A DNA stretch of 64,000 nucleotides. It comes from Deltaproteobacteria bacterium (GTDB lineage: Bacteria > JAGRBM01 > JAHCIT01). The stretch covers positions 124,001 through 188,000 of the forward strand of contig JAHCIT010000004.1 of the NCBI GenBank assembly GCA_026129095.1, read 5' to 3'. Shown one piece after another: positions 1-64,000 of the stretch (position 1 is the stretch's first letter; every line of letters starts with the position of its first letter). The notes under the pieces were generated by a model, which saw only the letters and a program-made list of their open reading frames with translations, was not told the origin of the DNA and did no database searches. The translations under genes were made by a program, and so were the position numbers.

Positions 1-1982
1 TCGCGGATCCGGCGGCCGTCCTCGGTCCGGGCGGGGATGTTCTGGAGGTTCGGTTCCGACGACGAGAGGCGGCCCGTTTCGGCCACTGCCTGGTTGAACG
101 AGGTGTGAATCCGGCCGGTCTTTGCGTTCACCATCCTCGGCAGGGCGTCGATGTAGGTGCCTTTCAGCTTGGAGAGGCCCCGGTAGTCGATCAGCAGCCG
201 GGGCAGTTCGTGCTCCTCGGCCAGCTTTTCCAGCACCTCCTGGTCGGTGGAGTAGCCGGTCTTGGTCTTGCGGGCCGTCGGCAGCTTCAGCCGCTCGAAC
301 AGGACCGTCTGGAGCTGCTTGGGCGAGTCCACGTTGAACTCGCCGCCAGCCATCCCGTAAATCCGGCCCAGAAGTTCCTGCATCCGGCGGCCGAACTCCT
401 GCGACATCTCCGCGAGCTTGCCGGTATCGACAAGAACGCCCCGCTCCTCCATGTCGATCAGCACGTCCACCAGCGGCATCTCCACCTGGCTGAACAGGTC
501 CAGCACCCCCTCGGACTTCAGGCGCGGGTCCAGAATCCCGTAAAGGCGCATGACCGCGTCGGCGTCCTCGGCGGCGTATTCGGTGGCGCGGGGTATCTCC
601 ACCTGGTCGAACGTCACCTGGTGCTTTCCGGTTCCGGTCACCTCCTGGTAGGAGAGCATCTTGTGCTTGAGAAAATCGAAGGCGAGCTGGTCGAGGCCGT
701 GGGACCGGCGGCCGGGGTCGAGCACGTAGCTGGCCAGCATCGAATCCCAGTCGAAACCCCGGCAGTGGATTCCGTACCGGAGCAGCACGCGCCGGTCATA
801 TTTAACGTTCTGGCCGAGCTTGAGGATTTCCGGGTCTTCCAGCACGGGCCTGAGCAGCGCGAGGGCCCGGTCCCTCGGTATCTGGGCCGGGACGCCCAGA
901 TAGCGGTGCGCCACCGGCACGTACCAGGCCTTGCCCGGTTTTGTGGAGAGCGAGAACCCGACCAGTTCGGCCTGCAGTTCGTCCAGCGAGGTCGTCTCCG
1001 TATCGAACGCCGCCACCTTCGCCTTGCGGACCTCGTCCAGCACGGCCTTCAGCGCCTTTTCGTCCAGCACGGTTTCGTACCGGTCCCGGCGGAACCCCTT
1101 GTAATCATCCTCGGAGGACATCTCCCGGATGAGCGCCGTGAAGTCCATCTCCCGGAAGAAGGCGACCATCCGGGCCGGGTCGGGCTCCCTGGCGGCGAGT
1201 TCATCCAGTTCCGCCTTCAGGGGAACATCGTCCCGGCAGGTGGCGAGCTTCTTCGAGAGCACGGCCATCTCGCGGCCCGCCTCCAGCTTCTCCCTCAGGC
1301 CCTTCTTCTCGATCCTGCCGGTGTTTTCGAGGAGTTTTTCGAGCGAGCCGTACTCCTGGATCAGTCCCGGCGCGGTCTTTTCCCCGACACCCTTCACGCC
1401 GGGGATGTTGTCCGTGCTGTCGCCGATGATCGCCTGCACGTCCACCACCAGTTCCGGCGGAACGCCGAACTTCTCGATCACCTGCTCGCGGCCGATGGCG
1501 CGGTCCTTCATTGGATCCCACATGGAGACGTGATCGTCCACGAGCTGCATCAGGTCCTTGTCGGACGAGACGATGACCGTGTCGATTCCCATTCTGGCGA
1601 ACCGCCGCGCCAGCGTGGCGATGATGTCATCCGCCTCGAAACCCTTGAGTTCCAGCACCGGGAGGTTGAACGCATCGGTGGCCGCCCGGCGGCAGAGGTC
1701 GAACTGGGGAACGAGCTCCGGGTCCGGCTCCTTCCGGTTCGCCTTGTATTCGGGATAAATCTCCTCGCGGAACGTGGGCCCGCTCGCGTCGTTCACGCAG
1801 GCGATGTAACGGGGGTGAAAGGACTTCTTCAGCTTCAGGATCATCCGGCAGAAGCCCAGCACGGCGTTCGTGGGCATTCCCCTGGCATTCGACATGGGCG
1901 GCAGCGCGTGGAATGCCCGGAACACGTAGGCCATCGTGTCGATGAGATAGACCTTGGGCTTGTCGTCCGGTGACGGTTCCAG
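1..1982 (-). CDS. polA: DNA polymerase I, 5' part (runs off window)
   Basis: Replication and repair polymerase that removes primers and fills gaps. About 660 residues are visible; the C-terminal polymerase palm lies beyond base 1. The 5'-3' exonuclease comes first (YLIDTMAYVFRAFHALPPM near the N terminus). The 3'-5' proofreading domain follows and looks intact: FDTETTSLD (motif I), GQNVKYD (motif II) and YAAEDAD (motif III). The last visible residues carry the conserved QNIP segment. There is no ATG upstream of the conserved YLID: the frame is closed by TGA about 36 bases before a CTG at 1980-1982, which has AGAGG about 10 bases upstream. The first in-frame ATG (1932-1934) would remove YLID. 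I therefore favour the CTG start, with less certainty than the product. A MXAN_5187-like gene lies 30 bases upstream on the same strand. Confidence 0.93.
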   Translation of the reverse strand, partial: MEPSPDDKPKVYLIDTMAYVFRAFHALPPMSNARGMPTNAVLGFCRMILKLKKSFHPRYIACVNDASGPTFREEIYPEYKANRKEPDPELVPQFDLCRRAATDAFNLPVLELKGFEADDIIATLARRFARMGIDTVIVSSDKDLMQLVDDHVSMWDPMKDRAIGREQVIEKFGVPPELVVDVQAIIGDSTDNIPGVKGVGEKTAPGLIQEYGSLEKLLENTGRIEKKGLREKLEAGREMAVLSKKLATCRDDVPLKAELDELAAREPDPARMVAFFREMDFTALIREMSSEDDYKGFRRDRYETVLDEKALKAVLDEVRKAKVAAFDTETTSLDELQAELVGFSLSTKPGKAWYVPVAHRYLGVPAQIPRDRALALLRPVLEDPEILKLGQNVKYDRRVLLRYGIHCRGFDWDSMLASYVLDPGRRSHGLDQLAFDFLKHKMLSYQEVTGTGKHQVTFDQVEIPRATEYAAEDADAVMRLYGILDPRLKSEGVLDLFSQVEMPLVDVLIDMEERGVLVDTGKLAEMSQEFGRRMQELLGRIYGMAGGEFNVDSPKQLQTVLFERLKLPTARKTKTGYSTDQEVLEKLAEEHELPRLLIDYRGLSKLKGTYIDALPRMVNAKTGRIHTSFNQAVAETGRLSSSEPNLQNIPARTEDGRRIR

Positions 1983-2012
1983 GATGGCATTACCTCTGGG
2001 GCGCGGGGATTT

Positions 2013-2735
2013 TCAGTTCTTGGGAATTGCCTTGAGCTTGGTCTTGCCGTTCTCGACGACCACCTTGAACTCGACGGTGCGGCAGTTGAACTTTTCCTTG
2101 ATCGCCGGGATCTGTTTCTGGATCATCGCCTGGAAGGCGGCGCGGTCCACGGCCCCCTCGCCCGTCTTCTGCCGGGCGGACATGTAGACCTCATGCAGGT
2201 GGTCAATCGGTGCCGCGGCGGGCCGGGCCGCCGCCGGCCGCTGCGCCGGCGCGCCCGTTTTCGCCCCCGCCGGTGCGGCCCCGCCGGGCGGCGGCCCCAT
2301 CCCCCGGCCCGCCTCGAACTCCTTCAAGGCCTCGGAGACGGGTTTGCCCGCCTTGACCGCCTCGTTGATGACGCGCCTGCGGGCCATCTCCTCGGCGGCG
2401 GCGGCCTTTTGCCGGTCATGCAGCTCGGCACGCTTCCGCACCCGGACGTAGGTGCCTTCCTCGATCTCCTTCAGCACCCGGTCCCAGTAGTTCTTCAGCG
2501 TGACGAACTTCTGCTCGACCGTCTGCCGCTTGAACTTGTAGGCGGTGTTGGTGGACCGGACGCCGAGGATCTTCTGGCGGAGCTCCTTCTGGAGCGCCTC
2601 CATCCGGTCGGTGGGGGGCTTTTTCTCCACCCCGACGAAATACTGCTCGAAGACGACCTTGAGCTTGTCCACTTCGTTGTCGAAGCGGTTCAGGTCGATC
2701 ATCTCGGGCGACATGGCGGACTCTCTGATAGCCAT
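2013..2735 (-). CDS. MXAN_5187-like conserved protein
   Basis: Function unknown. The 240-residue protein has a charged helical N-terminal half (residues 10-130, with KNYWDRVLKEIEEGTY). A Pro/Ala-rich linker follows at about 145-175. The compact C-terminal domain begins near HLHEVYMSARQKTGEGAVD and ends in a strand-rich segment (CRTVEFKVVVENGKTKLKA). This C-terminal pattern recalls the MXAN_5187 C-terminal domain described from Myxococcus; that link is from memory of the family. No signal peptide or membrane segment is visible, so it is probably cytoplasmic. It lies 30 bases upstream of polA and may be co-transcribed with it. A second possible start is the Met at residue 8. Confidence 0.7.
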   Translation of the reverse strand: MAIRESAMSPEMIDLNRFDNEVDKLKVVFEQYFVGVEKKPPTDRMEALQKELRQKILGVRSTNTAYKFKRQTVEQKFVTLKNYWDRVLKEIEEGTYVRVRKRAELHDRQKAAAAEEMARRRVINEAVKAGKPVSEALKEFEAGRGMGPPPGGAAPAGAKTGAPAQRPAAARPAAAPIDHLHEVYMSARQKTGEGAVDRAAFQAMIQKQIPAIKEKFNCRTVEFKVVVENGKTKLKAIPKN

Positions 2736-2781
2736 CGGCTCCGCCTATGTAGCACGGCCCCGGAGAGGGCCACAAACTTCC

Positions 2782-3369
2782 TTATTCGCACCCGCAGTCG
2801 AGGCAGCCGTGCTCGGCGCAGGTGCCGCAGGACCGCTCAAGGCTCGTCTTGAGCGCCTGCCGTGCCCGGTGCAGGCGGACGCCGAGGTTCCCCGCCGTGA
2901 TCCCCAGCGACGTGGCCACCGCGCCCTGCGCCTCGCCGCCGAGGTCAACCCGCTTCAGGAGTTCGGCGTATTCCGGCTTCAGCGTGCCGAGAAGCCCCCA
3001 CAGGCAGCCGCAGGCACTGTCCTCGCCGCTTTCGGGATGCACGCGATCGGCCTCATGGGCCAGCATCTCCTCCAGAAGGCCGGCATGCTTCCGCTCGTCA
3101 GCGCTCCGGCTCCGGTAGTGGTCGGCCACCGCGTTCCGCAGGATCCGGTAGAACCAGGCGACGATGCTCTCGCCGCTTCGGAGCTGGCCGCCCCTCTGGG
3201 ACGCCTTCACGAGACAGTCCTGGAGGATGTCCTCGGCCGCCGCCTCGTCACCGAGGCGGCTCGTGAGGAACCGGCGGAACTCAAGGTGCTGCTCAAGCAG
3301 GGCCGCCGCGATCTCCGGGTCCATCGGCTTCAGCGGTCCGGCGGTCTGTGGGGCTTCGGCCGTTTCCAT
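2782..3369 (-). CDS. ECF RNA polymerase sigma factor with Cys-rich C terminus
   Basis: Group IV sigma factor of about 195 residues. Region 2 is near EFRRFLTSRLGDEAAAEDILQD through SIVAWFYRILRNAVADHYR (split here by the sigma2 helices). Region 4 is near LKPEYAELLKRVDLGG and the helix-turn-helix ITAGNLGVRLHRARQAL. The C terminus is CGTCAEHGCLDCGCE, with five Cys and one His. Cys-rich C termini are known in CorE-type ECF factors, where they sense metal without an anti-sigma factor, so metal or redox control is inferred here. No anti-sigma gene is adjacent. A metallothionein-like gene lies 83 bases upstream on the same strand, separated by a perfect 10-bp hairpin. I chose the Met at 3369 because it begins the conserved part; an in-frame Met at 3402 is possible. 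Confidence 0.85.
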   Translation of the reverse strand: METAEAPQTAGPLKPMDPEIAAALLEQHLEFRRFLTSRLGDEAAAEDILQDCLVKASQRGGQLRSGESIVAWFYRILRNAVADHYRSRSADERKHAGLLEEMLAHEADRVHPESGEDSACGCLWGLLGTLKPEYAELLKRVDLGGEAQGAVATSLGITAGNLGVRLHRARQALKTSLERSCGTCAEHGCLDCGCE

Positions 3370-3417
3370 ACCGGTGATCCTGCCCTCCGTTCTGACGTCC
3401 ATCCTGTCTTGGAAGGC

Positions 3418-3441
3418 GGAGGGGCACAACCGTGCCCCTCC
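3418..3441 (-). terminator. Hairpin between metallothionein-like gene and sigma factor gene
   Basis: A perfect 10-bp inverted repeat (GGAGGGGCAC and GTGCCCCTCC) surrounds a 4-base loop. It starts 12 bases past the stop codon of the metallothionein-like gene. No T-run follows on the minus strand, so it looks more like a partial terminator or RNA-stabilising hairpin than a strong terminator. That would give more peptide transcript than sigma transcript from one promoter, which is an inference. Confidence 0.55.
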
Positions 3442-3452
3442 GCTCCCGTCCC

Positions 3453-3620
3453 TTACCGGGGCTTGCACTGGCCATCCTTGCAGTCGCAGTTCTTGCAGCC
3501 GCAGTCCGTTCCGCACTGGCAGCCGCTTCCGCAGTCGCAGTTGCAACAGCCTCCATTCGAATCGGAGTTCGCACCGGCAATCGCCGCCTCGGTACCCGAC
3601 TTCAGGGTCTGGTTCTTCAT
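3453..3620 (-). CDS. Metallothionein-like Cys-rich peptide (55 aa)
   Basis: A small peptide of 55 residues with 11 cysteines, all in the last 30 residues, in CC, CxC and CxxC spacing (CCNCDC, CQC, CGCKNCDC). This is the composition expected of a metallothionein-like metal-thiolate binder, probably cytoplasmic: the N-terminal 24 residues are Cys-free and do not form a signal peptide. The start codon at 3618-3620 has a near-ideal ribosome site (AAAGGAGG) about 8 bases upstream, and the stop is TAA at 3453-3455. It is the first gene behind an ECF-type promoter and precedes a sigma factor gene that itself ends in a Cys-rich tail. I know no named family that it matches exactly. Buffering of copper, zinc or similar metals is inferred from composition and context. 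Confidence 0.75.
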   Translation of the reverse strand: MKNQTLKSGTEAAIAGANSDSNGGCCNCDCGSGCQCGTDCGCKNCDCKDGQCKPR

Positions 3621-3646
3621 GGTTTCAGACCTCCTTTCTATATGGG

Positions 3647-3674
3647 CAGACGGGGGCCGGGGGCGGACCTTACA
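3647..3674 (-). promoter_or_regulatory. Predicted ECF-type promoter of the metallothionein/sigma operon
   Basis: On the minus strand, TGTAAG (-35, complement of 3669-3674) is followed after exactly 16 bases by CGTCTG (-10, complement of 3647-3652). An AT-rich stretch resembling an UP element lies just upstream (3675-3692). TGTAA and CGTC elements with a 16-base spacer are typical of many ECF sigma factors. The predicted start site lies about 20 bases before the start codon. Autoregulation by the sigma factor of the same operon is inferred. Confidence 0.6.
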
Positions 3675-3764
3675 GATTAAAATAATTTAACTATCAGCGG
3701 CGGCGCGATTGCCGTAAAGACAGGTTTGTCCTTCTGCGTCAACCCTCCGTATACTTGGGGGACC

Positions 3765-5024
3765 ATGAGCGAACCAGCCGCCGATTCCGTCGTCTCCCGC
3801 ATCGTCAACGAGTCGAATCTCCATCAGCCGCCGCTGATGCCGTCCGGGCCCTGGTGGAAATACCTGGAGATCAACTTCAGCGAGCGGGAGGAAGGGTTCG
3901 AACTGGGCTTCCGCGACGCGCTCCGGGTGAAGTCCACGGCCGCGATGGATGTGCTCTCCCGGACGGTTGCGTCGTCGCTGGTCGGCATCACCTGTTTTCC
4001 GCCGGGCTTCAATCCCGTGACGCTGAAAAAGGCGCTCGAAGACCGGCCGATCTATGAGGAACTGGCCGACTCCGGCGACCCCGGACGGTTCTTCCGGACA
4101 CCGCCGCCGGATATCCGGGTCACGTCGAAACGGGCCGCCTGGCACCGGTTCAGGCCGGACGACGGGCAGGTGCTGGACCTCTCCTTCGAGAGCCCCTACG
4201 AGCCGCTGAACCCGCGCATCCGCAAGGACTACCTCTCCCACCGGAACAACCGGACCGTCACCGCCCGCTGCTGGCGCCACCGGGGCTCCTCGCCCCGGCC
4301 GACAATCATTGCCGTTCACGGCTTTGCGGCCGACGCCATGTGGGTCAACGAGTGGTTCTTCGCGCTCCCCTGGTTCTACCGGCTGGGCTGCGACGTAGCC
4401 CTCCTGACGCTGCCGTTCCACGGCTCGCGGCAGGCGAACTTCTCGCTCTACCCCGGTCACGGGTTCTTCGCCGGCGGCCTTTCGTGGATGAACGAGGCGT
4501 TCGGCCAGGCGATCATGGATCTCCGGGTCTTTGTCAGCCACCTGACGGAGATCGGCGTCGAGCAGATCGGCCAGACGGGCGTGAGCCTCGGCGGCTACAC
4601 GACGGCGCTCATGGCGGCGGTCGAGCCCCGGCTCAGGTTCGCCATCCCCAACGTCCCGGTCGTCAGCATCGCCGACCTCGTTCTCGAATGGTTCCCGACC
4701 GGCACGGCGGCGCGGGCGGCCATGTTCGCCACCCGCACGTCGCTGAAGGAACTCCGGCACGCGCTCGCCGTCCACACGCCGCTCACCTACAAGCCGGTCC
4801 TGCCGAAGGAGCGGCTCATGATCGTGGGCGGCGTCGGCGACCGGCTCGCCCCGCCCAAGCACTCGCGGCTCCTGTGGGACCACTGGGGCCGGCCGAGGAT
4901 ACACTGGTTCCCCGGCAACCACGTCGTGCATCTCGACAAGGGCCAGTACCTCAAGCAGCAGGCGATCTTCCTCACCGGCATCGGCTTCCTGCCCCAGGGA
5001 GAGGCGAAGCGAAAGGCGGGGTGA
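3765..5024 (+). CDS. Alpha/beta hydrolase, ABHD18/DUF2048-like
   Basis: A 419-residue alpha/beta hydrolase. The oxyanion region is in IIAVHGFAADAMWVNEWF, the nucleophile Ser is in GVSLGGYTT, the likely acid is the Asp in GGVGDRLAPP, and the likely base is a His in WFPGNHVVHLD. The long N-terminal region (about 170 residues) before the first core strand and the overall layout resemble the ABHD18 (DUF2048) family, whose substrate is not settled; an ester or lipid substrate is plausible. No signal peptide is seen. I chose the ATG at 3765 over one 13 codons upstream because the upstream extension is not conserved-looking. The gene diverges from the metallothionein operon and is followed by hairpin repeats. 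Confidence 0.82.
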   Translation: MSEPAADSVVSRIVNESNLHQPPLMPSGPWWKYLEINFSEREEGFELGFRDALRVKSTAAMDVLSRTVASSLVGITCFPPGFNPVTLKKALEDRPIYEELADSGDPGRFFRTPPPDIRVTSKRAAWHRFRPDDGQVLDLSFESPYEPLNPRIRKDYLSHRNNRTVTARCWRHRGSSPRPTIIAVHGFAADAMWVNEWFFALPWFYRLGCDVALLTLPFHGSRQANFSLYPGHGFFAGGLSWMNEAFGQAIMDLRVFVSHLTEIGVEQIGQTGVSLGGYTTALMAAVEPRLRFAIPNVPVVSIADLVLEWFPTGTAARAAMFATRTSLKELRHALAVHTPLTYKPVLPKERLMIVGGVGDRLAPPKHSRLLWDHWGRPRIHWFPGNHVVHLDKGQYLKQQAIFLTGIGFLPQGEAKRKAG

Positions 5025-5107
5025 GAGGCCGTTCTTTCTTCCGGCCTTACCCCCGGCGCTTCGCGCCAGTTTCGTCACCCTTCTTCTCTGCGCGGTTGCG
5101 GAAGCGG

Positions 5108-5145
5108 CCTCACCCCCTGCCCCCTCTCCGGGAACCGGAGAGGGG
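5108..5145. repeat. Dispersed hairpin repeat, copy A
   Basis: The unit begins with CCTCACCCCC and forms an 11-bp perfect hairpin (CCCCTCTCCGG, loop GAA, CCGGAGAGGGG at 5121-5145). The same core recurs at 5150-5207, 39911-39949 and 47761-47898, always between genes. Confidence 0.75.
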
Positions 5146-5149
5146 AAAA

Positions 5150-5207
5150 CCACACCCCCTTAATCCCCCTCTCCGCAGTCGCGGAGAGGGGGATTAAGGG
5201 GGTGTGG
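5150..5207. repeat. Perfect 27-bp inverted repeat (dispersed hairpin repeat, copy B)
   Basis: Bases 5150-5176 are the exact reverse complement of 5181-5207, with the loop AGTC between. The core of the arm is CCCCCTCTCCGC, shared with the copy at 39911-39938, which has the same AGTC loop. It lies between the ends of convergent genes and could act as a bidirectional terminator or a mobile REP-like element. Confidence 0.85.
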
Positions 5208-5284
5208 TTGGAGCCCGTTGAGGCGCGGGGTGAGGCCGGAGGGCGGGGGAGCTGGGAAAACAGAAGGCGGGCGTGTGAGGTTTC

Positions 5285-5686
5285 CTAACCCGGCTCGGTG
5301 AGGTAGCCGGGGTTTGTCACCTTCAGCTTGTCCACGACCACCTTCCGGGCGTGGGTGTATGCGGCGGCGCGGGCCTCGCCCGTGTCGAAGGCGCCGGTGC
5401 GGGCTCTCTCGCGGAACGTCCGGTACAGCTCCAGAAGGGATTTTTCCAGATCGGCGACGGCGGCGGGTTCCGCACCAGAAGCGCCGAGGAGCTTTTGCAG
5501 GCTCCGCCACTCCTCGCGGGTGGCTGTTTCGCCGAGCTCCAGTTCGCGCTTCAGGATTTCGAGCACGTTGTGGGCGATGAGCCCCTGGAACCTCGTGCGC
5601 GGGTCGGTAAGGAGCGGCGCGACGCTGGACTGGAAGAAATACTGCACCGCTTCGATCAGCTCCCTCATGGTGGGACGGTCCTGCAT
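5285..5686 (-). CDS. DUF6285-like protein
   Basis: A 133-residue, mostly helical protein (RELIEAVQYFFQSSVAPLL at the start, then LIAHNVLEILKRELELG). It matches the pattern of DUF6285 proteins, which are habitually encoded next to APH-fold phosphotransferases involved in acyl-CoA catabolism. The next gene upstream on this strand, 39 bases away, is such a phosphotransferase. Its biochemical role is unknown; a partner or regulatory subunit of the kinase is inferred. No signal peptide or membrane segment is visible. The start is taken at the first Met, with a second Met at residue 7 (MRELIEAV). Confidence 0.75.
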   Translation of the reverse strand: MQDRPTMRELIEAVQYFFQSSVAPLLTDPRTRFQGLIAHNVLEILKRELELGETATREEWRSLQKLLGASGAEPAAVADLEKSLLELYRTFRERARTGAFDTGEARAAAYTHARKVVVDKLKVTNPGYLTEPG

Positions 5687-5725
5687 GATGTCCGGCTCCT
5701 TCGTGAATCCCCCTGAACGTCAGGG

Positions 5726-6763
5726 TCAGTATCTGGGGCCCTTCTCGATCAGGTCGAGCATTTCCAGCTCCATCTCCGGCACCCGGCGGCCGATGGAAGC
5801 CAGTTCAAGGCTTTTCTGCGGGCCGGTGAGGTGGCGGTTGGCCTGCTGTCTCGCGCCGATGGCCCACTTGGCGTTGCCCATCACCTCCCAGTAGTGGACG
5901 CGCCGGGTGTCAACGGCACGGCCCGTGGCCTGCTCGTAGGCGTCGAACATCTGCCTGGGGTCGGCGAAGCCGCCGAGCCGCTTCAGATTGTTGCCGAACC
6001 GCCAGAACCGCACGATAGGCCAGGCGAAATCCTCGTAGCGATCGCCCACGTGGGTAAGTTCCCAGTCGAGCACGGCGACAAGCCCCTCCGGCCCCACCAT
6101 CAGGTTTCCGATACGGAAATCCCCGTGGACGAGCGAAAGCTCCCCGGCGGGCGGGGAGTTCTCCCGGAGCCAGCGGAGCCCCAGCTCCAGCGCCGGGTGC
6201 GGCTCCTCGCCGAACAGGTCCAGAAGGCGCGTCAGGTGCTCGGCCGTGCGTTCGCCCACCGGCACGGCGGGGTCCACGGGCGGCAGGAACGAGAGGTCGG
6301 TATTTTCCGGCGTCACCGAATGGATCCTGGCGAGTTCCTCACCCATTCCGGCGGCGAGCACCGTGCGGGCCTTCGCAAGGCTTTCGTCGCGGACGATCTT
6401 CCGGCCGATCGTTTCGCCCTTCACCCGTTCGGTGATGTAGAAGCTCCGCCCGATGAGACCGGTGTCCTCGCACAGCCAGTACGGCCGGGGGACCTTTACC
6501 CCCGCCCTGCTCGCAATCTGGAGCAGGCGGAACTCGTCACCACGGGTGAGCGCGTTCAGGAGCGATCCGCCCATGTCGGCCCGGAGCACCAGTTCGAGCG
6601 GCGCGCCGGAGCCTTCCAGGTCGAGGTCGAGGCTCCATATTTCCTGCGACGCCCCGCCCGCCATCGGCCTGAGATTCCGGATGGTGGCTTTCGCGCCAGC
6701 CTGCGCGGCGATCCACTGCTCGATCGCTTCCTGCCTCGTGCCGATGTCGGGGTGTGACGCCAT
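5726..6763 (-). CDS. APH-fold phosphotransferase family protein (ACAD10/11-kinase-like)
   Basis: A 345-residue aminoglycoside-phosphotransferase-fold kinase. The catalytic loop is LSLVHGDFRIGNLMV (HGDxxxxN) and the metal-binding motif is VLDWELTHVGDRYEDFAW. This variant resembles the kinase domain fused to acyl-CoA dehydrogenases in ACAD10/11, where hydroxyacyl substrates are phosphorylated before dehydration. The paired DUF6285 gene downstream and the acyl-lipid enzymes nearby support a lipid role over antibiotic resistance. It is cytoplasmic and transcribed divergently from the GMC oxidoreductase gene with about 100 bases between, a natural site for shared control. Confidence 0.85.
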   Translation of the reverse strand: MASHPDIGTRQEAIEQWIAAQAGAKATIRNLRPMAGGASQEIWSLDLDLEGSGAPLELVLRADMGGSLLNALTRGDEFRLLQIASRAGVKVPRPYWLCEDTGLIGRSFYITERVKGETIGRKIVRDESLAKARTVLAAGMGEELARIHSVTPENTDLSFLPPVDPAVPVGERTAEHLTRLLDLFGEEPHPALELGLRWLRENSPPAGELSLVHGDFRIGNLMVGPEGLVAVLDWELTHVGDRYEDFAWPIVRFWRFGNNLKRLGGFADPRQMFDAYEQATGRAVDTRRVHYWEVMGNAKWAIGARQQANRHLTGPQKSLELASIGRRVPEMELEMLDLIEKGPRY

Positions 6764-6860
6764 CTGGATATTTTCCGGGCCTTCCCTTTGAGATAACCGG
6801 AAAGGGGGCCTATTTTACCGGTAACGGCGGCCGGGTAAAGGCCGCCAGAGGGCAGGATTT

Positions 6861-8282
6861 CTGGAACTCACAGCCGACTACTGCGTGATCGGATCGGGTG
6901 CGGGCGGCGCGCCCATCGCCACCGAGCTGGCACTGGCCGGCGCGTCGGTGGTGGTGCTGGAGGCGGGCGGCCCGGCGCCGCTCGCCCCGCTCGGCGAGCG
7001 GATCGAGCGTTCGTTCTGGCGGGTCGTGAGCCGCCGGAACGCGGCCCTGTCGGTGGCCCGCGGGCTTCCGGTCTTTCCGGTCATCCACGGCGTCTGCGAG
7101 GGAGGCTCCACCGCGCTCAACGCCGGGAGCGCGTTCCGGCTGCCGGAGTTCCTGCACCGGGAGTGGATGGAGCGGGGCGCGCCGGACCTCACCGACGCCT
7201 TCAACCGCGTGGACAGCTTCATCAAGGTATCGGAAACCGCCGACGAACTGCTGGGCCGGAACGGCGAACTGATGCTGAAAGGGCTCAAGGCGACGGGCTG
7301 GCGCGGCGGACGCACCCCACGGAACGCCCCCGGCTGCACGGGTCGCGCGGTCTGCGTTCTCGGATGCCCGGAAAAGGCGAAGCAGGCGACCCACCTTTCC
7401 TACCTTCCGGTGGCCCGCTCCAGGGGGGCACGGGTGCTGCTGAACACGGTGGCGAGGAAGATCACCCTGAACGGCCGCCGCGCCACCGGAGTCGAGGCCC
7501 GTGGTCCCGGCGGGGAGAGTGTCACCATCCGTGCCGGCACGACGATCGCCGCCGGCGGCGCGGTCTTCACCCCTTCCCTGCTCGCCCGGAGCGGTATCGA
7601 GGCTCCCCAGCTCGGCGAAAACTTCCTGCTCCATCCGGGCTCGGTGCTGGCCGTCCACTTCGACGAGCCGGTCGAGATGGGACAACCCGCCGTTCCCCAG
7701 AGCACCTACTCCGACCAGTTCCTGGAGTCCGAGGGGCACATGATCCTGCTCGGCTCGGTGCCGCCGCACCTCACCATTCCGGCGCTGGCCGTGACCGGCT
7801 CTCCGGCGGCGATCATGGACCATTCGCGCACCGGCTTCTGGGGCGCGCTGATCCGTGACGAGGGCGGACGCGGCGCGGTCAGGACCGGCCGCGACGGACG
7901 GCGGCGGATTTCCTACAAAATCGGCGGCACGGAACTGGCGCGCCTGAGGCAGTCGCTGGTGCGGCTCGCGGAGATGGCCTTCGCGGCCGGGGCGCAGGCG
8001 GTGACGCCGCTCTATTTCGGCTCCGGCCGCCGGTACCGTTCCCTCAAGGCGTTCAACGCGGGACTGCCCGATCCGCTGCCGCTTCGGCGGCTCGCCGGCG
8101 GCAGCGTTCACCCGATGGGAACCTGCGGCATCGGCCGGACCTGCGAGGGTGACGGGCGGGTGCGGGGATATGAGAACCTGCACGTCTCGGACGCGAGCCT
8201 CTTTCCCACATCCATCGGCGTCAATCCCCAGTTCACGATCATGGCGCTCTCGACGGCCATCGCCGCCGAACTGCTGTCGTAG
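6861..8282 (+). CDS. GMC family FAD-dependent oxidoreductase
   Basis: Flavoprotein oxidoreductase of about 473 residues acting on an alcohol or sterol-like CH-OH group. The FAD-binding Rossmann motif is DYCVIGSGAGGAPIATEL at the very N terminus. A second GMC signature region lies near GVCEGGSTALNAGSAFRLP, and the C-terminal motif HPMGTCGIG with NLHVSDASLFPTSIGVNPQ carries the usual active-site His and flavin contacts. A Cys-rich patch (CTGRAVCVLGCPEKAKQ) is present in many bacterial GMC enzymes. The start is unclear: GTG at 6885 would remove the first strand of the Rossmann fold. CTG at 6861 keeps it and has AGAGG 9 bases upstream. I favour CTG. The histidine phosphatase gene follows 30 bases later. 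Confidence 0.88.
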   Translation: MELTADYCVIGSGAGGAPIATELALAGASVVVLEAGGPAPLAPLGERIERSFWRVVSRRNAALSVARGLPVFPVIHGVCEGGSTALNAGSAFRLPEFLHREWMERGAPDLTDAFNRVDSFIKVSETADELLGRNGELMLKGLKATGWRGGRTPRNAPGCTGRAVCVLGCPEKAKQATHLSYLPVARSRGARVLLNTVARKITLNGRRATGVEARGPGGESVTIRAGTTIAAGGAVFTPSLLARSGIEAPQLGENFLLHPGSVLAVHFDEPVEMGQPAVPQSTYSDQFLESEGHMILLGSVPPHLTIPALAVTGSPAAIMDHSRTGFWGALIRDEGGRGAVRTGRDGRRRISYKIGGTELARLRQSLVRLAEMAFAAGAQAVTPLYFGSGRRYRSLKAFNAGLPDPLPLRRLAGGSVHPMGTCGIGRTCEGDGRVRGYENLHVSDASLFPTSIGVNPQFTIMALSTAIAAELLS

Positions 8283-8312
8283 GCCGGTTTTCGTGTTATA
8301 CAGCCCGCCCTC

Positions 8313-9020
8313 ATGACGGCCACAACCAGCCACAAACGCCGACGCTTCTTCCTGCTCCGCCACGGAGACGTGGCCTATTTCAACGGCAAGGGCCAGCCGG
8401 TAAAGGCCGAAACGGTCACGCTCACCGAGGAAGGCCGCCGCCAGGCGGCAGCGGCGGCGGGTGTCCTCCAGGACGTGGAGATCGGGCGGGCCATTTCGAG
8501 CGGCCTGCCCCGGACGGTCGAAACCGCGACGATCGTGCTGGGGCCGCGCCTTTCCAGCGGCCTCCGGCTGGAAACCGTCGAGCCGCTTCAGGAGATCAAG
8601 GGCGGGCGGCTCCGCGACATCCCGTTCAGCGAACTCCAGCAGACCTTTACCCACGCGTTTGCCGGGGGTCTCCAGCGGGAGTCGAGGTTCCTGGGCGGCG
8701 AGACGTTCGGCTCGCTCTGGGACCGGGTATCGGCCGCCTGGGACGGGCTGCTGGAGGAGACCTTCAGCAGGGAACAGCCCAATACCCTCATCGTCGCCCA
8801 CGGGGCGGTGAACCGCGTGATCCTCTCCAGATGCCTCAACACCGGCCTGGAGTCATTCGGTTCCATCGAGCAGGATGCCTGCTGCATCAACGTGATCGAC
8901 GTGGAAAAGTCCGGACGCAGCATCGTGCGGCTTCTCAACTACACGCCTTACAACCACGTGAAGGACGGCCTCACCGACACCACCATGGAACGGCTCTGGA
9001 AGTCGTGGACACGGCAGTGA
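8313..9020 (+). CDS. Histidine phosphatase family protein
   Basis: A 235-residue phosphoglycerate-mutase-like phosphatase. The RHG motif is in FFLLRHGDVAYF near residue 16, and the second catalytic His is in TLIVAHGAVNRVILSRCL. An Arg in SSGLPRTVETA completes the phosphate pocket. Length and motifs fit small cytoplasmic histidine phosphatases. It lies 30 bases after the GMC oxidoreductase gene and is probably co-transcribed. Histidine phosphatases of this type are often found with APH-fold kinases and DUF6285 in acyl-CoA catabolic clusters; here the two halves are divergent. The substrate is unknown. Confidence 0.85.
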   Translation: MTATTSHKRRRFFLLRHGDVAYFNGKGQPVKAETVTLTEEGRRQAAAAAGVLQDVEIGRAISSGLPRTVETATIVLGPRLSSGLRLETVEPLQEIKGGRLRDIPFSELQQTFTHAFAGGLQRESRFLGGETFGSLWDRVSAAWDGLLEETFSREQPNTLIVAHGAVNRVILSRCLNTGLESFGSIEQDACCINVIDVEKSGRSIVRLLNYTPYNHVKDGLTDTTMERLWKSWTRQ

Positions 9021-9121
9021 AATGGCCGCCTCATTTTCGTCAAAAGTGTGATTCAGGTCTCTGTCCACCCGGAGTCAGAACGAATAGGATCGGATAACAC
9101 CGGGTACGGGAGAGAATTCGG

Positions 9122-12073
9122 GTGAAACACTTTCAACACTGTCTGGCCGCCTGTCTGGCCGGGATTTTCCTCACAGGCTGCGGCGAACCTGGAGCCACCG
9201 TTGTCGCGCCGGACGATCCCGTGCTCCTCGTACCGGAAACCGCCGAGGGCCGTATCCCGGTCCTGATCCATGACGAGGGGAAAACAGAACCCACCCGTTC
9301 GGCCCGCAAGGGACTCGACGCGGGTAAGGCCGGAAACGTCCGCCACTTCGATCGCATCGGAGTGACAGCCGCCGATCTGGATCCGGACGAATACGAGCGG
9401 CTGGTGGCCCGGTTCGGACCGGAGCGGGTGCAGCGGCAGCAGTATTACCGCCCCACCCTCGCCCAGAGTCTCGAACTGGCCGGAAACAGCCTGTTCTTCA
9501 GCGGTTCCGGCTCTGACCCGTTCAGCGGACAGGGGACGATCGTGGCGGTGCTCGACACTCCGCTCGGCAACATAGACTCCGGGCGGTTCGGACCGTGCCT
9601 GGGCGGCGCGGGATCGGGAACCTGCCGGATCGCCGAAGTGAGCCACGACTGCGGTGACGGAACCGCCGCCAACGATGTTGTGGAAGGCCACGGCCGCAAC
9701 GTGACCGGCATCGTGCTTGGCGTGGCCAACGACACCCGTATCCTCTTTTATGACATCTTCAGCCCGTCCACCACGTCCGGCCGGAACCTGACCAACGACG
9801 CCGCCATCGCCTGCGCCCTGAACGACATCGCCACACGCAGGGCGGCCGGCAGTCCCATCATCGCCGCCAATCTCTCGCTGGGCGGGGCGGCGGGGAGCTT
9901 CACCGGAGCCTGCAGTACCAGCGCGACCTCCGTCGCCCTGCGCACGCTGGTCAACACCCACCGGGTCATGCCGGTCATCGCCGCCGGCAACGAGGGACTC
10001 TCCAACGGCCTCTCCCACCCCGGCTGCGTGCCGTGGGCGACCTCCGTGGGCGCTGTCTATGACGCAGCGCTGGAGGGCGGCACCAGTTTCTCGCTCTGCT
10101 CCGACGAGATCGCCGAGGCCGACCAGATCACCTGCTTCACCAACATCCACGGAGAACTGGACCTGATGGCTCCGGGCTTCCCCATCACCGCCGCCGGGAT
10201 CAGCATGGGCGGCACCAGCCAGGCGACCCCGCATGTGGCGGGGGCCGCTGCGCGGATGGCGTCACTGCTGGGCGGCGGATGGCTGCCGGGACGGGCCACG
10301 TCGTATCTTCGCATGAACGGCCTGCCGGCATCCATTGAGCGTGAAAGCGTCTGGAACGGCTACTCCATCCCGCGGCTGGAGCTGATGCTCGATTCGGCCA
10401 GCAACCCGCCGGCGGCAGCGGGCTACCGCTCCTACCTGGACGGCGAGGGAACCGCCGGGCTTGCCATCCCCGACAGCGGATCGGTCACGAGCGAAATCGT
10501 GATCCCGGCAAGCGCCTGCACCGGAAACGCCGGTGCCGTGCGCGTGGACATGGACATCCTGCACCCGGCCCGCGGCGAACTGACCCTCAAGCTGCGCCGC
10601 AATTCGGATGCCGACCAGCTGATCGACACCATCATCGGGACCGACGTCCGCTTCGGTGTCCGGCAGATATTCAGCATCGCCGATTTCGGCGGAACCTGCA
10701 GCGGCACCTGGACCCTGACGGTCGAGGATACTGCAGCCGGGAACACCGGTGCGCTCCTCGAATGGTCGCTTTTCATCCATGACACCGGCTCCACCGGCAA
10801 CATCTCCGGCTCGATCACGTCGGCCCCGCAGGCCGTGGCAACGGGCGGCGGCATCACCGTCCAGTTCGACCGGACCGTCAGTGCCAACGCCGTACCGGCC
10901 ACCGTCAACGCGCTCTACCTGCGGCAGAGCGGGCGTCCGCTCGCGCCGCTTGTGCTCATTGACGATGAAACAGACACCGGCACGGCAGTGAACACCTACA
11001 ACCGGTCCCTGAGCGGCAATGCCCCCGCCACACCCGGCGTTTACGACATCATCATCCGGCTGGATGACCGGCAAGAGGCGGCCGAGCCCCAGGGCGAAAG
11101 CGGCACGGGCGAGGAGGACAACGAGCTTGTTGGCTCCACGCCGCTGCTCGTCACGCACACGGACGGCGCCGACTTTATTGCGGCCGCCGGCAGCGTGACG
11201 TCATCCGCCACCCTGACCGACAGTATGACCGTCACCGGAACCTACCGGATCGCCAACATCGGCAACGCCGCGGCGGACCTCGCAGTGCAGTTCTGTTTCG
11301 TAGGGACGGGAATCAGGCAGGGGACCACGGTCTGCCATCCGGTGCCTGACACGGCCAGTGATTTCGCCGCCGCCACGCTGGGCGCAACCGGAAATTTCAG
11401 CTTCACCCTGCCGGGCGGTGTTTCCACCGGTTCCTGGTTCCTGGAAATCCGCCCGTCGGCGGATGGCGGCGACACCGACAGCAATCTCGCCAACAACAAC
11501 TACCGGGTGCCGGTCCTGCTTGGTTTCGCCATGCCGGACCTCGCCGCCGAGATCATCACCCTCGACACCCAGCTCTCCGACCTGAGCCTCCGGCTCGATT
11601 ACCAGTACCGGAACAACGGCAGCCAGACCGCTGCGGCCCACCAGATCAGGGTGGTGGCATCCCTGGATACCGTGTTCGGAAACTCCGACGACCAGGTGCT
11701 GGCGACGGAAAACGTCGCCGCCCTGCCCGGAGCCACCACCCGCGCTTCGGCGATCACCGCCGATCCGCCCACCCTGCCGGCCGGGACCGACAAGGCGCTG
11801 GTGTACATCGCGCTCGTGCTGGATCCCGGAGGCTCCGTCAGCGAGAGCAGCGAATCCAACAACCGCATCCAGACCGCGCTCGTCTTCGCACGGGATACTG
11901 GCGATGGCAGCGGCGGTGGTGGAGGCGGCGGTTGCAGCACCTGCGGAACCGGCGGAGGAGGAGGCGGCGGCTGCGCCGGTGGCGGAAGCTGGCCGGGGGT
12001 TCTCGGCCTGATGGTCCTCGTTTCGTTTCTCGTGCGGCGGCGTCCCTTGCGGACGTCACGCGCCCTCCGTTAG
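9122..12073 (+). CDS. S8 (subtilisin-like) protease with lipobox, P domain and Gly/Cys-rich C-terminal sorting tail
   Basis: A large 983-residue exported protease. The N terminus is a lipoprotein signal with lipobox LTGC (Cys20). The catalytic domain spans about residues 130-385: Asp145 in VAVLDTP, His190 in VVEGHGRNVTG, Asn290 in IAAGNEG and Ser366 in GGTSQATPHVAG. A proprotein-convertase P domain follows at about 450-560 (ends SLFIHD). CARDB/Ig-like domains then occupy about 560-920. The tail is two runs of seven glycines with embedded cysteines, one hydrophobic segment (GVLGLMVLVSFLV) and a basic end (RRRPLR). That layout matches Cys-type CTERM sorting signals such as MYXO-CTERM. Both a lipobox and a C-terminal anchor in one protein is unusual. 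Start GTG at 9122. Confidence 0.9.
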   Translation: MKHFQHCLAACLAGIFLTGCGEPGATVVAPDDPVLLVPETAEGRIPVLIHDEGKTEPTRSARKGLDAGKAGNVRHFDRIGVTAADLDPDEYERLVARFGPERVQRQQYYRPTLAQSLELAGNSLFFSGSGSDPFSGQGTIVAVLDTPLGNIDSGRFGPCLGGAGSGTCRIAEVSHDCGDGTAANDVVEGHGRNVTGIVLGVANDTRILFYDIFSPSTTSGRNLTNDAAIACALNDIATRRAAGSPIIAANLSLGGAAGSFTGACSTSATSVALRTLVNTHRVMPVIAAGNEGLSNGLSHPGCVPWATSVGAVYDAALEGGTSFSLCSDEIAEADQITCFTNIHGELDLMAPGFPITAAGISMGGTSQATPHVAGAAARMASLLGGGWLPGRATSYLRMNGLPASIERESVWNGYSIPRLELMLDSASNPPAAAGYRSYLDGEGTAGLAIPDSGSVTSEIVIPASACTGNAGAVRVDMDILHPARGELTLKLRRNSDADQLIDTIIGTDVRFGVRQIFSIADFGGTCSGTWTLTVEDTAAGNTGALLEWSLFIHDTGSTGNISGSITSAPQAVATGGGITVQFDRTVSANAVPATVNALYLRQSGRPLAPLVLIDDETDTGTAVNTYNRSLSGNAPATPGVYDIIIRLDDRQEAAEPQGESGTGEEDNELVGSTPLLVTHTDGADFIAAAGSVTSSATLTDSMTVTGTYRIANIGNAAADLAVQFCFVGTGIRQGTTVCHPVPDTASDFAAATLGATGNFSFTLPGGVSTGSWFLEIRPSADGGDTDSNLANNNYRVPVLLGFAMPDLAAEIITLDTQLSDLSLRLDYQYRNNGSQTAAAHQIRVVASLDTVFGNSDDQVLATENVAALPGATTRASAITADPPTLPAGTDKALVYIALVLDPGGSVSESSESNNRIQTALVFARDTGDGSGGGGGGGCSTCGTGGGGGGGCAGGGSWPGVLGLMVLVSFLVRRRPLRTSRALR

Positions 12074-12085
12074 CCTCGCGCCGTC

Positions 12086-14284
12086 ATGGGCACTCCCCGC
12101 GTCAGTTCCGCCGGCGGCCTCGCCGCCATCCTGTATGTCTTCCGCAAGGCGCTGGAGGCCGGCGGCATCCTGAAGTTCTACCGGCGGCTCCGGAGCCGGA
12201 ACGCCTGCAAGACCTGCGCGCTCGGCATGGGCGGACAGATGGGCGGAATGGTCAACGAGGCGGGCCACTTCCCCGAAGTCTGCAAGAAGTCGGTGCAGGC
12301 CCAGGCGGGGGACATGCAGGGCCCCATCAGCGAAGCATTCTTCCGCGATAATCCGGTCCGGGCGATGGAATCCCTCACTTCCCGCGAGTTCGAATACCTG
12401 GGGCGCCTGGTGTTCCCCGTCATGGCCGGTCCCGGCGACACCCATTTCCGGCGGATCGGCTGGGACGAGGCGCTCGAACGGGCCTCCGCCGCCTTCCGGG
12501 AGGCACCGCCCGCCGAAACCTTCTTCTACGCATCGGGCCGCGCCTCCAACGAGGCGGCATTCCTCCTCCAGCTTGCCGCCCGGGCGTACGGAACGCCCCA
12601 CATCCACAACTGTTCCTACTACTGCCATCAGGCGTCGGGGGTGGCGCTCTCGCAGGTCTATGGATCGGGCACGGCGTCGGTGTCGCTCGATGACCTCGAC
12701 CGGGCGGATCTCGTGGTCGTTGCGGGGGCCAATCCGGCGAGCAACCACCCCAGGCTCATCACCAAGCTGGTTCAGCTCCGCCGCCGGGGCGGAAAAGTCA
12801 TCGTCATCAATCCGCTGAAGGAGCTGGGGCTCACCCGGTTCCGGGTGCCCTCGGACTGGCGGAGCTTCCTGGCCGGATCGCAGGTATCGGACCTCTACCT
12901 CCAGCCCCACATCGGCGGCGATGTGGCCCTGCTGAAGGCGCTGCTCAAGGGTGTGATCGAGGCGGGTGGCACGGATGCGGATTTCATCGCCCGGCATACG
13001 GAGGGATGGGAAGCGGCCGAACAGGACGTCCGGGGCACCCAGTGGAGCATGCTTTACGAAACCTGCGGCGTCCCACGCGAGGAGATCGAGAAGGCCGTGA
13101 GGCTCATCCGGGAAGCCCGTTCAGGCATCTTCTGCTGGGCAATGGGCCTCACCCATCACACTCACGGGGTGGACAACGTGCTGGCGCTCTCGAACCTCGC
13201 GCTTGCCCGCGGGTGGCTGGGAAAACCCGGCTGCGGGCTGCTGCCCATCCGCGGCCACTCGAACGTGCAGGGAGTCGGCACCTGCGGCGTCGCGCCGCAA
13301 CTGAAGGCCGCCTTCGCAGACCGGATGAAAACCCTGTTCGACATCCGCGTACCGAGGGAGCCCGGACAGGACACCTTCGCCAGCATGCAGGCCGCCTTCG
13401 AGGGCCGGGTCCGGGCGGCGTTTCTCATGGGCGGAAACCTTTTTGCGAGCAACCCGGACCGTTCCTGGGCATCGGTCGCCCTCCGGCGCATACCGGTCAC
13501 CGTATCGGTCACCACCAAGCTGAACGAGGGCCATGTGCACGGGCGCGGGCAGACGCAGATCATCCTGCCGGCACTGGCCCGCGACGAGGAGCTCCAGCTC
13601 ACCACGCAGGAATCGATGTTCAACTTCGTCCGCATCTCGGACGGCGGCGAGGCCCCGCCGGACGGCGAGCCGCGCTCGGAGGTGGAGATCATCGCCGCGC
13701 TGGCCGAGCATCTCCTGCCCGCTGGCAAGTTCGACTGGAAGAAGCTCCGCTCGCACCAGTCGCTCCGCGAGGCGATGGCCGCCGTGGTGCCGGGCCTGGA
13801 ACCCCTTGCCGGGGTGGACCGGGACAAGCGGGAATTTCCCATCGGCGGGCGCGTGCTGCACGAACCGGCATTCCCAACGCCTTCAGGGAAAGCCCGGTTC
13901 GCCGTGACGCCCCTGCCGGATCTTCCCGCAGGCGGCGGCCAGTTTCGCCTGATGACGATCCGGTCTGAAGGCCAGTTCAACACGGTCGTCTACGAGGAAG
14001 AAGACCTCTACCGGGGGAACCGCCACCGCAACGTCGTGATGATGTCGGCCGTGGACGCGCAGAAACTCGGCGTGGCCGAGGGCGGCCTCGTCCGGGTGGA
14101 GACGGAAACCGGGGCGATGGAGGTGGAGGTGTCCGTCACGGATATCCGCTCCGGAAACCTCGCCATGTATTACCCGGAGGCAAACACGCTGGTTCCGCCC
14201 AGGCTCGACAGCCGGTCGAAGACTCCGGCCTTCAAGTGCGTGCCGGCAAGGGTGATTCCGGTGGCGGGACGGGCGGCGGCCTGA
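12086..14284 (+). CDS. FdhF/YdeP-like molybdopterin oxidoreductase
   Basis: A 732-residue molybdopterin enzyme of the FdhF/YdeP branch of the DMSO reductase superfamily. An N-terminal Cys cluster is present (NACKTCALGMGG, then HFPEVCKK), followed by the cofactor domains. Molybdopterin-guanine dinucleotide contacts are visible in VVVAGANPASNHPR and in LPIRGHSNVQGVGTCGV. The C-terminal beta-barrel domain covers about residues 615-720. E. coli YdeP is linked to acid resistance; the natural substrate of this group is not established. No Tat signal is visible, so it is cytoplasmic. It starts 12 bases after the S8 protease stop and may be co-transcribed with it. It is convergent with the diiron protein gene. 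Confidence 0.87.
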   Translation: MGTPRVSSAGGLAAILYVFRKALEAGGILKFYRRLRSRNACKTCALGMGGQMGGMVNEAGHFPEVCKKSVQAQAGDMQGPISEAFFRDNPVRAMESLTSREFEYLGRLVFPVMAGPGDTHFRRIGWDEALERASAAFREAPPAETFFYASGRASNEAAFLLQLAARAYGTPHIHNCSYYCHQASGVALSQVYGSGTASVSLDDLDRADLVVVAGANPASNHPRLITKLVQLRRRGGKVIVINPLKELGLTRFRVPSDWRSFLAGSQVSDLYLQPHIGGDVALLKALLKGVIEAGGTDADFIARHTEGWEAAEQDVRGTQWSMLYETCGVPREEIEKAVRLIREARSGIFCWAMGLTHHTHGVDNVLALSNLALARGWLGKPGCGLLPIRGHSNVQGVGTCGVAPQLKAAFADRMKTLFDIRVPREPGQDTFASMQAAFEGRVRAAFLMGGNLFASNPDRSWASVALRRIPVTVSVTTKLNEGHVHGRGQTQIILPALARDEELQLTTQESMFNFVRISDGGEAPPDGEPRSEVEIIAALAEHLLPAGKFDWKKLRSHQSLREAMAAVVPGLEPLAGVDRDKREFPIGGRVLHEPAFPTPSGKARFAVTPLPDLPAGGGQFRLMTIRSEGQFNTVVYEEEDLYRGNRHRNVVMMSAVDAQKLGVAEGGLVRVETETGAMEVEVSVTDIRSGNLAMYYPEANTLVPPRLDSRSKTPAFKCVPARVIPVAGRAAA

Positions 14285-14293
14285 GCGGGCTGG

Positions 14294-15349
14294 TCAGCTC
14301 GCCAGGTCCATGTCGAGGCTCACCTCGATCTGCTTCAGGATCGAGACATCATCGAACATCTTGACCTGCGCCTTCTCGTACTTCTGGCGGATACGGTCGG
14401 TTCCGACGAGCCCGGCGCGGACGAGCTGCGGCATCATCAGGTCCTTGAAGGTGTGGACCTGGCCGGGAAGCGCCGTGGGGCGCCAGCCCTCCATGTATTC
14501 CTTCATCATGTTCGTCTGGAAATCCCTCGGATCGATTCCGCTGTCCAGCATCACCTGGTCATAGACCCGGGACTGGCCGCCTCCACCGTAGCGGGCGGTC
14601 CGCATGGCGACCACGGCATCGAAGGCGAAATCCTCGACCGGGGCGAGGTCGTCCGGGTGCATGGTCTCGACCGTTTCCTTCACATAGACATTGCCGTAGG
14701 CGACGTGCCGGGCTTCGTCCTTGATGACATAGCCCAGCATGTCGCGGAACAGCGGCTCGGTCGTCGCCTGGTGCATGTTCACGAAGGAGCCCAGCGCGAG
14801 CCCCTCGACGATCATCTGCATCCCGGCGAGCATCCCCACCCAGTGCGGCTGGGTGAGGGTCTTGTCCAGCACGGACTTCAGGAAGTGCTCGATGGGGTAG
14901 ATCTTGTCGAGCTTCTTGATGTACCGCTCGAACACCTCCACGTGGCGCGCCTCGTCCATCGCCTGCGTGGCGGCATAGAGCTTCGCCTCATAGTCGGGGA
15001 CGGCATGGACGAGGGCGGCGGCCACCATGAGGGCCCCCTGCTCGCCGTGAAGGAACTGCGAGAGCATGTAGGCGGCGTTGTGGGCGCCGAACGCCTCCTG
15101 CTGGGATTTTGAAAGCGTCTTCCAGAACTTCGTCGTCTTGATCGGCATCCGCTCCGGGTCGAGCACGTCGGCCGACGGGTCGATCGTACGGTCCCAGTTG
15201 ATCTCCACGTCGGCATTCCACTGGTCGGCCTTGGCCATCTGGTACAGCCGCCGGAGCTTGTCGATGTCGATCTCGTACTGCCACTGCCAGACGATATCCA
15301 TCGGGCTCTGCAGCTTTTCCATGGTTTCCGGGTGGCTGGCAGCTGTCAT
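14294..15349 (-). CDS. Ferritin-like diiron protein (R2/AurF-like)
   Basis: A 351-residue helical protein with two iron-ligand repeats: HGEQGALMVAA with MDEARHVEVFERY, and IVEGLALGSF with IKDEARHVAYG. This Glu/ExxH pairing is diagnostic of carboxylate-bridged diiron proteins of the ferritin-like superfamily (RNR-R2, AurF-like N-oxygenases, fatty-acid desaturase-like). No signal peptide is seen. The exact reaction is unknown; an oxygenase or desaturase acting on a lipid-like substrate is a guess from context, because a hydrolase gene follows upstream. The start at 15349 is preceded by GAGGAG at a good distance. A palindromic site of TetR-operator type lies about 50 bases upstream. Confidence 0.85.
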   Translation of the reverse strand: MTAASHPETMEKLQSPMDIVWQWQYEIDIDKLRRLYQMAKADQWNADVEINWDRTIDPSADVLDPERMPIKTTKFWKTLSKSQQEAFGAHNAAYMLSQFLHGEQGALMVAAALVHAVPDYEAKLYAATQAMDEARHVEVFERYIKKLDKIYPIEHFLKSVLDKTLTQPHWVGMLAGMQMIVEGLALGSFVNMHQATTEPLFRDMLGYVIKDEARHVAYGNVYVKETVETMHPDDLAPVEDFAFDAVVAMRTARYGGGGQSRVYDQVMLDSGIDPRDFQTNMMKEYMEGWRPTALPGQVHTFKDLMMPQLVRAGLVGTDRIRQKYEKAQVKMFDDVSILKQIEVSLDMDLAS

Positions 15350-15398
15350 GGGAATCACTCCTCCTCGCGTCCGGCATCGGGGCCGGTACACGGGCACT

Positions 15399-15420
15399 TA
15401 CTGACCGGTTGGTCGGTCCT
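15399..15420. promoter_or_regulatory. Candidate TetR-type operator
   Basis: The interrupted palindrome TGACCGGTTGGTCGGTC lies about 50 bases upstream of the diiron protein gene. ACCG/CGGT half-sites of this kind are typical of TetR-family regulators of lipid and stress genes. No tetR gene is in the window, so the regulator would act from elsewhere. Confidence 0.4.
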
Positions 15421-15469
15421 TCCCATTATCCATAGAGACAAGCCTGTTCGCAAGGGAAAAGTACGGGTT

Positions 15470-16510
15470 TCAGACCACCTGCCGGAGCTGGGCCTTCCCG
15501 CTCCAGAGGAACCGCTCGATGTCGGGGAAAAGCTCCTCGCCCGCATGGCGGCCCCACAACAGATCCCCGTGGGCGTAGTCCTCGCGCTCGCCGTGGGCAC
15601 GGCCCAGGACGCGCCAGCGTTTCTGGCGGGAGCCGATCTTCTCCCAGGTCTCGCGGGCCGCCTTCACATCCACCAGCCGGTCGATGGAACCGGCCACAAC
15701 GAATACCGGGGTTTCGATCCGGTGGAGGAGTTCAAAATACCGGACCCGGCCGTCACGGGTGACGAGCCCGCCCTCCCCGGCGATCCGGGCGAAGTGGGCG
15801 GCCTTGCGCGACGGGATCGCCGCCACGCCGCGCCAGAGGTACCGGGCGAGAACCTCGCGGTCCACGTTGTCCGGGTTCGCGGCGCTGCGGAAATACCGCG
15901 CCGGCAGCCGGTCGATGAACAGGGCACCGAGCTTGGCCAGCAGGTCTATCCGCAGGTCCGGCCCCAGCCGGTAGAAGACCGACCTGAGGTTCGCCACCCA
16001 CGGCGGGACGCCATGCATGACGGCCGACGAACCCAGCGTCACCATCCGGCTGATTCCCTGCCCGTCGTACCGGATCAGGTAGCAGTAGCCGATCATGCCG
16101 CCCATCGAGTGGCCGACGTAGTGGATGCTGTCCGCGCCGGTTTTCGAGCGGACGGCACGGATGACCGCCGGGAGGTCGAACTCGACCAGATGATCGAAGG
16201 TCCACTGGGGGAGCTTCACGCGCCCCAAACGGCCGCCGGCGCGCTTGCGGCCCCGGAGGTCCACCGTCCAGACGTCGTGTCCCCGCGCCGCCAGCCACGG
16301 CGCGAAGCCGATGCCGTCGCCCAGATCCCAGGCAAACCGGGTCGAGGCCCCGCCGTGGACGAGCAGGACCGGCTGCCGGTTCTCCTGCGCTTCCGCGGCC
16401 CCGCCTTTCGGCCGGTACCGGTACAGGGCGATCCGCCAGCCGTCATCGGTCCGGCACGAGTGCATTTCGTCGTGCTGCGGCTCGAAGGATAGCTTCTGGA
16501 AAGGCGTCAC
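15470..16510 (-). CDS. Alpha/beta hydrolase (lipase/esterase-like)
   Basis: A 346-residue alpha/beta hydrolase. The oxyanion strand is PVLLVHGGASTRFAWD, the nucleophile Ser is in YVGHSMGGMIGY, the acid is the Asp in VVAGSIDRLVD and the base is the His in DYAHGDLLWG. The DLRGRKRAGG segment after the second core strand is typical of this lipase-like branch. The substrate is unknown. It lies upstream of the diiron protein gene on the same strand, separated by the 120-base operator region, so the two may have separate promoters. The AI-2E-type permease gene ends 11 bases upstream of its start, suggesting an operon with it. Confidence 0.85.
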   Translation of the reverse strand: MTPFQKLSFEPQHDEMHSCRTDDGWRIALYRYRPKGGAAEAQENRQPVLLVHGGASTRFAWDLGDGIGFAPWLAARGHDVWTVDLRGRKRAGGRLGRVKLPQWTFDHLVEFDLPAVIRAVRSKTGADSIHYVGHSMGGMIGYCYLIRYDGQGISRMVTLGSSAVMHGVPPWVANLRSVFYRLGPDLRIDLLAKLGALFIDRLPARYFRSAANPDNVDREVLARYLWRGVAAIPSRKAAHFARIAGEGGLVTRDGRVRYFELLHRIETPVFVVAGSIDRLVDVKAARETWEKIGSRQKRWRVLGRAHGEREDYAHGDLLWGRHAGEELFPDIERFLWSGKAQLRQVV

Positions 16511-16521
16511 GTCTTTTTCCC

Positions 16522-17646
16522 CTAGCAGACCCAGTGCTCGCCCAGGGTCCGCTCGCGGGCCGCCACCATCGCGGGGAAGCGGGAGCGTTCGATCAGGATC
16601 CGGATCATCACCTGGATGCTGACGGTGATCGGGACGGCGATCACCATGCCGATGATGCCAAGCACATATCCGCCGAGAAACACGCTCAGGATCACCAGCA
16701 CCGGATGCACATGGGCGGAAGCGCCGACGATCAGCACCTGGAAGAAGAAGTCATCGAGAAACTTCACGATGCTGAACAGGATGATGATCTTGAGGATGAC
16801 GGCCGTTCCGCCGGCTCCCAGCAGCGCCACCATGCAGGCGGTCGAGAACCCCAGGATCGGCCCAAGGTAGGGCACCAGGTTCCCGATGCCCGTGACCAGT
16901 CCGATGATCAGCCAGTAGTCCACGTCGAACACGTAGAGGCCGATGGCAATGAGGCTCCCCACGATGGCTCCGTCAATGAGAAGCCCGCGGATGTAGCCGC
17001 CCAGAGAGGAGTTGATCTCCTCGACGACGGACAGGACCGTCTCCACGTAGCGGTTCGGGAGCAGGTTGTACAGCTTCCGCATCCAGGAGTCCCCGTCGCG
17101 CAGGAAGAAGAAGACGTTGAACGGCACCAGTATCAGCAGGATGATGTGATCGGCGTGGGCCATGAGCCACTTGGGAATCTCGGCCGCCAGTTCGGAACTG
17201 CGGGCCTCCAGCGCCTCGAACGCCGGACCAATCACCTTCTGTGCCCCGATCATCGGATACTTCTCTTCCAGCTCGCTCTCGATGGTGAGGGCCAGAATCT
17301 TCAGGTCCTTGGCGATCTCCGGCAGCCGGGACTGGATGTGCTCGATTTCACCCGCCAGCGCCGGGACGCCGAAATAGACGGCCCCCGCAAAAACAAGCGT
17401 CGTCGCGCCGGTAAGCAGCGTGACCGCCACGGAACGGCGAATCGCGCGGGCCTCGATCACGCGGACCAGCGGGTTCAGCACGTAGGCAAGGATGATCGAG
17501 ATGACGAACGGGACCAGAATCCGCTGGAGAGTGAGGAACAGGTAGACGAAAACCGCCAGGGCAAGGAAGATGAGACCGAACCGTATCCATCGCTCGATGA
17601 GCCGGAGCGTGTCGCCATCAGGGGGTGTGCGGCTGGGTCCGTCCAT
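16522..17646 (-). CDS. AI-2E family (PerM/UPF0118) membrane transporter
   Basis: A 374-residue integral membrane protein of the AI-2E exporter/PerM family. Hydrophobic segments are evident at about residues 25-75 (LIFLALAVFVYLFLT, ILVPFVISIILAYVLNPLV), 150-180 (HIILLILVPFNVFFFL), and several after residue 210. The family motif region GLVTGIGNLVPYLGPILG is intact. Members export small solutes, autoinducer-2 being one proposed case; the substrate here cannot be told. It is preceded 15 bases upstream by a cyclic-nucleotide-binding protein gene on the same strand, likely one transcript. Confidence 0.88.
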   Translation of the reverse strand: MDGPSRTPPDGDTLRLIERWIRFGLIFLALAVFVYLFLTLQRILVPFVISIILAYVLNPLVRVIEARAIRRSVAVTLLTGATTLVFAGAVYFGVPALAGEIEHIQSRLPEIAKDLKILALTIESELEEKYPMIGAQKVIGPAFEALEARSSELAAEIPKWLMAHADHIILLILVPFNVFFFLRDGDSWMRKLYNLLPNRYVETVLSVVEEINSSLGGYIRGLLIDGAIVGSLIAIGLYVFDVDYWLIIGLVTGIGNLVPYLGPILGFSTACMVALLGAGGTAVILKIIILFSIVKFLDDFFFQVLIVGASAHVHPVLVILSVFLGGYVLGIIGMVIAVPITVSIQVMIRILIERSRFPAMVAARERTLGEHWVC

Positions 17647-17661
17647 GAATCACTTACGGCC

Positions 17662-18189
17662 TTATCCCGCCGGCTTGTCGGTCTTCATGCGGTAAACCTG
17701 CTCGTTCAGCCGCCGGACCTGCCGGGCGAGGTTTTCCGCCACGGCTGTCATGATCGGCAGGCCGATGTCCGTCCGCCGGGAAACCAGCGCATCGAAGTTC
17801 GCCTTGTAGAGGATCAGGACCGTCGTCTGGTCGATGGCGATGGCGCTCGCCGAGCGCGGGAGCGCGTCCAGAAGCGCCAGTTCGCCGAAGTGGGTGCCGG
17901 GGCCGAGGTTCACCAGCGTGGTGCTCTCGCCGCTCTCGTTCTTCTTCGTGATGGCCACGAAGCCGCTCACGATGATGAACAGCGCATTTCCCTGGTCGCC
18001 TTCGGAAAAGATCGTGTCGCCGGGCCCGTAGCCCCGCTCGACACATTCGGTAAGGAGCTTGCCCGCCTGCGTTGCCGTGAGGTCTTTCAGGAGCGAGAGC
18101 GTCTGGAGAAAGGCGATCCGCTCGGCGAGTTTCGGATCGCGCACGGGCCGGAACACCCGTTCGAAAAGGTCGCTGACCGGACTGGACAT
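17662..18189 (-). CDS. Cyclic nucleotide-binding domain protein
   Basis: A 175-residue protein made up almost entirely of one cNMP-binding domain (about residues 35-150): GDTIFSEGDQGNALFIIVSG, then HFGELALLDALPRSASAIA, which is the phosphate-binding cassette with Glu and Arg present. There is no helix-turn-helix DNA-binding domain after it, so it is not a CRP-type regulator by itself. A short helical tail (AENLARQVRRLNEQVYRMK) may mediate dimer or partner contacts. It sits just upstream of the AI-2E-type permease gene and may regulate or associate with it, which is an inference. Confidence 0.85.
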   Translation of the reverse strand: MSSPVSDLFERVFRPVRDPKLAERIAFLQTLSLLKDLTATQAGKLLTECVERGYGPGDTIFSEGDQGNALFIIVSGFVAITKKNESGESTTLVNLGPGTHFGELALLDALPRSASAIAIDQTTVLILYKANFDALVSRRTDIGLPIMTAVAENLARQVRRLNEQVYRMKTDKPAG

Positions 18190-18254
18190 GGCGGGAGCTT
18201 ATGCCCCCCTTATTTGCGGTGCAAATCCCCCCGGCTGAAAGGGGTTCGGTACGG

Positions 18255-19733
18255 TCAGCGGCGCCAGTTCCAGGTGGTTCCCTGGGGGCTGTCCTTGATC
18301 TCGACGCCCTTCGCATCGAGTTCCTTGCGGATCTCGTCGGCGCGGGCGAAGTTCTTTGCCGCCCGGGCGGCCTTGCGTTCCCCGATCAGCGCGAGGATTT
18401 CCGGCTCGGTGATGCCGGAAGCCGCCTGCACCCGGCTGCCCAGATCGTCCAGAAACGCCTTCGGCTCCTGATAGAGGATACCCAGAATGTCCCGCACCAG
18501 CGGCACCACGGCGAGCAGCCCCTCGGCGATCCGGCAGGAGACGGGCGTCGCCCGGAAGTCATGGGCCAGCAGGTATTCGTTCACCGCCCGGCGGGCACCC
18601 TGGACGGCACCGAGCGAACCCGCGGCGTTGAAGTCGTCGTCCATGAACTCACTGATCTGCCCCGGCAGCGCGGCGATCTGGTCCAGCAGCTTCTGTTCCT
18701 GCGGGGTCGGGACCGCCCTGGGGTCGTCCGGGCAGCGGCGCTTCAGCAGTTCCTGGCAGTGGGCGAGGGTTTCGTAGAGCTTTTTCAGACCGCTCTCGGC
18801 CTGCTTCAGCTCGTCGTCCGAATAGTCGAGCGGCTTGGTGTGATGGGTGCCGAGGATGTAGGCCCGCAGCACCTCGCCGGGATATTTCCCCAGCAGGTCG
18901 CGCAGCGTGAAGAAATTGCCCAGCGACTTCGACATCTTCTCCTGGTTGATGTTCACGAACCCGTTGTGGATCCAGTAGCGGGCGAACGGCTTGCCGGTAC
19001 AGCCCTCGCTCTGGGCGATTTCGTTCTCGTGGTGCGGGAAGATCAGGTCCAGGCCGCCCATGTGGATGTCGAATGTCTCGCCGAGAATCCCCATCGACAT
19101 GGCCGAGCATTCGATGTGCCAGCCGGGCCGCCCCCTGCCCCACGGCGAATCCCACGATGGCTCGCCCGGCTTGGACGCCTTCCAGAGGTTGAAGTCGAGG
19201 GGGTTGCGCTTGACGCGGTTCACGTCCACGCGGGCGCCCGCCACCAGGTCTTCCAGCGCCTTCCCGGACAGCTTGCCGTAGGTCTTGAACGATTCGACCG
19301 CGAAGAAGACGTCGCCGTCGGCGGCATAGGCCATGCCCCGGCTGATGAGCCTCTGCGTCAGTTCGATGATCGCGTCCATCACCTCGGTCGCACGGGGCTC
19401 GTGGTCCGGCCGGAGCAGGTTCAGCTTCGCCGTGTCGGTATGGAACTCTCCGATGAACCGCTCGGCCAGCGCCTTGGGGTCTTCGCCCTTCTCGTTGGCG
19501 CGGGCGATGATCTTGTCGTCAATGTCGGTGAAGTTGCGGACGAACGTGACCTGGTATCCGAGGTGTTTCAGGTACCGGACCACGAGGTCATAGGTGACGA
19601 GCGCCCTGGCATGGCCGAGATGGCTGAGATCGTAGGCCGTGATCCCGCAGGCATAGACGCCGACCTTCGGCGGGGCCATCGGTTCGAACGGCTCCAGCTT
19701 CCGGGTGAGCGTGTTGTAGAGGCGTAGCGGCAT
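18255..19733 (-). CDS. cysS: Cysteinyl-tRNA synthetase
   Basis: Class I aminoacyl-tRNA synthetase that charges tRNA-Cys; 492 residues, normal for the family. The HIGH-type motif is HLGHA (residues 38-42) and the KMSKS motif is intact at 266-270. The zinc ligands expected from E. coli CysRS are present: Cys29, Cys209, His234 and Glu238. The C-terminal anticodon-binding part carries RAAKNFARADEIRKELD, typical of CysRS. It is cytoplasmic. It stands before the CNBD/permease pair on the same strand and after gmk, with about 75 bases on each side. Confidence 0.97.
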   Translation of the reverse strand: MPLRLYNTLTRKLEPFEPMAPPKVGVYACGITAYDLSHLGHARALVTYDLVVRYLKHLGYQVTFVRNFTDIDDKIIARANEKGEDPKALAERFIGEFHTDTAKLNLLRPDHEPRATEVMDAIIELTQRLISRGMAYAADGDVFFAVESFKTYGKLSGKALEDLVAGARVDVNRVKRNPLDFNLWKASKPGEPSWDSPWGRGRPGWHIECSAMSMGILGETFDIHMGGLDLIFPHHENEIAQSEGCTGKPFARYWIHNGFVNINQEKMSKSLGNFFTLRDLLGKYPGEVLRAYILGTHHTKPLDYSDDELKQAESGLKKLYETLAHCQELLKRRCPDDPRAVPTPQEQKLLDQIAALPGQISEFMDDDFNAAGSLGAVQGARRAVNEYLLAHDFRATPVSCRIAEGLLAVVPLVRDILGILYQEPKAFLDDLGSRVQAASGITEPEILALIGERKAARAAKNFARADEIRKELDAKGVEIKDSPQGTTWNWRR

Positions 19734-19809
19734 ATATCCGGTTCCCGGCGGCCTGCTGGCACAATCCGGCCCCCCTTCCTAGCGGGAGACCGGGCGGAAG
19801 GTAAAGGCC

Positions 19810-20424
19810 CTACCGCTGTACCCGGAGACGCTCCGCGCCGACGATATACTTGAGGCCGTTGAGGGCCCGGTCGATCTCGTCATTGCGGACCGCGTAGTCG
19901 AACTCCCGCGCCGCCCTCATCTCCCGCTCGGCCGTCCTGAGACGCTTGCGTATCTGCTGGGGCGTGTCGGTCTTGCGGTTTCGCAGGCGGCGCTTCAGTT
20001 CCGCCATGGACGGCGGCTCGATAAACACCAGAATGGCGCCCGGAAGCCGCCTGCGGATCGAGCGTGCACCTTCGAGGTCCACCTCCAGGAGGATGTCGCG
20101 CCCGCGAGCGATCTGCTGCCGGATCCAGTTCTTTCCCGTGCCGTAGTAGTTCAGCCCGAACACATGGGCGTATTCGAGAAACTCGCCCCGGCGGATCATC
20201 CGCTGGAACTCCGCCTGCGAAACAAAGTGGTAGTCCCGGCCGTTTCGCTCCCCCGGCCGGCGCGGGCGCGTCGTGTAGGAGACGCTCCAGCCGAGCCGCC
20301 GGTCCTCGTTCAGCAGCCGCTTCACCAGCGTGGACTTTCCCGATCCTGACGGACCGGCGACCACCACCACAATGCCCCGGCGGGCCTGTGCCTTCCGGCT
20401 ATTCGAGGTTCTGGACCTGCTCAC
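19810..20424 (-). CDS. gmk: Guanylate kinase
   Basis: Phosphorylates GMP to GDP; 204 residues, normal length. The P-loop is GPSGSGKST (residues 24-32). GMP-binding segments follow: SYTTRPRRPGERNGRDYHFVS and EFLEYAHVFGLNYYGT, with DILLEVDLEGARSIRR after them. The basic N-terminal extension of about 16 residues (MSRSRTSNSRKAQARR) is compositionally loose, and the real start could be a little downstream. The gene overlaps the end of yicC by 26 bases, and the yicC-gmk pairing is common in bacteria. Confidence 0.96.
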   Translation of the reverse strand: MSRSRTSNSRKAQARRGIVVVVAGPSGSGKSTLVKRLLNEDRRLGWSVSYTTRPRRPGERNGRDYHFVSQAEFQRMIRRGEFLEYAHVFGLNYYGTGKNWIRQQIARGRDILLEVDLEGARSIRRRLPGAILVFIEPPSMAELKRRLRNRKTDTPQQIRKRLRTAEREMRAAREFDYAVRNDEIDRALNGLKYIVGAERLRVQR

Positions 20425-21280
20425 GGATTCGCTCGATCTCGCTTTTCATCTCGACCACCAGATGCGCCACGGAGGTGTTCTGCGCCTTGGAGCCGATCGT
20501 GTTGAACTCCCGGTACATTTCCTGGATGAGAAAGTCGAGCTTGCGGCCGCACGGCTCCTTCCCATCCAGGAGCCCGCGTGCCTTGGCGAGGTGGCTTTCC
20601 AGCCGGACGATCTCCTCGGTGATGTCGGCCCGGTCGGTCCAGTAGACGATCTCCTGCACCAGCCGCGCCTCGTCCAGCTTGAGGTCCATGCGGAGCTCGT
20701 CCAGCCGCTTCTGTATGCGTTCGCGGAGCCCCTGGACCGTCTCCGGTTTCGCTTCCCGTATGGCTCCCAGATGGCTGGCGATCGTTTCGAGACGCTGGCG
20801 GAGGTCGGCTGCCAGGTGTTCTCCCTCGACAGTGCGGACCCGGTCGAGGTCATCAAGCGCACGGGCGACAATCTCCGTCACCTGCGCGGCCACCGCCTCC
20901 GACACCTCGAAGCGCGGGAGCTTCACCACGTCCCGCTGGCCCACCACAAGCCCGAACAGCTTGTCGGGATCCACCTTGAGGTGGAGGCTGTTCGCCAGGT
21001 CCACGAACTCCCTGAGGTAGTGTTCAGCGAGGCCCGTGTCGATGCTGAGGGGTTTGCCCTCCCCGGCGATCACCTGTTCGTCGAGCGTTACGTCGATCCG
21101 GCCCCGGTGGAGCCGCGAGCGCACCTGGTCGGACAGCTTGCCTTCGAGAACCTGGAGCGAACCGGGGAGCCGGATCTTGGCGTCGAGGTTGCGGCTGTTG
21201 ACGGCGCGGATCTCGCAACTGATCTGGCGGCCCGCGAGAACCCCCTGAGCCCGCCCGAATCCGGTCATGCTTCTCGGCAT
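20399..21280 (-). CDS. yicC: YicC family endoribonuclease
   Basis: A 293-residue YicC family protein. The N terminus MPRSMTGFGRAQGVL and the segment EIRAVNSRNLDAKIRLP are family hallmarks, as is the C-terminal KLDFLIQEMYREFNTIGSKA. E. coli YicC is an endoribonuclease that promotes small-RNA decay; this role is transferred by family. It is cytoplasmic. It is followed by gmk with a 26-base overlap, an arrangement that implies translational coupling. The mltG gene upstream ends about 50 bases before its start on the same strand. Confidence 0.95.
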   Translation of the reverse strand: MPRSMTGFGRAQGVLAGRQISCEIRAVNSRNLDAKIRLPGSLQVLEGKLSDQVRSRLHRGRIDVTLDEQVIAGEGKPLSIDTGLAEHYLREFVDLANSLHLKVDPDKLFGLVVGQRDVVKLPRFEVSEAVAAQVTEIVARALDDLDRVRTVEGEHLAADLRQRLETIASHLGAIREAKPETVQGLRERIQKRLDELRMDLKLDEARLVQEIVYWTDRADITEEIVRLESHLAKARGLLDGKEPCGRKLDFLIQEMYREFNTIGSKAQNTSVAHLVVEMKSEIERIREQVQNLE

Positions 21281-21329
21281 ACGGAGGGCTCTCTAACCGG
21301 TCCCGGCGGGCGTGTGAAGTGGCGGCCTG

Positions 21330-22421
21330 TCACGGCCCCGGCGCGGCACGTTCCTTCGCCTTCTCGCGCATCATCCGCCGCCGGGCGGCGTTCATCTGCC
21401 AGTAGGCGACCGCCTCATTGTGCTCGGCGTAGGTACGGGTAAACACATGCGAGCCGTCGTTGCGCGAGACGAAAAACAGGTATTCGGTATCGGCCGGACG
21501 CACCGCCGCCTCGATGGACGCCAGCCCCGGCTGGGCTATGGGCCCCGGCGGGAGCCCGGCACGGGTGTAGGTGTTGTACGGATGGTCCCGGGTAAGGTCG
21601 TCGCGGCGGATGTTGCCGTCGAAGAACGGCAGAAGGCCGTAGATTACAGTCGGGTCGGTCTGGAGCCGCATCCTTTTCACCAGCCGGTTGTGGAACACCG
21701 AACTGATGACCGTCCGCTCGCTGGCGAGCCCCGTTTCCTTCTCGATGATTGACGCCAGCGTGAGGATCTCGTGGAAGTCCTTCAGTCCGCGGGCGCGGCC
21801 CTCCTCGATCAGGGATGCAGGCACGTTGTTGCGGAGCGCCTGCACCATCTGGCGCAGGATGCCGGCCGGGCGGAACGGTTTGGAAAACCTGTGAACCGCC
21901 GGAAAGAGATACCCCTCGATCCGGTCCGACGGGATGCCCAGTTCGGCGGCAAACTCCGGCGAGTAGATGAGGGCCACAAACTCCGCCTCGGCGCCGAAAC
22001 CGTCCGCCGCCAGCCGCCGCGCCACTTCCCAGCCGGTGATGCCTTCCGGGAAGCGGAACTCGTGCCAGACGACCATGCCCGATTCCAGCAGCTTCAGGAC
22101 TTCCGGCGGTTTCAGCGAAGGCGCCATTTCGTACTCGCCGGCCTTGATCGCCGCCTGCCGGGCGCGGATGTACCAGTAGAAATGCCGTTCCTCGGTGATG
22201 AGTCCCAGTTCCTTCAGTTGCCGGGCGACACCCGGAGCCGGCGTACCGAACGGTATCTCGAACCTCACTTTTTCCGTGGCGAGCGGGTTGGGCGCCGTGT
22301 TCAGGAAGCGGAACGCCTCCAGGCCCGCGGCCCCGGCAGCGACGAGCATCACCAGGAAAGCGGCGAGCAGCAGCCGCCAGAAGGCGCTGCCGGACGGGGG
22401 AGACTTTGGTTCAGGGTTCAA
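21330..22421 (-). CDS. mltG: Endolytic murein transglycosylase MltG
   Basis: Cleaves nascent peptidoglycan glycan strands at the inner membrane; 363 residues, normal for the family. There is an N-terminal membrane anchor (LLLAAFLVMLVAAGAAGLEAF, residues about 17-37 overall). A LysM-like region follows, then the YceG catalytic domain with TLASIIEKETGLASERTVISSVFHNRL, which contains the catalytic Glu. LQTDPTVIYGL and NTYTRAGLPPGPIAQPG are strongly conserved family blocks. The start overlaps the stop of ruvX by 4 bases, as in many genomes. Confidence 0.97.
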   Translation of the reverse strand: MNPEPKSPPSGSAFWRLLLAAFLVMLVAAGAAGLEAFRFLNTAPNPLATEKVRFEIPFGTPAPGVARQLKELGLITEERHFYWYIRARQAAIKAGEYEMAPSLKPPEVLKLLESGMVVWHEFRFPEGITGWEVARRLAADGFGAEAEFVALIYSPEFAAELGIPSDRIEGYLFPAVHRFSKPFRPAGILRQMVQALRNNVPASLIEEGRARGLKDFHEILTLASIIEKETGLASERTVISSVFHNRLVKRMRLQTDPTVIYGLLPFFDGNIRRDDLTRDHPYNTYTRAGLPPGPIAQPGLASIEAAVRPADTEYLFFVSRNDGSHVFTRTYAEHNEAVAYWQMNAARRRMMREKAKERAAPGP

Positions 22422-22858
22422 TCCGGCCGCCGTCCAATCTGCTGTGGTTTTACCGCTTTCGCGGGGTCACGGAAAAATGATTCGAGCAAAATCGCGGCGG
22501 CGACATCATCCAGCGCCCCGCCCGGCTTCCGGCCGGATACCGCTTCGGCCGCCGAACTGGTCAGCCGTTCGTCCAGCATCAGCACGGGCCGCCGCAGACG
22601 GCCTTCCATGGTGAGCGCCACCTTCAGCACCCGCTCAAAGGCAGGCCCCCGGCTTCCGTCCATGTTGTAGGGCGCGCCCACGACGATCCGGCTGATCTCG
22701 CGGCCGGTGACGATACGGGCCAGTTCGTCCATCACCTGCGAATCCGACCGGCGGCCAATCACCTCCAGCGGGCGCACCGAAATCCCCTCGTCATCGCCGA
22801 TAGCGACCCCCACACGCCTTTCACCCCAGTCTACGGACATGACCGCCATTTCCGGCAT
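22418..22858 (-). CDS. ruvX: YqgF/RuvX Holliday junction resolvase-like protein
   Basis: A 146-residue RNase H-fold nuclease. VMSVDWGERRVGVAIGDD contains the first catalytic Asp, VVGAPYNMDGSRG is the second block, and LMLDERLTSSAAEA has the conserved acidic DER. ALDDVAAAILLESFF is the final block with the last Asp. The family acts in 16S rRNA 5'-end processing and was predicted as a Holliday junction resolvase. It overlaps mltG by 4 bases. It is divergent from the cytochrome gene with about 90 bases between. Confidence 0.94.
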   Translation of the reverse strand: MPEMAVMSVDWGERRVGVAIGDDEGISVRPLEVIGRRSDSQVMDELARIVTGREISRIVVGAPYNMDGSRGPAFERVLKVALTMEGRLRRPVLMLDERLTSSAAEAVSGRKPGGALDDVAAAILLESFFRDPAKAVKPQQIGRRPD

Positions 22859-22950
22859 TATGCCATCCCGATCGTGGCCTGCCCACCTTCATGATCCGGA
22901 ATCGAACGTCGCCAAACGGCCGCCGGAAAGCTAGACTCGACCCCGGAAAG

Positions 22951-23610
22951 ATGAAGTTTTTCTACCTCATACTGGCGGGCGCAGCCGTTTCGCTCATGCT
23001 GAACGCCGGGCCGGGATCGGCCGCCCCCGCGCCCGAAAAGTCTGGCGCCCCGTCCGAAAGCGGCGGACGAATCCAGTATCCTGCTCCCGAAATCAGGCTG
23101 GAGGAACCCATATCCGAACGGCACGCAGACAGCCCCGGTGTCCGGTTCCTCAAGGAACGGTTCCAGAACACCAGCATCAAGGAGCAGTTTCCGCCCGACT
23201 ACCGGAAGGTCATGATGCTTATCTACATGCAGGGGCACGCCTCACCGGCGCTGGACCTCCTGCGGCAGGCCATTGACAGCAAAGACCTGCCGCTGGTCCG
23301 GGAGACAACCGCCCACCTGCACCTCGTCTACAGCCGCCTCCAGCGGTCGCCGTTCGCCAACCACGCCAAGTGGTGGACCATCAGCCAGCAGGGCAAGAGC
23401 GCCGCCGTGACGGTGCGGCTCCTCAGCGAACGGGGTGACAACCCCAGGCTGGTCGAGGAAACCTTTGCCAAGGTCGTGGAGTCTTGCTACGCATGCCACC
23501 GGGCTTACGGCGGTCCGACAAAAAACTACGAGGAGCTCGTACGGTTCAAGATCCCCCTTGAGGAGCTGGGACCGGTACCAGAGGTACCCAAAGTCCCGCC
23601 CAAGAAATAA
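22951..23610 (+). CDS. Periplasmic mono-heme cytochrome c-like protein
   Basis: A 219-residue exported protein. The ATG at 22951 begins a clear signal peptide ([17 protein letters not shown], cleavage after AGPGSAA or near). One heme attachment motif CYACH is close to the C terminus, in [18 protein letters not shown], as in C556-like four-helix cytochromes where the CxxCH sits on the last helix. A methionine axial ligand candidate is [10 protein letters not shown], but this is uncertain. It is periplasmic or membrane-loosely bound. An upstream in-frame start at 22891 would hide the signal peptide and is rejected. argG follows after 28 bases. Confidence 0.8.
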
Positions 23611-23638
23611 GACCGCCCGCCCGGGAGCAAGCCAAAAC

Positions 23639-24853
23639 ATGTCCGACAAGAAAGTCAGCAAGGTCGTCCTGGCCTATTCCGGCGGCCTCGACACGAGCGT
23701 CATCCTCAAGTGGCTCGTGGAAACCTACCGGTGCGAGGTCATCTGCTTCACGGCGGACCTGGGCCAGGGGACCGGCGAACTCGACGGACTCGAAAAGAAG
23801 TGCAAGGCCACCGGCGGATCGAAGCTTTACGTGGACGACCTGCGCGAGGAGTTCGTGCGGGATTTCGTTTTCCCCATGCTGAAGGTGAACGCGGTCTATG
23901 AGGGATCGTACTACCTCGGCACCTCGATCGCCCGGCCGCTGATCGCCAAGCGCCAGATCGAGATCGCCATCAAGGAAGGCGCCGACGCCGTTTCCCACGG
24001 CGCCACCGGAAAGGGCAACGACCAGGTACGGTTCGAGCTCACCTACTACGCGCTGAAGCCGGAGATCACCGTCGTCGCTCCCTGGCGCGAATGGAAGTTC
24101 GCCGGGCGGCAGGATCTCATCGCCTACTGCCAGGAGCACCGGATTCCGGTCGAGGCGACCGCCGAAAAGCCGTTCTCCACGGACCGGAACCTCCTGCACA
24201 TCTCGTACGAGGGCGGCATCCTCGAAGACCCGTGGTTCGAGAGCACCCCGGACATGTACCGGCTGGCCGTTCCGCCCGAGAAGGCCCCGGACAAGCCCGA
24301 ATATATCGAGGTAGATTACGAAAAGGGGATTCCCGTCGCCATCAACGGGGAGCGGCTGGGGCCGGCGGCGCTGCTTGCCAGGGCCAACGAAACCGGCGGC
24401 CGCCACGGCGTGGGCCGCGTGGACCTGGTGGAAAACCGGTTCGTCGGAATGAAGTCGCGGGGCGTGTACGAAACACCGGGCGGGGCGATTCTTCACGCCG
24501 CCCACCGGGCCGTCGAATCGATCACGATGGACCGCGAGGCGATGCACCTTCGTGACGAACTGATGCCCCGGTTTGCCGAACTCGTCTACAACGGGTTCTG
24601 GTATTCGCCCGAACGCGAGGCGCTCACGGCCCTTGTCGATTCGACGCAGCAGAACGTCACCGGGACGGCGCGCCTCAAGCTGTACAAGGGCGGCATCTAC
24701 ACGGCCGGGCGCAAGAGCCCCTGCTCCCTGTACGATCCGCAGCTTTCGACGTTCGAGAAGGACCGCGTGTACAACCAGCGGGACGCCGAAGGATTCATCC
24801 GGCTGAACGCGCTGCGGCTCCGGACCCTCGCCCGGATGAAATCGAAGCGGTAG
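23639..24853 (+). CDS. argG: Argininosuccinate synthase
   Basis: Joins citrulline and aspartate with ATP to form argininosuccinate, the penultimate step of arginine synthesis; 404 residues, normal length. The ATP-pyrophosphatase P-loop motif [17 protein letters not shown] is near residue 9. [16 protein letters not shown] and [17 protein letters not shown] are hallmark blocks. [16 protein letters not shown] lies near the C terminus. It is cytoplasmic. It could be co-transcribed with the cytochrome gene upstream and the HEAT-repeat gene 10 bases downstream. The other arginine gene in the window, argC, is 30 kb away. Confidence 0.97.
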
Positions 24854-24863
24854 CACCCCATCC

Positions 24864-25781
24864 ATGAGACGGCGCCGCTCCGCCCTTCTGCTCCTCGCTT
24901 TCATCGCGGGCCGGGCGGATGTGGCGGTGCTCCGGGCGGCCGATGCCGCCGATGCGTCCTATCAGGGCAAGCCCGTTTCCCACTGGCAGCGGCAACTGTC
25001 GGCCGCCACCCCGCAGGACCGGTGGAATGCCACCATCGCGCTTGGCGAGACCGGACCGGCGGCGTCAGCGGCGATTCCGGCGCTGACGGCCGCATTCAAG
25101 GACAAGGATGAACGGGTCCAGGCAGGAGCAGCCGCGGCGCTGGCGAAAATCGGCAAGCCGGCAGTCCCCGCACTGATCGAACTAGCCCGCAAGGGCGACC
25201 GCCGCCAGAGGCGATGGGCGCTCTATGCGCTCGGCAGGTCGGCCAGTCCCGAAGCATTCCCGGTCCTCATCGAGGCGATGAACGACCGGGTGGATGACGT
25301 GCGGGAGAAAGCGGCCGAGGGGCTGCACCGGGCGGGGCTGGACGGCCCCGATGCCGTCCGGATTTTCTCGGCGGCCATGAAGGACACAAACAGCGCTGTC
25401 CGGTTCTGGGCCGCCTTCGGACTGGGCGATGCCGGGGTTCCATCCGGTGTGCCCGCACTCACCGCCGCGCTGCAGGACGAGAACAAGAATGTCCGGGCCA
25501 TCAGCTGCGAATCGCTCGGCAAGCTGGGACCGGCATCAAGGGCGGCGGTTCCTGCCCTGATCGAGCGCCTCCAGGATGACCCTTATGTGCAGAACTTCTC
25601 CATCCTGGCGCTCGGCGGAATCGGGCCCGGTGCGGCGGCCGCCCTCTCCCATCTGGAACGGCTGGCGGAGCAGTCCGAGAGCCGCCGTGTCCGGCACAAT
25701 GCGGCCTGGTCGATTGCCCGCATCCGCGGGGAGGATCCCGGCGAGCCGCCAACACCCCCGGCGAAGCGGCCCGCACCATGA
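24864..25781 (+). CDS. Exported HEAT-repeat protein
   Basis: A 305-residue exported protein. A signal peptide (RRRRSALLLLAFIAGRADVAVLRAADA) precedes about six to seven HEAT-like repeats of roughly 30-38 residues between residues 50 and 290, each with the AxALGxxGP or PALIxAL pattern (ALGETGPAASAAIPAL, ALAKIGKPAVPALI, ESLGKLGPASRAAVPALI, LALGGIGPGAAAALSHL). Such solenoids are usually protein-binding scaffolds; no enzyme motif is visible. The Pro-rich end (GEPPTPPAKRPAP) may be a linker. Its stop overlaps the next gene by 4 bases, suggesting coupling. Confidence 0.8.
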   Translation: MRRRRSALLLLAFIAGRADVAVLRAADAADASYQGKPVSHWQRQLSAATPQDRWNATIALGETGPAASAAIPALTAAFKDKDERVQAGAAAALAKIGKPAVPALIELARKGDRRQRRWALYALGRSASPEAFPVLIEAMNDRVDDVREKAAEGLHRAGLDGPDAVRIFSAAMKDTNSAVRFWAAFGLGDAGVPSGVPALTAALQDENKNVRAISCESLGKLGPASRAAVPALIERLQDDPYVQNFSILALGGIGPGAAAALSHLERLAEQSESRRVRHNAAWSIARIRGEDPGEPPTPPAKRPAP

Positions 25782-26389
25782 TTGAGCCCACCTCAGATCC
25801 CGCGTATTTCTCCGCCCTGTGCGTGAAAATACCCGGAGTCCCGGACCGGGCGGGACGGTTCTGGACGGGTTTTTTCTCCGCCGTTATGGCCATCATGGCC
25901 GCCCGGATCATCTGGTTCCTGTACACGGGCGGAGCTCCGCGGATATCCGGGCTGGACATCCTGCTGGGACTTGCGCTCACGGCCGGACTGTTCGGGTTCC
26001 TGTTCACCCACAATGCATGGGGCCGGCCCTCTGCGGAAAACGGGCGTTACCTCATTAACGGAATGGGGGTGTCGTTCATCCGTGAAAACCGCACGGATGG
26101 AGCGGCTCCCGACTGGAAGGCCGGCTGGCCGGAAATCCGGGCGGTCACGCTCCAGCACGGCAGGCCGGGGCTTCTCATTGGGGTCGAAACCCGTGACGGC
26201 CAGAGACTCGAACTCCTCGCCGATCTGGCCCGGACGGAAAACTGCCCCCCTGCCGTGCGGACTGCGGATATCCCGGCGGAAATTCCCCGTCCCCATGCCC
26301 AGCGGCTCATCGTCCGGGCACTCTGGCATTTTGGGGGCAGCTCGCTCGCCTGCTATCCCGGCACGAACCTGCCAATCCAGCGGTCCTAA
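25778..26389 (+). CDS. Hypothetical membrane protein
   Basis: A 203-residue protein I do not recognise. Two hydrophobic segments lie near residues 28-48 (FWTGFFSAVMAIMAARIIWFL) and 59-78 (DILLGLALTAGLFGFLF), split here by a short loop. A soluble domain follows with alternating strands (IRAVTLQHGRPGLLIGVETRDG), which suggests a PH-like or similar small beta domain. It is translationally coupled to the HEAT-repeat gene upstream by a 4-base ATGA overlap. A hairpin followed by TTTTATT comes directly after the stop. Confidence 0.55.
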   Translation: MIEPTSDPAYFSALCVKIPGVPDRAGRFWTGFFSAVMAIMAARIIWFLYTGGAPRISGLDILLGLALTAGLFGFLFTHNAWGRPSAENGRYLINGMGVSFIRENRTDGAAPDWKAGWPEIRAVTLQHGRPGLLIGVETRDGQRLELLADLARTENCPPAVRTADIPAEIPRPHAQRLIVRALWHFGGSSLACYPGTNLPIQRS

Positions 26390-26390
26390 G

Positions 26391-26412
26391 GCCGTGGAAA
26401 CCGGCTTTTATT
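26391..26412 (+). terminator. Probable rho-independent terminator
   Basis: A short GC stem (GCCG and CGGC around TGGAAAC) is followed by TTTTATTG directly after the stop of the small membrane protein gene. It would separate the argG-side transcript from the MCE operon. Confidence 0.45.
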
Positions 26413-26425
26413 GCATTTTAGTGCG

Positions 26426-26498
26426 TTGACGGCCGGGACGGGCTGTGATATCGGACAGGGACTTTCCTGATTTTACTGGGGATTTTCCGAACTATTCT
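26426..26498 (+). promoter_or_regulatory. Candidate promoter region of the MCE transport operon
   Basis: Two sigma70-like candidates are visible: TTGACG (26426-26431), 17 bases, TATCGG (26449-26454); and TTTTAC, 16 bases, TATTCT (26493-26498). The region is AT-rich relative to its surroundings. The second candidate would place the transcript start about 14 bases before the TTG start codon. Confidence 0.4.
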
Positions 26499-26518
26499 TA
26501 GGGGAAGCGGGCCGGGTC

Positions 26519-27289
26519 TTGATCGAAATCCGCAATGTCACCAGGAGCTTTGGCGAACTCCGCCTGCTCGACAACGTCAGCCTGAGGGTCAATGCGGGCG
26601 AAACGGTCGTGCTGATTGGCCCATCCGGTCACGGAAAGAGCGTCCTCCTCAAGATCTGCGCGGGCCTCGTCCAGCCGGATTCGGGCGAAGTATTCATTGA
26701 CGGCAAGTCGATCACCCGTGCGAAGGGACTCGAACTGGACGGCATCCGCAACCGCATGGGGATGCTGTTCCAGAACTACGCCCTGTTCGATTCCATGAAT
26801 GTTTACGACAACCTGGCGTTCCCCCTGCGGTCCACCGACAATCTGCCGGAGGGCAAGATCCGCGAGCGCGTGATGCATGCCCTGTCGCTCGTCAAGCTCT
26901 CCCATGCCGCGGAGCTCAGGATCAGCGAGCTGTCGGGCGGCATGAAAAAGCGCGTCGGTATCGCCCGCGCCTGGATCCGCAACCCCGAGATCATCCTCTA
27001 CGACGAGCCGACGGCCGGCCTGGATCCGGTGACTGGCGAGCGGATCAACACCTACATCAAGGATTTCGCCAGGCAGGGGAGCATCACCGCCCTTGTCGTG
27101 ACGCAGGAGATGCTCTCGGCCTTCTCGGTCGCGCACCGGCTGGCCTTCCTCTACAACGGGAAGATCCTGCAGTGCGACACTCCCGAACGGATGCGCGAGT
27201 CCAATGTCCCCGAGGTCCGCCAGTTCATCAACGGCCTGCGTGAGGGCCCCCTGAGCTACACCATGGTCAAGCGCCGGGAGACGATGTGA
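26519..27289 (+). CDS. mlaF: MCE/Mla-type ABC transporter ATP-binding protein 1
   Basis: ATPase powering a lipid ABC transporter at the inner membrane; 256 residues. Walker A is GPSGHGKS (residues 34-41), the signature is LSGGMKKRVGIAR, and Walker B is IILYDEPTAGLDP. KKR after SGG and the QEM segment in VVTQEMLSA fit the MlaF/Mkl group. The start is TTG at 26519 with AGGGGAAG upstream. It is the first of five genes, two of them ATPases. The 4-base overlap with the second ATPase implies coupled translation and possibly a heterodimer. It is about as long as the second ATPase but differs clearly in sequence (H-loop position has Gln in place of His: VVTQEM). Confidence 0.9.
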   Translation: MIEIRNVTRSFGELRLLDNVSLRVNAGETVVLIGPSGHGKSVLLKICAGLVQPDSGEVFIDGKSITRAKGLELDGIRNRMGMLFQNYALFDSMNVYDNLAFPLRSTDNLPEGKIRERVMHALSLVKLSHAAELRISELSGGMKKRVGIARAWIRNPEIILYDEPTAGLDPVTGERINTYIKDFARQGSITALVVTQEMLSAFSVAHRLAFLYNGKILQCDTPERMRESNVPEVRQFINGLREGPLSYTMVKRRETM

Positions 27290-28029
27290 GTATTGTCTTC
27301 AAGAACCTCTGGAAGAGCTTCGGGCCGAAGACCGTGCTCCGGGGCATCAACCTCGAAATCCACGAGGGGGAGACGCTGTTTATCATCGGCGGTTCGGGAA
27401 CCGGCAAATCGGTGACGATCAAGCATCTCATCGGGCTGCTCCGCAAGGACCGGGGGGAAATCTGGATCGACGGCAAGGAAGTGAGCGACTATACCGAAGA
27501 GCAGTTCATGGACGTCCGCAAGAAGTGCGCGATGGTGTTCCAGAACCCCGCCCTGCTGGATTCGCTCACCATCGGCGAGAATGTGGCCTTCTCCCTGCGC
27601 CGCCACACCACCCTCTCCGACCCGGAAATCCGGAAGCGGGTGGCTGAGACGCTCGCACTGGTCAACATGGAAGGTTACGAATCGAAGATGCCGGCCGAAG
27701 TGTCCGGCGGCATGCAGAAGCGTGTCTCGCTCGCCCGGTCGATCATCCTGCGTCCGAAATACGTGCTTTACGACGAGCCCACGACGGGCGCCGACCCGGT
27801 GACAGCCAACACCATCAACGACCTGATCAAGACCATGGCACGGGAGCTGAAGGTGACGTCCATCGTGGTGTCGCACGACATGGAATCGGTCAAGCAGGTG
27901 GCCAACCGTGTGGCCATGCTGTATCAGGGACAGTTCATATGCGACAGCAGCCCGGAAGATATCTGGAAGAGTCCGAATCCGTATGTGCAGCAGTTCATCA
28001 CCGGAAGCCCGGTCGGGCCGATGGAGTGA
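27286..28029 (+). CDS. mlaF: MCE/Mla-type ABC transporter ATP-binding protein 2
   Basis: The second ATPase of the MCE operon; 247 residues. Walker A is GGSGTGKS (residues 35-42), the signature is VSGGMQKRVSLAR, Walker B is YVLYDEPTTGADP, and the H-loop is intact in VVSHDMESV. This looks like the canonical MlaF. It starts with GTG inside the stop of the first ATPase gene (4-base overlap). Having a canonical ATPase beside one with a substituted H-loop resembles asymmetric heterodimeric ABC transporters, in which one ATP site is degenerate. That is an inference from these motifs. Confidence 0.93.
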   Translation: MSIVFKNLWKSFGPKTVLRGINLEIHEGETLFIIGGSGTGKSVTIKHLIGLLRKDRGEIWIDGKEVSDYTEEQFMDVRKKCAMVFQNPALLDSLTIGENVAFSLRRHTTLSDPEIRKRVAETLALVNMEGYESKMPAEVSGGMQKRVSLARSIILRPKYVLYDEPTTGADPVTANTINDLIKTMARELKVTSIVVSHDMESVKQVANRVAMLYQGQFICDSSPEDIWKSPNPYVQQFITGSPVGPME

Positions 28030-28060
28030 GCTGCCGCCAGGCGGGAGCGCAGGAAGGACC

Positions 28061-28930
28061 ATGAGCGAAGCAGCCGGACAGCAGGCCCAGGAGACACGGT
28101 TCCCGGCATTCGTGCGCGGCCCGGCGGAAGCCGTGGGCTCGCTCATCATGTCAGTGGGAGGCGGGCTGACCGAATTCGGCCGCCTGTGCCTGTTCCTGCG
28201 CGAGACGGTGGTACGGCTGGTCCGGCCGCCCTACTACCCCGACGTCATCATGTACCAGATGTACCAGGTCGGGGTGAAGTCGCTCATCATCGCCGTGCTC
28301 GCCGGCTCGTTCGTGGGCGGAATCTTCGCCATCCAGATCAACGACCAGCTCCTCGACTTCGGCGCGCAGGCGTTCCTGGGCGGCATCGCCGTCTCGGTCA
28401 CCGTACGCGAAGTGGGTCCGATCATGATCGCGCTCCTGATCGCGGGCCGGATCGGCGCCTTTACGGCCGCCGAACTGGGCACCATGAACGTCACCGAGCA
28501 GATCGACGCCATCCGGTGCCTGGGGACCGATCCGATCAAATACCTCGTCGTCCCCCGGTTCCTTGCCTGTATCGTCATGTCGTTCGTGCTCACTGTCGTC
28601 GGCATCGTGATCGGTATCTTCGGCTCGGTGCTGGTGGCCTGGGCCATCGCCGATGTGCATCCGCTGTTCTTCTCGGGCCGGATCCTGGACATGGTCACGG
28701 CCTTCGATTTCATCAACGGGCTATGGAAGAGCTTCTTTTTCGGTATCCTGATCGCTACGGTATGCTGCTTTTACGGCTTCAATACCCGCGGCGGCGCCGA
28801 GGATGTGGGCCGTAATGTCAATACTACAGTCGTGGTCACCGGCATCAGCCTGCTGGCGACCGACTACTTTCTGGCGGTGTTATCGCAATGGTTCATGCAG
28901 ACGCTGATAGCCTTCGGGCTGATGAACTGA
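28061..28930 (+). CDS. mlaE: MlaE-family permease 1
   Basis: Inner-membrane permease of an MCE lipid transporter; 289 residues, slightly longer than usual because of a roughly 35-residue N-terminal extension. Membrane segments are visible after residue 65 (VKSLIIAVLAGSFVGGIFAIQ, then PIMIALLIAGRIGAF, and others to the end). The coupling-helix motif is TEQIDAIRCLGTDP, matching the EQIDAL signature of MlaE. Start ATG at 28061, with GGAAGGA upstream. It is followed after 8 bases by a second permease, so the complex probably has a permease heterodimer. Confidence 0.92.
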   Translation: MSEAAGQQAQETRFPAFVRGPAEAVGSLIMSVGGGLTEFGRLCLFLRETVVRLVRPPYYPDVIMYQMYQVGVKSLIIAVLAGSFVGGIFAIQINDQLLDFGAQAFLGGIAVSVTVREVGPIMIALLIAGRIGAFTAAELGTMNVTEQIDAIRCLGTDPIKYLVVPRFLACIVMSFVLTVVGIVIGIFGSVLVAWAIADVHPLFFSGRILDMVTAFDFINGLWKSFFFGILIATVCCFYGFNTRGGAEDVGRNVNTTVVVTGISLLATDYFLAVLSQWFMQTLIAFGLMN

Positions 28931-28938
28931 GGGGGCCC

Positions 28939-29718
28939 ATGAAGCTGCCGGCCATCTTCACCCCCATCGTCGTTCTGTACCAGAACGTCCGCGACATCGC
29001 ACGCCTGTTCGCCGAGACGGTTTTCTACACGTTTACCCCGCCCTACCGGCTGCGGCCGATCCTGGACCAGATTTACTGGATCGGCGTCAACTCGACGGCC
29101 ATTGTCCTCTCGACCATCGCCTTCGTCGGCATGATCTCGATCGTCGAGCTGTCGTTCCAGATGGATACGGTTCTGCACACGACCGAATTCGTGCCGGGCT
29201 TTGCCACCGTGCTGATCCTGCGCGAATTCGCCAGCGTGATTCCCGCCGCCATGATGGCCGGCAAGGTAGGGGCCGGCATCACGGCGGAAATCGGCAGCAT
29301 GCAGCTCACCGAACAGATCGATGCGCTCCGGCTTATCTCCATCAACCCGGTGCGGCACCTCGTCGTGCCCCGGTTCGTGGCGTCGGTCCTGAGCCTGATG
29401 ATGCTTTCGTGCATTGCTGCCGTCGTCGCCATCATCACCGGCATGATCGTCTGCTCGATCAGCCTGGATATCGACTGGCTGCTGTTCATTAACAGCGCAC
29501 GGAACTTCGTGAAGCCCATTGATCTGGGCATCAATGTGTTCAAGGCGTTCATTTTTGGAATGATTATCCCCGTGGTGGCTTCCTATTACGGATTCCGGAC
29601 CACGGGGGGTGCTGAAGGGGTCGGGATTGCCTGTACCAAGTCCGTTGTGTATTCGGGTCTGGTCATCGTCATCCTCGACTTCTTCATGACCTGGGTGGCT
29701 TCCGTCTACATTTTGTAA
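28939..29718 (+). CDS. mlaE: MlaE-family permease 2
   Basis: The second MlaE-type permease, 259 residues. The coupling motif is TEQIDALRLISINP, and hydrophobic segments run through the protein (AIVLSTIAFVGMISIVE, FATVLILREFASVIPAAMMAG, MMLSCIAAVVAIITGMIV, ending in VIVILDFFMTWVASV). It differs clearly from permease 1, so the pair is not a recent duplication. I chose the ATG at 28939 (GGGGG ribosome site) rather than a start 17 codons upstream inside the previous gene. Paired permeases of this kind are known as YrbEA/YrbEB in actinobacterial mce operons. Confidence 0.92.
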   Translation: MKLPAIFTPIVVLYQNVRDIARLFAETVFYTFTPPYRLRPILDQIYWIGVNSTAIVLSTIAFVGMISIVELSFQMDTVLHTTEFVPGFATVLILREFASVIPAAMMAGKVGAGITAEIGSMQLTEQIDALRLISINPVRHLVVPRFVASVLSLMMLSCIAAVVAIITGMIVCSISLDIDWLLFINSARNFVKPIDLGINVFKAFIFGMIIPVVASYYGFRTTGGAEGVGIACTKSVVYSGLVIVILDFFMTWVASVYIL

Positions 29719-29766
29719 TTCGAGAAAGGAACCGGTTATAGAGGGCCGGACCGAGAGGATCAGGGA

Positions 29767-30882
29767 ATGAGCAGGGAATTCAAGGTTGGGATACTCGTCA
29801 TCGGAGCCGTGGTTGCCGCCATCGGTTTCATCGCGGTACTGAAGGGCGTCGGCATCGGGCCGCGGTCCTCTTACCGGCTCCGCGTGGGCTACAACTTCGC
29901 GGGCGGCCTGACCGTCGGCTCGCCCGTCCGCGTGTCGGGCGTCAAGGTGGGCAAGGTTCGCGGGATCAGGTTCTACGGAGAAGACCCCTCGATTCCGTAC
30001 CACGTCATTGTCACCATCGACATCGATGACAAGGCGCGTCCGTCGGTACGCCAGAACTCCAAGTTCCTCATCAACATGGCCGGCATCATCGGCGAGCGGT
30101 ATCTGGAGATCACTCCGGGCTCGAAGGACGCCGAGCCGTGGAAGCCGAACGAACTGGTCCCGGGCGTGGATCCGCCCCGCCTCGACCAGCTCATCTCGCA
30201 GGGCTACGCGGTCATGGGCGAGGTGCTCGACATCGTCGAGAAGAACCGCCCGCGCATCGAGCGCATGATTGCGGCCATCGATTCGTTCCTCCAGAACTTC
30301 GACGAGGAGCAGATGAAGGATGTGGGCCAGCTCATCGGCAACCTCTCGTCACTCGTCAAGATGCTGAACCAGAACGTCCCCGACATGGTCAAGGACCTGC
30401 GGCCGGTCCTGCGCGCTGCCCCCGGCATGATCAACGACCTGCGGCCGGTCCTGAAGGACGCGGGCCCGCTGGTGCGTAACGTCAACGCCGTGATGATGGA
30501 CCTGAAACCCATCCTGACCGACGCCCGGCCCATGCTGACGTCCCTCCAGAAGATGCTGCAGGACCTCCAGAAATACAGCAAGGCCAACGACACCAGCCTG
30601 TCCACGCTCATCAAGCAGATCATCCGGATCGTCCAGAACATGGACGGCCTGGTTGCCGGCGGGAATACCGTCCTGAACAACCTGTCGTTCGCCGACGAGC
30701 AGTGGATCCGCTACTTCCTCCAGGAGGAAGGCCTCAAGGTCTACGCGAGCCTTGGCAGCCCGAATGCGCGCTACCAGGTGCCGCCACCGCCGCCTCCGAA
30801 CGTCAAGCGGCCAACCCCGCCACCTCCCCAGCCGACCCCCGAGACGGCTGATATCGATCCGGATCAACGGCTCCGCCGGTAG
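29767..30882 (+). CDS. mlaD: MCE-domain substrate-binding protein (MlaD-like)
   Basis: A 371-residue MCE protein. One N-terminal membrane anchor (FKVGILVIGAVVAAIGFIAVL) is followed by a single MCE domain (about residues 37-120; GGLTVGSPVRVSGVKVGKV is the hallmark). A long helical region of about 150 residues then shows repeats built on DLRPVLxxA and DLKPILTDARPML. The C terminus is Pro-rich (VPPPPPPNVKRPTPPP). Helical extensions after an MCE domain form trans-periplasmic needles in other MCE systems, so a lipid tunnel is inferred. It is the last gene of the operon; no MlaB or MlaC homologue is adjacent. Confidence 0.92.
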   Translation: MSREFKVGILVIGAVVAAIGFIAVLKGVGIGPRSSYRLRVGYNFAGGLTVGSPVRVSGVKVGKVRGIRFYGEDPSIPYHVIVTIDIDDKARPSVRQNSKFLINMAGIIGERYLEITPGSKDAEPWKPNELVPGVDPPRLDQLISQGYAVMGEVLDIVEKNRPRIERMIAAIDSFLQNFDEEQMKDVGQLIGNLSSLVKMLNQNVPDMVKDLRPVLRAAPGMINDLRPVLKDAGPLVRNVNAVMMDLKPILTDARPMLTSLQKMLQDLQKYSKANDTSLSTLIKQIIRIVQNMDGLVAGGNTVLNNLSFADEQWIRYFLQEEGLKVYASLGSPNARYQVPPPPPPNVKRPTPPPPQPTPETADIDPDQRLRR

Positions 30883-30908
30883 TTGCCGGATCGGGCCTGA
30901 AAACAGCA

Positions 30909-30940
30909 AGGGCGCCCCGGAACGGGCGCCCTCGCCTTTT
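30909..30940 (+). terminator. Rho-independent terminator after the MCE operon
   Basis: A perfect 9-bp stem (AGGGCGCCC and GGGCGCCCT, loop CGGAAC) lies 26 bases after the mlaD stop and is followed by CGCCTTTT. It marks the end of the five-gene operon. Confidence 0.7.
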
Positions 30941-30991
30941 GGAGAGGCCTCCCCTTCACCCGGGGGGCTGCGGGCATTAGATTAGCGGGCG

Positions 30992-31867
30992 GTGATGATC
31001 GACTTTCACATGCACTCGACGGCTTCGGACGGCGTACATGCGCCCGAAATCCTCATGCGCCGGGCGGGCGCGGCAGGAGTCCGCACGCTGGCGCTTACCG
31101 ATCACGACACCTTCGGGGGCTTCGAGGATGCAGCAGCGGAAGCCCGGAAGCTCGGCATGGACATTCTGCCTGCCGCCGAGGTTTCCACGACTTTCCGCAA
31201 CCGGAGCTGCCACATCCTCGCCTTCTTCGGCGACCGGGACCAGGCGGAAGTCACCAGCCGGTGGCTTGCCGGATTCCGGCAGGCCCGCGAGGACCGCCTG
31301 CACGAAACCTGCGAGCGGTTCGCACGGATGGGAATCAGGCTGACCCCCGAACAGGTGCATGCCGAGGCGGGACCGGCGGCCGTCCACCGGCCCCACATTG
31401 CCCGTGCACTGGTGAAGACCGGCGCCGTCAAGTCGCCCAAGGAGGCCTTCGACCGGTTCCTGCACGACGGCGGACCAGCCTATGTGCCCTACGAGACGCC
31501 CGACGCCCGCTCAGCCCTCTGGCTGCTCCGGGAACAGGGCGCGTACACGAGCCTCGCGCATCCGGCCATTGACCGGTTCGGCGAGACGGATATCCGCGAA
31601 CTCGCCCAGCACGGCCTCCATGCGGTGGAGGTCTACCATTCCGAACACCGCCCTGCCGATCGCCGCCGTCTCCGGCAGATCACGGGGCAGTTCAGACTCG
31701 GAATGACCGGCGGCAGCGACTACCACGGCGACGACAAGTGCTCGTTCTATACCGATTCGACCGAGGGACACGGTGTCCCGCTTCACGTGCTCGATTCGCT
31801 CCTGGACGGCATCCGTGGTGCCCGCGAGCAGGCCCCCCATATCCGGCGCCTGCATGGAGTCTCCTGA
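30992..31867 (+). CDS. PHP-domain phosphoesterase (TrpH/RNase AM-like)
   Basis: A 291-residue metal-dependent phosphoesterase of the PHP family. The metal-binding motifs are in order: IDFHMHSTASDG (HxH), LALTDHDTFGG (TDHD), PAAEVSTTF (the Glu), HRPHIARALV, SLAHPA and GGSDYHGDD (the last Asp-x-His). This layout fits YciV/TrpH, a 3',5'-nucleoside bisphosphate phosphatase that also trims 5' ends of ribosomal RNA. It is cytoplasmic. It starts about 50 bases after the MCE terminator. The MBL-fold hydrolase gene begins at its stop, so they are likely co-transcribed. Confidence 0.9.
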   Translation: MMIDFHMHSTASDGVHAPEILMRRAGAAGVRTLALTDHDTFGGFEDAAAEARKLGMDILPAAEVSTTFRNRSCHILAFFGDRDQAEVTSRWLAGFRQAREDRLHETCERFARMGIRLTPEQVHAEAGPAAVHRPHIARALVKTGAVKSPKEAFDRFLHDGGPAYVPYETPDARSALWLLREQGAYTSLAHPAIDRFGETDIRELAQHGLHAVEVYHSEHRPADRRRLRQITGQFRLGMTGGSDYHGDDKCSFYTDSTEGHGVPLHVLDSLLDGIRGAREQAPHIRRLHGVS

Positions 31868-31868
31868 C

Positions 31869-32573
31869 ATGAACCCGCCAGACGACAGCGAAATCATCAT
31901 CCGCCAGCTGGTGAACGGGCCGTTCCAGGAAAACTGCTGGCTGGTGGGTGATCCGGCAACGAAGCGGTGCACGCTCGTCGATCCGGGCAGCTCTGCCGAG
32001 GGCATCCTGGAGTTCATAGACCAGATGGGCCTGAAGCTCGACAAGATCACCAACACCCACGGGCACATGGACCATGCGGGCGCCGTCGCGCCGATCAAGC
32101 GCGAGCGCGGCGTCGGGTTCTGGATCCACCGGGGCGAGACGATGAACCTCCAGTCCATGCCCAAGTGGGGACCGCTCATGGGCATGGGCGACCTTGAGGT
32201 TCCGGAGGTCGAGCACTGGATCGAGGACGGAGACGAGATTCCGGTCGGCAACCTCACGCTGAAATCGCTGGCGACGCCGGGCCACACAGCCGGCGGCGTT
32301 TCGTTCCTCGTGGGCGGACGCCACCTATTCGTCGGGGACACGATCTTCCAGGGTTCGGTGGGCCGCACCGACCTGCCGGGCGGGAACTATGACACGCTGA
32401 TCGAATCGATCCGTACGAAAATACTACCGCTGCCGGACGACACCCTGATCTATTCCGGTCACGGCCCGGTCACCACGCTCGGGCACGAGCGGCGGCGCAA
32501 CCCGTTCATCCTGAAACCCGAGCTGTTCCGTGAGCAGATGGTGTCCGGCCGCCAGGGCGGCATGATGGGCTGA
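31869..32573 (+). CDS. Metallo-beta-lactamase fold hydrolase (glyoxalase II-like)
   Basis: A 234-residue MBL-fold hydrolase. The zinc motif is NTHGHMDHAG (HxHxDH), with further ligands in TPGHTAGGVSF, LFVGDTIF and YSGHGPVTT. The layout matches the small YcbL/glyoxalase II-like hydrolases that act on thioesters or similar. It is cytoplasmic. The gene starts one base past the stop of the PHP gene, or 15 bases earlier if an in-frame upstream ATG is used. It is convergent with the enoyl-CoA hydratase gene, only a few bases away. Confidence 0.9.
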   Translation: MNPPDDSEIIIRQLVNGPFQENCWLVGDPATKRCTLVDPGSSAEGILEFIDQMGLKLDKITNTHGHMDHAGAVAPIKRERGVGFWIHRGETMNLQSMPKWGPLMGMGDLEVPEVEHWIEDGDEIPVGNLTLKSLATPGHTAGGVSFLVGGRHLFVGDTIFQGSVGRTDLPGGNYDTLIESIRTKILPLPDDTLIYSGHGPVTTLGHERRRNPFILKPELFREQMVSGRQGGMMG

Positions 32574-32576
32574 CCG

Positions 32577-33374
32577 CTATTCCGGCTTCTTGCGGTCGAG
32601 GAACGCCTGCATCCGTTCCTTTGGCTCGCTCACCCTGAACGACTCGGCAAACGCCCCGATACCGGCCTTCACGGCACGGTCCACCGGAAGATTTTCCCAC
32701 TTGTGCATCAGTTTCTTCTGGAGCCGGATTGCATTGGGCCCGCATTCGAGGACCGGGGCAACCAGCGATTCGACTTCGGCATCCAGCCGGGCCGCCGGGA
32801 CCAGCCGGTCAACAAGGCCCCATTCAAACGCCTTCTGCGCGCCGATCGCGTTGCCCGTATAGAGCAGTTCCCGCGTCCGCCCCCATCCGACAAGTTGCGG
32901 CAGCAGTGCCGCCTCGATCACCGAGGGGATACCCACCCGGACCTCCGGCATGGCAAACCGGGCATCCTCGCTGGCGACCCTGAGATCGCAGGAGACAGCC
33001 AGTTCCAGACCCGCGCCGATGCAGTGCCCCCGGATCCGCCCGATCACCGGGACCGGGAACGTGCGGAGCCCGTGGCAGGCCCGGTGCAGGTTCGTGATGA
33101 ACCGGCGGGCCGACGGAGGCGTCAGCTTCGACATGTCATGCAAACTGGCGCCGCCTACAAACGCCCGCTCTCCGGCACCAGTCACGACGAGAACCCGGAT
33201 ATCCCGGCGGCGGGAAAGGGTCCGGATGGCGGACACCAGTTCGGCAATCAGTCCACCCGTGAGCAGGTTGAGGGAGTTGTGCCCCTCGATGGCGAGGAGG
33301 CCCGCTCCGCGGGCATCCACGGACGAGGTGATCCTGCCGCCATCAGGCGACGGGCGGGCGGCCTTGCGCGTCAT
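32577..33374 (-). CDS. Enoyl-CoA hydratase/isomerase family protein (crotonase fold)
   Basis: A 265-residue crotonase-fold enzyme. The oxyanion-hole segments are GERAFVGGASLHDM and GRIRGHCIGAGLELAVSCDLRVAS. A Glu expected in hydratases is present within FAMPEVRVGIPSVIEAALLP. The second catalytic Glu is not clearly identifiable, so the exact reaction (hydratase, isomerase or hydrolase) is open. Its start overlaps the end of the histidine kinase gene by 32 bases on the same strand. It is one of two crotonase paralogues in the window; they are only distantly alike. Confidence 0.88.
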   Translation of the reverse strand: MTRKAARPSPDGGRITSSVDARGAGLLAIEGHNSLNLLTGGLIAELVSAIRTLSRRRDIRVLVVTGAGERAFVGGASLHDMSKLTPPSARRFITNLHRACHGLRTFPVPVIGRIRGHCIGAGLELAVSCDLRVASEDARFAMPEVRVGIPSVIEAALLPQLVGWGRTRELLYTGNAIGAQKAFEWGLVDRLVPAARLDAEVESLVAPVLECGPNAIRLQKKLMHKWENLPVDRAVKAGIGAFAESFRVSEPKERMQAFLDRKKPE

Positions 33375-35967
33375 CCGGTCTCTCCATTCCCAGAACCTGC
33401 CCGACCTTTTCGGCCAGTTCCGTCACCGTGTACGGCTTGGACAGGAAACCGTCGATGGCCGGAGGCAGTTCCGGATTGTTGTAAAGCTCGCCGGCATAGC
33501 CGGAAATCACCAGTGTCCGTACGCCGGGATAACGCCTCCGCACCTGCCTGCACAGCTCCTGTCCATCCATGCCGGGCATGATCATGTCGGTAAAAAGGAG
33601 ATCCACCTGCCCCTTTTCCGTCTCCAGGATGGAGAGTGCCTCACCTGGCCCGGGCGCTTCGAGAACGGTGTAGTCCAGCTTTCCAAGCAGGCGGGCCGTG
33701 ACGCTGCGGACCCGCGCATCGTCCTCGACCAGCAGGATGCGCGAACTTTTCCCGCTGGCCGCAATCACTGGCGGCGGGGCCGGCACCGGAACCTCGCCCG
33801 TCGCTGGCAGGTAGACCCGGATCGTGGTGCCGCTGCCGACCTCGCTTTCCACGGCGACGCCTCCGCCCAGCGATTTCACGACGCCATAGACGACTGACAG
33901 GCCGAGCCCGGTTCCCTTCCCCGCTTCCTTGGTTGTGTAGAACGGTTCGAACATGTGCTTGCGGATTTCGGGCGGGATGCCGGTTCCGGTATCGGCGACC
34001 GAAAGCACCACATACTTGCCGGGTGCAATTCCGGCCGGATGCTGGCTGGCCAGGACCACCGATTCGAGGTTGGAGGCCGAGATCAACAGATCTCCGCCGG
34101 TCCGCATGGCATCGGCACCGTTCAGCGACAGGTTCAGGAGGACCTGCTCGATCTGCCCCGGATTGGCCTGCACTGCCCACAGGCCCGGCTCGGCCTTCAC
34201 CGACAGGCGGATGTGCTCTCCGATCATGCGGCAGAGCATCCGTGACTGGCGGTCTATCAGCCCGGCGAGATCGATCGAACACCGCTCATCGAGCTGGTAC
34301 CGGCTGAAGATCAGGAGCTGCCGTGTGATGGCCGCCGCCTGCTGCCCTGCCTCCAGTATGCCGGCCGCATCGCGGTGTATCTGGCTCTGCGGCTGGGCAT
34401 CCGAGAGGACCATCTGCGCGTTGCCGTTGATCAGCGTGAGCAGGTTGTTGAAATCGTGGGCAACGCCGCCAGCGAGCCTGCCGACCACTTCCATCCGGCG
34501 GGCCTGTTCGAGCTGGTCCTCCAGGCGGCGGCGGTTGCTGACGTCGGCAAAGATCACCACGAATCCGGCCGGAGTGTCTCCCCGCCGCAGTTCGCTCACC
34601 GTCAGCTCGATCTGGCAGACCGTGCCATCCTTCCGCCGCACCGCACCGGATACCAGTTCCTTTCCGGCCAGATCGGCAAGGACACCGGACCGGTGCGGGA
34701 CGCCATCATGGAGATTGAACGAGACAAACAGCGGCGACGCTTCGGCCCCCTCCAGCTCGATCGCCGGCCGGCCCAGCAGGCGGCAGCAGGCAGGATTCAC
34801 AAAGACGATCTTTCCGTCCGGCCCCACGCCGCAGATGCCCTCGTTCGCTGACAGCAGGATCAGCCGGTGCTGTCCGGTGATGCGGTCCAGCGACTCCGCC
34901 ATCCGGTCCACAGCCACGGCGAGCTGGCCGATTTCATCGTTCCCGTCCGCCAGTTCCGTCCGGACCGACAGGTCGCCCCCGCCCATCCGGTCCACCGCCG
35001 TCACCAGGCGGCCGATTCGCCGGCCGATCAGCATATCCCCGGTGAGCCAGGCCGCGAGTATCGCCAGTATGCCGACAATGCTCATGCCGGTAATGCCACG
35101 CCGGTAGGCGGCATCAATGGCCCCGAAGACCGTCTCCGACGGGACGCCCACGATGACCCGGAGCGGCTCCAGGCCGGACTCGCCGCTTACGGGTGTGAAC
35201 GCATGAATCCGCCGGACGCCATCCAGTCCGGCCGCCTCCACGGTTCCCGACGCCGCCGCGCCCATAAGTTTTGTCAGCGCCGTGTCGCTGATATCCTTGC
35301 CTGCCCACTGGGCGTGTTCGGGGTAGCGGTACAGGATCGTGTGGTGGCGGTCCAGCAGGATCAGCGTCGAGCCCGCGGGCAGCACCCGCGTGTAGGCCTC
35401 ATCGGCGAACGTCTCCAGATCCACTGCCACGTAAAGCACCGGCGGCAGCCCGCCTTCCGGTGCGGCCAGCGGCACGGCGAAGTTGACCGTGGACCGGTGC
35501 GTGACACGCCCGATCTGGTAGTTGCCCACCGAGAAGCCGCCGCTCGCCTGTGCTCTCAGGAAATAGGCCCGGTCCGAGAGGTCCGTGTCCATCTCGAACG
35601 GCAGGCCGCTGCAGAACAGCCTGCCTGAAGGGTCCGTCACCCCGATATTCACGTATTCGGGACTCGCCCGGAGGATATCCGCCAGGACGGCGCTGCATTC
35701 GGCCCCACGCTCGCGGGTCAGCACCGGAAGAAGGGCGAGCCCCTTGAGAAACCCCCTGGCGTTTTCAACACGCCGCTCGGCGAAGCCGCTGATGAACTCG
35801 GCCGTACGGAGCGCCTGCTGCTCGGCCTGCGCGGTCATGAGCCCGCGGAACTCGCGTGTGCCCAAGTACATGAAGGCGAGCGCAGGCGCGACCGCCAGCA
35901 CGGCAATGGCAATCAGTTGGGTGCGGATGGAGCGGCGTCCCATGTCCCTCGCCTGCCTGCCCTTCAC
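33343..35967 (-). CDS. Hybrid sensor histidine kinase
   Basis: An 874-residue membrane sensor kinase. A first membrane segment (LIAIAVLAVAPALAFMYLG) and a second near residue 293-308 (ITGMSIVGILAILAAWL) flank a periplasmic double-Cache sensor domain. HAMP (about 310-365) and PAS (about 368-475) follow. The HisKA phosphoacceptor is His504 in GGVAHDFNNLL. The ATPase domain has NLSLNGADA, DTGTGIPPE and GTGLGLSVVYG. The C-terminal receiver has Asp794 in FTDMIMPGMDG and a Lys in LSKPYT. No separate response regulator is adjacent. Cache domains usually sense small metabolites outside the cell; the signal is unknown. It overlaps the downstream crotonase gene. Confidence 0.93.
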   Translation of the reverse strand: MKGRQARDMGRRSIRTQLIAIAVLAVAPALAFMYLGTREFRGLMTAQAEQQALRTAEFISGFAERRVENARGFLKGLALLPVLTRERGAECSAVLADILRASPEYVNIGVTDPSGRLFCSGLPFEMDTDLSDRAYFLRAQASGGFSVGNYQIGRVTHRSTVNFAVPLAAPEGGLPPVLYVAVDLETFADEAYTRVLPAGSTLILLDRHHTILYRYPEHAQWAGKDISDTALTKLMGAAASGTVEAAGLDGVRRIHAFTPVSGESGLEPLRVIVGVPSETVFGAIDAAYRRGITGMSIVGILAILAAWLTGDMLIGRRIGRLVTAVDRMGGGDLSVRTELADGNDEIGQLAVAVDRMAESLDRITGQHRLILLSANEGICGVGPDGKIVFVNPACCRLLGRPAIELEGAEASPLFVSFNLHDGVPHRSGVLADLAGKELVSGAVRRKDGTVCQIELTVSELRRGDTPAGFVVIFADVSNRRRLEDQLEQARRMEVVGRLAGGVAHDFNNLLTLINGNAQMVLSDAQPQSQIHRDAAGILEAGQQAAAITRQLLIFSRYQLDERCSIDLAGLIDRQSRMLCRMIGEHIRLSVKAEPGLWAVQANPGQIEQVLLNLSLNGADAMRTGGDLLISASNLESVVLASQHPAGIAPGKYVVLSVADTGTGIPPEIRKHMFEPFYTTKEAGKGTGLGLSVVYGVVKSLGGGVAVESEVGSGTTIRVYLPATGEVPVPAPPPVIAASGKSSRILLVEDDARVRSVTARLLGKLDYTVLEAPGPGEALSILETEKGQVDLLFTDMIMPGMDGQELCRQVRRRYPGVRTLVISGYAGELYNNPELPPAIDGFLSKPYTVTELAEKVGQVLGMERPDDAQGRPPVA

Positions 35968-36073
35968 GGGATGATCAGGTATTCGCTCTTTCGTCCGCCA
36001 TTATTTCATAATACCGAAGCGTTGCAACGGGGGCCCCACGCACCCGCGGGCTGCGCGAGGAAAGAGGCCGAGC

Positions 36074-36838
36074 ATGAGTGTCCGTATTGAAAAAAAACCA
36101 CCGCTCTGGACCGTCATCATTGACCGCCCCGGTGAACGGAACGCCGTGGACCGGCCAACGGCGGAGGCCTTGAGTGCCGCCTTCCGCGAATTCGACGCCG
36201 ACCCGGAGGCGAGAGTGGCCGTCCTGTGGGGTGCGAACGGCACCTTCTGTGCCGGGGCGGACCTCAAGGCGATGGGTTCCGAGCGCAGCAACCGGGTGAC
36301 GCCGGACGGTGACGGGCCGATGGGGCCGACGCGGATGCTGCTCACGAAGCCGGTCATCGCCGCCATTTCCGGATACGCCGTGGCGGGCGGCATCGAGATA
36401 GCCGCCTGGTGCGACCTGCGGGTGATGGAAGAAGACGCCGTGGCCGGGGTGTTCTGCCGCCGGTGGGGCGTTCCGCTCATCGACGGCGGGACGATCCGGC
36501 TGCCGCGGCTCATCGGCCTCTCGCGTGCGCTGGACCTCATCCTCACCGGACGGCCGCTGGATGCGAAAGAGGCCCTCGCCATCGGGTTTGCGAACCGTGT
36601 CGTCCCCAAGGGGCAGGCCCGCGCCGAAGCCGAGAAGCTCGCCCTCGAAATCGCCTCGTTCCCCCAGACCTGCATGCGGGAAGACCGGCTCTCGGCCTAC
36701 GAGCAGTTTTCGATGGACCTGCCCGCCGCGATCCAGAACGAACTCAGGCACGGGCAGAAGGCCGTTTCGAGCCCCGAACTGATGCAGGGTCTGATGAAAT
36801 TCCGCTCTGGCGCCGGACGGCACGGGAAGTTCGGGTAA
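36074..36838 (+). CDS. Crotonase/enoyl-CoA hydratase family protein
   Basis: A 254-residue crotonase-fold enzyme. RPGERNAVDRPTAEAL is the N-terminal block. NGTFCAGADLKAMGS and ISGYAVAGGIEIAAWCDLRV form the oxyanion hole. The usual catalytic Glu region has VFCRRWGVPLIDGGTIRLP, where canonical hydratase Glu residues are not obvious, so the enzyme may be a different member of the fold. Length is normal. It is divergent from the kinase gene about 100 bases away. The start codon at 36074 is preceded by GAGGAAAGAGG at a good distance. Confidence 0.88.
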   Translation: MSVRIEKKPPLWTVIIDRPGERNAVDRPTAEALSAAFREFDADPEARVAVLWGANGTFCAGADLKAMGSERSNRVTPDGDGPMGPTRMLLTKPVIAAISGYAVAGGIEIAAWCDLRVMEEDAVAGVFCRRWGVPLIDGGTIRLPRLIGLSRALDLILTGRPLDAKEALAIGFANRVVPKGQARAEAEKLALEIASFPQTCMREDRLSAYEQFSMDLPAAIQNELRHGQKAVSSPELMQGLMKFRSGAGRHGKFG

Positions 36839-36883
36839 GGGCTGCCGGCAGCATCAAACTGAAAAGCATGACGGTGGCCAGAT

Positions 36884-37705
36884 ATGCCGCAAAACCTGAA
36901 ACAAAACGAAGCTCTGGGGAGTCGAATGCCCGTTCTTTTTGTGGGACATGGGTCCCCAATGAACGCGATCGAGAAAAACCCCTACACCCAGATGCTCGAA
37001 AACCTGGCCAGGAAAATCCAGAGGCCGAAAGCCATACTCGTGATTTCAGCTCACTGGATGAGCGAAGGCACATGGGTTCTTGGAATGGACAGGCCAAAGA
37101 CCATTCACGATTTTCATGGCTTTCCTCAAGAACTGTTTGATGTTCAGTATCCTGCTCCCGGCAGTCCCGGGACGGCAAGGCTCATTACGGATACGGTCAC
37201 AGACCCCAGAATCGGTAATGATCTTGGGACATGGGGATTGGATCATGGAGCCTGGTCGGTCCTGAGGCATATGTATCCCGAAGCCGATGTGCCTGTTCTT
37301 CAGATGAGTCTCTATATGGCCCGTCCTCCTGAATATCATTTCAATCTCGGGCAGCAGCTCTCAAAACTGCGTGATCTGGGCATACTGATCGCTGGCAGTG
37401 GAAACCTTGTCCATAATCTGCATCGAATGGACTGGGGTGCCCGCGCAAAGCCGCATGACTGGGCCGTGGAGTTTGATGCCTGGCTCAAGACGAGGCTTGA
37501 GGCTCGTGACTTTTCAGCCTTGATAAAGGACTTTCACAATACTGAGGCAGGGAAACTGAGCATCCCGACGATGGATCACTTTTTACCCTTGCATTACATA
37601 CTGGGGGCAGCAGATTCGGAAGACGAACTTCGCTTCGAGTTTGAAGAGATCCATCACGCTGCAATCTCGATGAGAACTTTCGGCTTCTGGCCGAAAGGGA
37701 TCTGA
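36884..37705 (+). CDS. ygiD: YgiD-like extradiol dioxygenase (DODA/LigB family)
   Basis: A 273-residue LigB-type non-heme iron dioxygenase related to E. coli YgiD (4,5-DOPA dioxygenase). Candidate metal ligands are the His in LFVGHGSPMNA, the His in LVISAHWMSEG and the His in DHFLPLHYILG. The conserved GSGNLVHNL block is present. The codon use and base composition are visibly different from neighbours: this gene is near 50% GC with many AT-ending codons, suggesting recent transfer. A second in-frame start 14 codons downstream (MPVLFVGHG) is equally plausible. It is followed by a hairpin terminator. Confidence 0.88.
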   Translation: MPQNLKQNEALGSRMPVLFVGHGSPMNAIEKNPYTQMLENLARKIQRPKAILVISAHWMSEGTWVLGMDRPKTIHDFHGFPQELFDVQYPAPGSPGTARLITDTVTDPRIGNDLGTWGLDHGAWSVLRHMYPEADVPVLQMSLYMARPPEYHFNLGQQLSKLRDLGILIAGSGNLVHNLHRMDWGARAKPHDWAVEFDAWLKTRLEARDFSALIKDFHNTEAGKLSIPTMDHFLPLHYILGAADSEDELRFEFEEIHHAAISMRTFGFWPKGI

Positions 37706-37717
37706 CCTGATCTTCCC

Positions 37718-37739
37718 CCCGGAAACCGGGCCATTTTTC
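37718..37739 (+). terminator. Rho-independent terminator after the YgiD-like gene
   Basis: A 5-bp GC stem (CCCGG, loop AAA, CCGGG) is followed by CCATTTTT, 13 bases after the ygiD stop. It sits between convergent genes. Confidence 0.5.
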
Positions 37740-37749
37740 AGGCGAGACG

Positions 37750-38178
37750 TCAGCCGAATCTCCCCTTGAGGTCCGCCAGCAGCCGGTCCCGCACGAGCGG
37801 CGGCACCGTGTTGGCGAAGAACACGTCCGGGGGTTTCGGCCAGAACGGGTCGCGGAACTCCTGCCCGGCGTAGATCTTCACCGTCGAGTAGCGGGGAATC
37901 ACATGGAAGTGGACGTCCGGGTCCACCATCATCAGCATGAGATAGTTGATCTTCTCATAGGCGAAGGCCGCCTTGAGCGCCCGCTCGCAGTCCTGCGTGA
38001 CCCGCTTCAGCTCGAAGGCGGCCGCCTCGCTGATGGAGCCGAAGCTCTTCGCGTCATCCTTGCAAACGAGGACGAGGCTCCCCAGCGTCACCTGCCACGG
38101 CCGGAGCAGCGCGACCCAGTGGCTGTACTCCTTCAGGACCATATCGGGGTAGCCGAACTTCCGGGCGGTGTCGTTCAT
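37750..38178 (-). CDS. HIT family protein
   Basis: A 142-residue histidine-triad-fold protein. The HIT motif region is VHFHVIPRY near residue 100, retaining two of the His residues of the triad in the HxHxxPR form, as in the HIT subgroup related to Ap4A-type hydrolases. The N-terminal Asp/Glu-rich part (KEYSHWVALLRPWQVTLGSLVLVCK) holds the usual first strands. Nucleotidyl hydrolysis is the family activity; the substrate is unknown. I chose the Met at 38178 over an upstream Met because the upstream 26 residues are Pro/Ala-rich and unlike the family. Confidence 0.82.
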   Translation of the reverse strand: MNDTARKFGYPDMVLKEYSHWVALLRPWQVTLGSLVLVCKDDAKSFGSISEAAAFELKRVTQDCERALKAAFAYEKINYLMLMMVDPDVHFHVIPRYSTVKIYAGQEFRDPFWPKPPDVFFANTVPPLVRDRLLADLKGRFG

Positions 38179-38325
38179 GGCCCTAAAACTGGCCGGGCGG
38201 GCCGCCGGAGGGCAAGCGGGCGGCTCCGGTGCTATAGTTCCCGCCGGAACCAGCACCTGACGCCGGTCATGCCCGGACGCCGGATGGCGTGACAGCCTTC
38301 AGTCACACCCAGAGGAGTCTCCCAG

Positions 38326-39849
38326 ATGTTCGAAGCAGCCGAGGTGGGCAACCGGATCGACAAGGCCGATTACAAGGCCGAGGCAGCGAAACTCCGCCCG
38401 GAACTGCTGGAGGTCCAGCGCCAGCTCGCCACCAGCGACCTGGCGGTCATCGTCATCGTCGGTGGTGTCGAGGGGGCCGGCAAGGAGGAGACAGTCAATC
38501 TCCTGATGGACTGGATGGACGCCCGCGGCATCGAGGTCCACGCCATGTGGGGCACCACCGACGAGGAACGCGACCGCCCGCGCATGTGGCGCTTCTGGCG
38601 CGTCATCCCGCCCAAGGGGAAGATCGGCGTCCTGTTCGGCTCCTGGTACACCGATCCCATCGTCCAGCGGACGTTCCGGCAGATGGACGAGGCGGCCTTC
38701 GACCTGGAGATGCACCGGATCGTCCAGTTCGAGCGGATGCTGGAGAACGAGAACGTGCTCCTCGTGAAGTTCTGGATGCATCTCGCCAAGGACGTGCAGA
38801 AGAAGCACCTGAAGAAGCTGCGGAAGAACCCCGACACTGCCTGGCGTGTTACCGACGTGACGCTCGACTTCTTCAGGAAGTACGACCGGTTCCGGTCAGT
38901 CTCCGAGGAAGCGCTGCGGCGTACCAGCACGGGCTTTTCTCCCTGGCATGTGATCGAGGCGGCCGACGACCGGTACCGGAGCGTCGCCGTTACCTCGACC
39001 CTGCTGAAGACGATCCGCAAGGGGCTGGACGACGCCGCCAGGGCGGCCGCCGAGCGCAAGAAGCGGCTCAAGCCCGACCTTCCCCGGCCCAAGGAACACA
39101 ACCTGATCCGCCACCTCGACATGACGAAGTCGCTCACCGAGAAGCAGTACGACGAGCGGATGGAGAAGAACCAGGGGCGGCTGAACCTCCTTACCCGCCG
39201 CCTCCACGACGCGGGCCGCTCGCTCCTCCTCGTCTTCGAGGGGCCCGATGCGGCCGGCAAGGGCGGCAGCATCAGGAAGCTCACGTCGGCGATGGACGCC
39301 CGCATCTACCAGGTGATCTCGGTAGCTGCCCCGACCGACGAGGAGCGGGCCCACCCCTACCTGTGGCGGTTCTGGCGGTACATTCCGATGAAGGGCCGGG
39401 TCACGATCTTCGACCGGTCCTGGTATGGCCGGGTGCTCGTCGAGCGGGTGGAGGGATTCGCCACCAAGGACGAATGGGGACGGGCCTATGCGGAGATCAA
39501 CGCCTTCGAGGAACAGCTCCACGGTTCGGGGATCATCGTCGTGAAGTTCTGGATCGCCATCACGGCACAGGAGCAGCTCCAGCGGTTCAAGAGCCGCAAG
39601 ACGACGCCCTACAAGCAGTACAAGCTGACCGAGGAGGACTGGCGCAACCGGGCCAAGTGGAACGCCTACGAGGCGGTCGCCTGCGACATGATCGAGCGGA
39701 CCAGCAGCAGCATCGCGCCCTGGGTGCTGGTCGAGGGGAACAACAAGTACTGGACCCGCAACCGGGTCATCGAGGCCACCTGCGAGCAGCTTGAGCATGC
39801 GCTCGGCGACGGCGCGAAGCCGAAGAAGAAAAAAAGCAGTAAGAAATAG
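38326..39849 (+). CDS. pap: Two-domain PPK2, polyphosphate:AMP phosphotransferase
   Basis: Transfers phosphate from polyphosphate to AMP to form ADP (class II PPK2). The 507-residue protein has two PPK2 domains in tandem. The C-terminal domain is canonical: GPDAAGKGGSIRKL (Walker A), TDEERAHPYLWRFWRYIP, and IFDRSWYGRVLVERVEG (Walker B). The N-terminal domain is degenerate: GGVEGAGKEETVNLL, and LFGSWYTDPI in place of the DRSWYGR block. This pattern is known for Acinetobacter and Pseudomonas PAP, where the C-terminal half is the catalytic one. It is cytoplasmic. The end is Lys-rich (KPKKKKSSKK). Confidence 0.93.
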   Translation: MFEAAEVGNRIDKADYKAEAAKLRPELLEVQRQLATSDLAVIVIVGGVEGAGKEETVNLLMDWMDARGIEVHAMWGTTDEERDRPRMWRFWRVIPPKGKIGVLFGSWYTDPIVQRTFRQMDEAAFDLEMHRIVQFERMLENENVLLVKFWMHLAKDVQKKHLKKLRKNPDTAWRVTDVTLDFFRKYDRFRSVSEEALRRTSTGFSPWHVIEAADDRYRSVAVTSTLLKTIRKGLDDAARAAAERKKRLKPDLPRPKEHNLIRHLDMTKSLTEKQYDERMEKNQGRLNLLTRRLHDAGRSLLLVFEGPDAAGKGGSIRKLTSAMDARIYQVISVAAPTDEERAHPYLWRFWRYIPMKGRVTIFDRSWYGRVLVERVEGFATKDEWGRAYAEINAFEEQLHGSGIIVVKFWIAITAQEQLQRFKSRKTTPYKQYKLTEEDWRNRAKWNAYEAVACDMIERTSSSIAPWVLVEGNNKYWTRNRVIEATCEQLEHALGDGAKPKKKKSSKK

Positions 39850-39910
39850 GCGGGCCACCGGCTGTTCAAGCAGTTGGCAAAAACCACTCCCCCGGCTGCT
39901 CGCGCAGCCG

Positions 39911-39949
39911 CCCCCTCTCCGCAGTCGCAGAGAGGGGGTCAGGGGTGAG
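39911..39949. repeat. Dispersed hairpin repeat, copy C
   Basis: CCCCCTCTCCGC, loop AGTC, GCAGAGAGGGGG (one mismatch), followed by the flank GGGGTGAGG. The same core and loop are found in the copy at 5150-5207. It lies between convergent genes. Confidence 0.7.
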
Positions 39950-39975
39950 GCCCCCTTCAAGAACTACCACTCAGG

Positions 39976-40782
39976 TCAGGGGATCGCGGCAAAGAAGGCC
40001 GCGTCGGAGGTGGCGAGCGCCGTCTGGGTCGTGGCCTTCTGGCCGAGGGCGGCCAGGAGATACTGCCGCTGGTATTTGCGGTAGTAGCCCATCACCCGGC
40101 GCGAGTAGACCGAGTCGTTCAGCTCGCGGGTGGCACGGATCTCCCGCAAACGGCCGAGGCCCATGTTGTAGGCGGTGAGCGCCATGTCGAGGCGGGGCTC
40201 GTGGTGGCGCATGCGGGCGAGGTAGTAGGTGCCCAGGCGGATGCTGAACACCGGGTCGTAGAGAACGTCGTCGCCGGGATAGGAAAGGCCAAGATCCTTC
40301 GAGATCGCCCGGCCCGTCGCCGGCATCACCTGCATGATGCCGCGGGCCCCGGCGTAACTCGTCGCCGTCCGGCGGAAGCCGGACTCATGGGAGGCAACGG
40401 CCAGGACCAGGAGGGGGTCGAGGCCGTGGCGGCGGGACTCGACAAAGATCGTCTCCCCCACCACTGCCCGGTCCGCCTCGGGGAGGCCCGGATACTGGGC
40501 CAGAACCTGCTGGATCACCTGCAGGCGATACGTATCCTCGGCCGAAAGGACCGGCGTCACGGCGCGGCCCAGGCTGCGGGCCAGTTCCCGCCCGGCGGCT
40601 CCGGTTTCACGGGCAGTCCGGTAGGCCGACACGGCAAACACGGTAACCACGAGCCCGATGGCCGCAACGGCGGCCACCCGGATTGACGCACCGCCCCAGC
40701 GGGACGTTCGTCCCGCACCCGGCCGTTTGGCTGTCTGGGAGCTGGCACGGGCCAGCTTGTCGGCGTAGTTCAGTGTGTTCAT
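39976..40782 (-). CDS. Lytic transglycosylase, SLT domain
   Basis: A 268-residue membrane-anchored murein transglycosylase. A hydrophobic segment (AAVAAIGLVVTVFAVSAY, residues about 37-54) anchors it. The SLT catalytic domain runs from about residue 115: VFSIRLGTYYLARM and ALTAYNMGLGRL are hallmark blocks. The catalytic Glu is in LLVLAVASHESGFRRTATS, and GARGIMQVMPATG is intact. It acts in the periplasm on peptidoglycan. The positively charged N terminus before the anchor fits inner-membrane topology. It is transcribed toward PAP, with a hairpin repeat in between. Confidence 0.92.
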   Translation of the reverse strand: MNTLNYADKLARASSQTAKRPGAGRTSRWGGASIRVAAVAAIGLVVTVFAVSAYRTARETGAAGRELARSLGRAVTPVLSAEDTYRLQVIQQVLAQYPGLPEADRAVVGETIFVESRRHGLDPLLVLAVASHESGFRRTATSYAGARGIMQVMPATGRAISKDLGLSYPGDDVLYDPVFSIRLGTYYLARMRHHEPRLDMALTAYNMGLGRLREIRATRELNDSVYSRRVMGYYRKYQRQYLLAALGQKATTQTALATSDAAFFAAIP

Positions 40783-41020
40783 GATCGTTCCGCTTCAGGC
40801 TGACCGGGACGCGCCCCTTTCAAGGCACACCCCAAACCTTCCCTGGACTGACCCACACCCAACCTTGGAACCCCAAATTGAAGGATGGGGTCCACGGCTA
40901 CAAGTGTTTGGCCTGGGGGTCTTCAAGACAACGGTTGCCCTTACGTCCGGATTCAGTAGTGAATCCATAGGGTTATGTAGGCACTTCACCAGTCTGGAAG
41001 ACCCTTCCGGCCCGGCCGTT

Positions 41021-41431
41021 TCAGGCCTGGGCCACCGGGCGGCGGGCCTTCGGGGCGGCCTTGGCGCGGGGGGCCGGACGGGCACTGTCACGGGTGACGG
41101 TTTCAACCCGTTTCGCCAGTGATTCCAGCCGCTTGGCCAGATCATCAATCTGCGACCGCGTGGCGAGCCCCACCTTGTTGATCACCTCGGTCACACGGAC
41201 CGAGAGCTGCTTTTCGAACTCCTCGCGGCTCGCCTCGAACTGCTCGGCGAGGTTTTCCACCCAGTTCTTGCCCTTCTCCAAGTCGAGGCCCGAAACCTCG
41301 AGGATCTTGTTGACCACCTGGGTCACCTCGGTCTCGACCTTTTCGAGCACCTTCTGGCCCTGCTCGATCTGCGAGCGGACGAACACGGCGATGGGGTTGT
41401 TGTCGGGGGTCTGGACGGCCTGCTTCTTCAT
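41021..41431 (-). CDS. Phasin family protein
   Basis: A 136-residue protein with the phasin (PhaF/PhaI-type) layout. The long amphipathic helical body has heptad-like spacing (VRSQIEQGQKVLEKVETEV and FEASREEFEKQLSVRVTEV). A short Ala/Pro/Lys/Arg tail follows (PRAKAAPKARRPVAQA), as in phasins that also bind DNA. It probably coats polyhydroxyalkanoate granules. No pha genes are adjacent in the window. A ribosome site (AAGGAAAC) lies 4-10 bases before the start. The region upstream to 41723 contains AT-rich bases near 41560 and the decamer repeat. Confidence 0.8.
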   Translation of the reverse strand: MKKQAVQTPDNNPIAVFVRSQIEQGQKVLEKVETEVTQVVNKILEVSGLDLEKGKNWVENLAEQFEASREEFEKQLSVRVTEVINKVGLATRSQIDDLAKRLESLAKRVETVTRDSARPAPRAKAAPKARRPVAQA

Positions 41432-41600
41432 ATTGCTGTTTCCTTTATGGTTTTTGGCTTTGGTTGCTGTCGCCCCTTGTGGGGCGGCTACTGAAATCTG
41501 CGGCGATGACTCGCCGCGTTACCTGGGCAAGATAACACAGCGCGTCAGTGTGTCAACTGTTTTATTTTTGAGGGGTGCCTACCCCCGCCGGGTGAGTTGA

Positions 41601-41658
41601 GGCGTGGTGAGGCGTGGTGAGGCGTGGTGAGGCGTGGTGAGGCGTGGTGAGGCGTGGC
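41601..41658. repeat. Tandem decamer repeat (GGCGTGGTGA)n
   Basis: Five perfect copies of GGCGTGGTGA and a partial sixth run head to tail between the phasin and res genes. The unit has no obvious palindrome and no spacer variability, so it is not a CRISPR array. It lies in a 290-base gap; copy number could vary by slippage. Confidence 0.9.
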
Positions 41659-41722
41659 AGTGGTCCAACCAGTTGGGGGACCGGGGCGAACTGGCTGGAC
41701 CGGGGGGCACTGACGGATTGCA

Positions 41723-44707
41723 TTAAACTTCGTCGGCCGCGACCACCACGTCGAAAGGCACGCCCAGTGCGTTGAAGTGTTTCTGGCCGCAGCGGACCTT
41801 GTCGGCTTCGGAGGTCCGGAGCTTCATGAAGTTCCGGGTACCCTTGGTTTCGCGGACCATGTAGATGGTCTGGTCGTTGTGCTTCACGATGGCCCAGTCG
41901 GGATTGTAGGTGCCGACGGGCGTGTCGATCACGAACTTGCGGGGGAGCTTGATGAACAGCTTGATGTCTTCCCGTTCGTCGAGCTTTCGGGCGAACTCCC
42001 GCTCGATCTCAGAATCGTAGACGACGTATTCGTGGACCGACTTCTTCACCTGCTGGGCCGTTAGATAATCGATCAGCTCCTGCTCGAAGATTTTCAGCAT
42101 CTCCCACTCGGAGTCGTTGCCGGGACCGGGAATTTTCTCGTATTTGATCCCGTCCACGATCATCCGGTGGAGTTCATGCTTCAGATATTTGGCGACCTCA
42201 TCCATAAACCGCTGTGGGTTGTTGAAGAATTCGGCCAGGCGGCCCGATACCTTGAGAATCTCGACCAGGGTCGAGCGGGTCAGCTCCGTTTCGTTCTGGA
42301 GATAGCCCAGCAGGTCTGGCACCGCGCCGCTGCCGTAACTGGCCTGTTCCTCGGAGACTGATAGAGCACGGGTACCGACGCCGCCCTTCTGCACGGCCAA
42401 CTGACCGGTCACAACGCTGACCACCGGCTTCTCGATCTTCTCCATCTGCTTGATCGCATCGACCGCCTTCTGGATCAGCTTCGGCGTCTCAAACTCCACC
42501 CGGTAGGTGGTTCTTGGCTTGATCCGTTCCCAGAGCGCGAGGAACTCGGGGCTTGCCTGAACATCCTTCCGGAGCCGGTTCTGCCCTTCGTTCTTCTCGC
42601 GGCTGATGTGCCGCTCGATCTGATAACCAGAAAGCAGTTCGGTCACGGCAGGCACCAGGTCCGCGTGCTCCGGCGGCAGTTCCAGTTTGAAACCGGGGCG
42701 CTTGGGGTCGAACTTCGGCTGAATCCGGTTGTTGGCGTCGAGCATCCCCTGTGAGACGAGAGACGCCCGGAGAGCCTCCGCCACTTCCCGTCCAACCGGC
42801 TTTTCCTCTTCGCCCACGACGCGGGTGAGCTTCGCCAGTGCCGTCAGGGGCACCTTGCCGAACGTCACCCCGCAATCTTCCTCGTATTCGTTCTGGAGGG
42901 CGCGAGCGAAATCCTCGTAGCTCTCGTTCGCCATGACATAAAGCTTGTTTACCGACTCGTCGAAAACCCGCTGGCCGGACTGGTCCACCGGAAGGCGGAG
43001 CCCCCGTCCGATCTCCTGGCGTTTCTTCATCGCGCTTCGGGTTTCGTTCAGCGTGCAAATCTGGAAGACATTGGGGTTATCCCAGCCTTCCCGGAGCGCC
43101 GAATGGCTGAAGATGAAACGGAGCGGTTCGTCGAGGGACAGGAGCCGCTCCTTGTCCTTCATAATCAGGTTGTAAGCGTCGTCGTCGGCCTGGGTATCCC
43201 CGCGTGTGTCCTTGAGCACGCCCTTCTTGTCCTGTGCGAAGTAGCCGTTGTGGAGACTACCGATAGGCAGCTTGAGCCAATCCAGCTCACGGTACCGGGA
43301 GTCCTTGGCCAGTTCCGCCAGCTCCGCTTCAAACGCCTCGGCGAACTTGCCCTGTTTCGGCTGTCCGCCCTCATCATAATCCCGGTAGTTGGCCACCCGG
43401 TCGATGAAGAACAGGCTCAGAACCTTGATCCCGCGTCCCCTGATCTGAAGTTCCTTTTCCAGATGCCTCTTGACCGTATGCTTGATCTGGGCGCGCCACA
43501 CGTCGTCACGGGGACCGCCGATCTCCTCGCCCAGTTTAAGGACGCGGCCATTATTGAACCGGACGAACTCGTTTCCCGGTTCGGCACTGATCTCCGCCAC
43601 GGAGAACCCGTCCTGGTAACTGGCCCGCTCCTTGGACAGGAAATGCAGGTCGGCACGGTGCTGGACCGTAACGACCTTTTCCTTCGGACCCTCCGCACCC
43701 TGGACGTGGATGCGGAGCTTCGCCTTGATCCCGGTTTTGTAGTCGATCTTTTCCACCCGGACGAAAGCGTCGTTGGCTCCGCCGTCGGAGGAGGCGCTCG
43801 CCACCACGATCTGCTTCACGAGCTTCTGCTCGAACGCCCGCACCGGGTCGAGCCGGTAGACGAGGTTGTAGGGATTCCGGTGAGTCGCTGAATACCGGAG
43901 CGTACAAAGCGGGTTCAGCGCCTTGATCGCTTCCTGCGACTTCTCGGTACTATCCACGCTCTGCGGCTCGTCGATGATGACAATGGGGTTCGTCGCCTGG
44001 ACAAACTCAATCGGCTGCCGCCCGGAGAGCTTGTCGTTCTCCTTGTAGATCACGTTGCTCTTTTGTTCGGCCTCGGTGCCGGTGAAGTTCTTGCGGAAGG
44101 CGTCGATGTTGATGATTAGAATCTGGATCGTGTTGCTGGAGGCGAACTGCCGGAGTTTGCTCACGGTCTTGGCGTCGTAGACGAAATGTTCCAGCTCGAC
44201 GTTGTTGTAGAGCGCCCGGAAATGCTCCTTCGTGATCTCCAGATTCTTCAGGACGCCTTCCCGGATCGCCACGCTCGGCACGACGATGATGAACTTCTTG
44301 AAGCCGTAGTGCTTTGACAGCTCCAAGATCGTCCGGAGATAAACGTACGTCTTGCCCGTGCCGGTCTCCATCTCCACCGAATAATGGTTACAGCTCCGAG
44401 TGGTTTGACCGTCCGGGCTGGGGACCTGCCAGTGTTCGAGCGGCTGCGCTGGATCGGGTATCTCCACCTCGTTCCGTTCCTGGACGGACCGGACGTTCTG
44501 GCGGAGCTGGTCGTCCGTCAGCGTCAGCCGGTTGCCGACACCCAGGTCAGTGTTGATCCGCCCGCTGAACATCGGCGTATCGAAGGTCTGGAAGACGACG
44601 GCATAGTCCAGCTTCTCGGGCGGCTGGCCCTTGAAAATATCCACCACCGCCGCGACAGCGTCCCGCTGGTAGGGCTGGTTGGGATCGAACTGGAGCTTCA
44701 TGGTCAT
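41723..44707 (-). CDS. res: Type III restriction enzyme, Res subunit (helicase-nuclease)
   Basis: DNA-tracking helicase and endonuclease of a type III restriction-modification system; 994 residues, normal length. The superfamily 2 helicase motifs are present: METGTGKTY (Walker A, Lys119), IIDEPQS (DExx box), YSATH (motif III) and EIGRGLRLPVD (motif VI). The C-terminal PD-(D/E)xK nuclease has YNPDWAIVK followed by MVRETKGT. It needs the Mod protein for site recognition and cuts away from the unmethylated site. The start at 44707 is 4 bases after the mod stop. I chose the MTMKLQF start over an upstream extension. GC content is slightly lower than flanking genes. Confidence 0.95.
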   Translation of the reverse strand: MTMKLQFDPNQPYQRDAVAAVVDIFKGQPPEKLDYAVVFQTFDTPMFSGRINTDLGVGNRLTLTDDQLRQNVRSVQERNEVEIPDPAQPLEHWQVPSPDGQTTRSCNHYSVEMETGTGKTYVYLRTILELSKHYGFKKFIIVVPSVAIREGVLKNLEITKEHFRALYNNVELEHFVYDAKTVSKLRQFASSNTIQILIINIDAFRKNFTGTEAEQKSNVIYKENDKLSGRQPIEFVQATNPIVIIDEPQSVDSTEKSQEAIKALNPLCTLRYSATHRNPYNLVYRLDPVRAFEQKLVKQIVVASASSDGGANDAFVRVEKIDYKTGIKAKLRIHVQGAEGPKEKVVTVQHRADLHFLSKERASYQDGFSVAEISAEPGNEFVRFNNGRVLKLGEEIGGPRDDVWRAQIKHTVKRHLEKELQIRGRGIKVLSLFFIDRVANYRDYDEGGQPKQGKFAEAFEAELAELAKDSRYRELDWLKLPIGSLHNGYFAQDKKGVLKDTRGDTQADDDAYNLIMKDKERLLSLDEPLRFIFSHSALREGWDNPNVFQICTLNETRSAMKKRQEIGRGLRLPVDQSGQRVFDESVNKLYVMANESYEDFARALQNEYEEDCGVTFGKVPLTALAKLTRVVGEEEKPVGREVAEALRASLVSQGMLDANNRIQPKFDPKRPGFKLELPPEHADLVPAVTELLSGYQIERHISREKNEGQNRLRKDVQASPEFLALWERIKPRTTYRVEFETPKLIQKAVDAIKQMEKIEKPVVSVVTGQLAVQKGGVGTRALSVSEEQASYGSGAVPDLLGYLQNETELTRSTLVEILKVSGRLAEFFNNPQRFMDEVAKYLKHELHRMIVDGIKYEKIPGPGNDSEWEMLKIFEQELIDYLTAQQVKKSVHEYVVYDSEIEREFARKLDEREDIKLFIKLPRKFVIDTPVGTYNPDWAIVKHNDQTIYMVRETKGTRNFMKLRTSEADKVRCGQKHFNALGVPFDVVVAADEV

Positions 44708-44711
44708 CGGC

Positions 44712-46616
44712 TCACACCGTCCTGAAGCTTTCGATGCCCTTGGTCTTGAATATCTGAACGGCGTTCGCCTTGAGCTGGTCGTTGCCCTCAAACCCCTTAT
44801 CTAGGCAGACGACGCGCTGCGGTTTGCGGTCGGCGATGGCCCGGATCAGGTCGTGGGTGAGAGCCGGTTCGAGGCAAATGAGGAACGCACCGTCCAGAAC
44901 GCTGTAGACGGTCTTCCCGGCGAGGTTCAGACGCTCGATCTTTGAAGTGAGGGGGAACCCGCTCTTGAGCAGCAGTTCGTACAGGATGTCGTCGGCAGAG
45001 CGTTCGTCACGTACATGGCTAACGTGCAGGGCAAGCTGTTCAGCCAGCTTTCTGGCGTCCGGCTCCACGTTCGCGTTCCACGCCTTGAAGTTCGAGTCGG
45101 TCAGCTTGAAGACCCGGAAGCCCCGGTCCTGTTCACCGGCTTCGCCTAACCGCAGTTTTCCGGTCTCCTCCTCGTTCAGTTTCTTGATGACCCGGCGGAC
45201 GCGCTCTTTGGTTATATCCGCTATAGTTGGATAGTCCTTGCGACCGGTCGGCTCCGGGAGTTGAACGAGTATAAACTTGCGATTGCCTCCGTCCTCTTTG
45301 TTTAAGTCCAGTACGGCATGTCCTGTAGTGCCAGAACCCGCAAAAAAATCCAGGACCGTCTCATCGTCTTCTGTCGACGTTGCGAGACCTAATATGCGAT
45401 GTAGGAGGCGGACAGGCTTCGGAGTATCAAATGCCGATTCGGCTCCAGGAAATATTTGTTTAATTTCCTTTTTTGCTTCGTCGTTATGTCCCGATTCCTC
45501 ATGGGTCCACCAGGTATCTGCTATCACACCGCCAACATCGGAGAGGAAGCGTTTATAGGCAGGTACCTTGTTATCAAGATTCAATCCCCACCATATGCGG
45601 CCTTCCTCAACATTCTTGAGATGCCGTTCTTTGCTGTAGCGCCAAACGGCGCTCTTATCTGGCCAGATATCTTCGCCAGTCTTCGGATGCTTAATAGGGT
45701 AGAAAAGATTTGGTCGCTGCTCAGCAGTCTTGTTGCACTTGTAGTTGTCCGCCCTCCACAAGCCACGGCTGTCGTTATCGGGATTCTTATAGGCGCTGTT
45801 CGTCTCAGAGGTACGCTCCGTTTTGTTGAGCAGGGCCAAAGCCTTTCCTGCATTGGAGTACTGACGTGTCTTTGCATAGACGCAGATAAAATCGTGTGTT
45901 GCTGAAAAATCCGTCTTATCGTTGGCTGGAGCATACTTTTTCTGCCAGCAGATGGTTGCAAGAAACGATTCTTCCCCAAAGATGTCATCACAAATCGACC
46001 GCAAATTCTTCACTTCGGAATCATCAATGCTTATAAAAATTACACCGTCATCGCGAAGCAGATTTCGCGCAAGATAAAGTCGTGGATACATCATGTTCAT
46101 CCACTTGGAGTGGAATCGTCCGTCGGCCTCCGTGTTGGTGCTGAACCTTTTCCCTTCGGCATCAACCTGCCCGGTGTATTCAAGGTAGGTCTGGAGGCTT
46201 TCCGAGTAGTTGTCCGGATAGATGAAGTCGTTGCCCGTGTTGTACGGCGGGTCGATGTAGATCATCTTCACTTTGCCAAGGTAAGACTTCTGGAGGAGCT
46301 TGAGGACTTCCAGGTTGTCGCCTTCGATGATCAGGTTTTCGGACGTGTCGAAGTTGACGCTTTCCTCCGGACAGGGCCTGAGGGTGCCGAGGCTTGGCCG
46401 CTGTATGGTCTTGAAGCAGTCGGCCTTGCCCGGCCAGTTCATGCCATACCGTTCCCGGCCTATGTCCACGGTCTGACCGAGGGCGAGCTTCAGTTTGTCG
46501 AGGTCGATCTTCCCGCCCTCGGTCCGAACCTCCGGGAACAGCCGTAGCAGTTCCTGCAACTTGTCCCCGGCGATGTCGTGGGACCGGAGGTCGAGCTTTT
46601 CGGGGGTGTCAGGCAT
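44712..46616 (-). CDS. mod: Type III DNA methyltransferase, Mod subunit
   Basis: Site-specific amino-methyltransferase (beta class: catalytic motif before the SAM motif); 634 residues. The catalytic DPPY is at residues 122-125 (IDPPYNTGND), and the SAM-binding motif is DFFAGSGTTG (from residue 423). The target recognition domain lies between, at about residues 215-400. That central stretch, about bases 45420-46060, is visibly more AT-rich than either end of the gene and than the window, as expected for a specificity domain exchanged by recombination. It is followed by res on the same strand, so the system is complete and self-contained. Confidence 0.95.
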   Translation of the reverse strand: MPDTPEKLDLRSHDIAGDKLQELLRLFPEVRTEGGKIDLDKLKLALGQTVDIGRERYGMNWPGKADCFKTIQRPSLGTLRPCPEESVNFDTSENLIIEGDNLEVLKLLQKSYLGKVKMIYIDPPYNTGNDFIYPDNYSESLQTYLEYTGQVDAEGKRFSTNTEADGRFHSKWMNMMYPRLYLARNLLRDDGVIFISIDDSEVKNLRSICDDIFGEESFLATICWQKKYAPANDKTDFSATHDFICVYAKTRQYSNAGKALALLNKTERTSETNSAYKNPDNDSRGLWRADNYKCNKTAEQRPNLFYPIKHPKTGEDIWPDKSAVWRYSKERHLKNVEEGRIWWGLNLDNKVPAYKRFLSDVGGVIADTWWTHEESGHNDEAKKEIKQIFPGAESAFDTPKPVRLLHRILGLATSTEDDETVLDFFAGSGTTGHAVLDLNKEDGGNRKFILVQLPEPTGRKDYPTIADITKERVRRVIKKLNEEETGKLRLGEAGEQDRGFRVFKLTDSNFKAWNANVEPDARKLAEQLALHVSHVRDERSADDILYELLLKSGFPLTSKIERLNLAGKTVYSVLDGAFLICLEPALTHDLIRAIADRKPQRVVCLDKGFEGNDQLKANAVQIFKTKGIESFRTV

Positions 46617-46831
46617 CAGGCTGGCTTCCGTTTTCTCAGCAGGATTTCAGACATTCATACTACATGCCAGCCGGTGGCGGCCAACCCCGCCTGCGGCCTC
46701 CAGACCGGCTCATTCAGGCCCGGTTTTTGCCCCCTCCCAAACCCCCCTTGACGCCCCCGGCCCATCGTGGGAAGGTATCTTGACGGGTCTTTTTTAATGG
46801 AACCGGCAGTTCCAGGGAGTTGTGTTACCTG

Positions 46832-47743
46832 ATGGTGACGGCGGGCCGAACATCCGGGGCTTTCGCATCCGGCAGCCTGACGGCGGGGTTTCTGGCCCTG
46901 CTGGTGCTGGGGCCGCTCGCGGGGGCGGCGTCGGCCCAGATTCCGGTGGGCCGGTCGGACTGGCAGACCCGGGGCGTCGCCGGGCGCGAACTTGCCATCG
47001 TCGAGCAGCAGATGGCCGAGGTGGCCAAGGGGGCGAACCTTTCCCTCACGCCGCTTGCGGGTTGCACCGAATCGGACTGCACGCAGCACGCGCTCTCCAG
47101 GGGGCTCTCGCGGTATCTCTATCTCGAAATCGAGGACATCGAGGACAAGGGCCTCCGGGTCCGCATCCGGGTGGTGGACGCGCTGGCGAACCGGCCGCTC
47201 GGGACGCGCTCGGTGCCGATCCAGAAGAACGACCGGCGGGGGACGCGATCGGCGCTGGAGGCGTCGGTGCGGGATCTCGCCTTCCACCTGTTCGGCCCGC
47301 CGGTGCCCGACACGGTAAGGGCCAGTGCCGCGAGCCAGCTGGCGTCAAGGCCGCCGCCCGAACCGGCCGCGCCGGTCCAGCCTGCCTCGCCTCCTGTATT
47401 CGCCCGCGAGCCGGAACCGCCGCCCCGCGCCGAGCCTCCGAAACCGGAGCCGCCCGCCGTCTCGATCACCCGCCAGCCGGTCCGCTACGAACCGGAGGAG
47501 GCGGCTCCCCCGCGTGCGGAACCGGTCGTGCCCGCCGCGCCGAAACCGGCACCCAGGCCTGTCGCCACTCCCCGCGCCACCGAGCCGCCGCCGCTCCCCG
47601 AACCTGTGCGGCAGCCGGAGCCGGTGCGCGAGCCCGAACCGGAGCCCGAATACGAGCCGCCGCGCCGCCAGCAGCCAGCCGACGAACGCCCGGCGAGCGA
47701 GCGGATCATCCCCGACAAGATCGATATCCCGTACCTGCCGTAA
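46832..47743 (+). CDS. Exported protein with Pro-rich C-terminal half
   Basis: A 303-residue protein I do not recognise. The signal peptide is near ASGSLTAGFLALLVLGPLAG, with cleavage near ASAQ. A globular domain of about 110 residues follows (GVAGRELAIVEQQMAEVAK through ALEASVRDLAFHLFG), with CTESDCTQHALSRGLSRYLY in the middle, and two Cys that could pair. This resembles the small alpha/beta domain often found in myxobacterial outer-membrane proteins that act as sensors of a stress. The last 170 residues are very rich in Pro, Arg and Glu (EPEPEPEYEPPRRQQ), which suggests an extended wall-spanning linker. A TTG 12 bases upstream is an alternative start. Confidence 0.55.
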   Translation: MVTAGRTSGAFASGSLTAGFLALLVLGPLAGAASAQIPVGRSDWQTRGVAGRELAIVEQQMAEVAKGANLSLTPLAGCTESDCTQHALSRGLSRYLYLEIEDIEDKGLRVRIRVVDALANRPLGTRSVPIQKNDRRGTRSALEASVRDLAFHLFGPPVPDTVRASAASQLASRPPPEPAAPVQPASPPVFAREPEPPPRAEPPKPEPPAVSITRQPVRYEPEEAAPPRAEPVVPAAPKPAPRPVATPRATEPPPLPEPVRQPEPVREPEPEPEYEPPRRQQPADERPASERIIPDKIDIPYLP

Positions 47744-47760
47744 GGCCGCCTCACCGGTTG

Positions 47761-47803
47761 CCTCACCCCCTGCCCCCCTCTCCGGGAACCGGAGAGGGGG
47801 GAC
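47761..47803. repeat. Dispersed hairpin repeat, copy D
   Basis: CCTCACCCCC leads into a hairpin with arms CCCCCTCTCCGG and CCGGAGAGGGGG and loop GAA. The core is the same as in copy A at 5108-5145. Confidence 0.75.
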
Positions 47804-47849
47804 TGCGTGAGCAGCCGGGGGAGTGGTTGATGAGAGAGAACCCTTCCTG

Positions 47850-47898
47850 CCCTCTCCAGTTCCTGGAGAGGGCCGCGCCGCAAAGGCGCGGGGTGAGG
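47850..47898. repeat. Dispersed hairpin repeat, copy E (double hairpin)
   Basis: The first hairpin has arms CCCTCTCCAG and CTGGAGAGGG and loop TTC. The second has arms CCGCGCC and GGCGCGG and loop GCAAA. The flank GGTGAGG closes the unit. It is a degenerate member of the family at 5108 and 39911. Confidence 0.65.
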
Positions 47899-47979
47899 CC
47901 GCCTTCCCTTGCCTCCCCCCGCACCGGCCGGTTAGCAAGGCGCCTCCGGATTGCCGGGAAACGGGAGTAACGAAAGACC

Positions 47980-48399
47980 ATGCCGAAGCAGATTCTGTCC
48001 ACCAAGGGTGCGCCGACCGCCGTGGGCCCCTACTCGCAGGGGGTCGTAGCGGGCGGTTTCCTCTACACGAGCGGGGCGATTCCGCTGGATCCGGCGACGG
48101 GCGAGGTGGTGGGCAAGACCGCCGCCGAGCAGGCGGTGCGCTGCATGAAGAACCTGGAGGCGGTGCTCGCCGCCGGGGGATGCACTTTTGCCGACGTGGT
48201 GAAGACGACGCTCTACCTCGTGAATCTCGCCGACTTCCAGACGGTGAACCAGGAGTACGCGAAGTTCTTCACCGCCGCCCCGCCCGCCCGCTCCACCGTG
48301 GAGGTGAAGGGGCTCGTCAAGGGCGTGCTGGTCGAGATCGACATGACGGCGCTCGTCCCCGAAAAGCCGTTCGTGCCGACACCGAACGACGTGCGCTGA
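47980..48399 (+). CDS. ridA: RidA family protein (reactive enamine/imine deaminase)
   Basis: A 139-residue YjgF/YER057c/UK114 family protein that hydrolyses reactive 2-aminoacrylate-type enamines; a small trimer in the cytoplasm. Family blocks are APTAVGPYSQGVVAGGFLYTSG split across the N-terminal half, FADVVKTTLYLVNLADF, and PARSTVEVKGLVKGVLVEIDM, which includes the catalytic Arg of RidA (in ARSTVEV). Length is normal. The ribosome site GGGAGTAACG lies before ATG at 47980. It is preceded by the hairpin repeat cluster, so it probably has its own promoter within 47900-47975. Confidence 0.93.
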   Translation: MPKQILSTKGAPTAVGPYSQGVVAGGFLYTSGAIPLDPATGEVVGKTAAEQAVRCMKNLEAVLAAGGCTFADVVKTTLYLVNLADFQTVNQEYAKFFTAAPPARSTVEVKGLVKGVLVEIDMTALVPEKPFVPTPNDVR

Positions 48400-48409
48400 C
48401 AGTATTACC

Positions 48410-49000
48410 CTAGAGGCTCGACCGGAAGTCGTAGACCTGCTCGACGCGCTGGCCGCCGGTGCCGCCGGACCACTGTTCCCACAGCTGGACGAGGGCGAGC
48501 GCGCTCACCGGGAGCGTGACGAGCAGGCCGATCACGCCGCCGAAGGCAGCGACGAGATTGAGCGCGATGATGGCGAAGGCGGCCGGCACGGCATCGCCGG
48601 GATGGGCGCCGCAGGTCGAGGCGGCCTCGCGGAAGGTCTCGACGATTCCGGCGCCGCGGCTCGCCGCATTTTCCGAGCGGATGATGAACACCGGCCCCAG
48701 GATCACGGCGGCGATCATCCAGCCGATGAAGGTCGGCACGAACACCAGCACCGAGAAGGCGTAGGCGATGCCGATCACGTAGTCGTCGGGAAAGCCGGCG
48801 AAAGCGTTTTTCACGGTGGCGAGTCCGGGCTTCTCGCCGCGCCGGACGGCGCGGGCCGCTCCGCACAGGAGCAGCATGCCGGGTCCGGTGAGGATGATCG
48901 TCGGGATGAGGAGTAGCGACAAAAGGGCGACGAGCGACAGGTGCGCCGGGGCGGTGAGGTAGGACCGCCAGGCGTCAGCGAGGTTTTTCCTGAAGTTCAC
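48410..49000 (-). CDS. Multi-pass membrane protein, function unknown
   Basis: A 196-residue integral membrane protein with four to five hydrophobic segments: LSLVALLSLLLIPTIILTG, VIGIAYAFSVLVFVPTFIGW, MIAAVILGPVFII, AAFAIIALNLVAAFGGVIGL and VTLPVSALALVQLW. It has loops rich in small residues and resembles DUF975-like or similar small membrane proteins, but I cannot assign a family with confidence. It lies 20 bases downstream of rpmB on the same strand, and they could be one transcript. Confidence 0.65.
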   Translation of the reverse strand: MNFRKNLADAWRSYLTAPAHLSLVALLSLLLIPTIILTGPGMLLLCGAARAVRRGEKPGLATVKNAFAGFPDDYVIGIAYAFSVLVFVPTFIGWMIAAVILGPVFIIRSENAASRGAGIVETFREAASTCGAHPGDAVPAAFAIIALNLVAAFGGVIGLLVTLPVSALALVQLWEQWSGGTGGQRVEQVYDFRSSL

Positions 49001-49020
49001 CGTTCAGGCGGCGGGGGTTT

Positions 49021-49260
49021 TCAGGCGGCCTTCTTCGGGGCGGCCTTGAGCGCGGCCTGCCGCGTTCCGCGCGGGGCCTTCTCGACCCGGCCACTGCGGA
49101 TGCAGGTCGTGCAGACGCGCATGCGCTTGCTGCCGCCGGGGGTCTTCACCTTGAGGTTCTGGACGTTCACCGACCACTTGCGCCGCGTCTTGCGGTTCGA
49201 GTGCGAAACCTGGTTGCCGAATGTGGGGCCCTTGCCGCAAACTTCACATGCACGTGCCAC
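49021..49260 (-). CDS. rpmB: 50S ribosomal protein L28
   Basis: Large-subunit ribosomal protein, 79 residues, normal length. The N terminus [20 protein letters not shown] carries one Cys pair, and the second pair [10 protein letters not shown] is present, so this is the zinc-ribbon (C+) type. [12 protein letters not shown] (approximately) is the rRNA-binding core. The basic C-terminal tail ([12 protein letters not shown]) is an extension common in GC-rich bacteria. The start codon at 49258-49260 is in good context. It is not beside rpmG in this genome segment. Confidence 0.95.
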
Positions 49261-49398
49261 TGCCGGAATCTCCCTGAAAATCTGGTACTTGCGCGTCCTG
49301 CGCGGCCGGGCGTTTCAGTCCCTGGGCCTGCCGCCACTCAGGCGGCGGACGGCCCCCTTAACACGGCCCGGAAGCCCCGGCAAGAGGGGGGAAAGGGA

Positions 49399-49418
49399 GC
49401 GTTTGTATTTACAAACGC
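49399..49418. promoter_or_regulatory. Perfect palindromic operator of the BrnT/CopG-type TA operon
   Basis: GCGTTTGTATTTACAAACGC is a perfect 9+9 bp inverted repeat with a 2-base centre. It overlaps the predicted -35 box (TTTACA, 49408-49413) of the toxin-antitoxin operon. CopG/BrnA-type antitoxins autorepress through sites of this kind. Confidence 0.7.
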
Positions 49419-49437
49419 AGGACATCCGGGCTATCCT
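49408..49437 (+). promoter_or_regulatory. Predicted sigma70 promoter of the TA operon
   Basis: TTTACA (49408-49413), an 18-base spacer and TATCCT (49432-49437) precede the GTG start at 49447 by only about 10 bases, so the transcript would be near-leaderless, or translation starts at the downstream ATG at 49468. The palindromic operator covers the -35 box. Confidence 0.5.
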
Positions 49438-49446
49438 TAAGCTGGC

Positions 49447-49776
49447 GTGAAGAAGCGCGGCCCGGTGATGTTCGACGGTTTCGACTGGGATTCCGGAAAC
49501 ACCGGGAAGGCGGCCAGACACGGGCTGAAGATCGCGGAGATCGAGGCCTTTTTCACGCAGGAACTGCTGGTAACGGACGACCGGCGCCATTCGTCGGCCG
49601 AAAAGCGACTGATCGCCGTCGGCCGGTCCACGGCAGGGAGACCGATGTTCGTGGCCTACACGCTGCGGCACAAGGACGGGCGGCTGCTGATCCGGGTGAT
49701 TTCCGCCCGGTACGCGCACACCAGGGAGCTCAAAGCCCATGAAAAGCTCGAAGAAGAAAACCCGCAAGACCGCTGA
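49447..49776 (+). CDS. brnT: BrnT family toxin
   Basis: A 109-residue protein of the BrnT (DUF497) ribonuclease toxin family. FDGFDWDSGNTGKAARHG is the family N terminus; IAEIEAFFTQELLVTDDRRH and the RLIAVGRSTAGRPMFVAYTLR strand pair (split here) follow. The end, LIRVISARYAHTRELKAHEK, has the conserved RxISAR block with Arg residues needed for RNase activity in Brucella BrnT. The GTG at 49447 or the ATG at 49468 may be the start; the second one fits the family better. It overlaps the antitoxin gene by 38 bases. A palindromic operator lies upstream. Confidence 0.85.
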   Translation: MKKRGPVMFDGFDWDSGNTGKAARHGLKIAEIEAFFTQELLVTDDRRHSSAEKRLIAVGRSTAGRPMFVAYTLRHKDGRLLIRVISARYAHTRELKAHEKLEEENPQDR

Positions 49777-49975
49777 CCCGCTCGCCGGGGATCTCACCGG
49801 GCTTCTGGAGGACGGCGGCTGGCGGCGCGTGCGCTACGAACTGCGCCCGAAGGACCGGACCGTCACCATCCGCATGAGCTCCGAGCTGCTCCGGGCTGTC
49901 AAGGACCGGGCTGCCCGGGACGGCCTCGACTACCAGAAGTTCATCCGCCTCTCGCTCGAAAAACAGGTGAGCTGA
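49739..49975 (+). CDS. CopG/BrnA-type antitoxin
   Basis: A 78-residue partner of the BrnT-like toxin. The C-terminal half has the ribbon-helix-helix pattern: TVTIRMSSELLRAVKDRAARD for the strand and first helix (split here) and DYQKFIRLSLEKQV for the second. The N-terminal half is a Lys-rich segment and a linker expected to wrap the toxin. It overlaps the toxin gene by 38 bases and is expected to bind the palindrome at 49399-49418. The order toxin-antitoxin matches brnTA. Confidence 0.82.
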   Translation: MKSSKKKTRKTADPLAGDLTGLLEDGGWRRVRYELRPKDRTVTIRMSSELLRAVKDRAARDGLDYQKFIRLSLEKQVS

Positions 49976-50049
49976 CGGCCGTCATTCGACCGTGAAGGCC
50001 GGCGATAGTAGGGTTGGCGCACCAGCCCGCCGAAAAGGATCTTTTCTCC

Positions 50050-51438
50050 ATGTCCCACATCAACTGGAACGACAGGCTCTGTTTTGAACCCCGCGTGGCA
50101 AAGGGCGGCCTCGGCCTACCGGCGGACGACGACCGGAACTGGGAGTTCAGGGGCCGCGAGCTGGTGGGCCTCGTCGAGAAGCGGCGGGCCGCGAAAAAGG
50201 ACCTGGGGTTCCTGGACCTGCCGGAAACGATGCCGGCAACGGCCGCCAAATGCCGTGACTACATCGCCCACGCCCGCGAGCACGGCCTCGACACGATGCT
50301 GGTGCTGGGGATCGGCGGGTCATCGCTCGGCGGCCGGATGCTGCAGGAAGCGCTTGCTCCGGCGACGGCGGCGGCGAGCACCCGCCCGCGTGCCGCCGGA
50401 ACGATGCGCGTCCTGTTCGCCGATTCGCTCGACCCGGACACCTTCGCTACGCTGCTCGCATCGGTGGACTGCCGCAAAACCTGCGTGAACGTCATCTCCA
50501 AGTCCGGCTCCACCGCCGAAACGCTGGCGCAGTTCCTCATCTGCCGCGAGCGGTGGGAGCGGGAAACCGGCCCCAACTGGCACCACTACTTCTGCTTCAC
50601 GACTGATCCGGTGAAAGGGCCGCTCCGCCAGATCGCCGGGCAGCACCATATCCGCAGCTTCGAGGTGCCCCCGAACGTGGGCGGGAGGTTCAGCGTGCTG
50701 TCGGCCGTGGGCCTTCTGCCCGCTGCCGCCATGGGGATTGATCTGGCCGAACTGCTCGCCGGAGCTGGCCGCACCCGTGACCTGTGCCTGAGGACCGACC
50801 CGCTCACAAACCCCGCGCTGCGGTTCGCCCTGATGCACCTCAAGCTGAAAGACCGGGGACTTGCGGAAACACTTATATGGCCTTACGTGGACCGGCTGCG
50901 GTCGTTTGGCCTGTGGTTCGCCCAGCTCTGGGCCGAAAGCCTGGGGAAAAGCACCCGTTCGCACCGGGCAAAACTCAGGCAGGGGTTTACCCCGGTCCTG
51001 TCGCTGGGGGCCGCCGACCAGCACAGCCAGCTCCAGCTTTATCTGGAATCCCCCGCCCGGCGGCTCGCCGTGGTGATCGGACAGGAGCAGCACCTGTCAG
51101 ACCCCAGATTCCCCAGTTATTTCAATGAGTTTGAGGAAATCGCCTATCTCCCCGGCCACACCCTGGGGGCCCTCCAGGAAGCCGAGCGGCAGGCGACCGT
51201 CCTCAGTCTCGCGCAAAACGGCACCCCTGTCATACAGATTTCCATAGACAGCGTTTCTCCCCGTGTGATAGGCGATTTGATAATGCTGTTCGAGGCCGCC
51301 ACGGTTCTCACCGGCGAAGGGCTCGGGCTGGACGCCATGGACCAGCCGGCCGTCGAACAGGGGAAGCGGTACGCCATGGGTACGCTCGGCCGCAAGGGTT
51401 ACGAGCATTACCGGCTGGCCGCAGACGCAACGAAGTAG
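50050..51438 (+). CDS. pgi: Glucose-6-phosphate isomerase
   Basis: Interconverts glucose 6-phosphate and fructose 6-phosphate in glycolysis; 462 residues, on the short side of the family range. The SIS-domain motifs are LVLGIGGSSLGGRML and VNVISKSGSTAETLAQF. The C-terminal signature has SLGAADQHSQLQLYLE and a final EQGKRYAMGTLGR block (VEQGKRYAMG) with the catalytic Lys. It is cytoplasmic. I chose the ATG at 50050 (MSHINWND) over an upstream Met that would add 12 unlike residues. It is 74 bases downstream of the antitoxin stop. Confidence 0.95.
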   Translation: MSHINWNDRLCFEPRVAKGGLGLPADDDRNWEFRGRELVGLVEKRRAAKKDLGFLDLPETMPATAAKCRDYIAHAREHGLDTMLVLGIGGSSLGGRMLQEALAPATAAASTRPRAAGTMRVLFADSLDPDTFATLLASVDCRKTCVNVISKSGSTAETLAQFLICRERWERETGPNWHHYFCFTTDPVKGPLRQIAGQHHIRSFEVPPNVGGRFSVLSAVGLLPAAAMGIDLAELLAGAGRTRDLCLRTDPLTNPALRFALMHLKLKDRGLAETLIWPYVDRLRSFGLWFAQLWAESLGKSTRSHRAKLRQGFTPVLSLGAADQHSQLQLYLESPARRLAVVIGQEQHLSDPRFPSYFNEFEEIAYLPGHTLGALQEAERQATVLSLAQNGTPVIQISIDSVSPRVIGDLIMLFEAATVLTGEGLGLDAMDQPAVEQGKRYAMGTLGRKGYEHYRLAADATK

Positions 51439-51567
51439 CTGCAGCCGCGGGTGGCGGCTCCGGAAGAGGGTTCAGGCAGGGTACGGGGGAGTTCCTGTGC
51501 CCGGGCGCCGGCAGGAAAGGCCGGTGCGGCGGCAAACAGTTTGTGAAGGGGTATCAGGCACCGCGAA

Positions 51568-52278
51568 ATGTCAGGAAAAAGTCCACTCAAGTTTGAAACA
51601 TTCATCGAGCAGTTCCCCAGGCGGCTCGAAAAGGCCCTGTCGGGTTTCCGGGTAATCCGCCGGCTCGGCGACGAGCTTGAATACGAATACCAGGGGTTCG
51701 ACAACGCCCTCGACCTCAAGATCGTCTACGAGAAGTTCCACGAGATCAACGCCGACCTCGCCTCGCTGGTGGCCCGCTACGCCGACTACGTGCGCCAGTT
51801 CGCCGAGAAGTCCCGCCTGCCGCAGGCGACCGCGACGGCTGTGCAGCACTACAACGGCTACTCGGAGAAAGAGGCCGACTGGTTCGAGAAGGCCGCCGCC
51901 GAGCGGCGCCAGCGCCTGCAGCTAGCCGCGCCGCCGCCCCCGCCGCCGCCCGTCTCCACACCGTCGAACCGCCACCCGAAGGTGATCAAGGTAAAGCCCC
52001 GCCGCGCGCCCCGGCTTCTGGTGCAGCCCCCGCCGCCACCGGCGGCCGTCCCCCCGGCTTCCGGCAAGAGCGGCAACGGCTCCCACCCGGCGCCCTCGCG
52101 CAAGCGGGCAGCCCCGGCAGCGCGCAAGGCCGCCAAGGGTGCATCGGCCAGGAAGAGCCCCAAACGGGCCCCTGTCAAGGCCAAGCGCCCCGCCTCCAAG
52201 CCAGCGGGGCGCAAGCGGGCCAAGGCGGCCGCCAAGCCGCGTTTCATGGACCGGGTAAAAAAGCTGTTCGGACGCTAA
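51568..52278 (+). CDS. Protein with helical N-terminal domain and H1-like basic tail
   Basis: A 236-residue protein of unknown family. The N-terminal 120 residues look like a small alpha/beta fold (FETFIEQFPRRLEKALSGF, FDNALDLKIVYEKFHEIN), followed by a helix with charged residues (EKEADWFEKAAAERRQRLQ). A Pro-rich linker with a run of 8 prolines and another of 5 follows. The last 85 residues are rich in Lys, Ala, Pro and Arg with little else (RKSPKRAPVKAKRPAS), like the tails of histone H1 and some bacterial nucleoid proteins. DNA or RNA binding is inferred. It lies 0.7 kb from a bacterial histone gene, on the opposite strand. Confidence 0.55.
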   Translation: MSGKSPLKFETFIEQFPRRLEKALSGFRVIRRLGDELEYEYQGFDNALDLKIVYEKFHEINADLASLVARYADYVRQFAEKSRLPQATATAVQHYNGYSEKEADWFEKAAAERRQRLQLAAPPPPPPPVSTPSNRHPKVIKVKPRRAPRLLVQPPPPPAAVPPASGKSGNGSHPAPSRKRAAPAARKAAKGASARKSPKRAPVKAKRPASKPAGRKRAKAAAKPRFMDRVKKLFGR

Positions 52279-52295
52279 AGGGAAAGCCCCGCCCG

Positions 52296-52706
52296 TCAGT
52301 GGGCAGGTTCGCGGGCGAAGTTCCGGTTCCAGCCGGGAATCTCGACCTCAAGATTCGCCGTCCCGTCGGGAACGGCCTGGCAGGCAAGCCGCGAGTCAGG
52401 CGTGTTGCCGGGGGCCTGCTCGATCCGGTCCAGTTCAGCGTCGGAAGGTTCGCTGAGGCTCCTGCCGCCCTGCCGGACGATGACGTGGCACGTGGAGCAG
52501 GCGCATACCCCGCCGCAGGCATGGTCAATGTCCACGCCATGCGCCAGCGCGATGTCGAGGATCGAGCCCGGCTCGCCGTCCCGTCCGTAGGGGATTTTCG
52601 CCGGGTCCACCTCGACGGTGACGTTCGCCGGCTGGAAGGTGACGCTGAACTTCTGCTGCGCCTTCCTCGCCTCGCCGCGCTGGATGTAGGGACTGCTTCC
52701 GCCCAT
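52296..52706 (-). CDS. fdx: 2Fe-2S ferredoxin, adrenodoxin/Isc type
   Basis: A 136-residue electron carrier. The cluster ligands are in HACGGVCACSTCHVIV (Cys, 5 residues, Cys, 2 residues, Cys) with the fourth in SRLACQAV. SILDIALAHGVDIDHACG and LSEPSDAELD are typical of adrenodoxin-like Isc ferredoxins. An N-terminal extension of about 25 residues (SSPYIQRGEARKAQQKF) precedes the core; it is not a signal peptide. No isc genes are next to it here. It is convergent with the basic-tailed protein gene, 17 bases away. Confidence 0.9.
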   Translation of the reverse strand: MGGSSPYIQRGEARKAQQKFSVTFQPANVTVEVDPAKIPYGRDGEPGSILDIALAHGVDIDHACGGVCACSTCHVIVRQGGRSLSEPSDAELDRIEQAPGNTPDSRLACQAVPDGTANLEVEIPGWNRNFAREPAH

Positions 52707-52782
52707 CAGGAATCATGCTCCGAAAACCGGGCCACCAGGGCCCGGGCAGGTAATTGGCACGGCTTCCGGTAAAAAGGGAATA

Positions 52783-52859
52783 TGGTGCCCCCGGCAAGAG
52801 TCGAACTTGCGACCTTGGCCTTAGGAAGGCCCTGCTCTATCCAACTGAGCTACGGGGGC
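52783..52859 (-). tRNA. tRNA-Arg (CCU)
   Basis: A 77-base tRNA with the CCA end encoded. The acceptor stem GCCCCCG pairs with CGGGGGC, the D arm GCTC/GAGC is intact, and the T arm GCAAG/CTTGC with loop TTCGACT is intact. The anticodon loop is TTCCTAA, giving anticodon CCU (Arg, AGG codons). The outermost anticodon-stem pair would be G27-A43, a mismatch; the other four pairs are sound. Confidence 0.95.
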
Positions 52860-52925
52860 GAAAGCTGGCAGGGGCGGCAAACAGAGGCTCCGCCCGGCAT
52901 TCGCGGCCTGGCGGAGCCTGTGTTG

Positions 52926-52967
52926 AGGAAAACCCCAGGTTCCGGCCGCCAGAGGACGGCCGGAACC
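52926..52967 (-). terminator. Rho-independent terminator after the histone gene
   Basis: A perfect 11-bp stem (GGTTCCGGCCG and CGGCCGGAACC, 8-base loop) is followed on the minus strand by TGGGGTTTTCC. It lies 15 bases past the histone stop and separates the gene from the tRNA. Confidence 0.75.
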
Positions 52968-52981
52968 GGATCAGGCCGCGA

Positions 52982-53173
52982 TCAGATATCGCGGGCCTTC
53001 ACTGTGGCACGGTTCGAGGCCTTGGCCCGCTCGACGGCCTTGGCGACCAGGCGCTCCACCTCGGCGCTGATTGCCGGGATGGCTTCGGCCGAGCACTGCA
53101 TCTTCTTGCTCTTGACCAGTTCCTTGATCTTCGACTGAACCACGTAAATTTCCTTGGACTTGTTGTTGCTCAT
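52982..53173 (-). CDS. Bacterial histone (Bd0055-like single histone fold)
   Basis: A 63-residue protein that is a single histone fold. The first helix is in SKIKELVKSKKMQCSAEAI (continuing after it), the long central helix is IPAISAEVERLVAKAVERAK, and the last helix region ends TVKARDI. KSK-M-SAEAI and VERAK-TVKxxDI closely follow the pattern of Bdellovibrio Bd0055, a DNA-coating bacterial histone. There are many Lys and Arg residues for DNA contacts and no tail. It should form dimers on DNA. The start at 53173 has GGAGGGAG 8 bases upstream; the longer frame has no family resemblance. A strong hairpin terminator follows the stop, and a possible promoter lies about 110 bases upstream, so it is probably monocistronic. 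Confidence 0.85.
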   Translation of the reverse strand: MSNNKSKEIYVVQSKIKELVKSKKMQCSAEAIPAISAEVERLVAKAVERAKASNRATVKARDI

Positions 53174-53280
53174 TGAGCACTCCCTCCACAGTTTTTCTGA
53201 CCCGGCCCCGGCTGGTAAATTCCCCGGAAACCGCCACCTGTGCGGCTCCGGCCAGTCCGCAGGACGCGCCTTATGCACCG

Positions 53281-53310
53281 AGAATGGCCTTTAACGGTAT
53301 CTCCCGTCAA
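53281..53310 (-). promoter_or_regulatory. Candidate promoter of the histone gene
   Basis: On the minus strand, TTGACG (complement of 53305-53310), 18 bases and CATTCT (complement of 53281-53286) resemble a sigma70 promoter. A leader of about 100 bases would precede the start codon. The -10 match is weak. Confidence 0.35.
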
Positions 53311-53347
53311 CCAGAAAAATAGGCCCAAGCCCAATTTTATTGCCCTG

Positions 53348-53884
53348 TCAGTACTGGACCACCGAGGCCACACGGCAGGGTGAAAGGCGTTCACGTCCCT
53401 TAAGAAACTCCAGTTCCACCAGTACCGACAGCCCGGCCACATGCCCCCGGCACTCCTCGACCAGCTTGAGGACGGCCCCGGCGGTGCCCCCGGTGGCCAG
53501 GAGATCGTCCACGATCAGGACGTGGGCGCCCTCGGCAACCGCATCTGTATGAATTTGCAACGTATCCTCGCCGTACTCCAGGGCATAGGAGACGGTCTTC
53601 GTGCGCCAGGGGAGCTTGCCGCTCTTTCGCACCGGGACAAACCCGGCGTGCAGGTAGCTGGCGATGGCGCTGCCGAAGATGAACCCCCGCGCCTCGATGC
53701 CAAGCACCACGTCTATCCGTTCCACCTCGAACGGCTGGGCCATCAGCGTGATGGCGCTTTTCAGCAGCCTGGGATCGTGCAGGACCGGCGTGATGTCCTT
53801 GAACAGGATCCCCGGCTTGGGGAAATCCGGCACATCGCGGATGGCCTTGCGGATGGCAGCAACGGAAGCGGTCGTGGTGGTCAT
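53348..53884 (-). CDS. apt: Adenine phosphoribosyltransferase
   Basis: Salvages adenine to AMP with PRPP; 178 residues, normal length. The N-terminal block [21 protein letters not shown] is diagnostic of Apt. The PRPP-binding loop is [19 protein letters not shown], and [14 protein letters not shown] together with KSGKLPW is the flexible loop and purine region. It is cytoplasmic. It lies upstream of the histone gene on the same strand with 170 bases between. argC is 85 bases upstream of it. Confidence 0.96.
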
Positions 53885-53969
53885 GGGGTTTCTCCTTTAT
53901 GTTGAGCCGGCCTTTGGGCCGGCATTGCAGTTAAAAGAGACGGGCCAGGAGGGCCAGTCAGGACGCGGC

Positions 53970-55052
53970 TCAAGGCACCAGGGCCAGGGCCGTCAGCGCG
54001 GTGGTTTCAGGGAAACCCGCCAGCAGATTCATGCACTGGACGGCCGAACCGGACGCGCCCTTGCACAGGTTATCGATGGCCGTGACGATCACGACCCGTC
54101 CGTCCGGCGCCACGGCGCAGGAAAGGTCGGCATAGTTGGTCCCGTTCACGTCGCGGGTGGCCGGGAAGGCGCCTTCCGGGCAGATGCGGATGAACGGCTC
54201 GCCGGCATATGCCTTCCGCCACAGGCCCGTCACCTGCTTCCAGGTGGTTCCGGCCGGGGCCTTGGCATAGATCGTGGAAAGTATCCCGCGGTTCATCGGC
54301 ACAAGATGCGGCGTGAACGTCACGTGGATGTTTTTCCCCGCCGCCACCGACAGCTCCTGCTCGATCTCCGGTGTGTGCCGGTGGGTGAGCACCTTGTATG
54401 CCTTGAAACTCCCCGATACCTCGGTGAAGAGATTATCCACCGACGCTCCGCGCCCCGCGCCGGAGACGCCCGATTTGGAGTCGATCACGATGTCCCCGGT
54501 CCCGGTCAGGCCGGCGCGCAGGAGCGGCGCGAGCGAGAGGATCGGCCCCTGCGGATAGCAGCCGGGGTTGGCAATGAGCCGGGCCTTTTTGATCCGGTCC
54601 CGGTAGATTTCGGGCAGCCCGTAGACCGCCTCCCTGAGGAACTGCGGCGCCGGGTGCTGGCCGTAAGTTTTCCCGTAAACGGCGGCGTCCTTCAGCCGGA
54701 AGTCGGCCGAAAGATCTATTACCTTCTTGCCGAGTTTCAGCACCTCGATGACTGTCGGGGCCGCTTCGGCGTGGGGAAGCGCGGTAAAGACGATATCGGC
54801 CGACTTCGCCGCCCGGGCCGGATCCAGCCGCTCCAGTTTCAGTCCGTCGTACGGCCCCTTAAGCGAGGGAAACAGTTCGGCCACCGGCTGACCGGCCGAT
54901 TTCTCGCTGGAGGCGTAGACAACCTCCACGCCCGGATGGCCCGCGAGCAGGCGGAGCAGTTCGAGGCCCGTGTAGCCCGATGCGCCGCAGATGGCGACTC
55001 GGAGCCTCCCTGCCGCCGCTGAACCCTTTTTGCCTGCAGGCCGCTTTGCCAT
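53970..55052 (-). CDS. argC: N-acetyl-gamma-glutamyl-phosphate reductase
   Basis: NADPH-dependent reductase in the arginine pathway; 360 residues. The dinucleotide motif is AICGASGYTGLELLRLL, and the active-site Cys is in IANPGCYPQGPILSL. SKSGVSGAGRGA and HRHTPEIEQEL are family blocks. The 15-residue Lys/Gly/Ala-rich N-terminal extension (MAKRPAGKKGSAAAG) is unusual, and a later start is possible. It lies between rpsI and apt on the same strand, the rpsI-argC order that is common in Proteobacteria. Confidence 0.96.
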   Translation of the reverse strand: MAKRPAGKKGSAAAGRLRVAICGASGYTGLELLRLLAGHPGVEVVYASSEKSAGQPVAELFPSLKGPYDGLKLERLDPARAAKSADIVFTALPHAEAAPTVIEVLKLGKKVIDLSADFRLKDAAVYGKTYGQHPAPQFLREAVYGLPEIYRDRIKKARLIANPGCYPQGPILSLAPLLRAGLTGTGDIVIDSKSGVSGAGRGASVDNLFTEVSGSFKAYKVLTHRHTPEIEQELSVAAGKNIHVTFTPHLVPMNRGILSTIYAKAPAGTTWKQVTGLWRKAYAGEPFIRICPEGAFPATRDVNGTNYADLSCAVAPDGRVVIVTAIDNLCKGASGSAVQCMNLLAGFPETTALTALALVP

Positions 55053-55174
55053 GCCGACCTCCCGAACTGGCCGCTGCCAGAAAGCCCGCTCTCAAAACCC
55101 GCCCAAAACCGAGGGGCGGCTTCCGGTATGCCCGGAATGCCGCCCCTGCTGCAAGTCCCGCCGGGAAACCGGGC

Positions 55175-55573
55175 TTAGCGCTTGGAGAACTGGTAACGCT
55201 TGCGCGCGCCGGGCTGTCCGTACTTCTTGCGCTCGACCTCACGCGGATCGCGGGTGAGAAGGCCATTCTTCTTCAGAACACCGCGGAACTCCGGGTTCGC
55301 CGCCACCAGGGCACGGCTGATGCCGTGGCGCACAGCCTCGGCCTGACCGGTGGTGCCGCCGCCCACGACGTTCACATAGACGTCATAGGAGCCGTTGGTG
55401 CTGGTCAGGTCGAACGGCTGGTTGATCTTCATCTTCGCCGTGTCGAGCTTGAAATACTCCTCGATCGGGCGGTGGTTCACCACGATATTGCCCTGTCCCG
55501 ACTTCATCCGGATGCGGGCGATGGACCGCTTGCGGCGGCCGGTGGTGTTGATGGTCTTGGAAGCTGCTGACAT
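55175..55573 (-). CDS. rpsI: 30S ribosomal protein S9
   Basis: Small-subunit ribosomal protein, 132 residues, normal length. The conserved N-terminal [47 protein letters not shown] and C-terminal [16 protein letters not shown] are all present. The invariant SKR end that reaches the P-site tRNA is intact. It follows rplM on the same strand with about 40 bases between, the standard L13-S9 operon. Confidence 0.97.
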
Positions 55574-55613
55574 GAACGCGTTTCCTTACGTCGTGGTGGG
55601 GGCTAACGGGTTT

Positions 55614-56081
55614 TCAGGCCCGTGCGGTGTGCTGCTTTTTGGAATCCAGTTCGAGCTTCTGCGGGTTCTGGACCGCATGGGGATGCTCGGGACCGGCATA
55701 GACCTTGAGCTTGGTGAGGAGCTGCCGGTTGAGCGGCGTGCGGTTCATCATCCGCTTGACGGCAACCTCGATCACTTCCTCGGGGCGGCGGTCCAGCATC
55801 TGGCGGGCGTTGGCCGACTTGAGGCCGCCCACATAGCCGGAATACCAGTGGTACATCTTGTCGTTCAGCTTGTTGCCGGTGAGCTTCACCTTGCTGGCGT
55901 TGACGACGATCACGAAGTCACCCGCATCGGTGTGCGGCGTGTAGGCCGCCTTGTGCTTGCCGCGCAGGACGTTGGCGACGCGGGTCGCCAGCCGGCCGAG
56001 CACGACGTCTTCGGCGTCCACGACCCACCACTTGCGCTCGATTTCGCCGGGCTTCGCAAACCGGGTAGCCATAACAGTCAA
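55614..56081 (-). CDS. rplM: 50S ribosomal protein L13
   Basis: Large-subunit ribosomal protein, 155 residues, a normal length. The family blocks are IERKWWVVDAEDVVLGRLAT, GDFVIVVNASKVKLTGNKL, and KRMMNRTPLNRQLLTKLKVY. YAGPEHPHAVQNPQKLEL lies near the C terminus. The first Met (MTVMATRF) or the Met four residues in may be the start. It is the first gene of the L13-S9 pair; the promoter should lie in the 140-base gap to the lipoprotein gene, in 56085-56150. Confidence 0.97.
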   Translation of the reverse strand: MTVMATRFAKPGEIERKWWVVDAEDVVLGRLATRVANVLRGKHKAAYTPHTDAGDFVIVVNASKVKLTGNKLNDKMYHWYSGYVGGLKSANARQMLDRRPEEVIEVAVKRMMNRTPLNRQLLTKLKVYAGPEHPHAVQNPQKLELDSKKQHTARA

Positions 56082-56220
56082 ATCTCCTGTACTTACCGGG
56101 AGTTAGTCCTCCCGCTCCGGGCAGGGATACCTCCCGAAGGCGGCGGACTATAGGGAGAGCCCCCCCAGCCCGTCAAGAGCCATCGGGCAGCTTTTCGGCA
56201 TCCGGGGACTTTAGGAGCGG

Positions 56221-59001
56221 TCAGGGGGCCGGCATCTGGAAAATGCAGGAATTTCCGGTCGTGGGGCAGTCCTCGACGGCGAGGTAGAGCTTTGTCCCGT
56301 CGGGGCTGGTGGCCAGCGCCGAGAACCGGCCCGCATCGAACGTCTGCCCGTTGAAGCGTGGGACGATGTAGTCGATGAAGTCCCCCGCCTGCGAGGTCTT
56401 CACGATGGACGAACTGCCCCGGTTCAGGATGTAGAGGTCGCTGGAACTGCGCAGGTGGTCGGGGGATCTGGCCGGCGGGTTTGTCGGCGCGAGGTCCACC
56501 GGCGTCGAGAGCAGCCCGCTCACGTCGATCTGGTAGCCGCCGCTGCGGTAGTAGACGCCACGAATCGTCCCCGCGTCCAGCCGTCCGAGCGAAAGCGCCT
56601 GGACGAGATTCCGGACCGGGTCGGCCACGAACAGCGTGCGGGTATCCTCGGTGTAGAGCATGCCGTGCTTGAGGCTGGGATCGTCGGTGATGAGCTGGCC
56701 GGCGTCGAGATTGATCGCGCACGGCACGAGCGGGTTCAGCGGGCGCAGCGTGCATGGGGGCGAAAGCTGCGAGACACCAGAATCGAGGTCGATCTGTACC
56801 GCGCCGCCGTCGCCGGTGGCGGCGAAGTAGACCGGGTTGCGGGTGAAATAGTCCACGCCGGGCGTCAGGGGGTTGTCGGCCTGGAAGCTGTCGGCACCCG
56901 CGCCCCCGAAGACGACGCCATAGAGGCCGTTCGAGAGCCCGTTGCTCGTCGCCGCCGGGACCAGCGAGTCGGAGCCGCAGGGCAGTCCCGCCGGGGAGCC
57001 CGCCACCTCGGCCCGGAGCCGGAACGGCAGGCGGGTGTTGGGGAGCTGCGAACAGGCGCGCATGTCCTCCTCGCCCCACCACACGCCGGTCACGGGGCCG
57101 CCGCGGCGGGGCGGGAATGCAGGGACGAGCGGACCGGCCGGAACGAGCGGATCCTCCGGGATGTAGGTCACCGGGCGGCCATCGGCGCCAATGGAGGCGG
57201 CCCGTCCGCCCGCCTCCACGGTGTCGGGGGCGGCGATATTGTTCAGGTTGAGGCCGCTCGACACCACGAACGGATAGCCGTCGTTCTGGACGGCGATGCC
57301 CGTCGGCGCATGGAACGGCGAGAGGGGGCCGAGCTGCTCGTCGCCGATGGGCGAGAAGTCCGGATCGGGCGGGATTTCCACCAGCGGCAGGCCCCGCAGA
57401 AGGAGCCGGGTGTTCAGCGCCGTCACGTCCTCGAAGTCGAGGAAGCCCGCGATGTTGCGGGCGATGAGCCGCAGGATGCCGGGCAGGCTGCTCCGGGGCG
57501 GAGTGGTCGAGAAGAGCGTTCCGCCGGAGATTTCGGCCGCCGGATGGAGCGATGGGTTGGTGCCGCCATCGGTGCGGTCGATGTTGTCGCCAACCGGGTT
57601 CCCGCCGTTCGAGCGCGACAGGACGAGGAGGCCCCCATTGAGGAAGTTGGCAACCGCCACCGGGTCGCCGACGAGCGGCGACGTGGGCACGTGCGCCGGC
57701 ATCTGGCCCATGTCGGACACCATGCCGTCCACGGTGAAGACGCGGGATATCTCGACGAACGTGGGGCGGATGCGCTCGATGCCGATGATGACAAGGCCGT
57801 TCTCTCCATCGGCCACATAGGCATGGAAGTCGCCGTTGTCGAGCTGGCGGAGCTGGACCGTGAAGGCCGAGCCCGGCGTCACCACGGTCGTCGCCACCTT
57901 GGGCACGGACGGATCGCTCACGTCCACCAGCCGGATGTCGCCGTCGGCCACCACCGCCAGTTCGCCGATGGAGGCGATGTCGGAAATGTCGCTCGGCGGC
58001 AGCGCGCGGTAGTCAGCCGTGCTGATGATCGAGTTCGACCGCCAGGCAGTGAGGCGGCGGCCGCTGGAGGACAGCACGTAGAGGTTCTCGCCATTGGTGG
58101 CCGCGGCCACCGGGAAGTTGATCGGGCTCTGGTTGATTCCGCTCAGGAACGGGAAATCCACCGAGGCCGACTGGGGGATGCGCCGGTCGGAGGTGCCGCT
58201 GCCACTGCTCACGTTGATCGTGCGGATGCCGAGGCGGCCCACGCGGGGGTCGTCCGGGTTGGAAACCTCGCAGGGGACGGTGGGTGGCGGAAAGCAGCCG
58301 GGATCGGGCGGAAGCTCCACGACGGCGAGCACCTGGCTCTCGCTGAGCTTTTTCAGGCCGTAGAACGACACCACGCCGAAGTCGGCCGGCTCGCCGAGGA
58401 AGGTAGCCTCCGGGTAACGGATGTCCTGTGCGTCGATGCGGTACAGGCCGCGGGCGCCGGCCGACACCATGAGGCTGTCACCGGCGCAGGCGATCCCCGC
58501 CCCCTCGGCAAGTTCGAGCTGCACCTCGCCCAGCTTCACCGGGACGGTGGGATCCAGGCCGATGTCGAACGTCGCCACGCGGGACTGGAACGGCGGCGCC
58601 TGGAAGTCGAGCGAATAGAGCCGCCGCCCGCAGGCCCGGACGTCCGAGGAGCGCACATCGTCCTGGCGGCGGGTGATGCGGATGTCGCTGAGGTCGCTGA
58701 GGTCCATCGTGACAAGACCGCTCTCGCCGTAGGCGGCATAGGCGGTCCGGTAGGTCGCGGAAAGGTCGAAGTTCACGAGCGAGCCGGTGGACCGCTTGGT
58801 GGCGATGATCCGGGCGGCGTAGGCCCCGGCGACGAACGGCTCCTCGGGCGGTGCCCCGCCGCCGCCACAGGCGGAAAAGGAACAAACGGCGAAACCGGCG
58901 GCAAATAGCGAGACTGCCAGACGGCGAACAGCCCCATGCGGCCGCCATCTACGGCGCGCACTGCCCCCTGCCGGAGGTATTCTCGCAGTTTCCACAAACA
59001 T
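56221..59001 (-). CDS. Large beta-propeller-like (LVIVD-type) lipoprotein
   Basis: A 926-residue exported protein. The signal peptide VSLFAAGFAVCSFSACGG has a lipobox-like end (FSAC), so it is a likely lipoprotein. The body has many repeated strand-rich units of the LVIVD type: AAYGESGLVTMDLSDLSDI, LYSLDFQAPPFQSRVATFD, and AYVADGENGLVIIGIERIR, spaced 45-60 residues apart, which suggests one or two beta-propellers. A second set near the C terminus has TLFVADPVRNLVQALSLGR and a C-terminal TKLYLAVEDCP with a final Cys pair. No enzyme motif is visible. I chose the Met at 59001 (MFVETARIP) because it gives a normal signal peptide. Confidence 0.7.
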   Translation of the reverse strand: MFVETARIPPAGGSARRRWRPHGAVRRLAVSLFAAGFAVCSFSACGGGGAPPEEPFVAGAYAARIIATKRSTGSLVNFDLSATYRTAYAAYGESGLVTMDLSDLSDIRITRRQDDVRSSDVRACGRRLYSLDFQAPPFQSRVATFDIGLDPTVPVKLGEVQLELAEGAGIACAGDSLMVSAGARGLYRIDAQDIRYPEATFLGEPADFGVVSFYGLKKLSESQVLAVVELPPDPGCFPPPTVPCEVSNPDDPRVGRLGIRTINVSSGSGTSDRRIPQSASVDFPFLSGINQSPINFPVAAATNGENLYVLSSSGRRLTAWRSNSIISTADYRALPPSDISDIASIGELAVVADGDIRLVDVSDPSVPKVATTVVTPGSAFTVQLRQLDNGDFHAYVADGENGLVIIGIERIRPTFVEISRVFTVDGMVSDMGQMPAHVPTSPLVGDPVAVANFLNGGLLVLSRSNGGNPVGDNIDRTDGGTNPSLHPAAEISGGTLFSTTPPRSSLPGILRLIARNIAGFLDFEDVTALNTRLLLRGLPLVEIPPDPDFSPIGDEQLGPLSPFHAPTGIAVQNDGYPFVVSSGLNLNNIAAPDTVEAGGRAASIGADGRPVTYIPEDPLVPAGPLVPAFPPRRGGPVTGVWWGEEDMRACSQLPNTRLPFRLRAEVAGSPAGLPCGSDSLVPAATSNGLSNGLYGVVFGGAGADSFQADNPLTPGVDYFTRNPVYFAATGDGGAVQIDLDSGVSQLSPPCTLRPLNPLVPCAINLDAGQLITDDPSLKHGMLYTEDTRTLFVADPVRNLVQALSLGRLDAGTIRGVYYRSGGYQIDVSGLLSTPVDLAPTNPPARSPDHLRSSSDLYILNRGSSSIVKTSQAGDFIDYIVPRFNGQTFDAGRFSALATSPDGTKLYLAVEDCPTTGNSCIFQMPAP

Positions 59002-59174
59002 GCGGAATCTCTGGACCTTTCTGCCCGTTAATGCAACATCATATCGCCGGGGCCGCCGGGGCCGCAACGGGCCTCACAAACATTCACAGGAGGGCCTTAA
59101 ACCGCCCGGAACGTCCCCAAGGGGAAACTCCCCGTGGCCCTTTGGCCCGCTCTCGTAGTAGAAACCCTACCTTC

Positions 59175-59933
59175 ATGAAGACTTCCCGCCAGACCAGCCT
59201 GTTCCTTTCGGCCGCGGCCCGCACCTTCGGCTGGCTCGGTGGCGGCGGGAACGCGCCCGGCCGGGGCCTTGCGCCAATTCTGGGCACGGCACTCGCGGGA
59301 CTCATCGAGGCGGGGATCTACGTTGCCCTGTTCAACGCCTATATCCAGAACGAAATCCACCCGCAGATCGGCGGGGCGCTCACCGTGTTCATCTTCGCCG
59401 TCGCGAGCGGCTTTTCCCGCGAGGCGGGCCTGGGGCGGCTCGTGGACCGGGCGTTCGGAAGCGTCGGCGACCCGTCGCCGCAGGCCGGGCAGGCCGGGCA
59501 GGCCGGGCAGGCCGGGCAGGCGGGCGAGCGCGGGGCCGTGGGCGCGGGGCTCATCCTCATCGCCTGGATCGTGAAGTCCCAGGGGTTCGCCCAGATCATC
59601 GCCGCCGGGGACGACATCTCGCACCCGGCCTCGACGCTGCTCGTCCTGCTGCCGGTGACTGTGCGCGTGGCCGAACTGGCCCTCCTGGAACTGCGCGTCC
59701 GCACCCGGCAGGGGATGCTGAACGCCCTCATCGCCGCGCTCCTGTGGCTTGCCCTGTCGGTGCCGCTCGTCCCCGGCGCGTTCCTCGCCCCGCTGGCCCT
59801 CACCGCCGCGCCGCTGCTCCTCATCGGCGGCTCGTTCCAGAAGGAACTGACCGGCCGCGACCTTGCGGGACTCGCCGAGACGGGCTTCATCACCGCGCTC
59901 GCGGGGATCACGCTTGTGACGGTGATGTATTAG
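59175..59933 (+). CDS. Membrane protein with GQA tandem repeat
   Basis: A 252-residue integral membrane protein of unknown function. Hydrophobic segments lie near residues 35-55 (LGTALAGLIEAGIYVALF), 65-80, 120-135 (GAGLILIAWIVKSQGFAQ), 145-165 (TLLVLLPVTVRVAELALLE), 175-200 and at the end. The short loop near residue 105 contains a QAG triplet repeated five times, coded by a 9-base DNA repeat at 59481-59525. The stop codon is TAG whose G begins a run of 12 Gs. It is divergent from the large lipoprotein gene, so a shared promoter region of about 170 bases is between them. Confidence 0.6.
   Translation: MKTSRQTSLFLSAAARTFGWLGGGGNAPGRGLAPILGTALAGLIEAGIYVALFNAYIQNEIHPQIGGALTVFIFAVASGFSREAGLGRLVDRAFGSVGDPSPQAGQAGQAGQAGQAGERGAVGAGLILIAWIVKSQGFAQIIAAGDDISHPASTLLVLLPVTVRVAELALLELRVRTRQGMLNALIAALLWLALSVPLVPGAFLAPLALTAAPLLLIGGSFQKELTGRDLAGLAETGFITALAGITLVTVMY
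59481..59525. repeat. 9-base tandem repeat inside the membrane protein gene
   Basis: About five copies of GCAGGCCGG run in frame and code for QAG triplets. Each copy gained or lost keeps the frame, so length variation would be tolerated. Confidence 0.8.
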
Positions 59934-59944
59934 GGGGGGGGGGG
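59933..59944. repeat. Homopolymer of 12 Gs
   Basis: A G12 run starts at the last base of the TAG stop codon of the membrane protein gene and ends 186 bases before the second mod gene. GTGACA and TGTCAC, an inverted repeat, follow at 59944-59960. Runs of this length slip in replication and in sequencing. Confidence 0.9.
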
Positions 59945-60129
59945 TGACACAACTTGTCACGACCAACGGTTAGGTATTGCCTGCCGTTACCGGTGGAACG
60001 GGGCAGCCCGGTGCGCTAATAAATCCGTCGGTATTTCGAAATGATGAGCCTGACGCCAGGGATGATCTCGCTAATCCCGGCCATGAAGATATTTCGGCGC
60101 TTCTCGCGCCTTCAGGGAGCTAATGTTCG

Positions 60130-62226
60130 ATGAACCTCACCGACCGTGAAAAAGAAGAGTTGAAAGCCCTCATCGACCGGGGGGAGCCGCTTCCGCCCCG
60201 CTACAAGCTGCGGCTGTTCAGCGACGCGCCGGAGGTGGAACTGATCTGGCAGGGCAAGACGAATGAGGTCACGAATGTCGTCCTCCCGTTCCAGTCCATC
60301 GAGCAGATCGACGAGCCGCGCAAGGCGGTCAATGAAGCCCTCAACCTGTTTTCGATGGATCGGTCCAGCGGCCGCCAGGCGAGCGGCTGGTCGAACAAAC
60401 TGATTTGGGGCGACAACAAACTCATACTTTCCAGTCTCAAGAACGGACCGATGCGGCGGGAGATCGAAGCCGCCGGAGGATTGAAGCTCATCTATATCGA
60501 TCCGCCATTTGATGCCGGGATGGATTTCTCTGTCGACCTCGACGTGGGCGATGACACCTTGACGAAAGAGCCAAGCGTCATTGAGGAACTCGCATATCGC
60601 GATACTTGGGGTAAGAAAGGTGAACGATATCACCAGTACATGTATGAGCGTCTGAATGTGATGAAAGAATTATTATCAGAGGATGGGAGCATATACGTTC
60701 ATTGCGATTGGCATGTAGGACATTACTTAAAGATCATTCTCGATGAGTTATTTTCTCCGGATTATTTTCTCAACGAGATAGTATGGTATTATTATAATAA
60801 ATTTCAGGGAAATATTAATCGGTTTGCGTCTAACCATGATGTCATTTTTTGGTATCGCAAATCTGATAAGTATATTTTTAACAAGCAACGAGAAGACCGA
60901 GACGAGAAAGTTCGTCAACTGAAACGCGTATGGGATAAAGAGAAAGGCGCGATCATCAATGCAAAAGGCCCCGATGGGAAAGTAATTTATATCGAATCCT
61001 CAGAAAAGACCGTTGATGATGTATGGCGTCTCTCTATGTTGCAGCCAGCAGATCGTACTGAAAATCTTTTCTATAGTACTCAAAAACCGGAAGCATTGTT
61101 AGGACGTGTGATATCTGCGGCTTCAAATGAAGGTGACCTAGTTGCCGATTTCTTCTGCGGTTCTGGAACTACCTTGGCCGTCGCCGAAAGACTGAACCGG
61201 AAATGGATCGGTTGCGATCTGGGTCGCTTCGCCATTCACACGGCCCGCAAACGGCTGATCGGGGTCCAACGCGCACTGAAGTCCGAGGGCAAACCGTACC
61301 GCAGTTTTGAGATATTGAACCTCGGTAAATACGAGCGGCAGTATTTCATGGGCGTGGACCCGAACCTGCCGGAAGACCAGCGCAAGGCCCAGTCGATTCA
61401 GCGCGAAGAGCATTACGTCAACTTGATCCTGACTGCCTTTAAAGCCGAGCGGGTGTTCCAGTCGCCGCCGTTTCACGGCAAGAAGGGTTCGACACTGGTG
61501 CTGGTTGGTCCGATAGACGCCCCGGTGACGCAATCCCAGATCAACGATGTCATCAAGGCGTGCCAGAAACTCCAGGTCAGCAAGGCGGACGTGCTCGGCT
61601 TCGAGTTCGAGATGGGCGTCACCCAGCACCTTCAGGACGAAGCCCGCAAGAAGGGCGTCGCCCTTGGACTCAAATACATCCCCCGTGACGTGTTCGATCC
61701 TCGCGCCGTCGAAAAGGGACAAGTGAAATTCTTCGACGTTTGTTATGTGGACGTGAAGCCATTCGTGAATAAAGGCCTCGTTTCACTCCGGCTGACCGAT
61801 TTCGGCGTCTTTTACCGGCAGGACGATATCGAGGAGCTGACGGCTGACCTGAAGCCCGGCGGGAGCAAAATCACGGTCGAAAACGGTCAGGTCGTCAAGA
61901 TCATGAAGGACAAGAAAGAAAAAATCACCAGAGAGATTCTCACGAAAAAGTGGTCCGACTGGATCGACTACTGGGCGGTGGATTTCAACTACGAAAGCCG
62001 CAGGGAGATCATCCGGGTGGTCGAAAACGGCGAAGAGAAGGAACTCTGGACCGGCGGCTATATCTTCGAGAACGAATGGCAGAGTTACCGGACCCGTAAG
62101 GACCGGTCTCTGGAACTATCCAGTGGAACGCATGAATATTCCGGCAAGGGCAAATACAAGATCGCAGTAAAGGTGATCGATATCTTCGGCAACGACACAA
62201 CCAAGGTGCTGGAGGTGAAAGTCTGA
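60130..62226 (+). CDS. Site-specific DNA methyltransferase, second type III-like Mod
   Basis: A 698-residue beta-class DNA methyltransferase. The catalytic motif is DPPF (residues 124-127, IDPPFDAGMD), and the SAM motif is DFFCGSGTTLAVA (from residue 340). The target recognition domain between, about bases 60600-61140, is strongly AT-rich while both flanks are GC-rich. An unusually long C-terminal half (residues 400-698) has no counterpart in the Mod of the other system. DPPF rather than DPPY is known in some N6-adenine and N4-cytosine enzymes. It overlaps the helicase gene by one base (TGATG). It is not closely similar to the Mod protein at 44712-46616. Confidence 0.9.
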   Translation: MNLTDREKEELKALIDRGEPLPPRYKLRLFSDAPEVELIWQGKTNEVTNVVLPFQSIEQIDEPRKAVNEALNLFSMDRSSGRQASGWSNKLIWGDNKLILSSLKNGPMRREIEAAGGLKLIYIDPPFDAGMDFSVDLDVGDDTLTKEPSVIEELAYRDTWGKKGERYHQYMYERLNVMKELLSEDGSIYVHCDWHVGHYLKIILDELFSPDYFLNEIVWYYYNKFQGNINRFASNHDVIFWYRKSDKYIFNKQREDRDEKVRQLKRVWDKEKGAIINAKGPDGKVIYIESSEKTVDDVWRLSMLQPADRTENLFYSTQKPEALLGRVISAASNEGDLVADFFCGSGTTLAVAERLNRKWIGCDLGRFAIHTARKRLIGVQRALKSEGKPYRSFEILNLGKYERQYFMGVDPNLPEDQRKAQSIQREEHYVNLILTAFKAERVFQSPPFHGKKGSTLVLVGPIDAPVTQSQINDVIKACQKLQVSKADVLGFEFEMGVTQHLQDEARKKGVALGLKYIPRDVFDPRAVEKGQVKFFDVCYVDVKPFVNKGLVSLRLTDFGVFYRQDDIEELTADLKPGGSKITVENGQVVKIMKDKKEKITREILTKKWSDWIDYWAVDFNYESRREIIRVVENGEEKELWTGGYIFENEWQSYRTRKDRSLELSSGTHEYSGKGKYKIAVKVIDIFGNDTTKVLEVKV

Positions 62227-64000
62227 TGGGCTTCCACCCGCAGTTTCCCACTGACCCGTATCAGATTATTCACCCTGACGTTCGCTGGTATCCGGGCGAG
62301 GAGTTGCTGGGACGAATCGGTCTCGCAAATCTCCTGCCGCCGCTGGTACACCGCATACGGGAGGGCGTATGGAAGTGGAGGGATTCCGGATATGCAGGCG
62401 CCAGTGCGACGACCAAGGCACTGCTCCGGCACTGGTTCGAGACGGAACATCTCCTGCCGCAAACCGACGAAACCGTCGGAAAGTTCCGCTATTACTTTTC
62501 CCAGCGTGAAGCGGTCGAATCGGCCATCTGGCTCTATGAAATAGAAGAAGCCCGCGACCCCTACGGGCTCATCAAATATGACACCGCCGGGCAGGTCACT
62601 AAAAGCATGTTCCGGGAGGACTGGACCCGGTACGTGATGAAACTGGCGACCGGCGCCGGAAAGACCAAGGTGATGAGCCTGCTCATCGCGTGGTCGTACT
62701 TCCACAAGATCTATGAGGAAGATTCCGAACTCAGCAAGAACTTTTTGCTGATCGCGCCGAATATCATTGTGCTTGACCGGTTGGCGACCGACTTTGACGG
62801 CCTGAAGATATTTTTTGCCGATCCGGTGCTTCCGGACAACGGGTACGAGGGCCGGAACTGGCGTGACGATTTTCAGATCACGCTCCACAAACAGGATCAT
62901 GTCAGCAACGTCTCCCCAACCGGCAATATCTTCCTGACCAACATTCACCGGGTCTACGAGAAGGAAGAGGCCCCGAAGACGTTTGAGGAAGCCAAAGACA
63001 AGCTCGATTTCTTCGCCGGTCCCCGCCCCACCGGGAAAACCACGGATTCAAAGGTGGACCTCGGCGATATCATCCGGAACGTCTCGGAACTGGTCGTCAT
63101 CAACGACGAGGCGCACCACGTCCATGAGGAAGACCTGGCTTGGTTCAAGAGCATCGGGGACATTTCAAATCGCCTGAAACTGAAGGGCGGCAAGCTCTCG
63201 GCGCAGTTCGACCTCACGGCGACCCCAAAACACACCAACGGCGCGATTTTCGTTCAGACGGTCAGCGACTATCCCCTTGTCGAAGCCGTCAGGCAGGGGG
63301 TCGTGAAGACGCCGGTGCTCCCCGATCCGGCCTCACGGGCAAAACTTCAGGAGCGGAAAAGTGCGAAGTTCTCGGAGCGGTACCGGGATTATCTCCAGCT
63401 CGGCTATCTGGAATGGGAAAAGGTTTATGACGAGCTGGAACCGGCCGGAAAGAAGTCGATCCTGTTCGTAATGACCGACGACACGAAGAACTGCGATGAA
63501 GTGGCGGATTACCTCGTCAAGACTTTCCCGAAGCTGGAGGATGGTGTTCTGGTCATTCACACCAAGAACAATGGTGAGATCTCGGAGTCCTCAACCGGCA
63601 AGAACAAGGACGAACTGGACAGGCTCCGTAAGCTGAGCCGTGAGATTGATAGCTGGGATAATCCGTACAAAGCGATCGTATCCGTGATGGTGCTGCGCGA
63701 AGGCTGGGACGTGCAGAACGTCGTTTCGATTGTCGGCCTTCGACCGTTCAAAGCGGCGAGCAAGATTCTTCCCGAGCAGACCATTGGGCGCGGCCTCAGG
63801 CGGATGTTCCGGGGTCAGGACATCCAGGAGAAGGTCAGTGTGATCGGGACCGATGCCTTCATCGATTTTGTGGAATCCATCAAGGATGAAGGCGTTGAAT
63901 TGGAATACGCGGCGATGAGTGACCGGACCAAGCCTCAATCGCCGACCGTGATCGAGGTGGACTCGGAGAACCGGAAGAAGGATATCGAAGCCCTTGATAT
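62226..64000 (+). CDS. DEAD/DEAH helicase-restriction subunit (partial, runs off window)
   Basis: The first 591 codons of a superfamily 2 helicase that pairs with the methyltransferase upstream. Walker A is MKLATGAGKTKVM (Lys146), the DEAH box is VVINDEAHHVHEE, motif III is FDLTATPKH, and motif VI is EQTIGRGLRRMF. The N-terminal 90 residues (YQIIHPDVRWYPGEELLG) are characteristic of the BPTD_3080-like restriction helicases. No nuclease motif is visible in the part present; it would lie downstream. The ATG starts inside the TGA stop of the methyltransferase gene, so translation is coupled. Confidence 0.92.
   Translation, partial: MGFHPQFPTDPYQIIHPDVRWYPGEELLGRIGLANLLPPLVHRIREGVWKWRDSGYAGASATTKALLRHWFETEHLLPQTDETVGKFRYYFSQREAVESAIWLYEIEEARDPYGLIKYDTAGQVTKSMFREDWTRYVMKLATGAGKTKVMSLLIAWSYFHKIYEEDSELSKNFLLIAPNIIVLDRLATDFDGLKIFFADPVLPDNGYEGRNWRDDFQITLHKQDHVSNVSPTGNIFLTNIHRVYEKEEAPKTFEEAKDKLDFFAGPRPTGKTTDSKVDLGDIIRNVSELVVINDEAHHVHEEDLAWFKSIGDISNRLKLKGGKLSAQFDLTATPKHTNGAIFVQTVSDYPLVEAVRQGVVKTPVLPDPASRAKLQERKSAKFSERYRDYLQLGYLEWEKVYDELEPAGKKSILFVMTDDTKNCDEVADYLVKTFPKLEDGVLVIHTKNNGEISESSTGKNKDELDRLRKLSREIDSWDNPYKAIVSVMVLREGWDVQNVVSIVGLRPFKAASKILPEQTIGRGLRRMFRGQDIQEKVSVIGTDAFIDFVESIKDEGVELEYAAMSDRTKPQSPTVIEVDSENRKKDIEALD

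Follow-up and report, generated by a model that had tools for sequence, protein, structure and literature searches.

Histones are DNA-packaging proteins that were long believed to be missing from bacteria. To our knowledge, only two bacterial histones have been characterised in depth, HBb (Bd0055) of Bdellovibrio bacteriovorus and HLp of Leptospira perolatii, and they differ in their DNA binding. Alpha3 histones have a shortened alpha2 and an alpha3 of 3 to 4 residues, and 83% of them belong to the face-to-face (FtF) histones, whose tetramer has the shape of a torus and is joined by an Arg/Asn pair absent from bacterial dimer histones; tails are reported for most bacterial FtF histones, and the crystal structure of the archaeal HTkC of Thermococcus kodakarensis is an FtF tetramer (PMC11390915). 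HLp relies on R49, N53 and R55, and the length of DNA that it wraps is about 60 bp (PMC12701072). For the HBb dimer, both an end-on coating of straight DNA (PMC10627809) and a bending of DNA (PMC11317129) have been described.

In the window, that is, the whole stretch of 64,000 nucleotides that we analysed, the initial annotation had placed a bacterial histone gene, and the open reading frame is found at that position with the following surroundings:

52982..53173, minus strand: histone gene (P0001), alpha3-type, 63 aa, one histone fold with about 8 residues N-terminal of the fold
53187-53180, minus strand: Shine-Dalgarno sequence GGAGGGAG, 6 nt before the P0001 ATG
53348..53884, minus strand: apt-like gene (adenine phosphoribosyltransferase, named from sequence), upstream of the histone gene, position kept in G001
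52783..52859, minus strand: tRNA-Arg (CCT), downstream of the histone gene, position kept in G001
52938..52967, minus strand: hairpin 1, perfect 11-bp stem after the histone stop, then TGGGGTTTT; possible non-canonical terminator
52885..52919, minus strand: hairpin 2, perfect 10-bp stem, no T-run

The frame runs from the ATG at 53173 to the stop at 52982-52984, and its translation is a 63-residue protein (MSNNKSKEIYVVQSKIKELVKSKKMQCSAEAIPAISAEVERLVAKAVERAKASNRATVKARDI) with a computed pI of 9.9 and a mass of 6.9 kDa. In phmmer searches against PDB sequences, HBb/Bd0055 was the best match (8cmp, E = 2.4e-10; 8fvx, 3.9e-10), and HTkC (9f2c, 1.4e-7) and HLp (9qt0, 3.3e-6) were also found; a profile built from ten relatives strengthened all three matches to 4e-15 or better and, with weaker E values, also picked up histones of archaea and eukaryotes. 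Judged from its sequence, P0001 is a bacterial histone of the alpha3 superfamily, and the gene is real, a chance frame being excluded by these PDB matches and by G001, where a 59% identical homologue occupies the equivalent place in the gene order. Pfam and NCBIfam scans gave sub-cut-off matches only, and profile annotation would therefore miss such a gene. A match to Groucho/TLE (E = 0.014) was taken for a weak similarity between helices and discarded. No second histone was found in the genome of P0001 by single-sequence and profile searches.

The AlphaFold2 model of the single chain, with an input alignment of four rows, has a pLDDT of 86 and comprises alpha1 (2-22), alpha2 (28-52) and an alpha3 of one turn (60-62), in agreement with the earlier proposal of one complete histone fold; its short alpha2 and one-turn alpha3 correspond to alpha3-histone anatomy. 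All nine best Foldseek PDB neighbours were HBb, HTkC or HLp chains, with probabilities of 0.98-1.00, E values of about 0.01-0.08 and TM scores of 0.55-0.57, a loose overlay that is expected when one chain of an obligate dimer is modelled by itself. The fold assignment is supported mainly by the sequence and less by the structure overlay. The alpha3-superfamily motif RxTxxxxD, which holds the RD clamp and the L2 threonine, is present as R55-A-T57-V-K-A-R-D62. Two other histone classes were considered and rejected: an archaeal nucleosomal histone, with a long alpha2 and a 10-residue alpha3, since P0001 ends after one alpha3 turn, and a DUF1931 pseudodimeric histone, with two folds per chain, since P0001 has 63 aa, a single fold and no Pfam match above cut-off.

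The order apt-like gene, histone, tRNA-Arg (CCT) recurs in G001, which belongs to another family within the same order and is the only other genome of the phylum in the searched collection; the apt-like genes are 59% identical. The histone gene therefore looks ancestral in the phylum. The intergenic DNA between apt and the histone showed no visible conservation with G001. Another profile match in G001 (L047, E = 8e-4) was discarded, as it falls within a different type of open frame, 353 residues long. Three HU/IHF-family genes were found in each of the two genomes, so that P0001 is not the sole nucleoid protein of its host.

Regarding expression, the strong ribosome site noticed earlier is confirmed, and most relatives likewise have GGAGG or AGGAG ahead of the start. 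The codon adaptation of P0001 reaches 0.76, compared with 0.58 +/- 0.07 under the null (p = 0.007), the null being the same protein with background codons and the reference three ribosomal-protein genes, with statistics based on eight window genes named from sequence. This codon usage at the level of ribosomal proteins supports high expression, which, as the initial annotation had assumed, is probable. Its terminator fared less well: hairpin 1 does fold better than shuffled sequences (z = -3.4; both hairpins together, z = -6.1), but it is followed by just TTTT starting five bases past the stem instead of a proper T-run, and it was passed over by the intrinsic-terminator scan. Termination at the two hairpins is possible, with no canonical T-run. 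The suggested monocistronic expression through an own terminator finds no firm support, given this missing T-run and the co-directional tRNA downstream. The gap between apt and the histone yielded no sigma-70-like promoter, and the candidate terminator after apt folded no better than shuffles (z = -0.05).

Elsewhere in the window, positions 5121-5206 and 47773-47873 carry GGAGAGGG hairpins that resemble each other (CCCCTCTCCGGGAACCGGAGAGGGG and its variants); the stem of one of them is perfect over 20 bp, and they look like a dispersed intergenic repeat.

The residues that distinguish FtF tetramers from dimers can be read directly, as P0001 shares the numbering of HLp, in which the dimer-dimer residues R48/N52 of the published HMM become R49/N53. 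P0001 has the FtF arginine (Arg49) and lacks the asparagine, position 53 being Ser; against the lack of an Arg/Asn pair that marks bacterial dimers, it thus has the Arg without the Asn. Its loop L1 has a length of 12, not the 13 of HBb relatives, and its loop motif is RAT, not RKT. Among 69 aligned rows, L1 length was 12 in 44 and 10 in 4, and all 48 of these short-L1 rows carry R49 and 46 of them N53, the exceptions being P0001 and L004; among the 19 rows with length 13, R49 is absent in 17 and N53 in all. HTkC, with an L1 of 14, has R49 and Glu53 in the alignment. As HTkC tetramerises with Glu at this position, Asn53 is not indispensable and is better regarded as strongly preferred than as strictly required. 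The closest homologues, L010 (64%) and L002 (59%), have both R49 and N53. In this alignment, the FtF and dimer types of bacterial histones are told apart almost perfectly by L1 length (12 or less versus 13), which, by our own observation, may be a simple classifier.

In a 36-row tree, 12 HBb-side rows were split from 24 others, P0001 among the latter, with support of 95/82; in a 68-row tree, 19 dimer rows formed a clade at 100/98 with P0001 outside. Forcing P0001 into the dimer clade cost 5.5 and 10.6 log units, respectively, and was not rejected (p-AU 0.39 and 0.25), these trees having about 60 columns, too few to resolve deep splits. With the loop and signature columns removed, P0001 had no firm placement and HBb was among the nearest rows. 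Hence, the FtF assignment leans on the signature characters, since trees without those columns give no resolution.

Our analysis yielded the gene, its family, fold elements, signature residues, conserved neighbourhood and codon bias; assembly, DNA-binding mode and abundance of this real alpha3 histone we infer by comparison with HLp. We consider it reasonably probable that P0001 is of the FtF type and forms a tetramer wrapping DNA. Points against this are Ser at position 53, the higher identity to HBb than to HLp, the AU test, the nearness of HBb once the signature columns are removed, the loose overlay of the monomer model, and the short N-terminus, in contrast to the tails reported for most bacterial FtF histones. 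In the proposed model, P0001 chains would pair into a histone-fold dimer, and two dimers would close into a tetramer via the alpha2 ends, loop L2 and the short alpha3, with Arg49 and the Arg55-Asp62 clamp at the contact. The alpha1 lysines K15, K17 and K21, together with S28 and T57 of loops L1/L2, could hold the phosphate backbone irrespective of sequence, each tetramer would wrap about 60 bp of DNA, and P0001 would be an abundant nucleoid protein alongside HU/IHF.

The initial annotation had instead assigned P0001 to the pattern of Bd0055, which stands insofar as HBb is a relative and the best PDB match in sequence and fold, and is doubtful insofar as the short L1 and Arg49, absent from nearly all dimer-type rows, are FtF features. 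A protein of this kind would stay dimeric and bend or coat DNA. It could count on the ARDI ending common to P0001 and HBb, on the missing Asn53 and on the AU test, but it is at odds with the full R49/N53 pair in L010 and L002, with the RAT motif and with the trees, in which the dimer clade excludes P0001, and we regard it as unlikely. The end-on coating carried over from Bd0055 is not upheld either, because Arg49 and L1 length side with FtF, and because bending has been published as a second model for HBb itself. P0001 is likely FtF-like rather than Bd0055-like, its FtF membership not being settled, and the identity to the nearest PDB entry may indicate the wrong assembly.

The loss of Asn53 could also be taken at face value: P0001 would be a natural intermediate between FtF and HBb-type histones, with the FtF loop and Arg49 kept, remaining a dimer in solution and, as a consequence of the change to Ser, closing into the tetramer only when bound to DNA or highly concentrated. 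The rarity of this loss among short-loop rows (2/48) argues for such an effect, as does the ability of Ser to hydrogen-bond and a possible compensation by the adjoining N54; tetramerisation of HTkC with Glu at position 53 argues against it, and we find this conditional tetramer improbable. If true, P0001 could shed light on the transition between bacterial histones that wrap DNA and those that do not. Less credible still is a histone-fold protein with no general packaging role, such as a local regulator or a low-level protein. The three HU/IHF genes already in the genome and the weak expression of some prokaryotic histones, e.g., ZZ histones (PMC11390915), would fit it, but the ribosomal-protein-like codon use, the strong ribosome site, the basic pI and the single histone copy kept in both phylum genomes examined speak against it. 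The wrapping FtF-type tetramer is the reading that we retain.

P0001 adds a phylum represented by two genomes, with a histone at one conserved locus in both, and a protein that keeps one tetramer residue (Arg49) without the other (Asn53); current Pfam and NCBIfam models overlook genes of this sort. Histone matches occurred in 35/386 sampled bacterial genomes, mostly of different families, and in 39/46 genomes of the phylum of L010, both well above the published 1-2% of bacterial genomes, a lead only as the sampling differs. A protein on L011, a contig labelled archaeon, shows 52-54% identity and has R49/N53, in keeping with an occurrence of FtF histones in bacteria and archaea alike; HU/IHF gave no match in its genome. 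Several genomes (G030, G059, G133, G177, and G312) have two or three different histones each, the pair in G030 consisting of L008, FtF-type with N53, and L004, with R49, Ala53 and Lys55. Moreover, single-fold histones that carry the FtF pair R49/N53, and mostly RxTxxxxD too, are encoded on five IMG/VR contigs:

L048:5001-5171, IMG/VR histone, amid ParB-like and thymidylate kinase genes
L049:5001-5165, IMG/VR histone, amid phage-type DnaB helicase, DNA polymerase, UvsX and ligase genes
L050:5001-5162, IMG/VR histone
L051:3164-3322, IMG/VR histone
L052:942-1097, IMG/VR histone

The 'phage histones' described previously lack the RxTxxxxD motif and have an extra helical domain (PMC11390915).

Three known systems are closest to P0001. 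The bacterial FtF histone HLp (PDB 9QT0-9QT2) likewise has 63 aa and the same L1 length, and shares Arg49, the Arg55-Asp62 clamp, the SK motif and lysines 15/17/21, whereas overall identity is 30% of 63 positions and its Asn53, Thr56 and Phe63 are replaced by Ser, Ala and Ile; its host is reported to lack HU, while the genome of P0001 has three HU/IHF genes. The archaeal FtF histone HTkC (PDB 9F2C), about 49% identical over 55 positions, has Arg49 and lacks Asn53 as P0001 does, but differs by an L1 two residues longer, the RKT motif and its archaeal origin. The bacterial dimer histone HBb (PDB 8CMP, 8FVX) is 52% identical over 58 positions and shares the alpha3 fold, the SK motif and ARDI in the short alpha3; unlike P0001, it has one extra L1 residue, Ser49, Asp53 and the RKT motif, and is a strict dimer.
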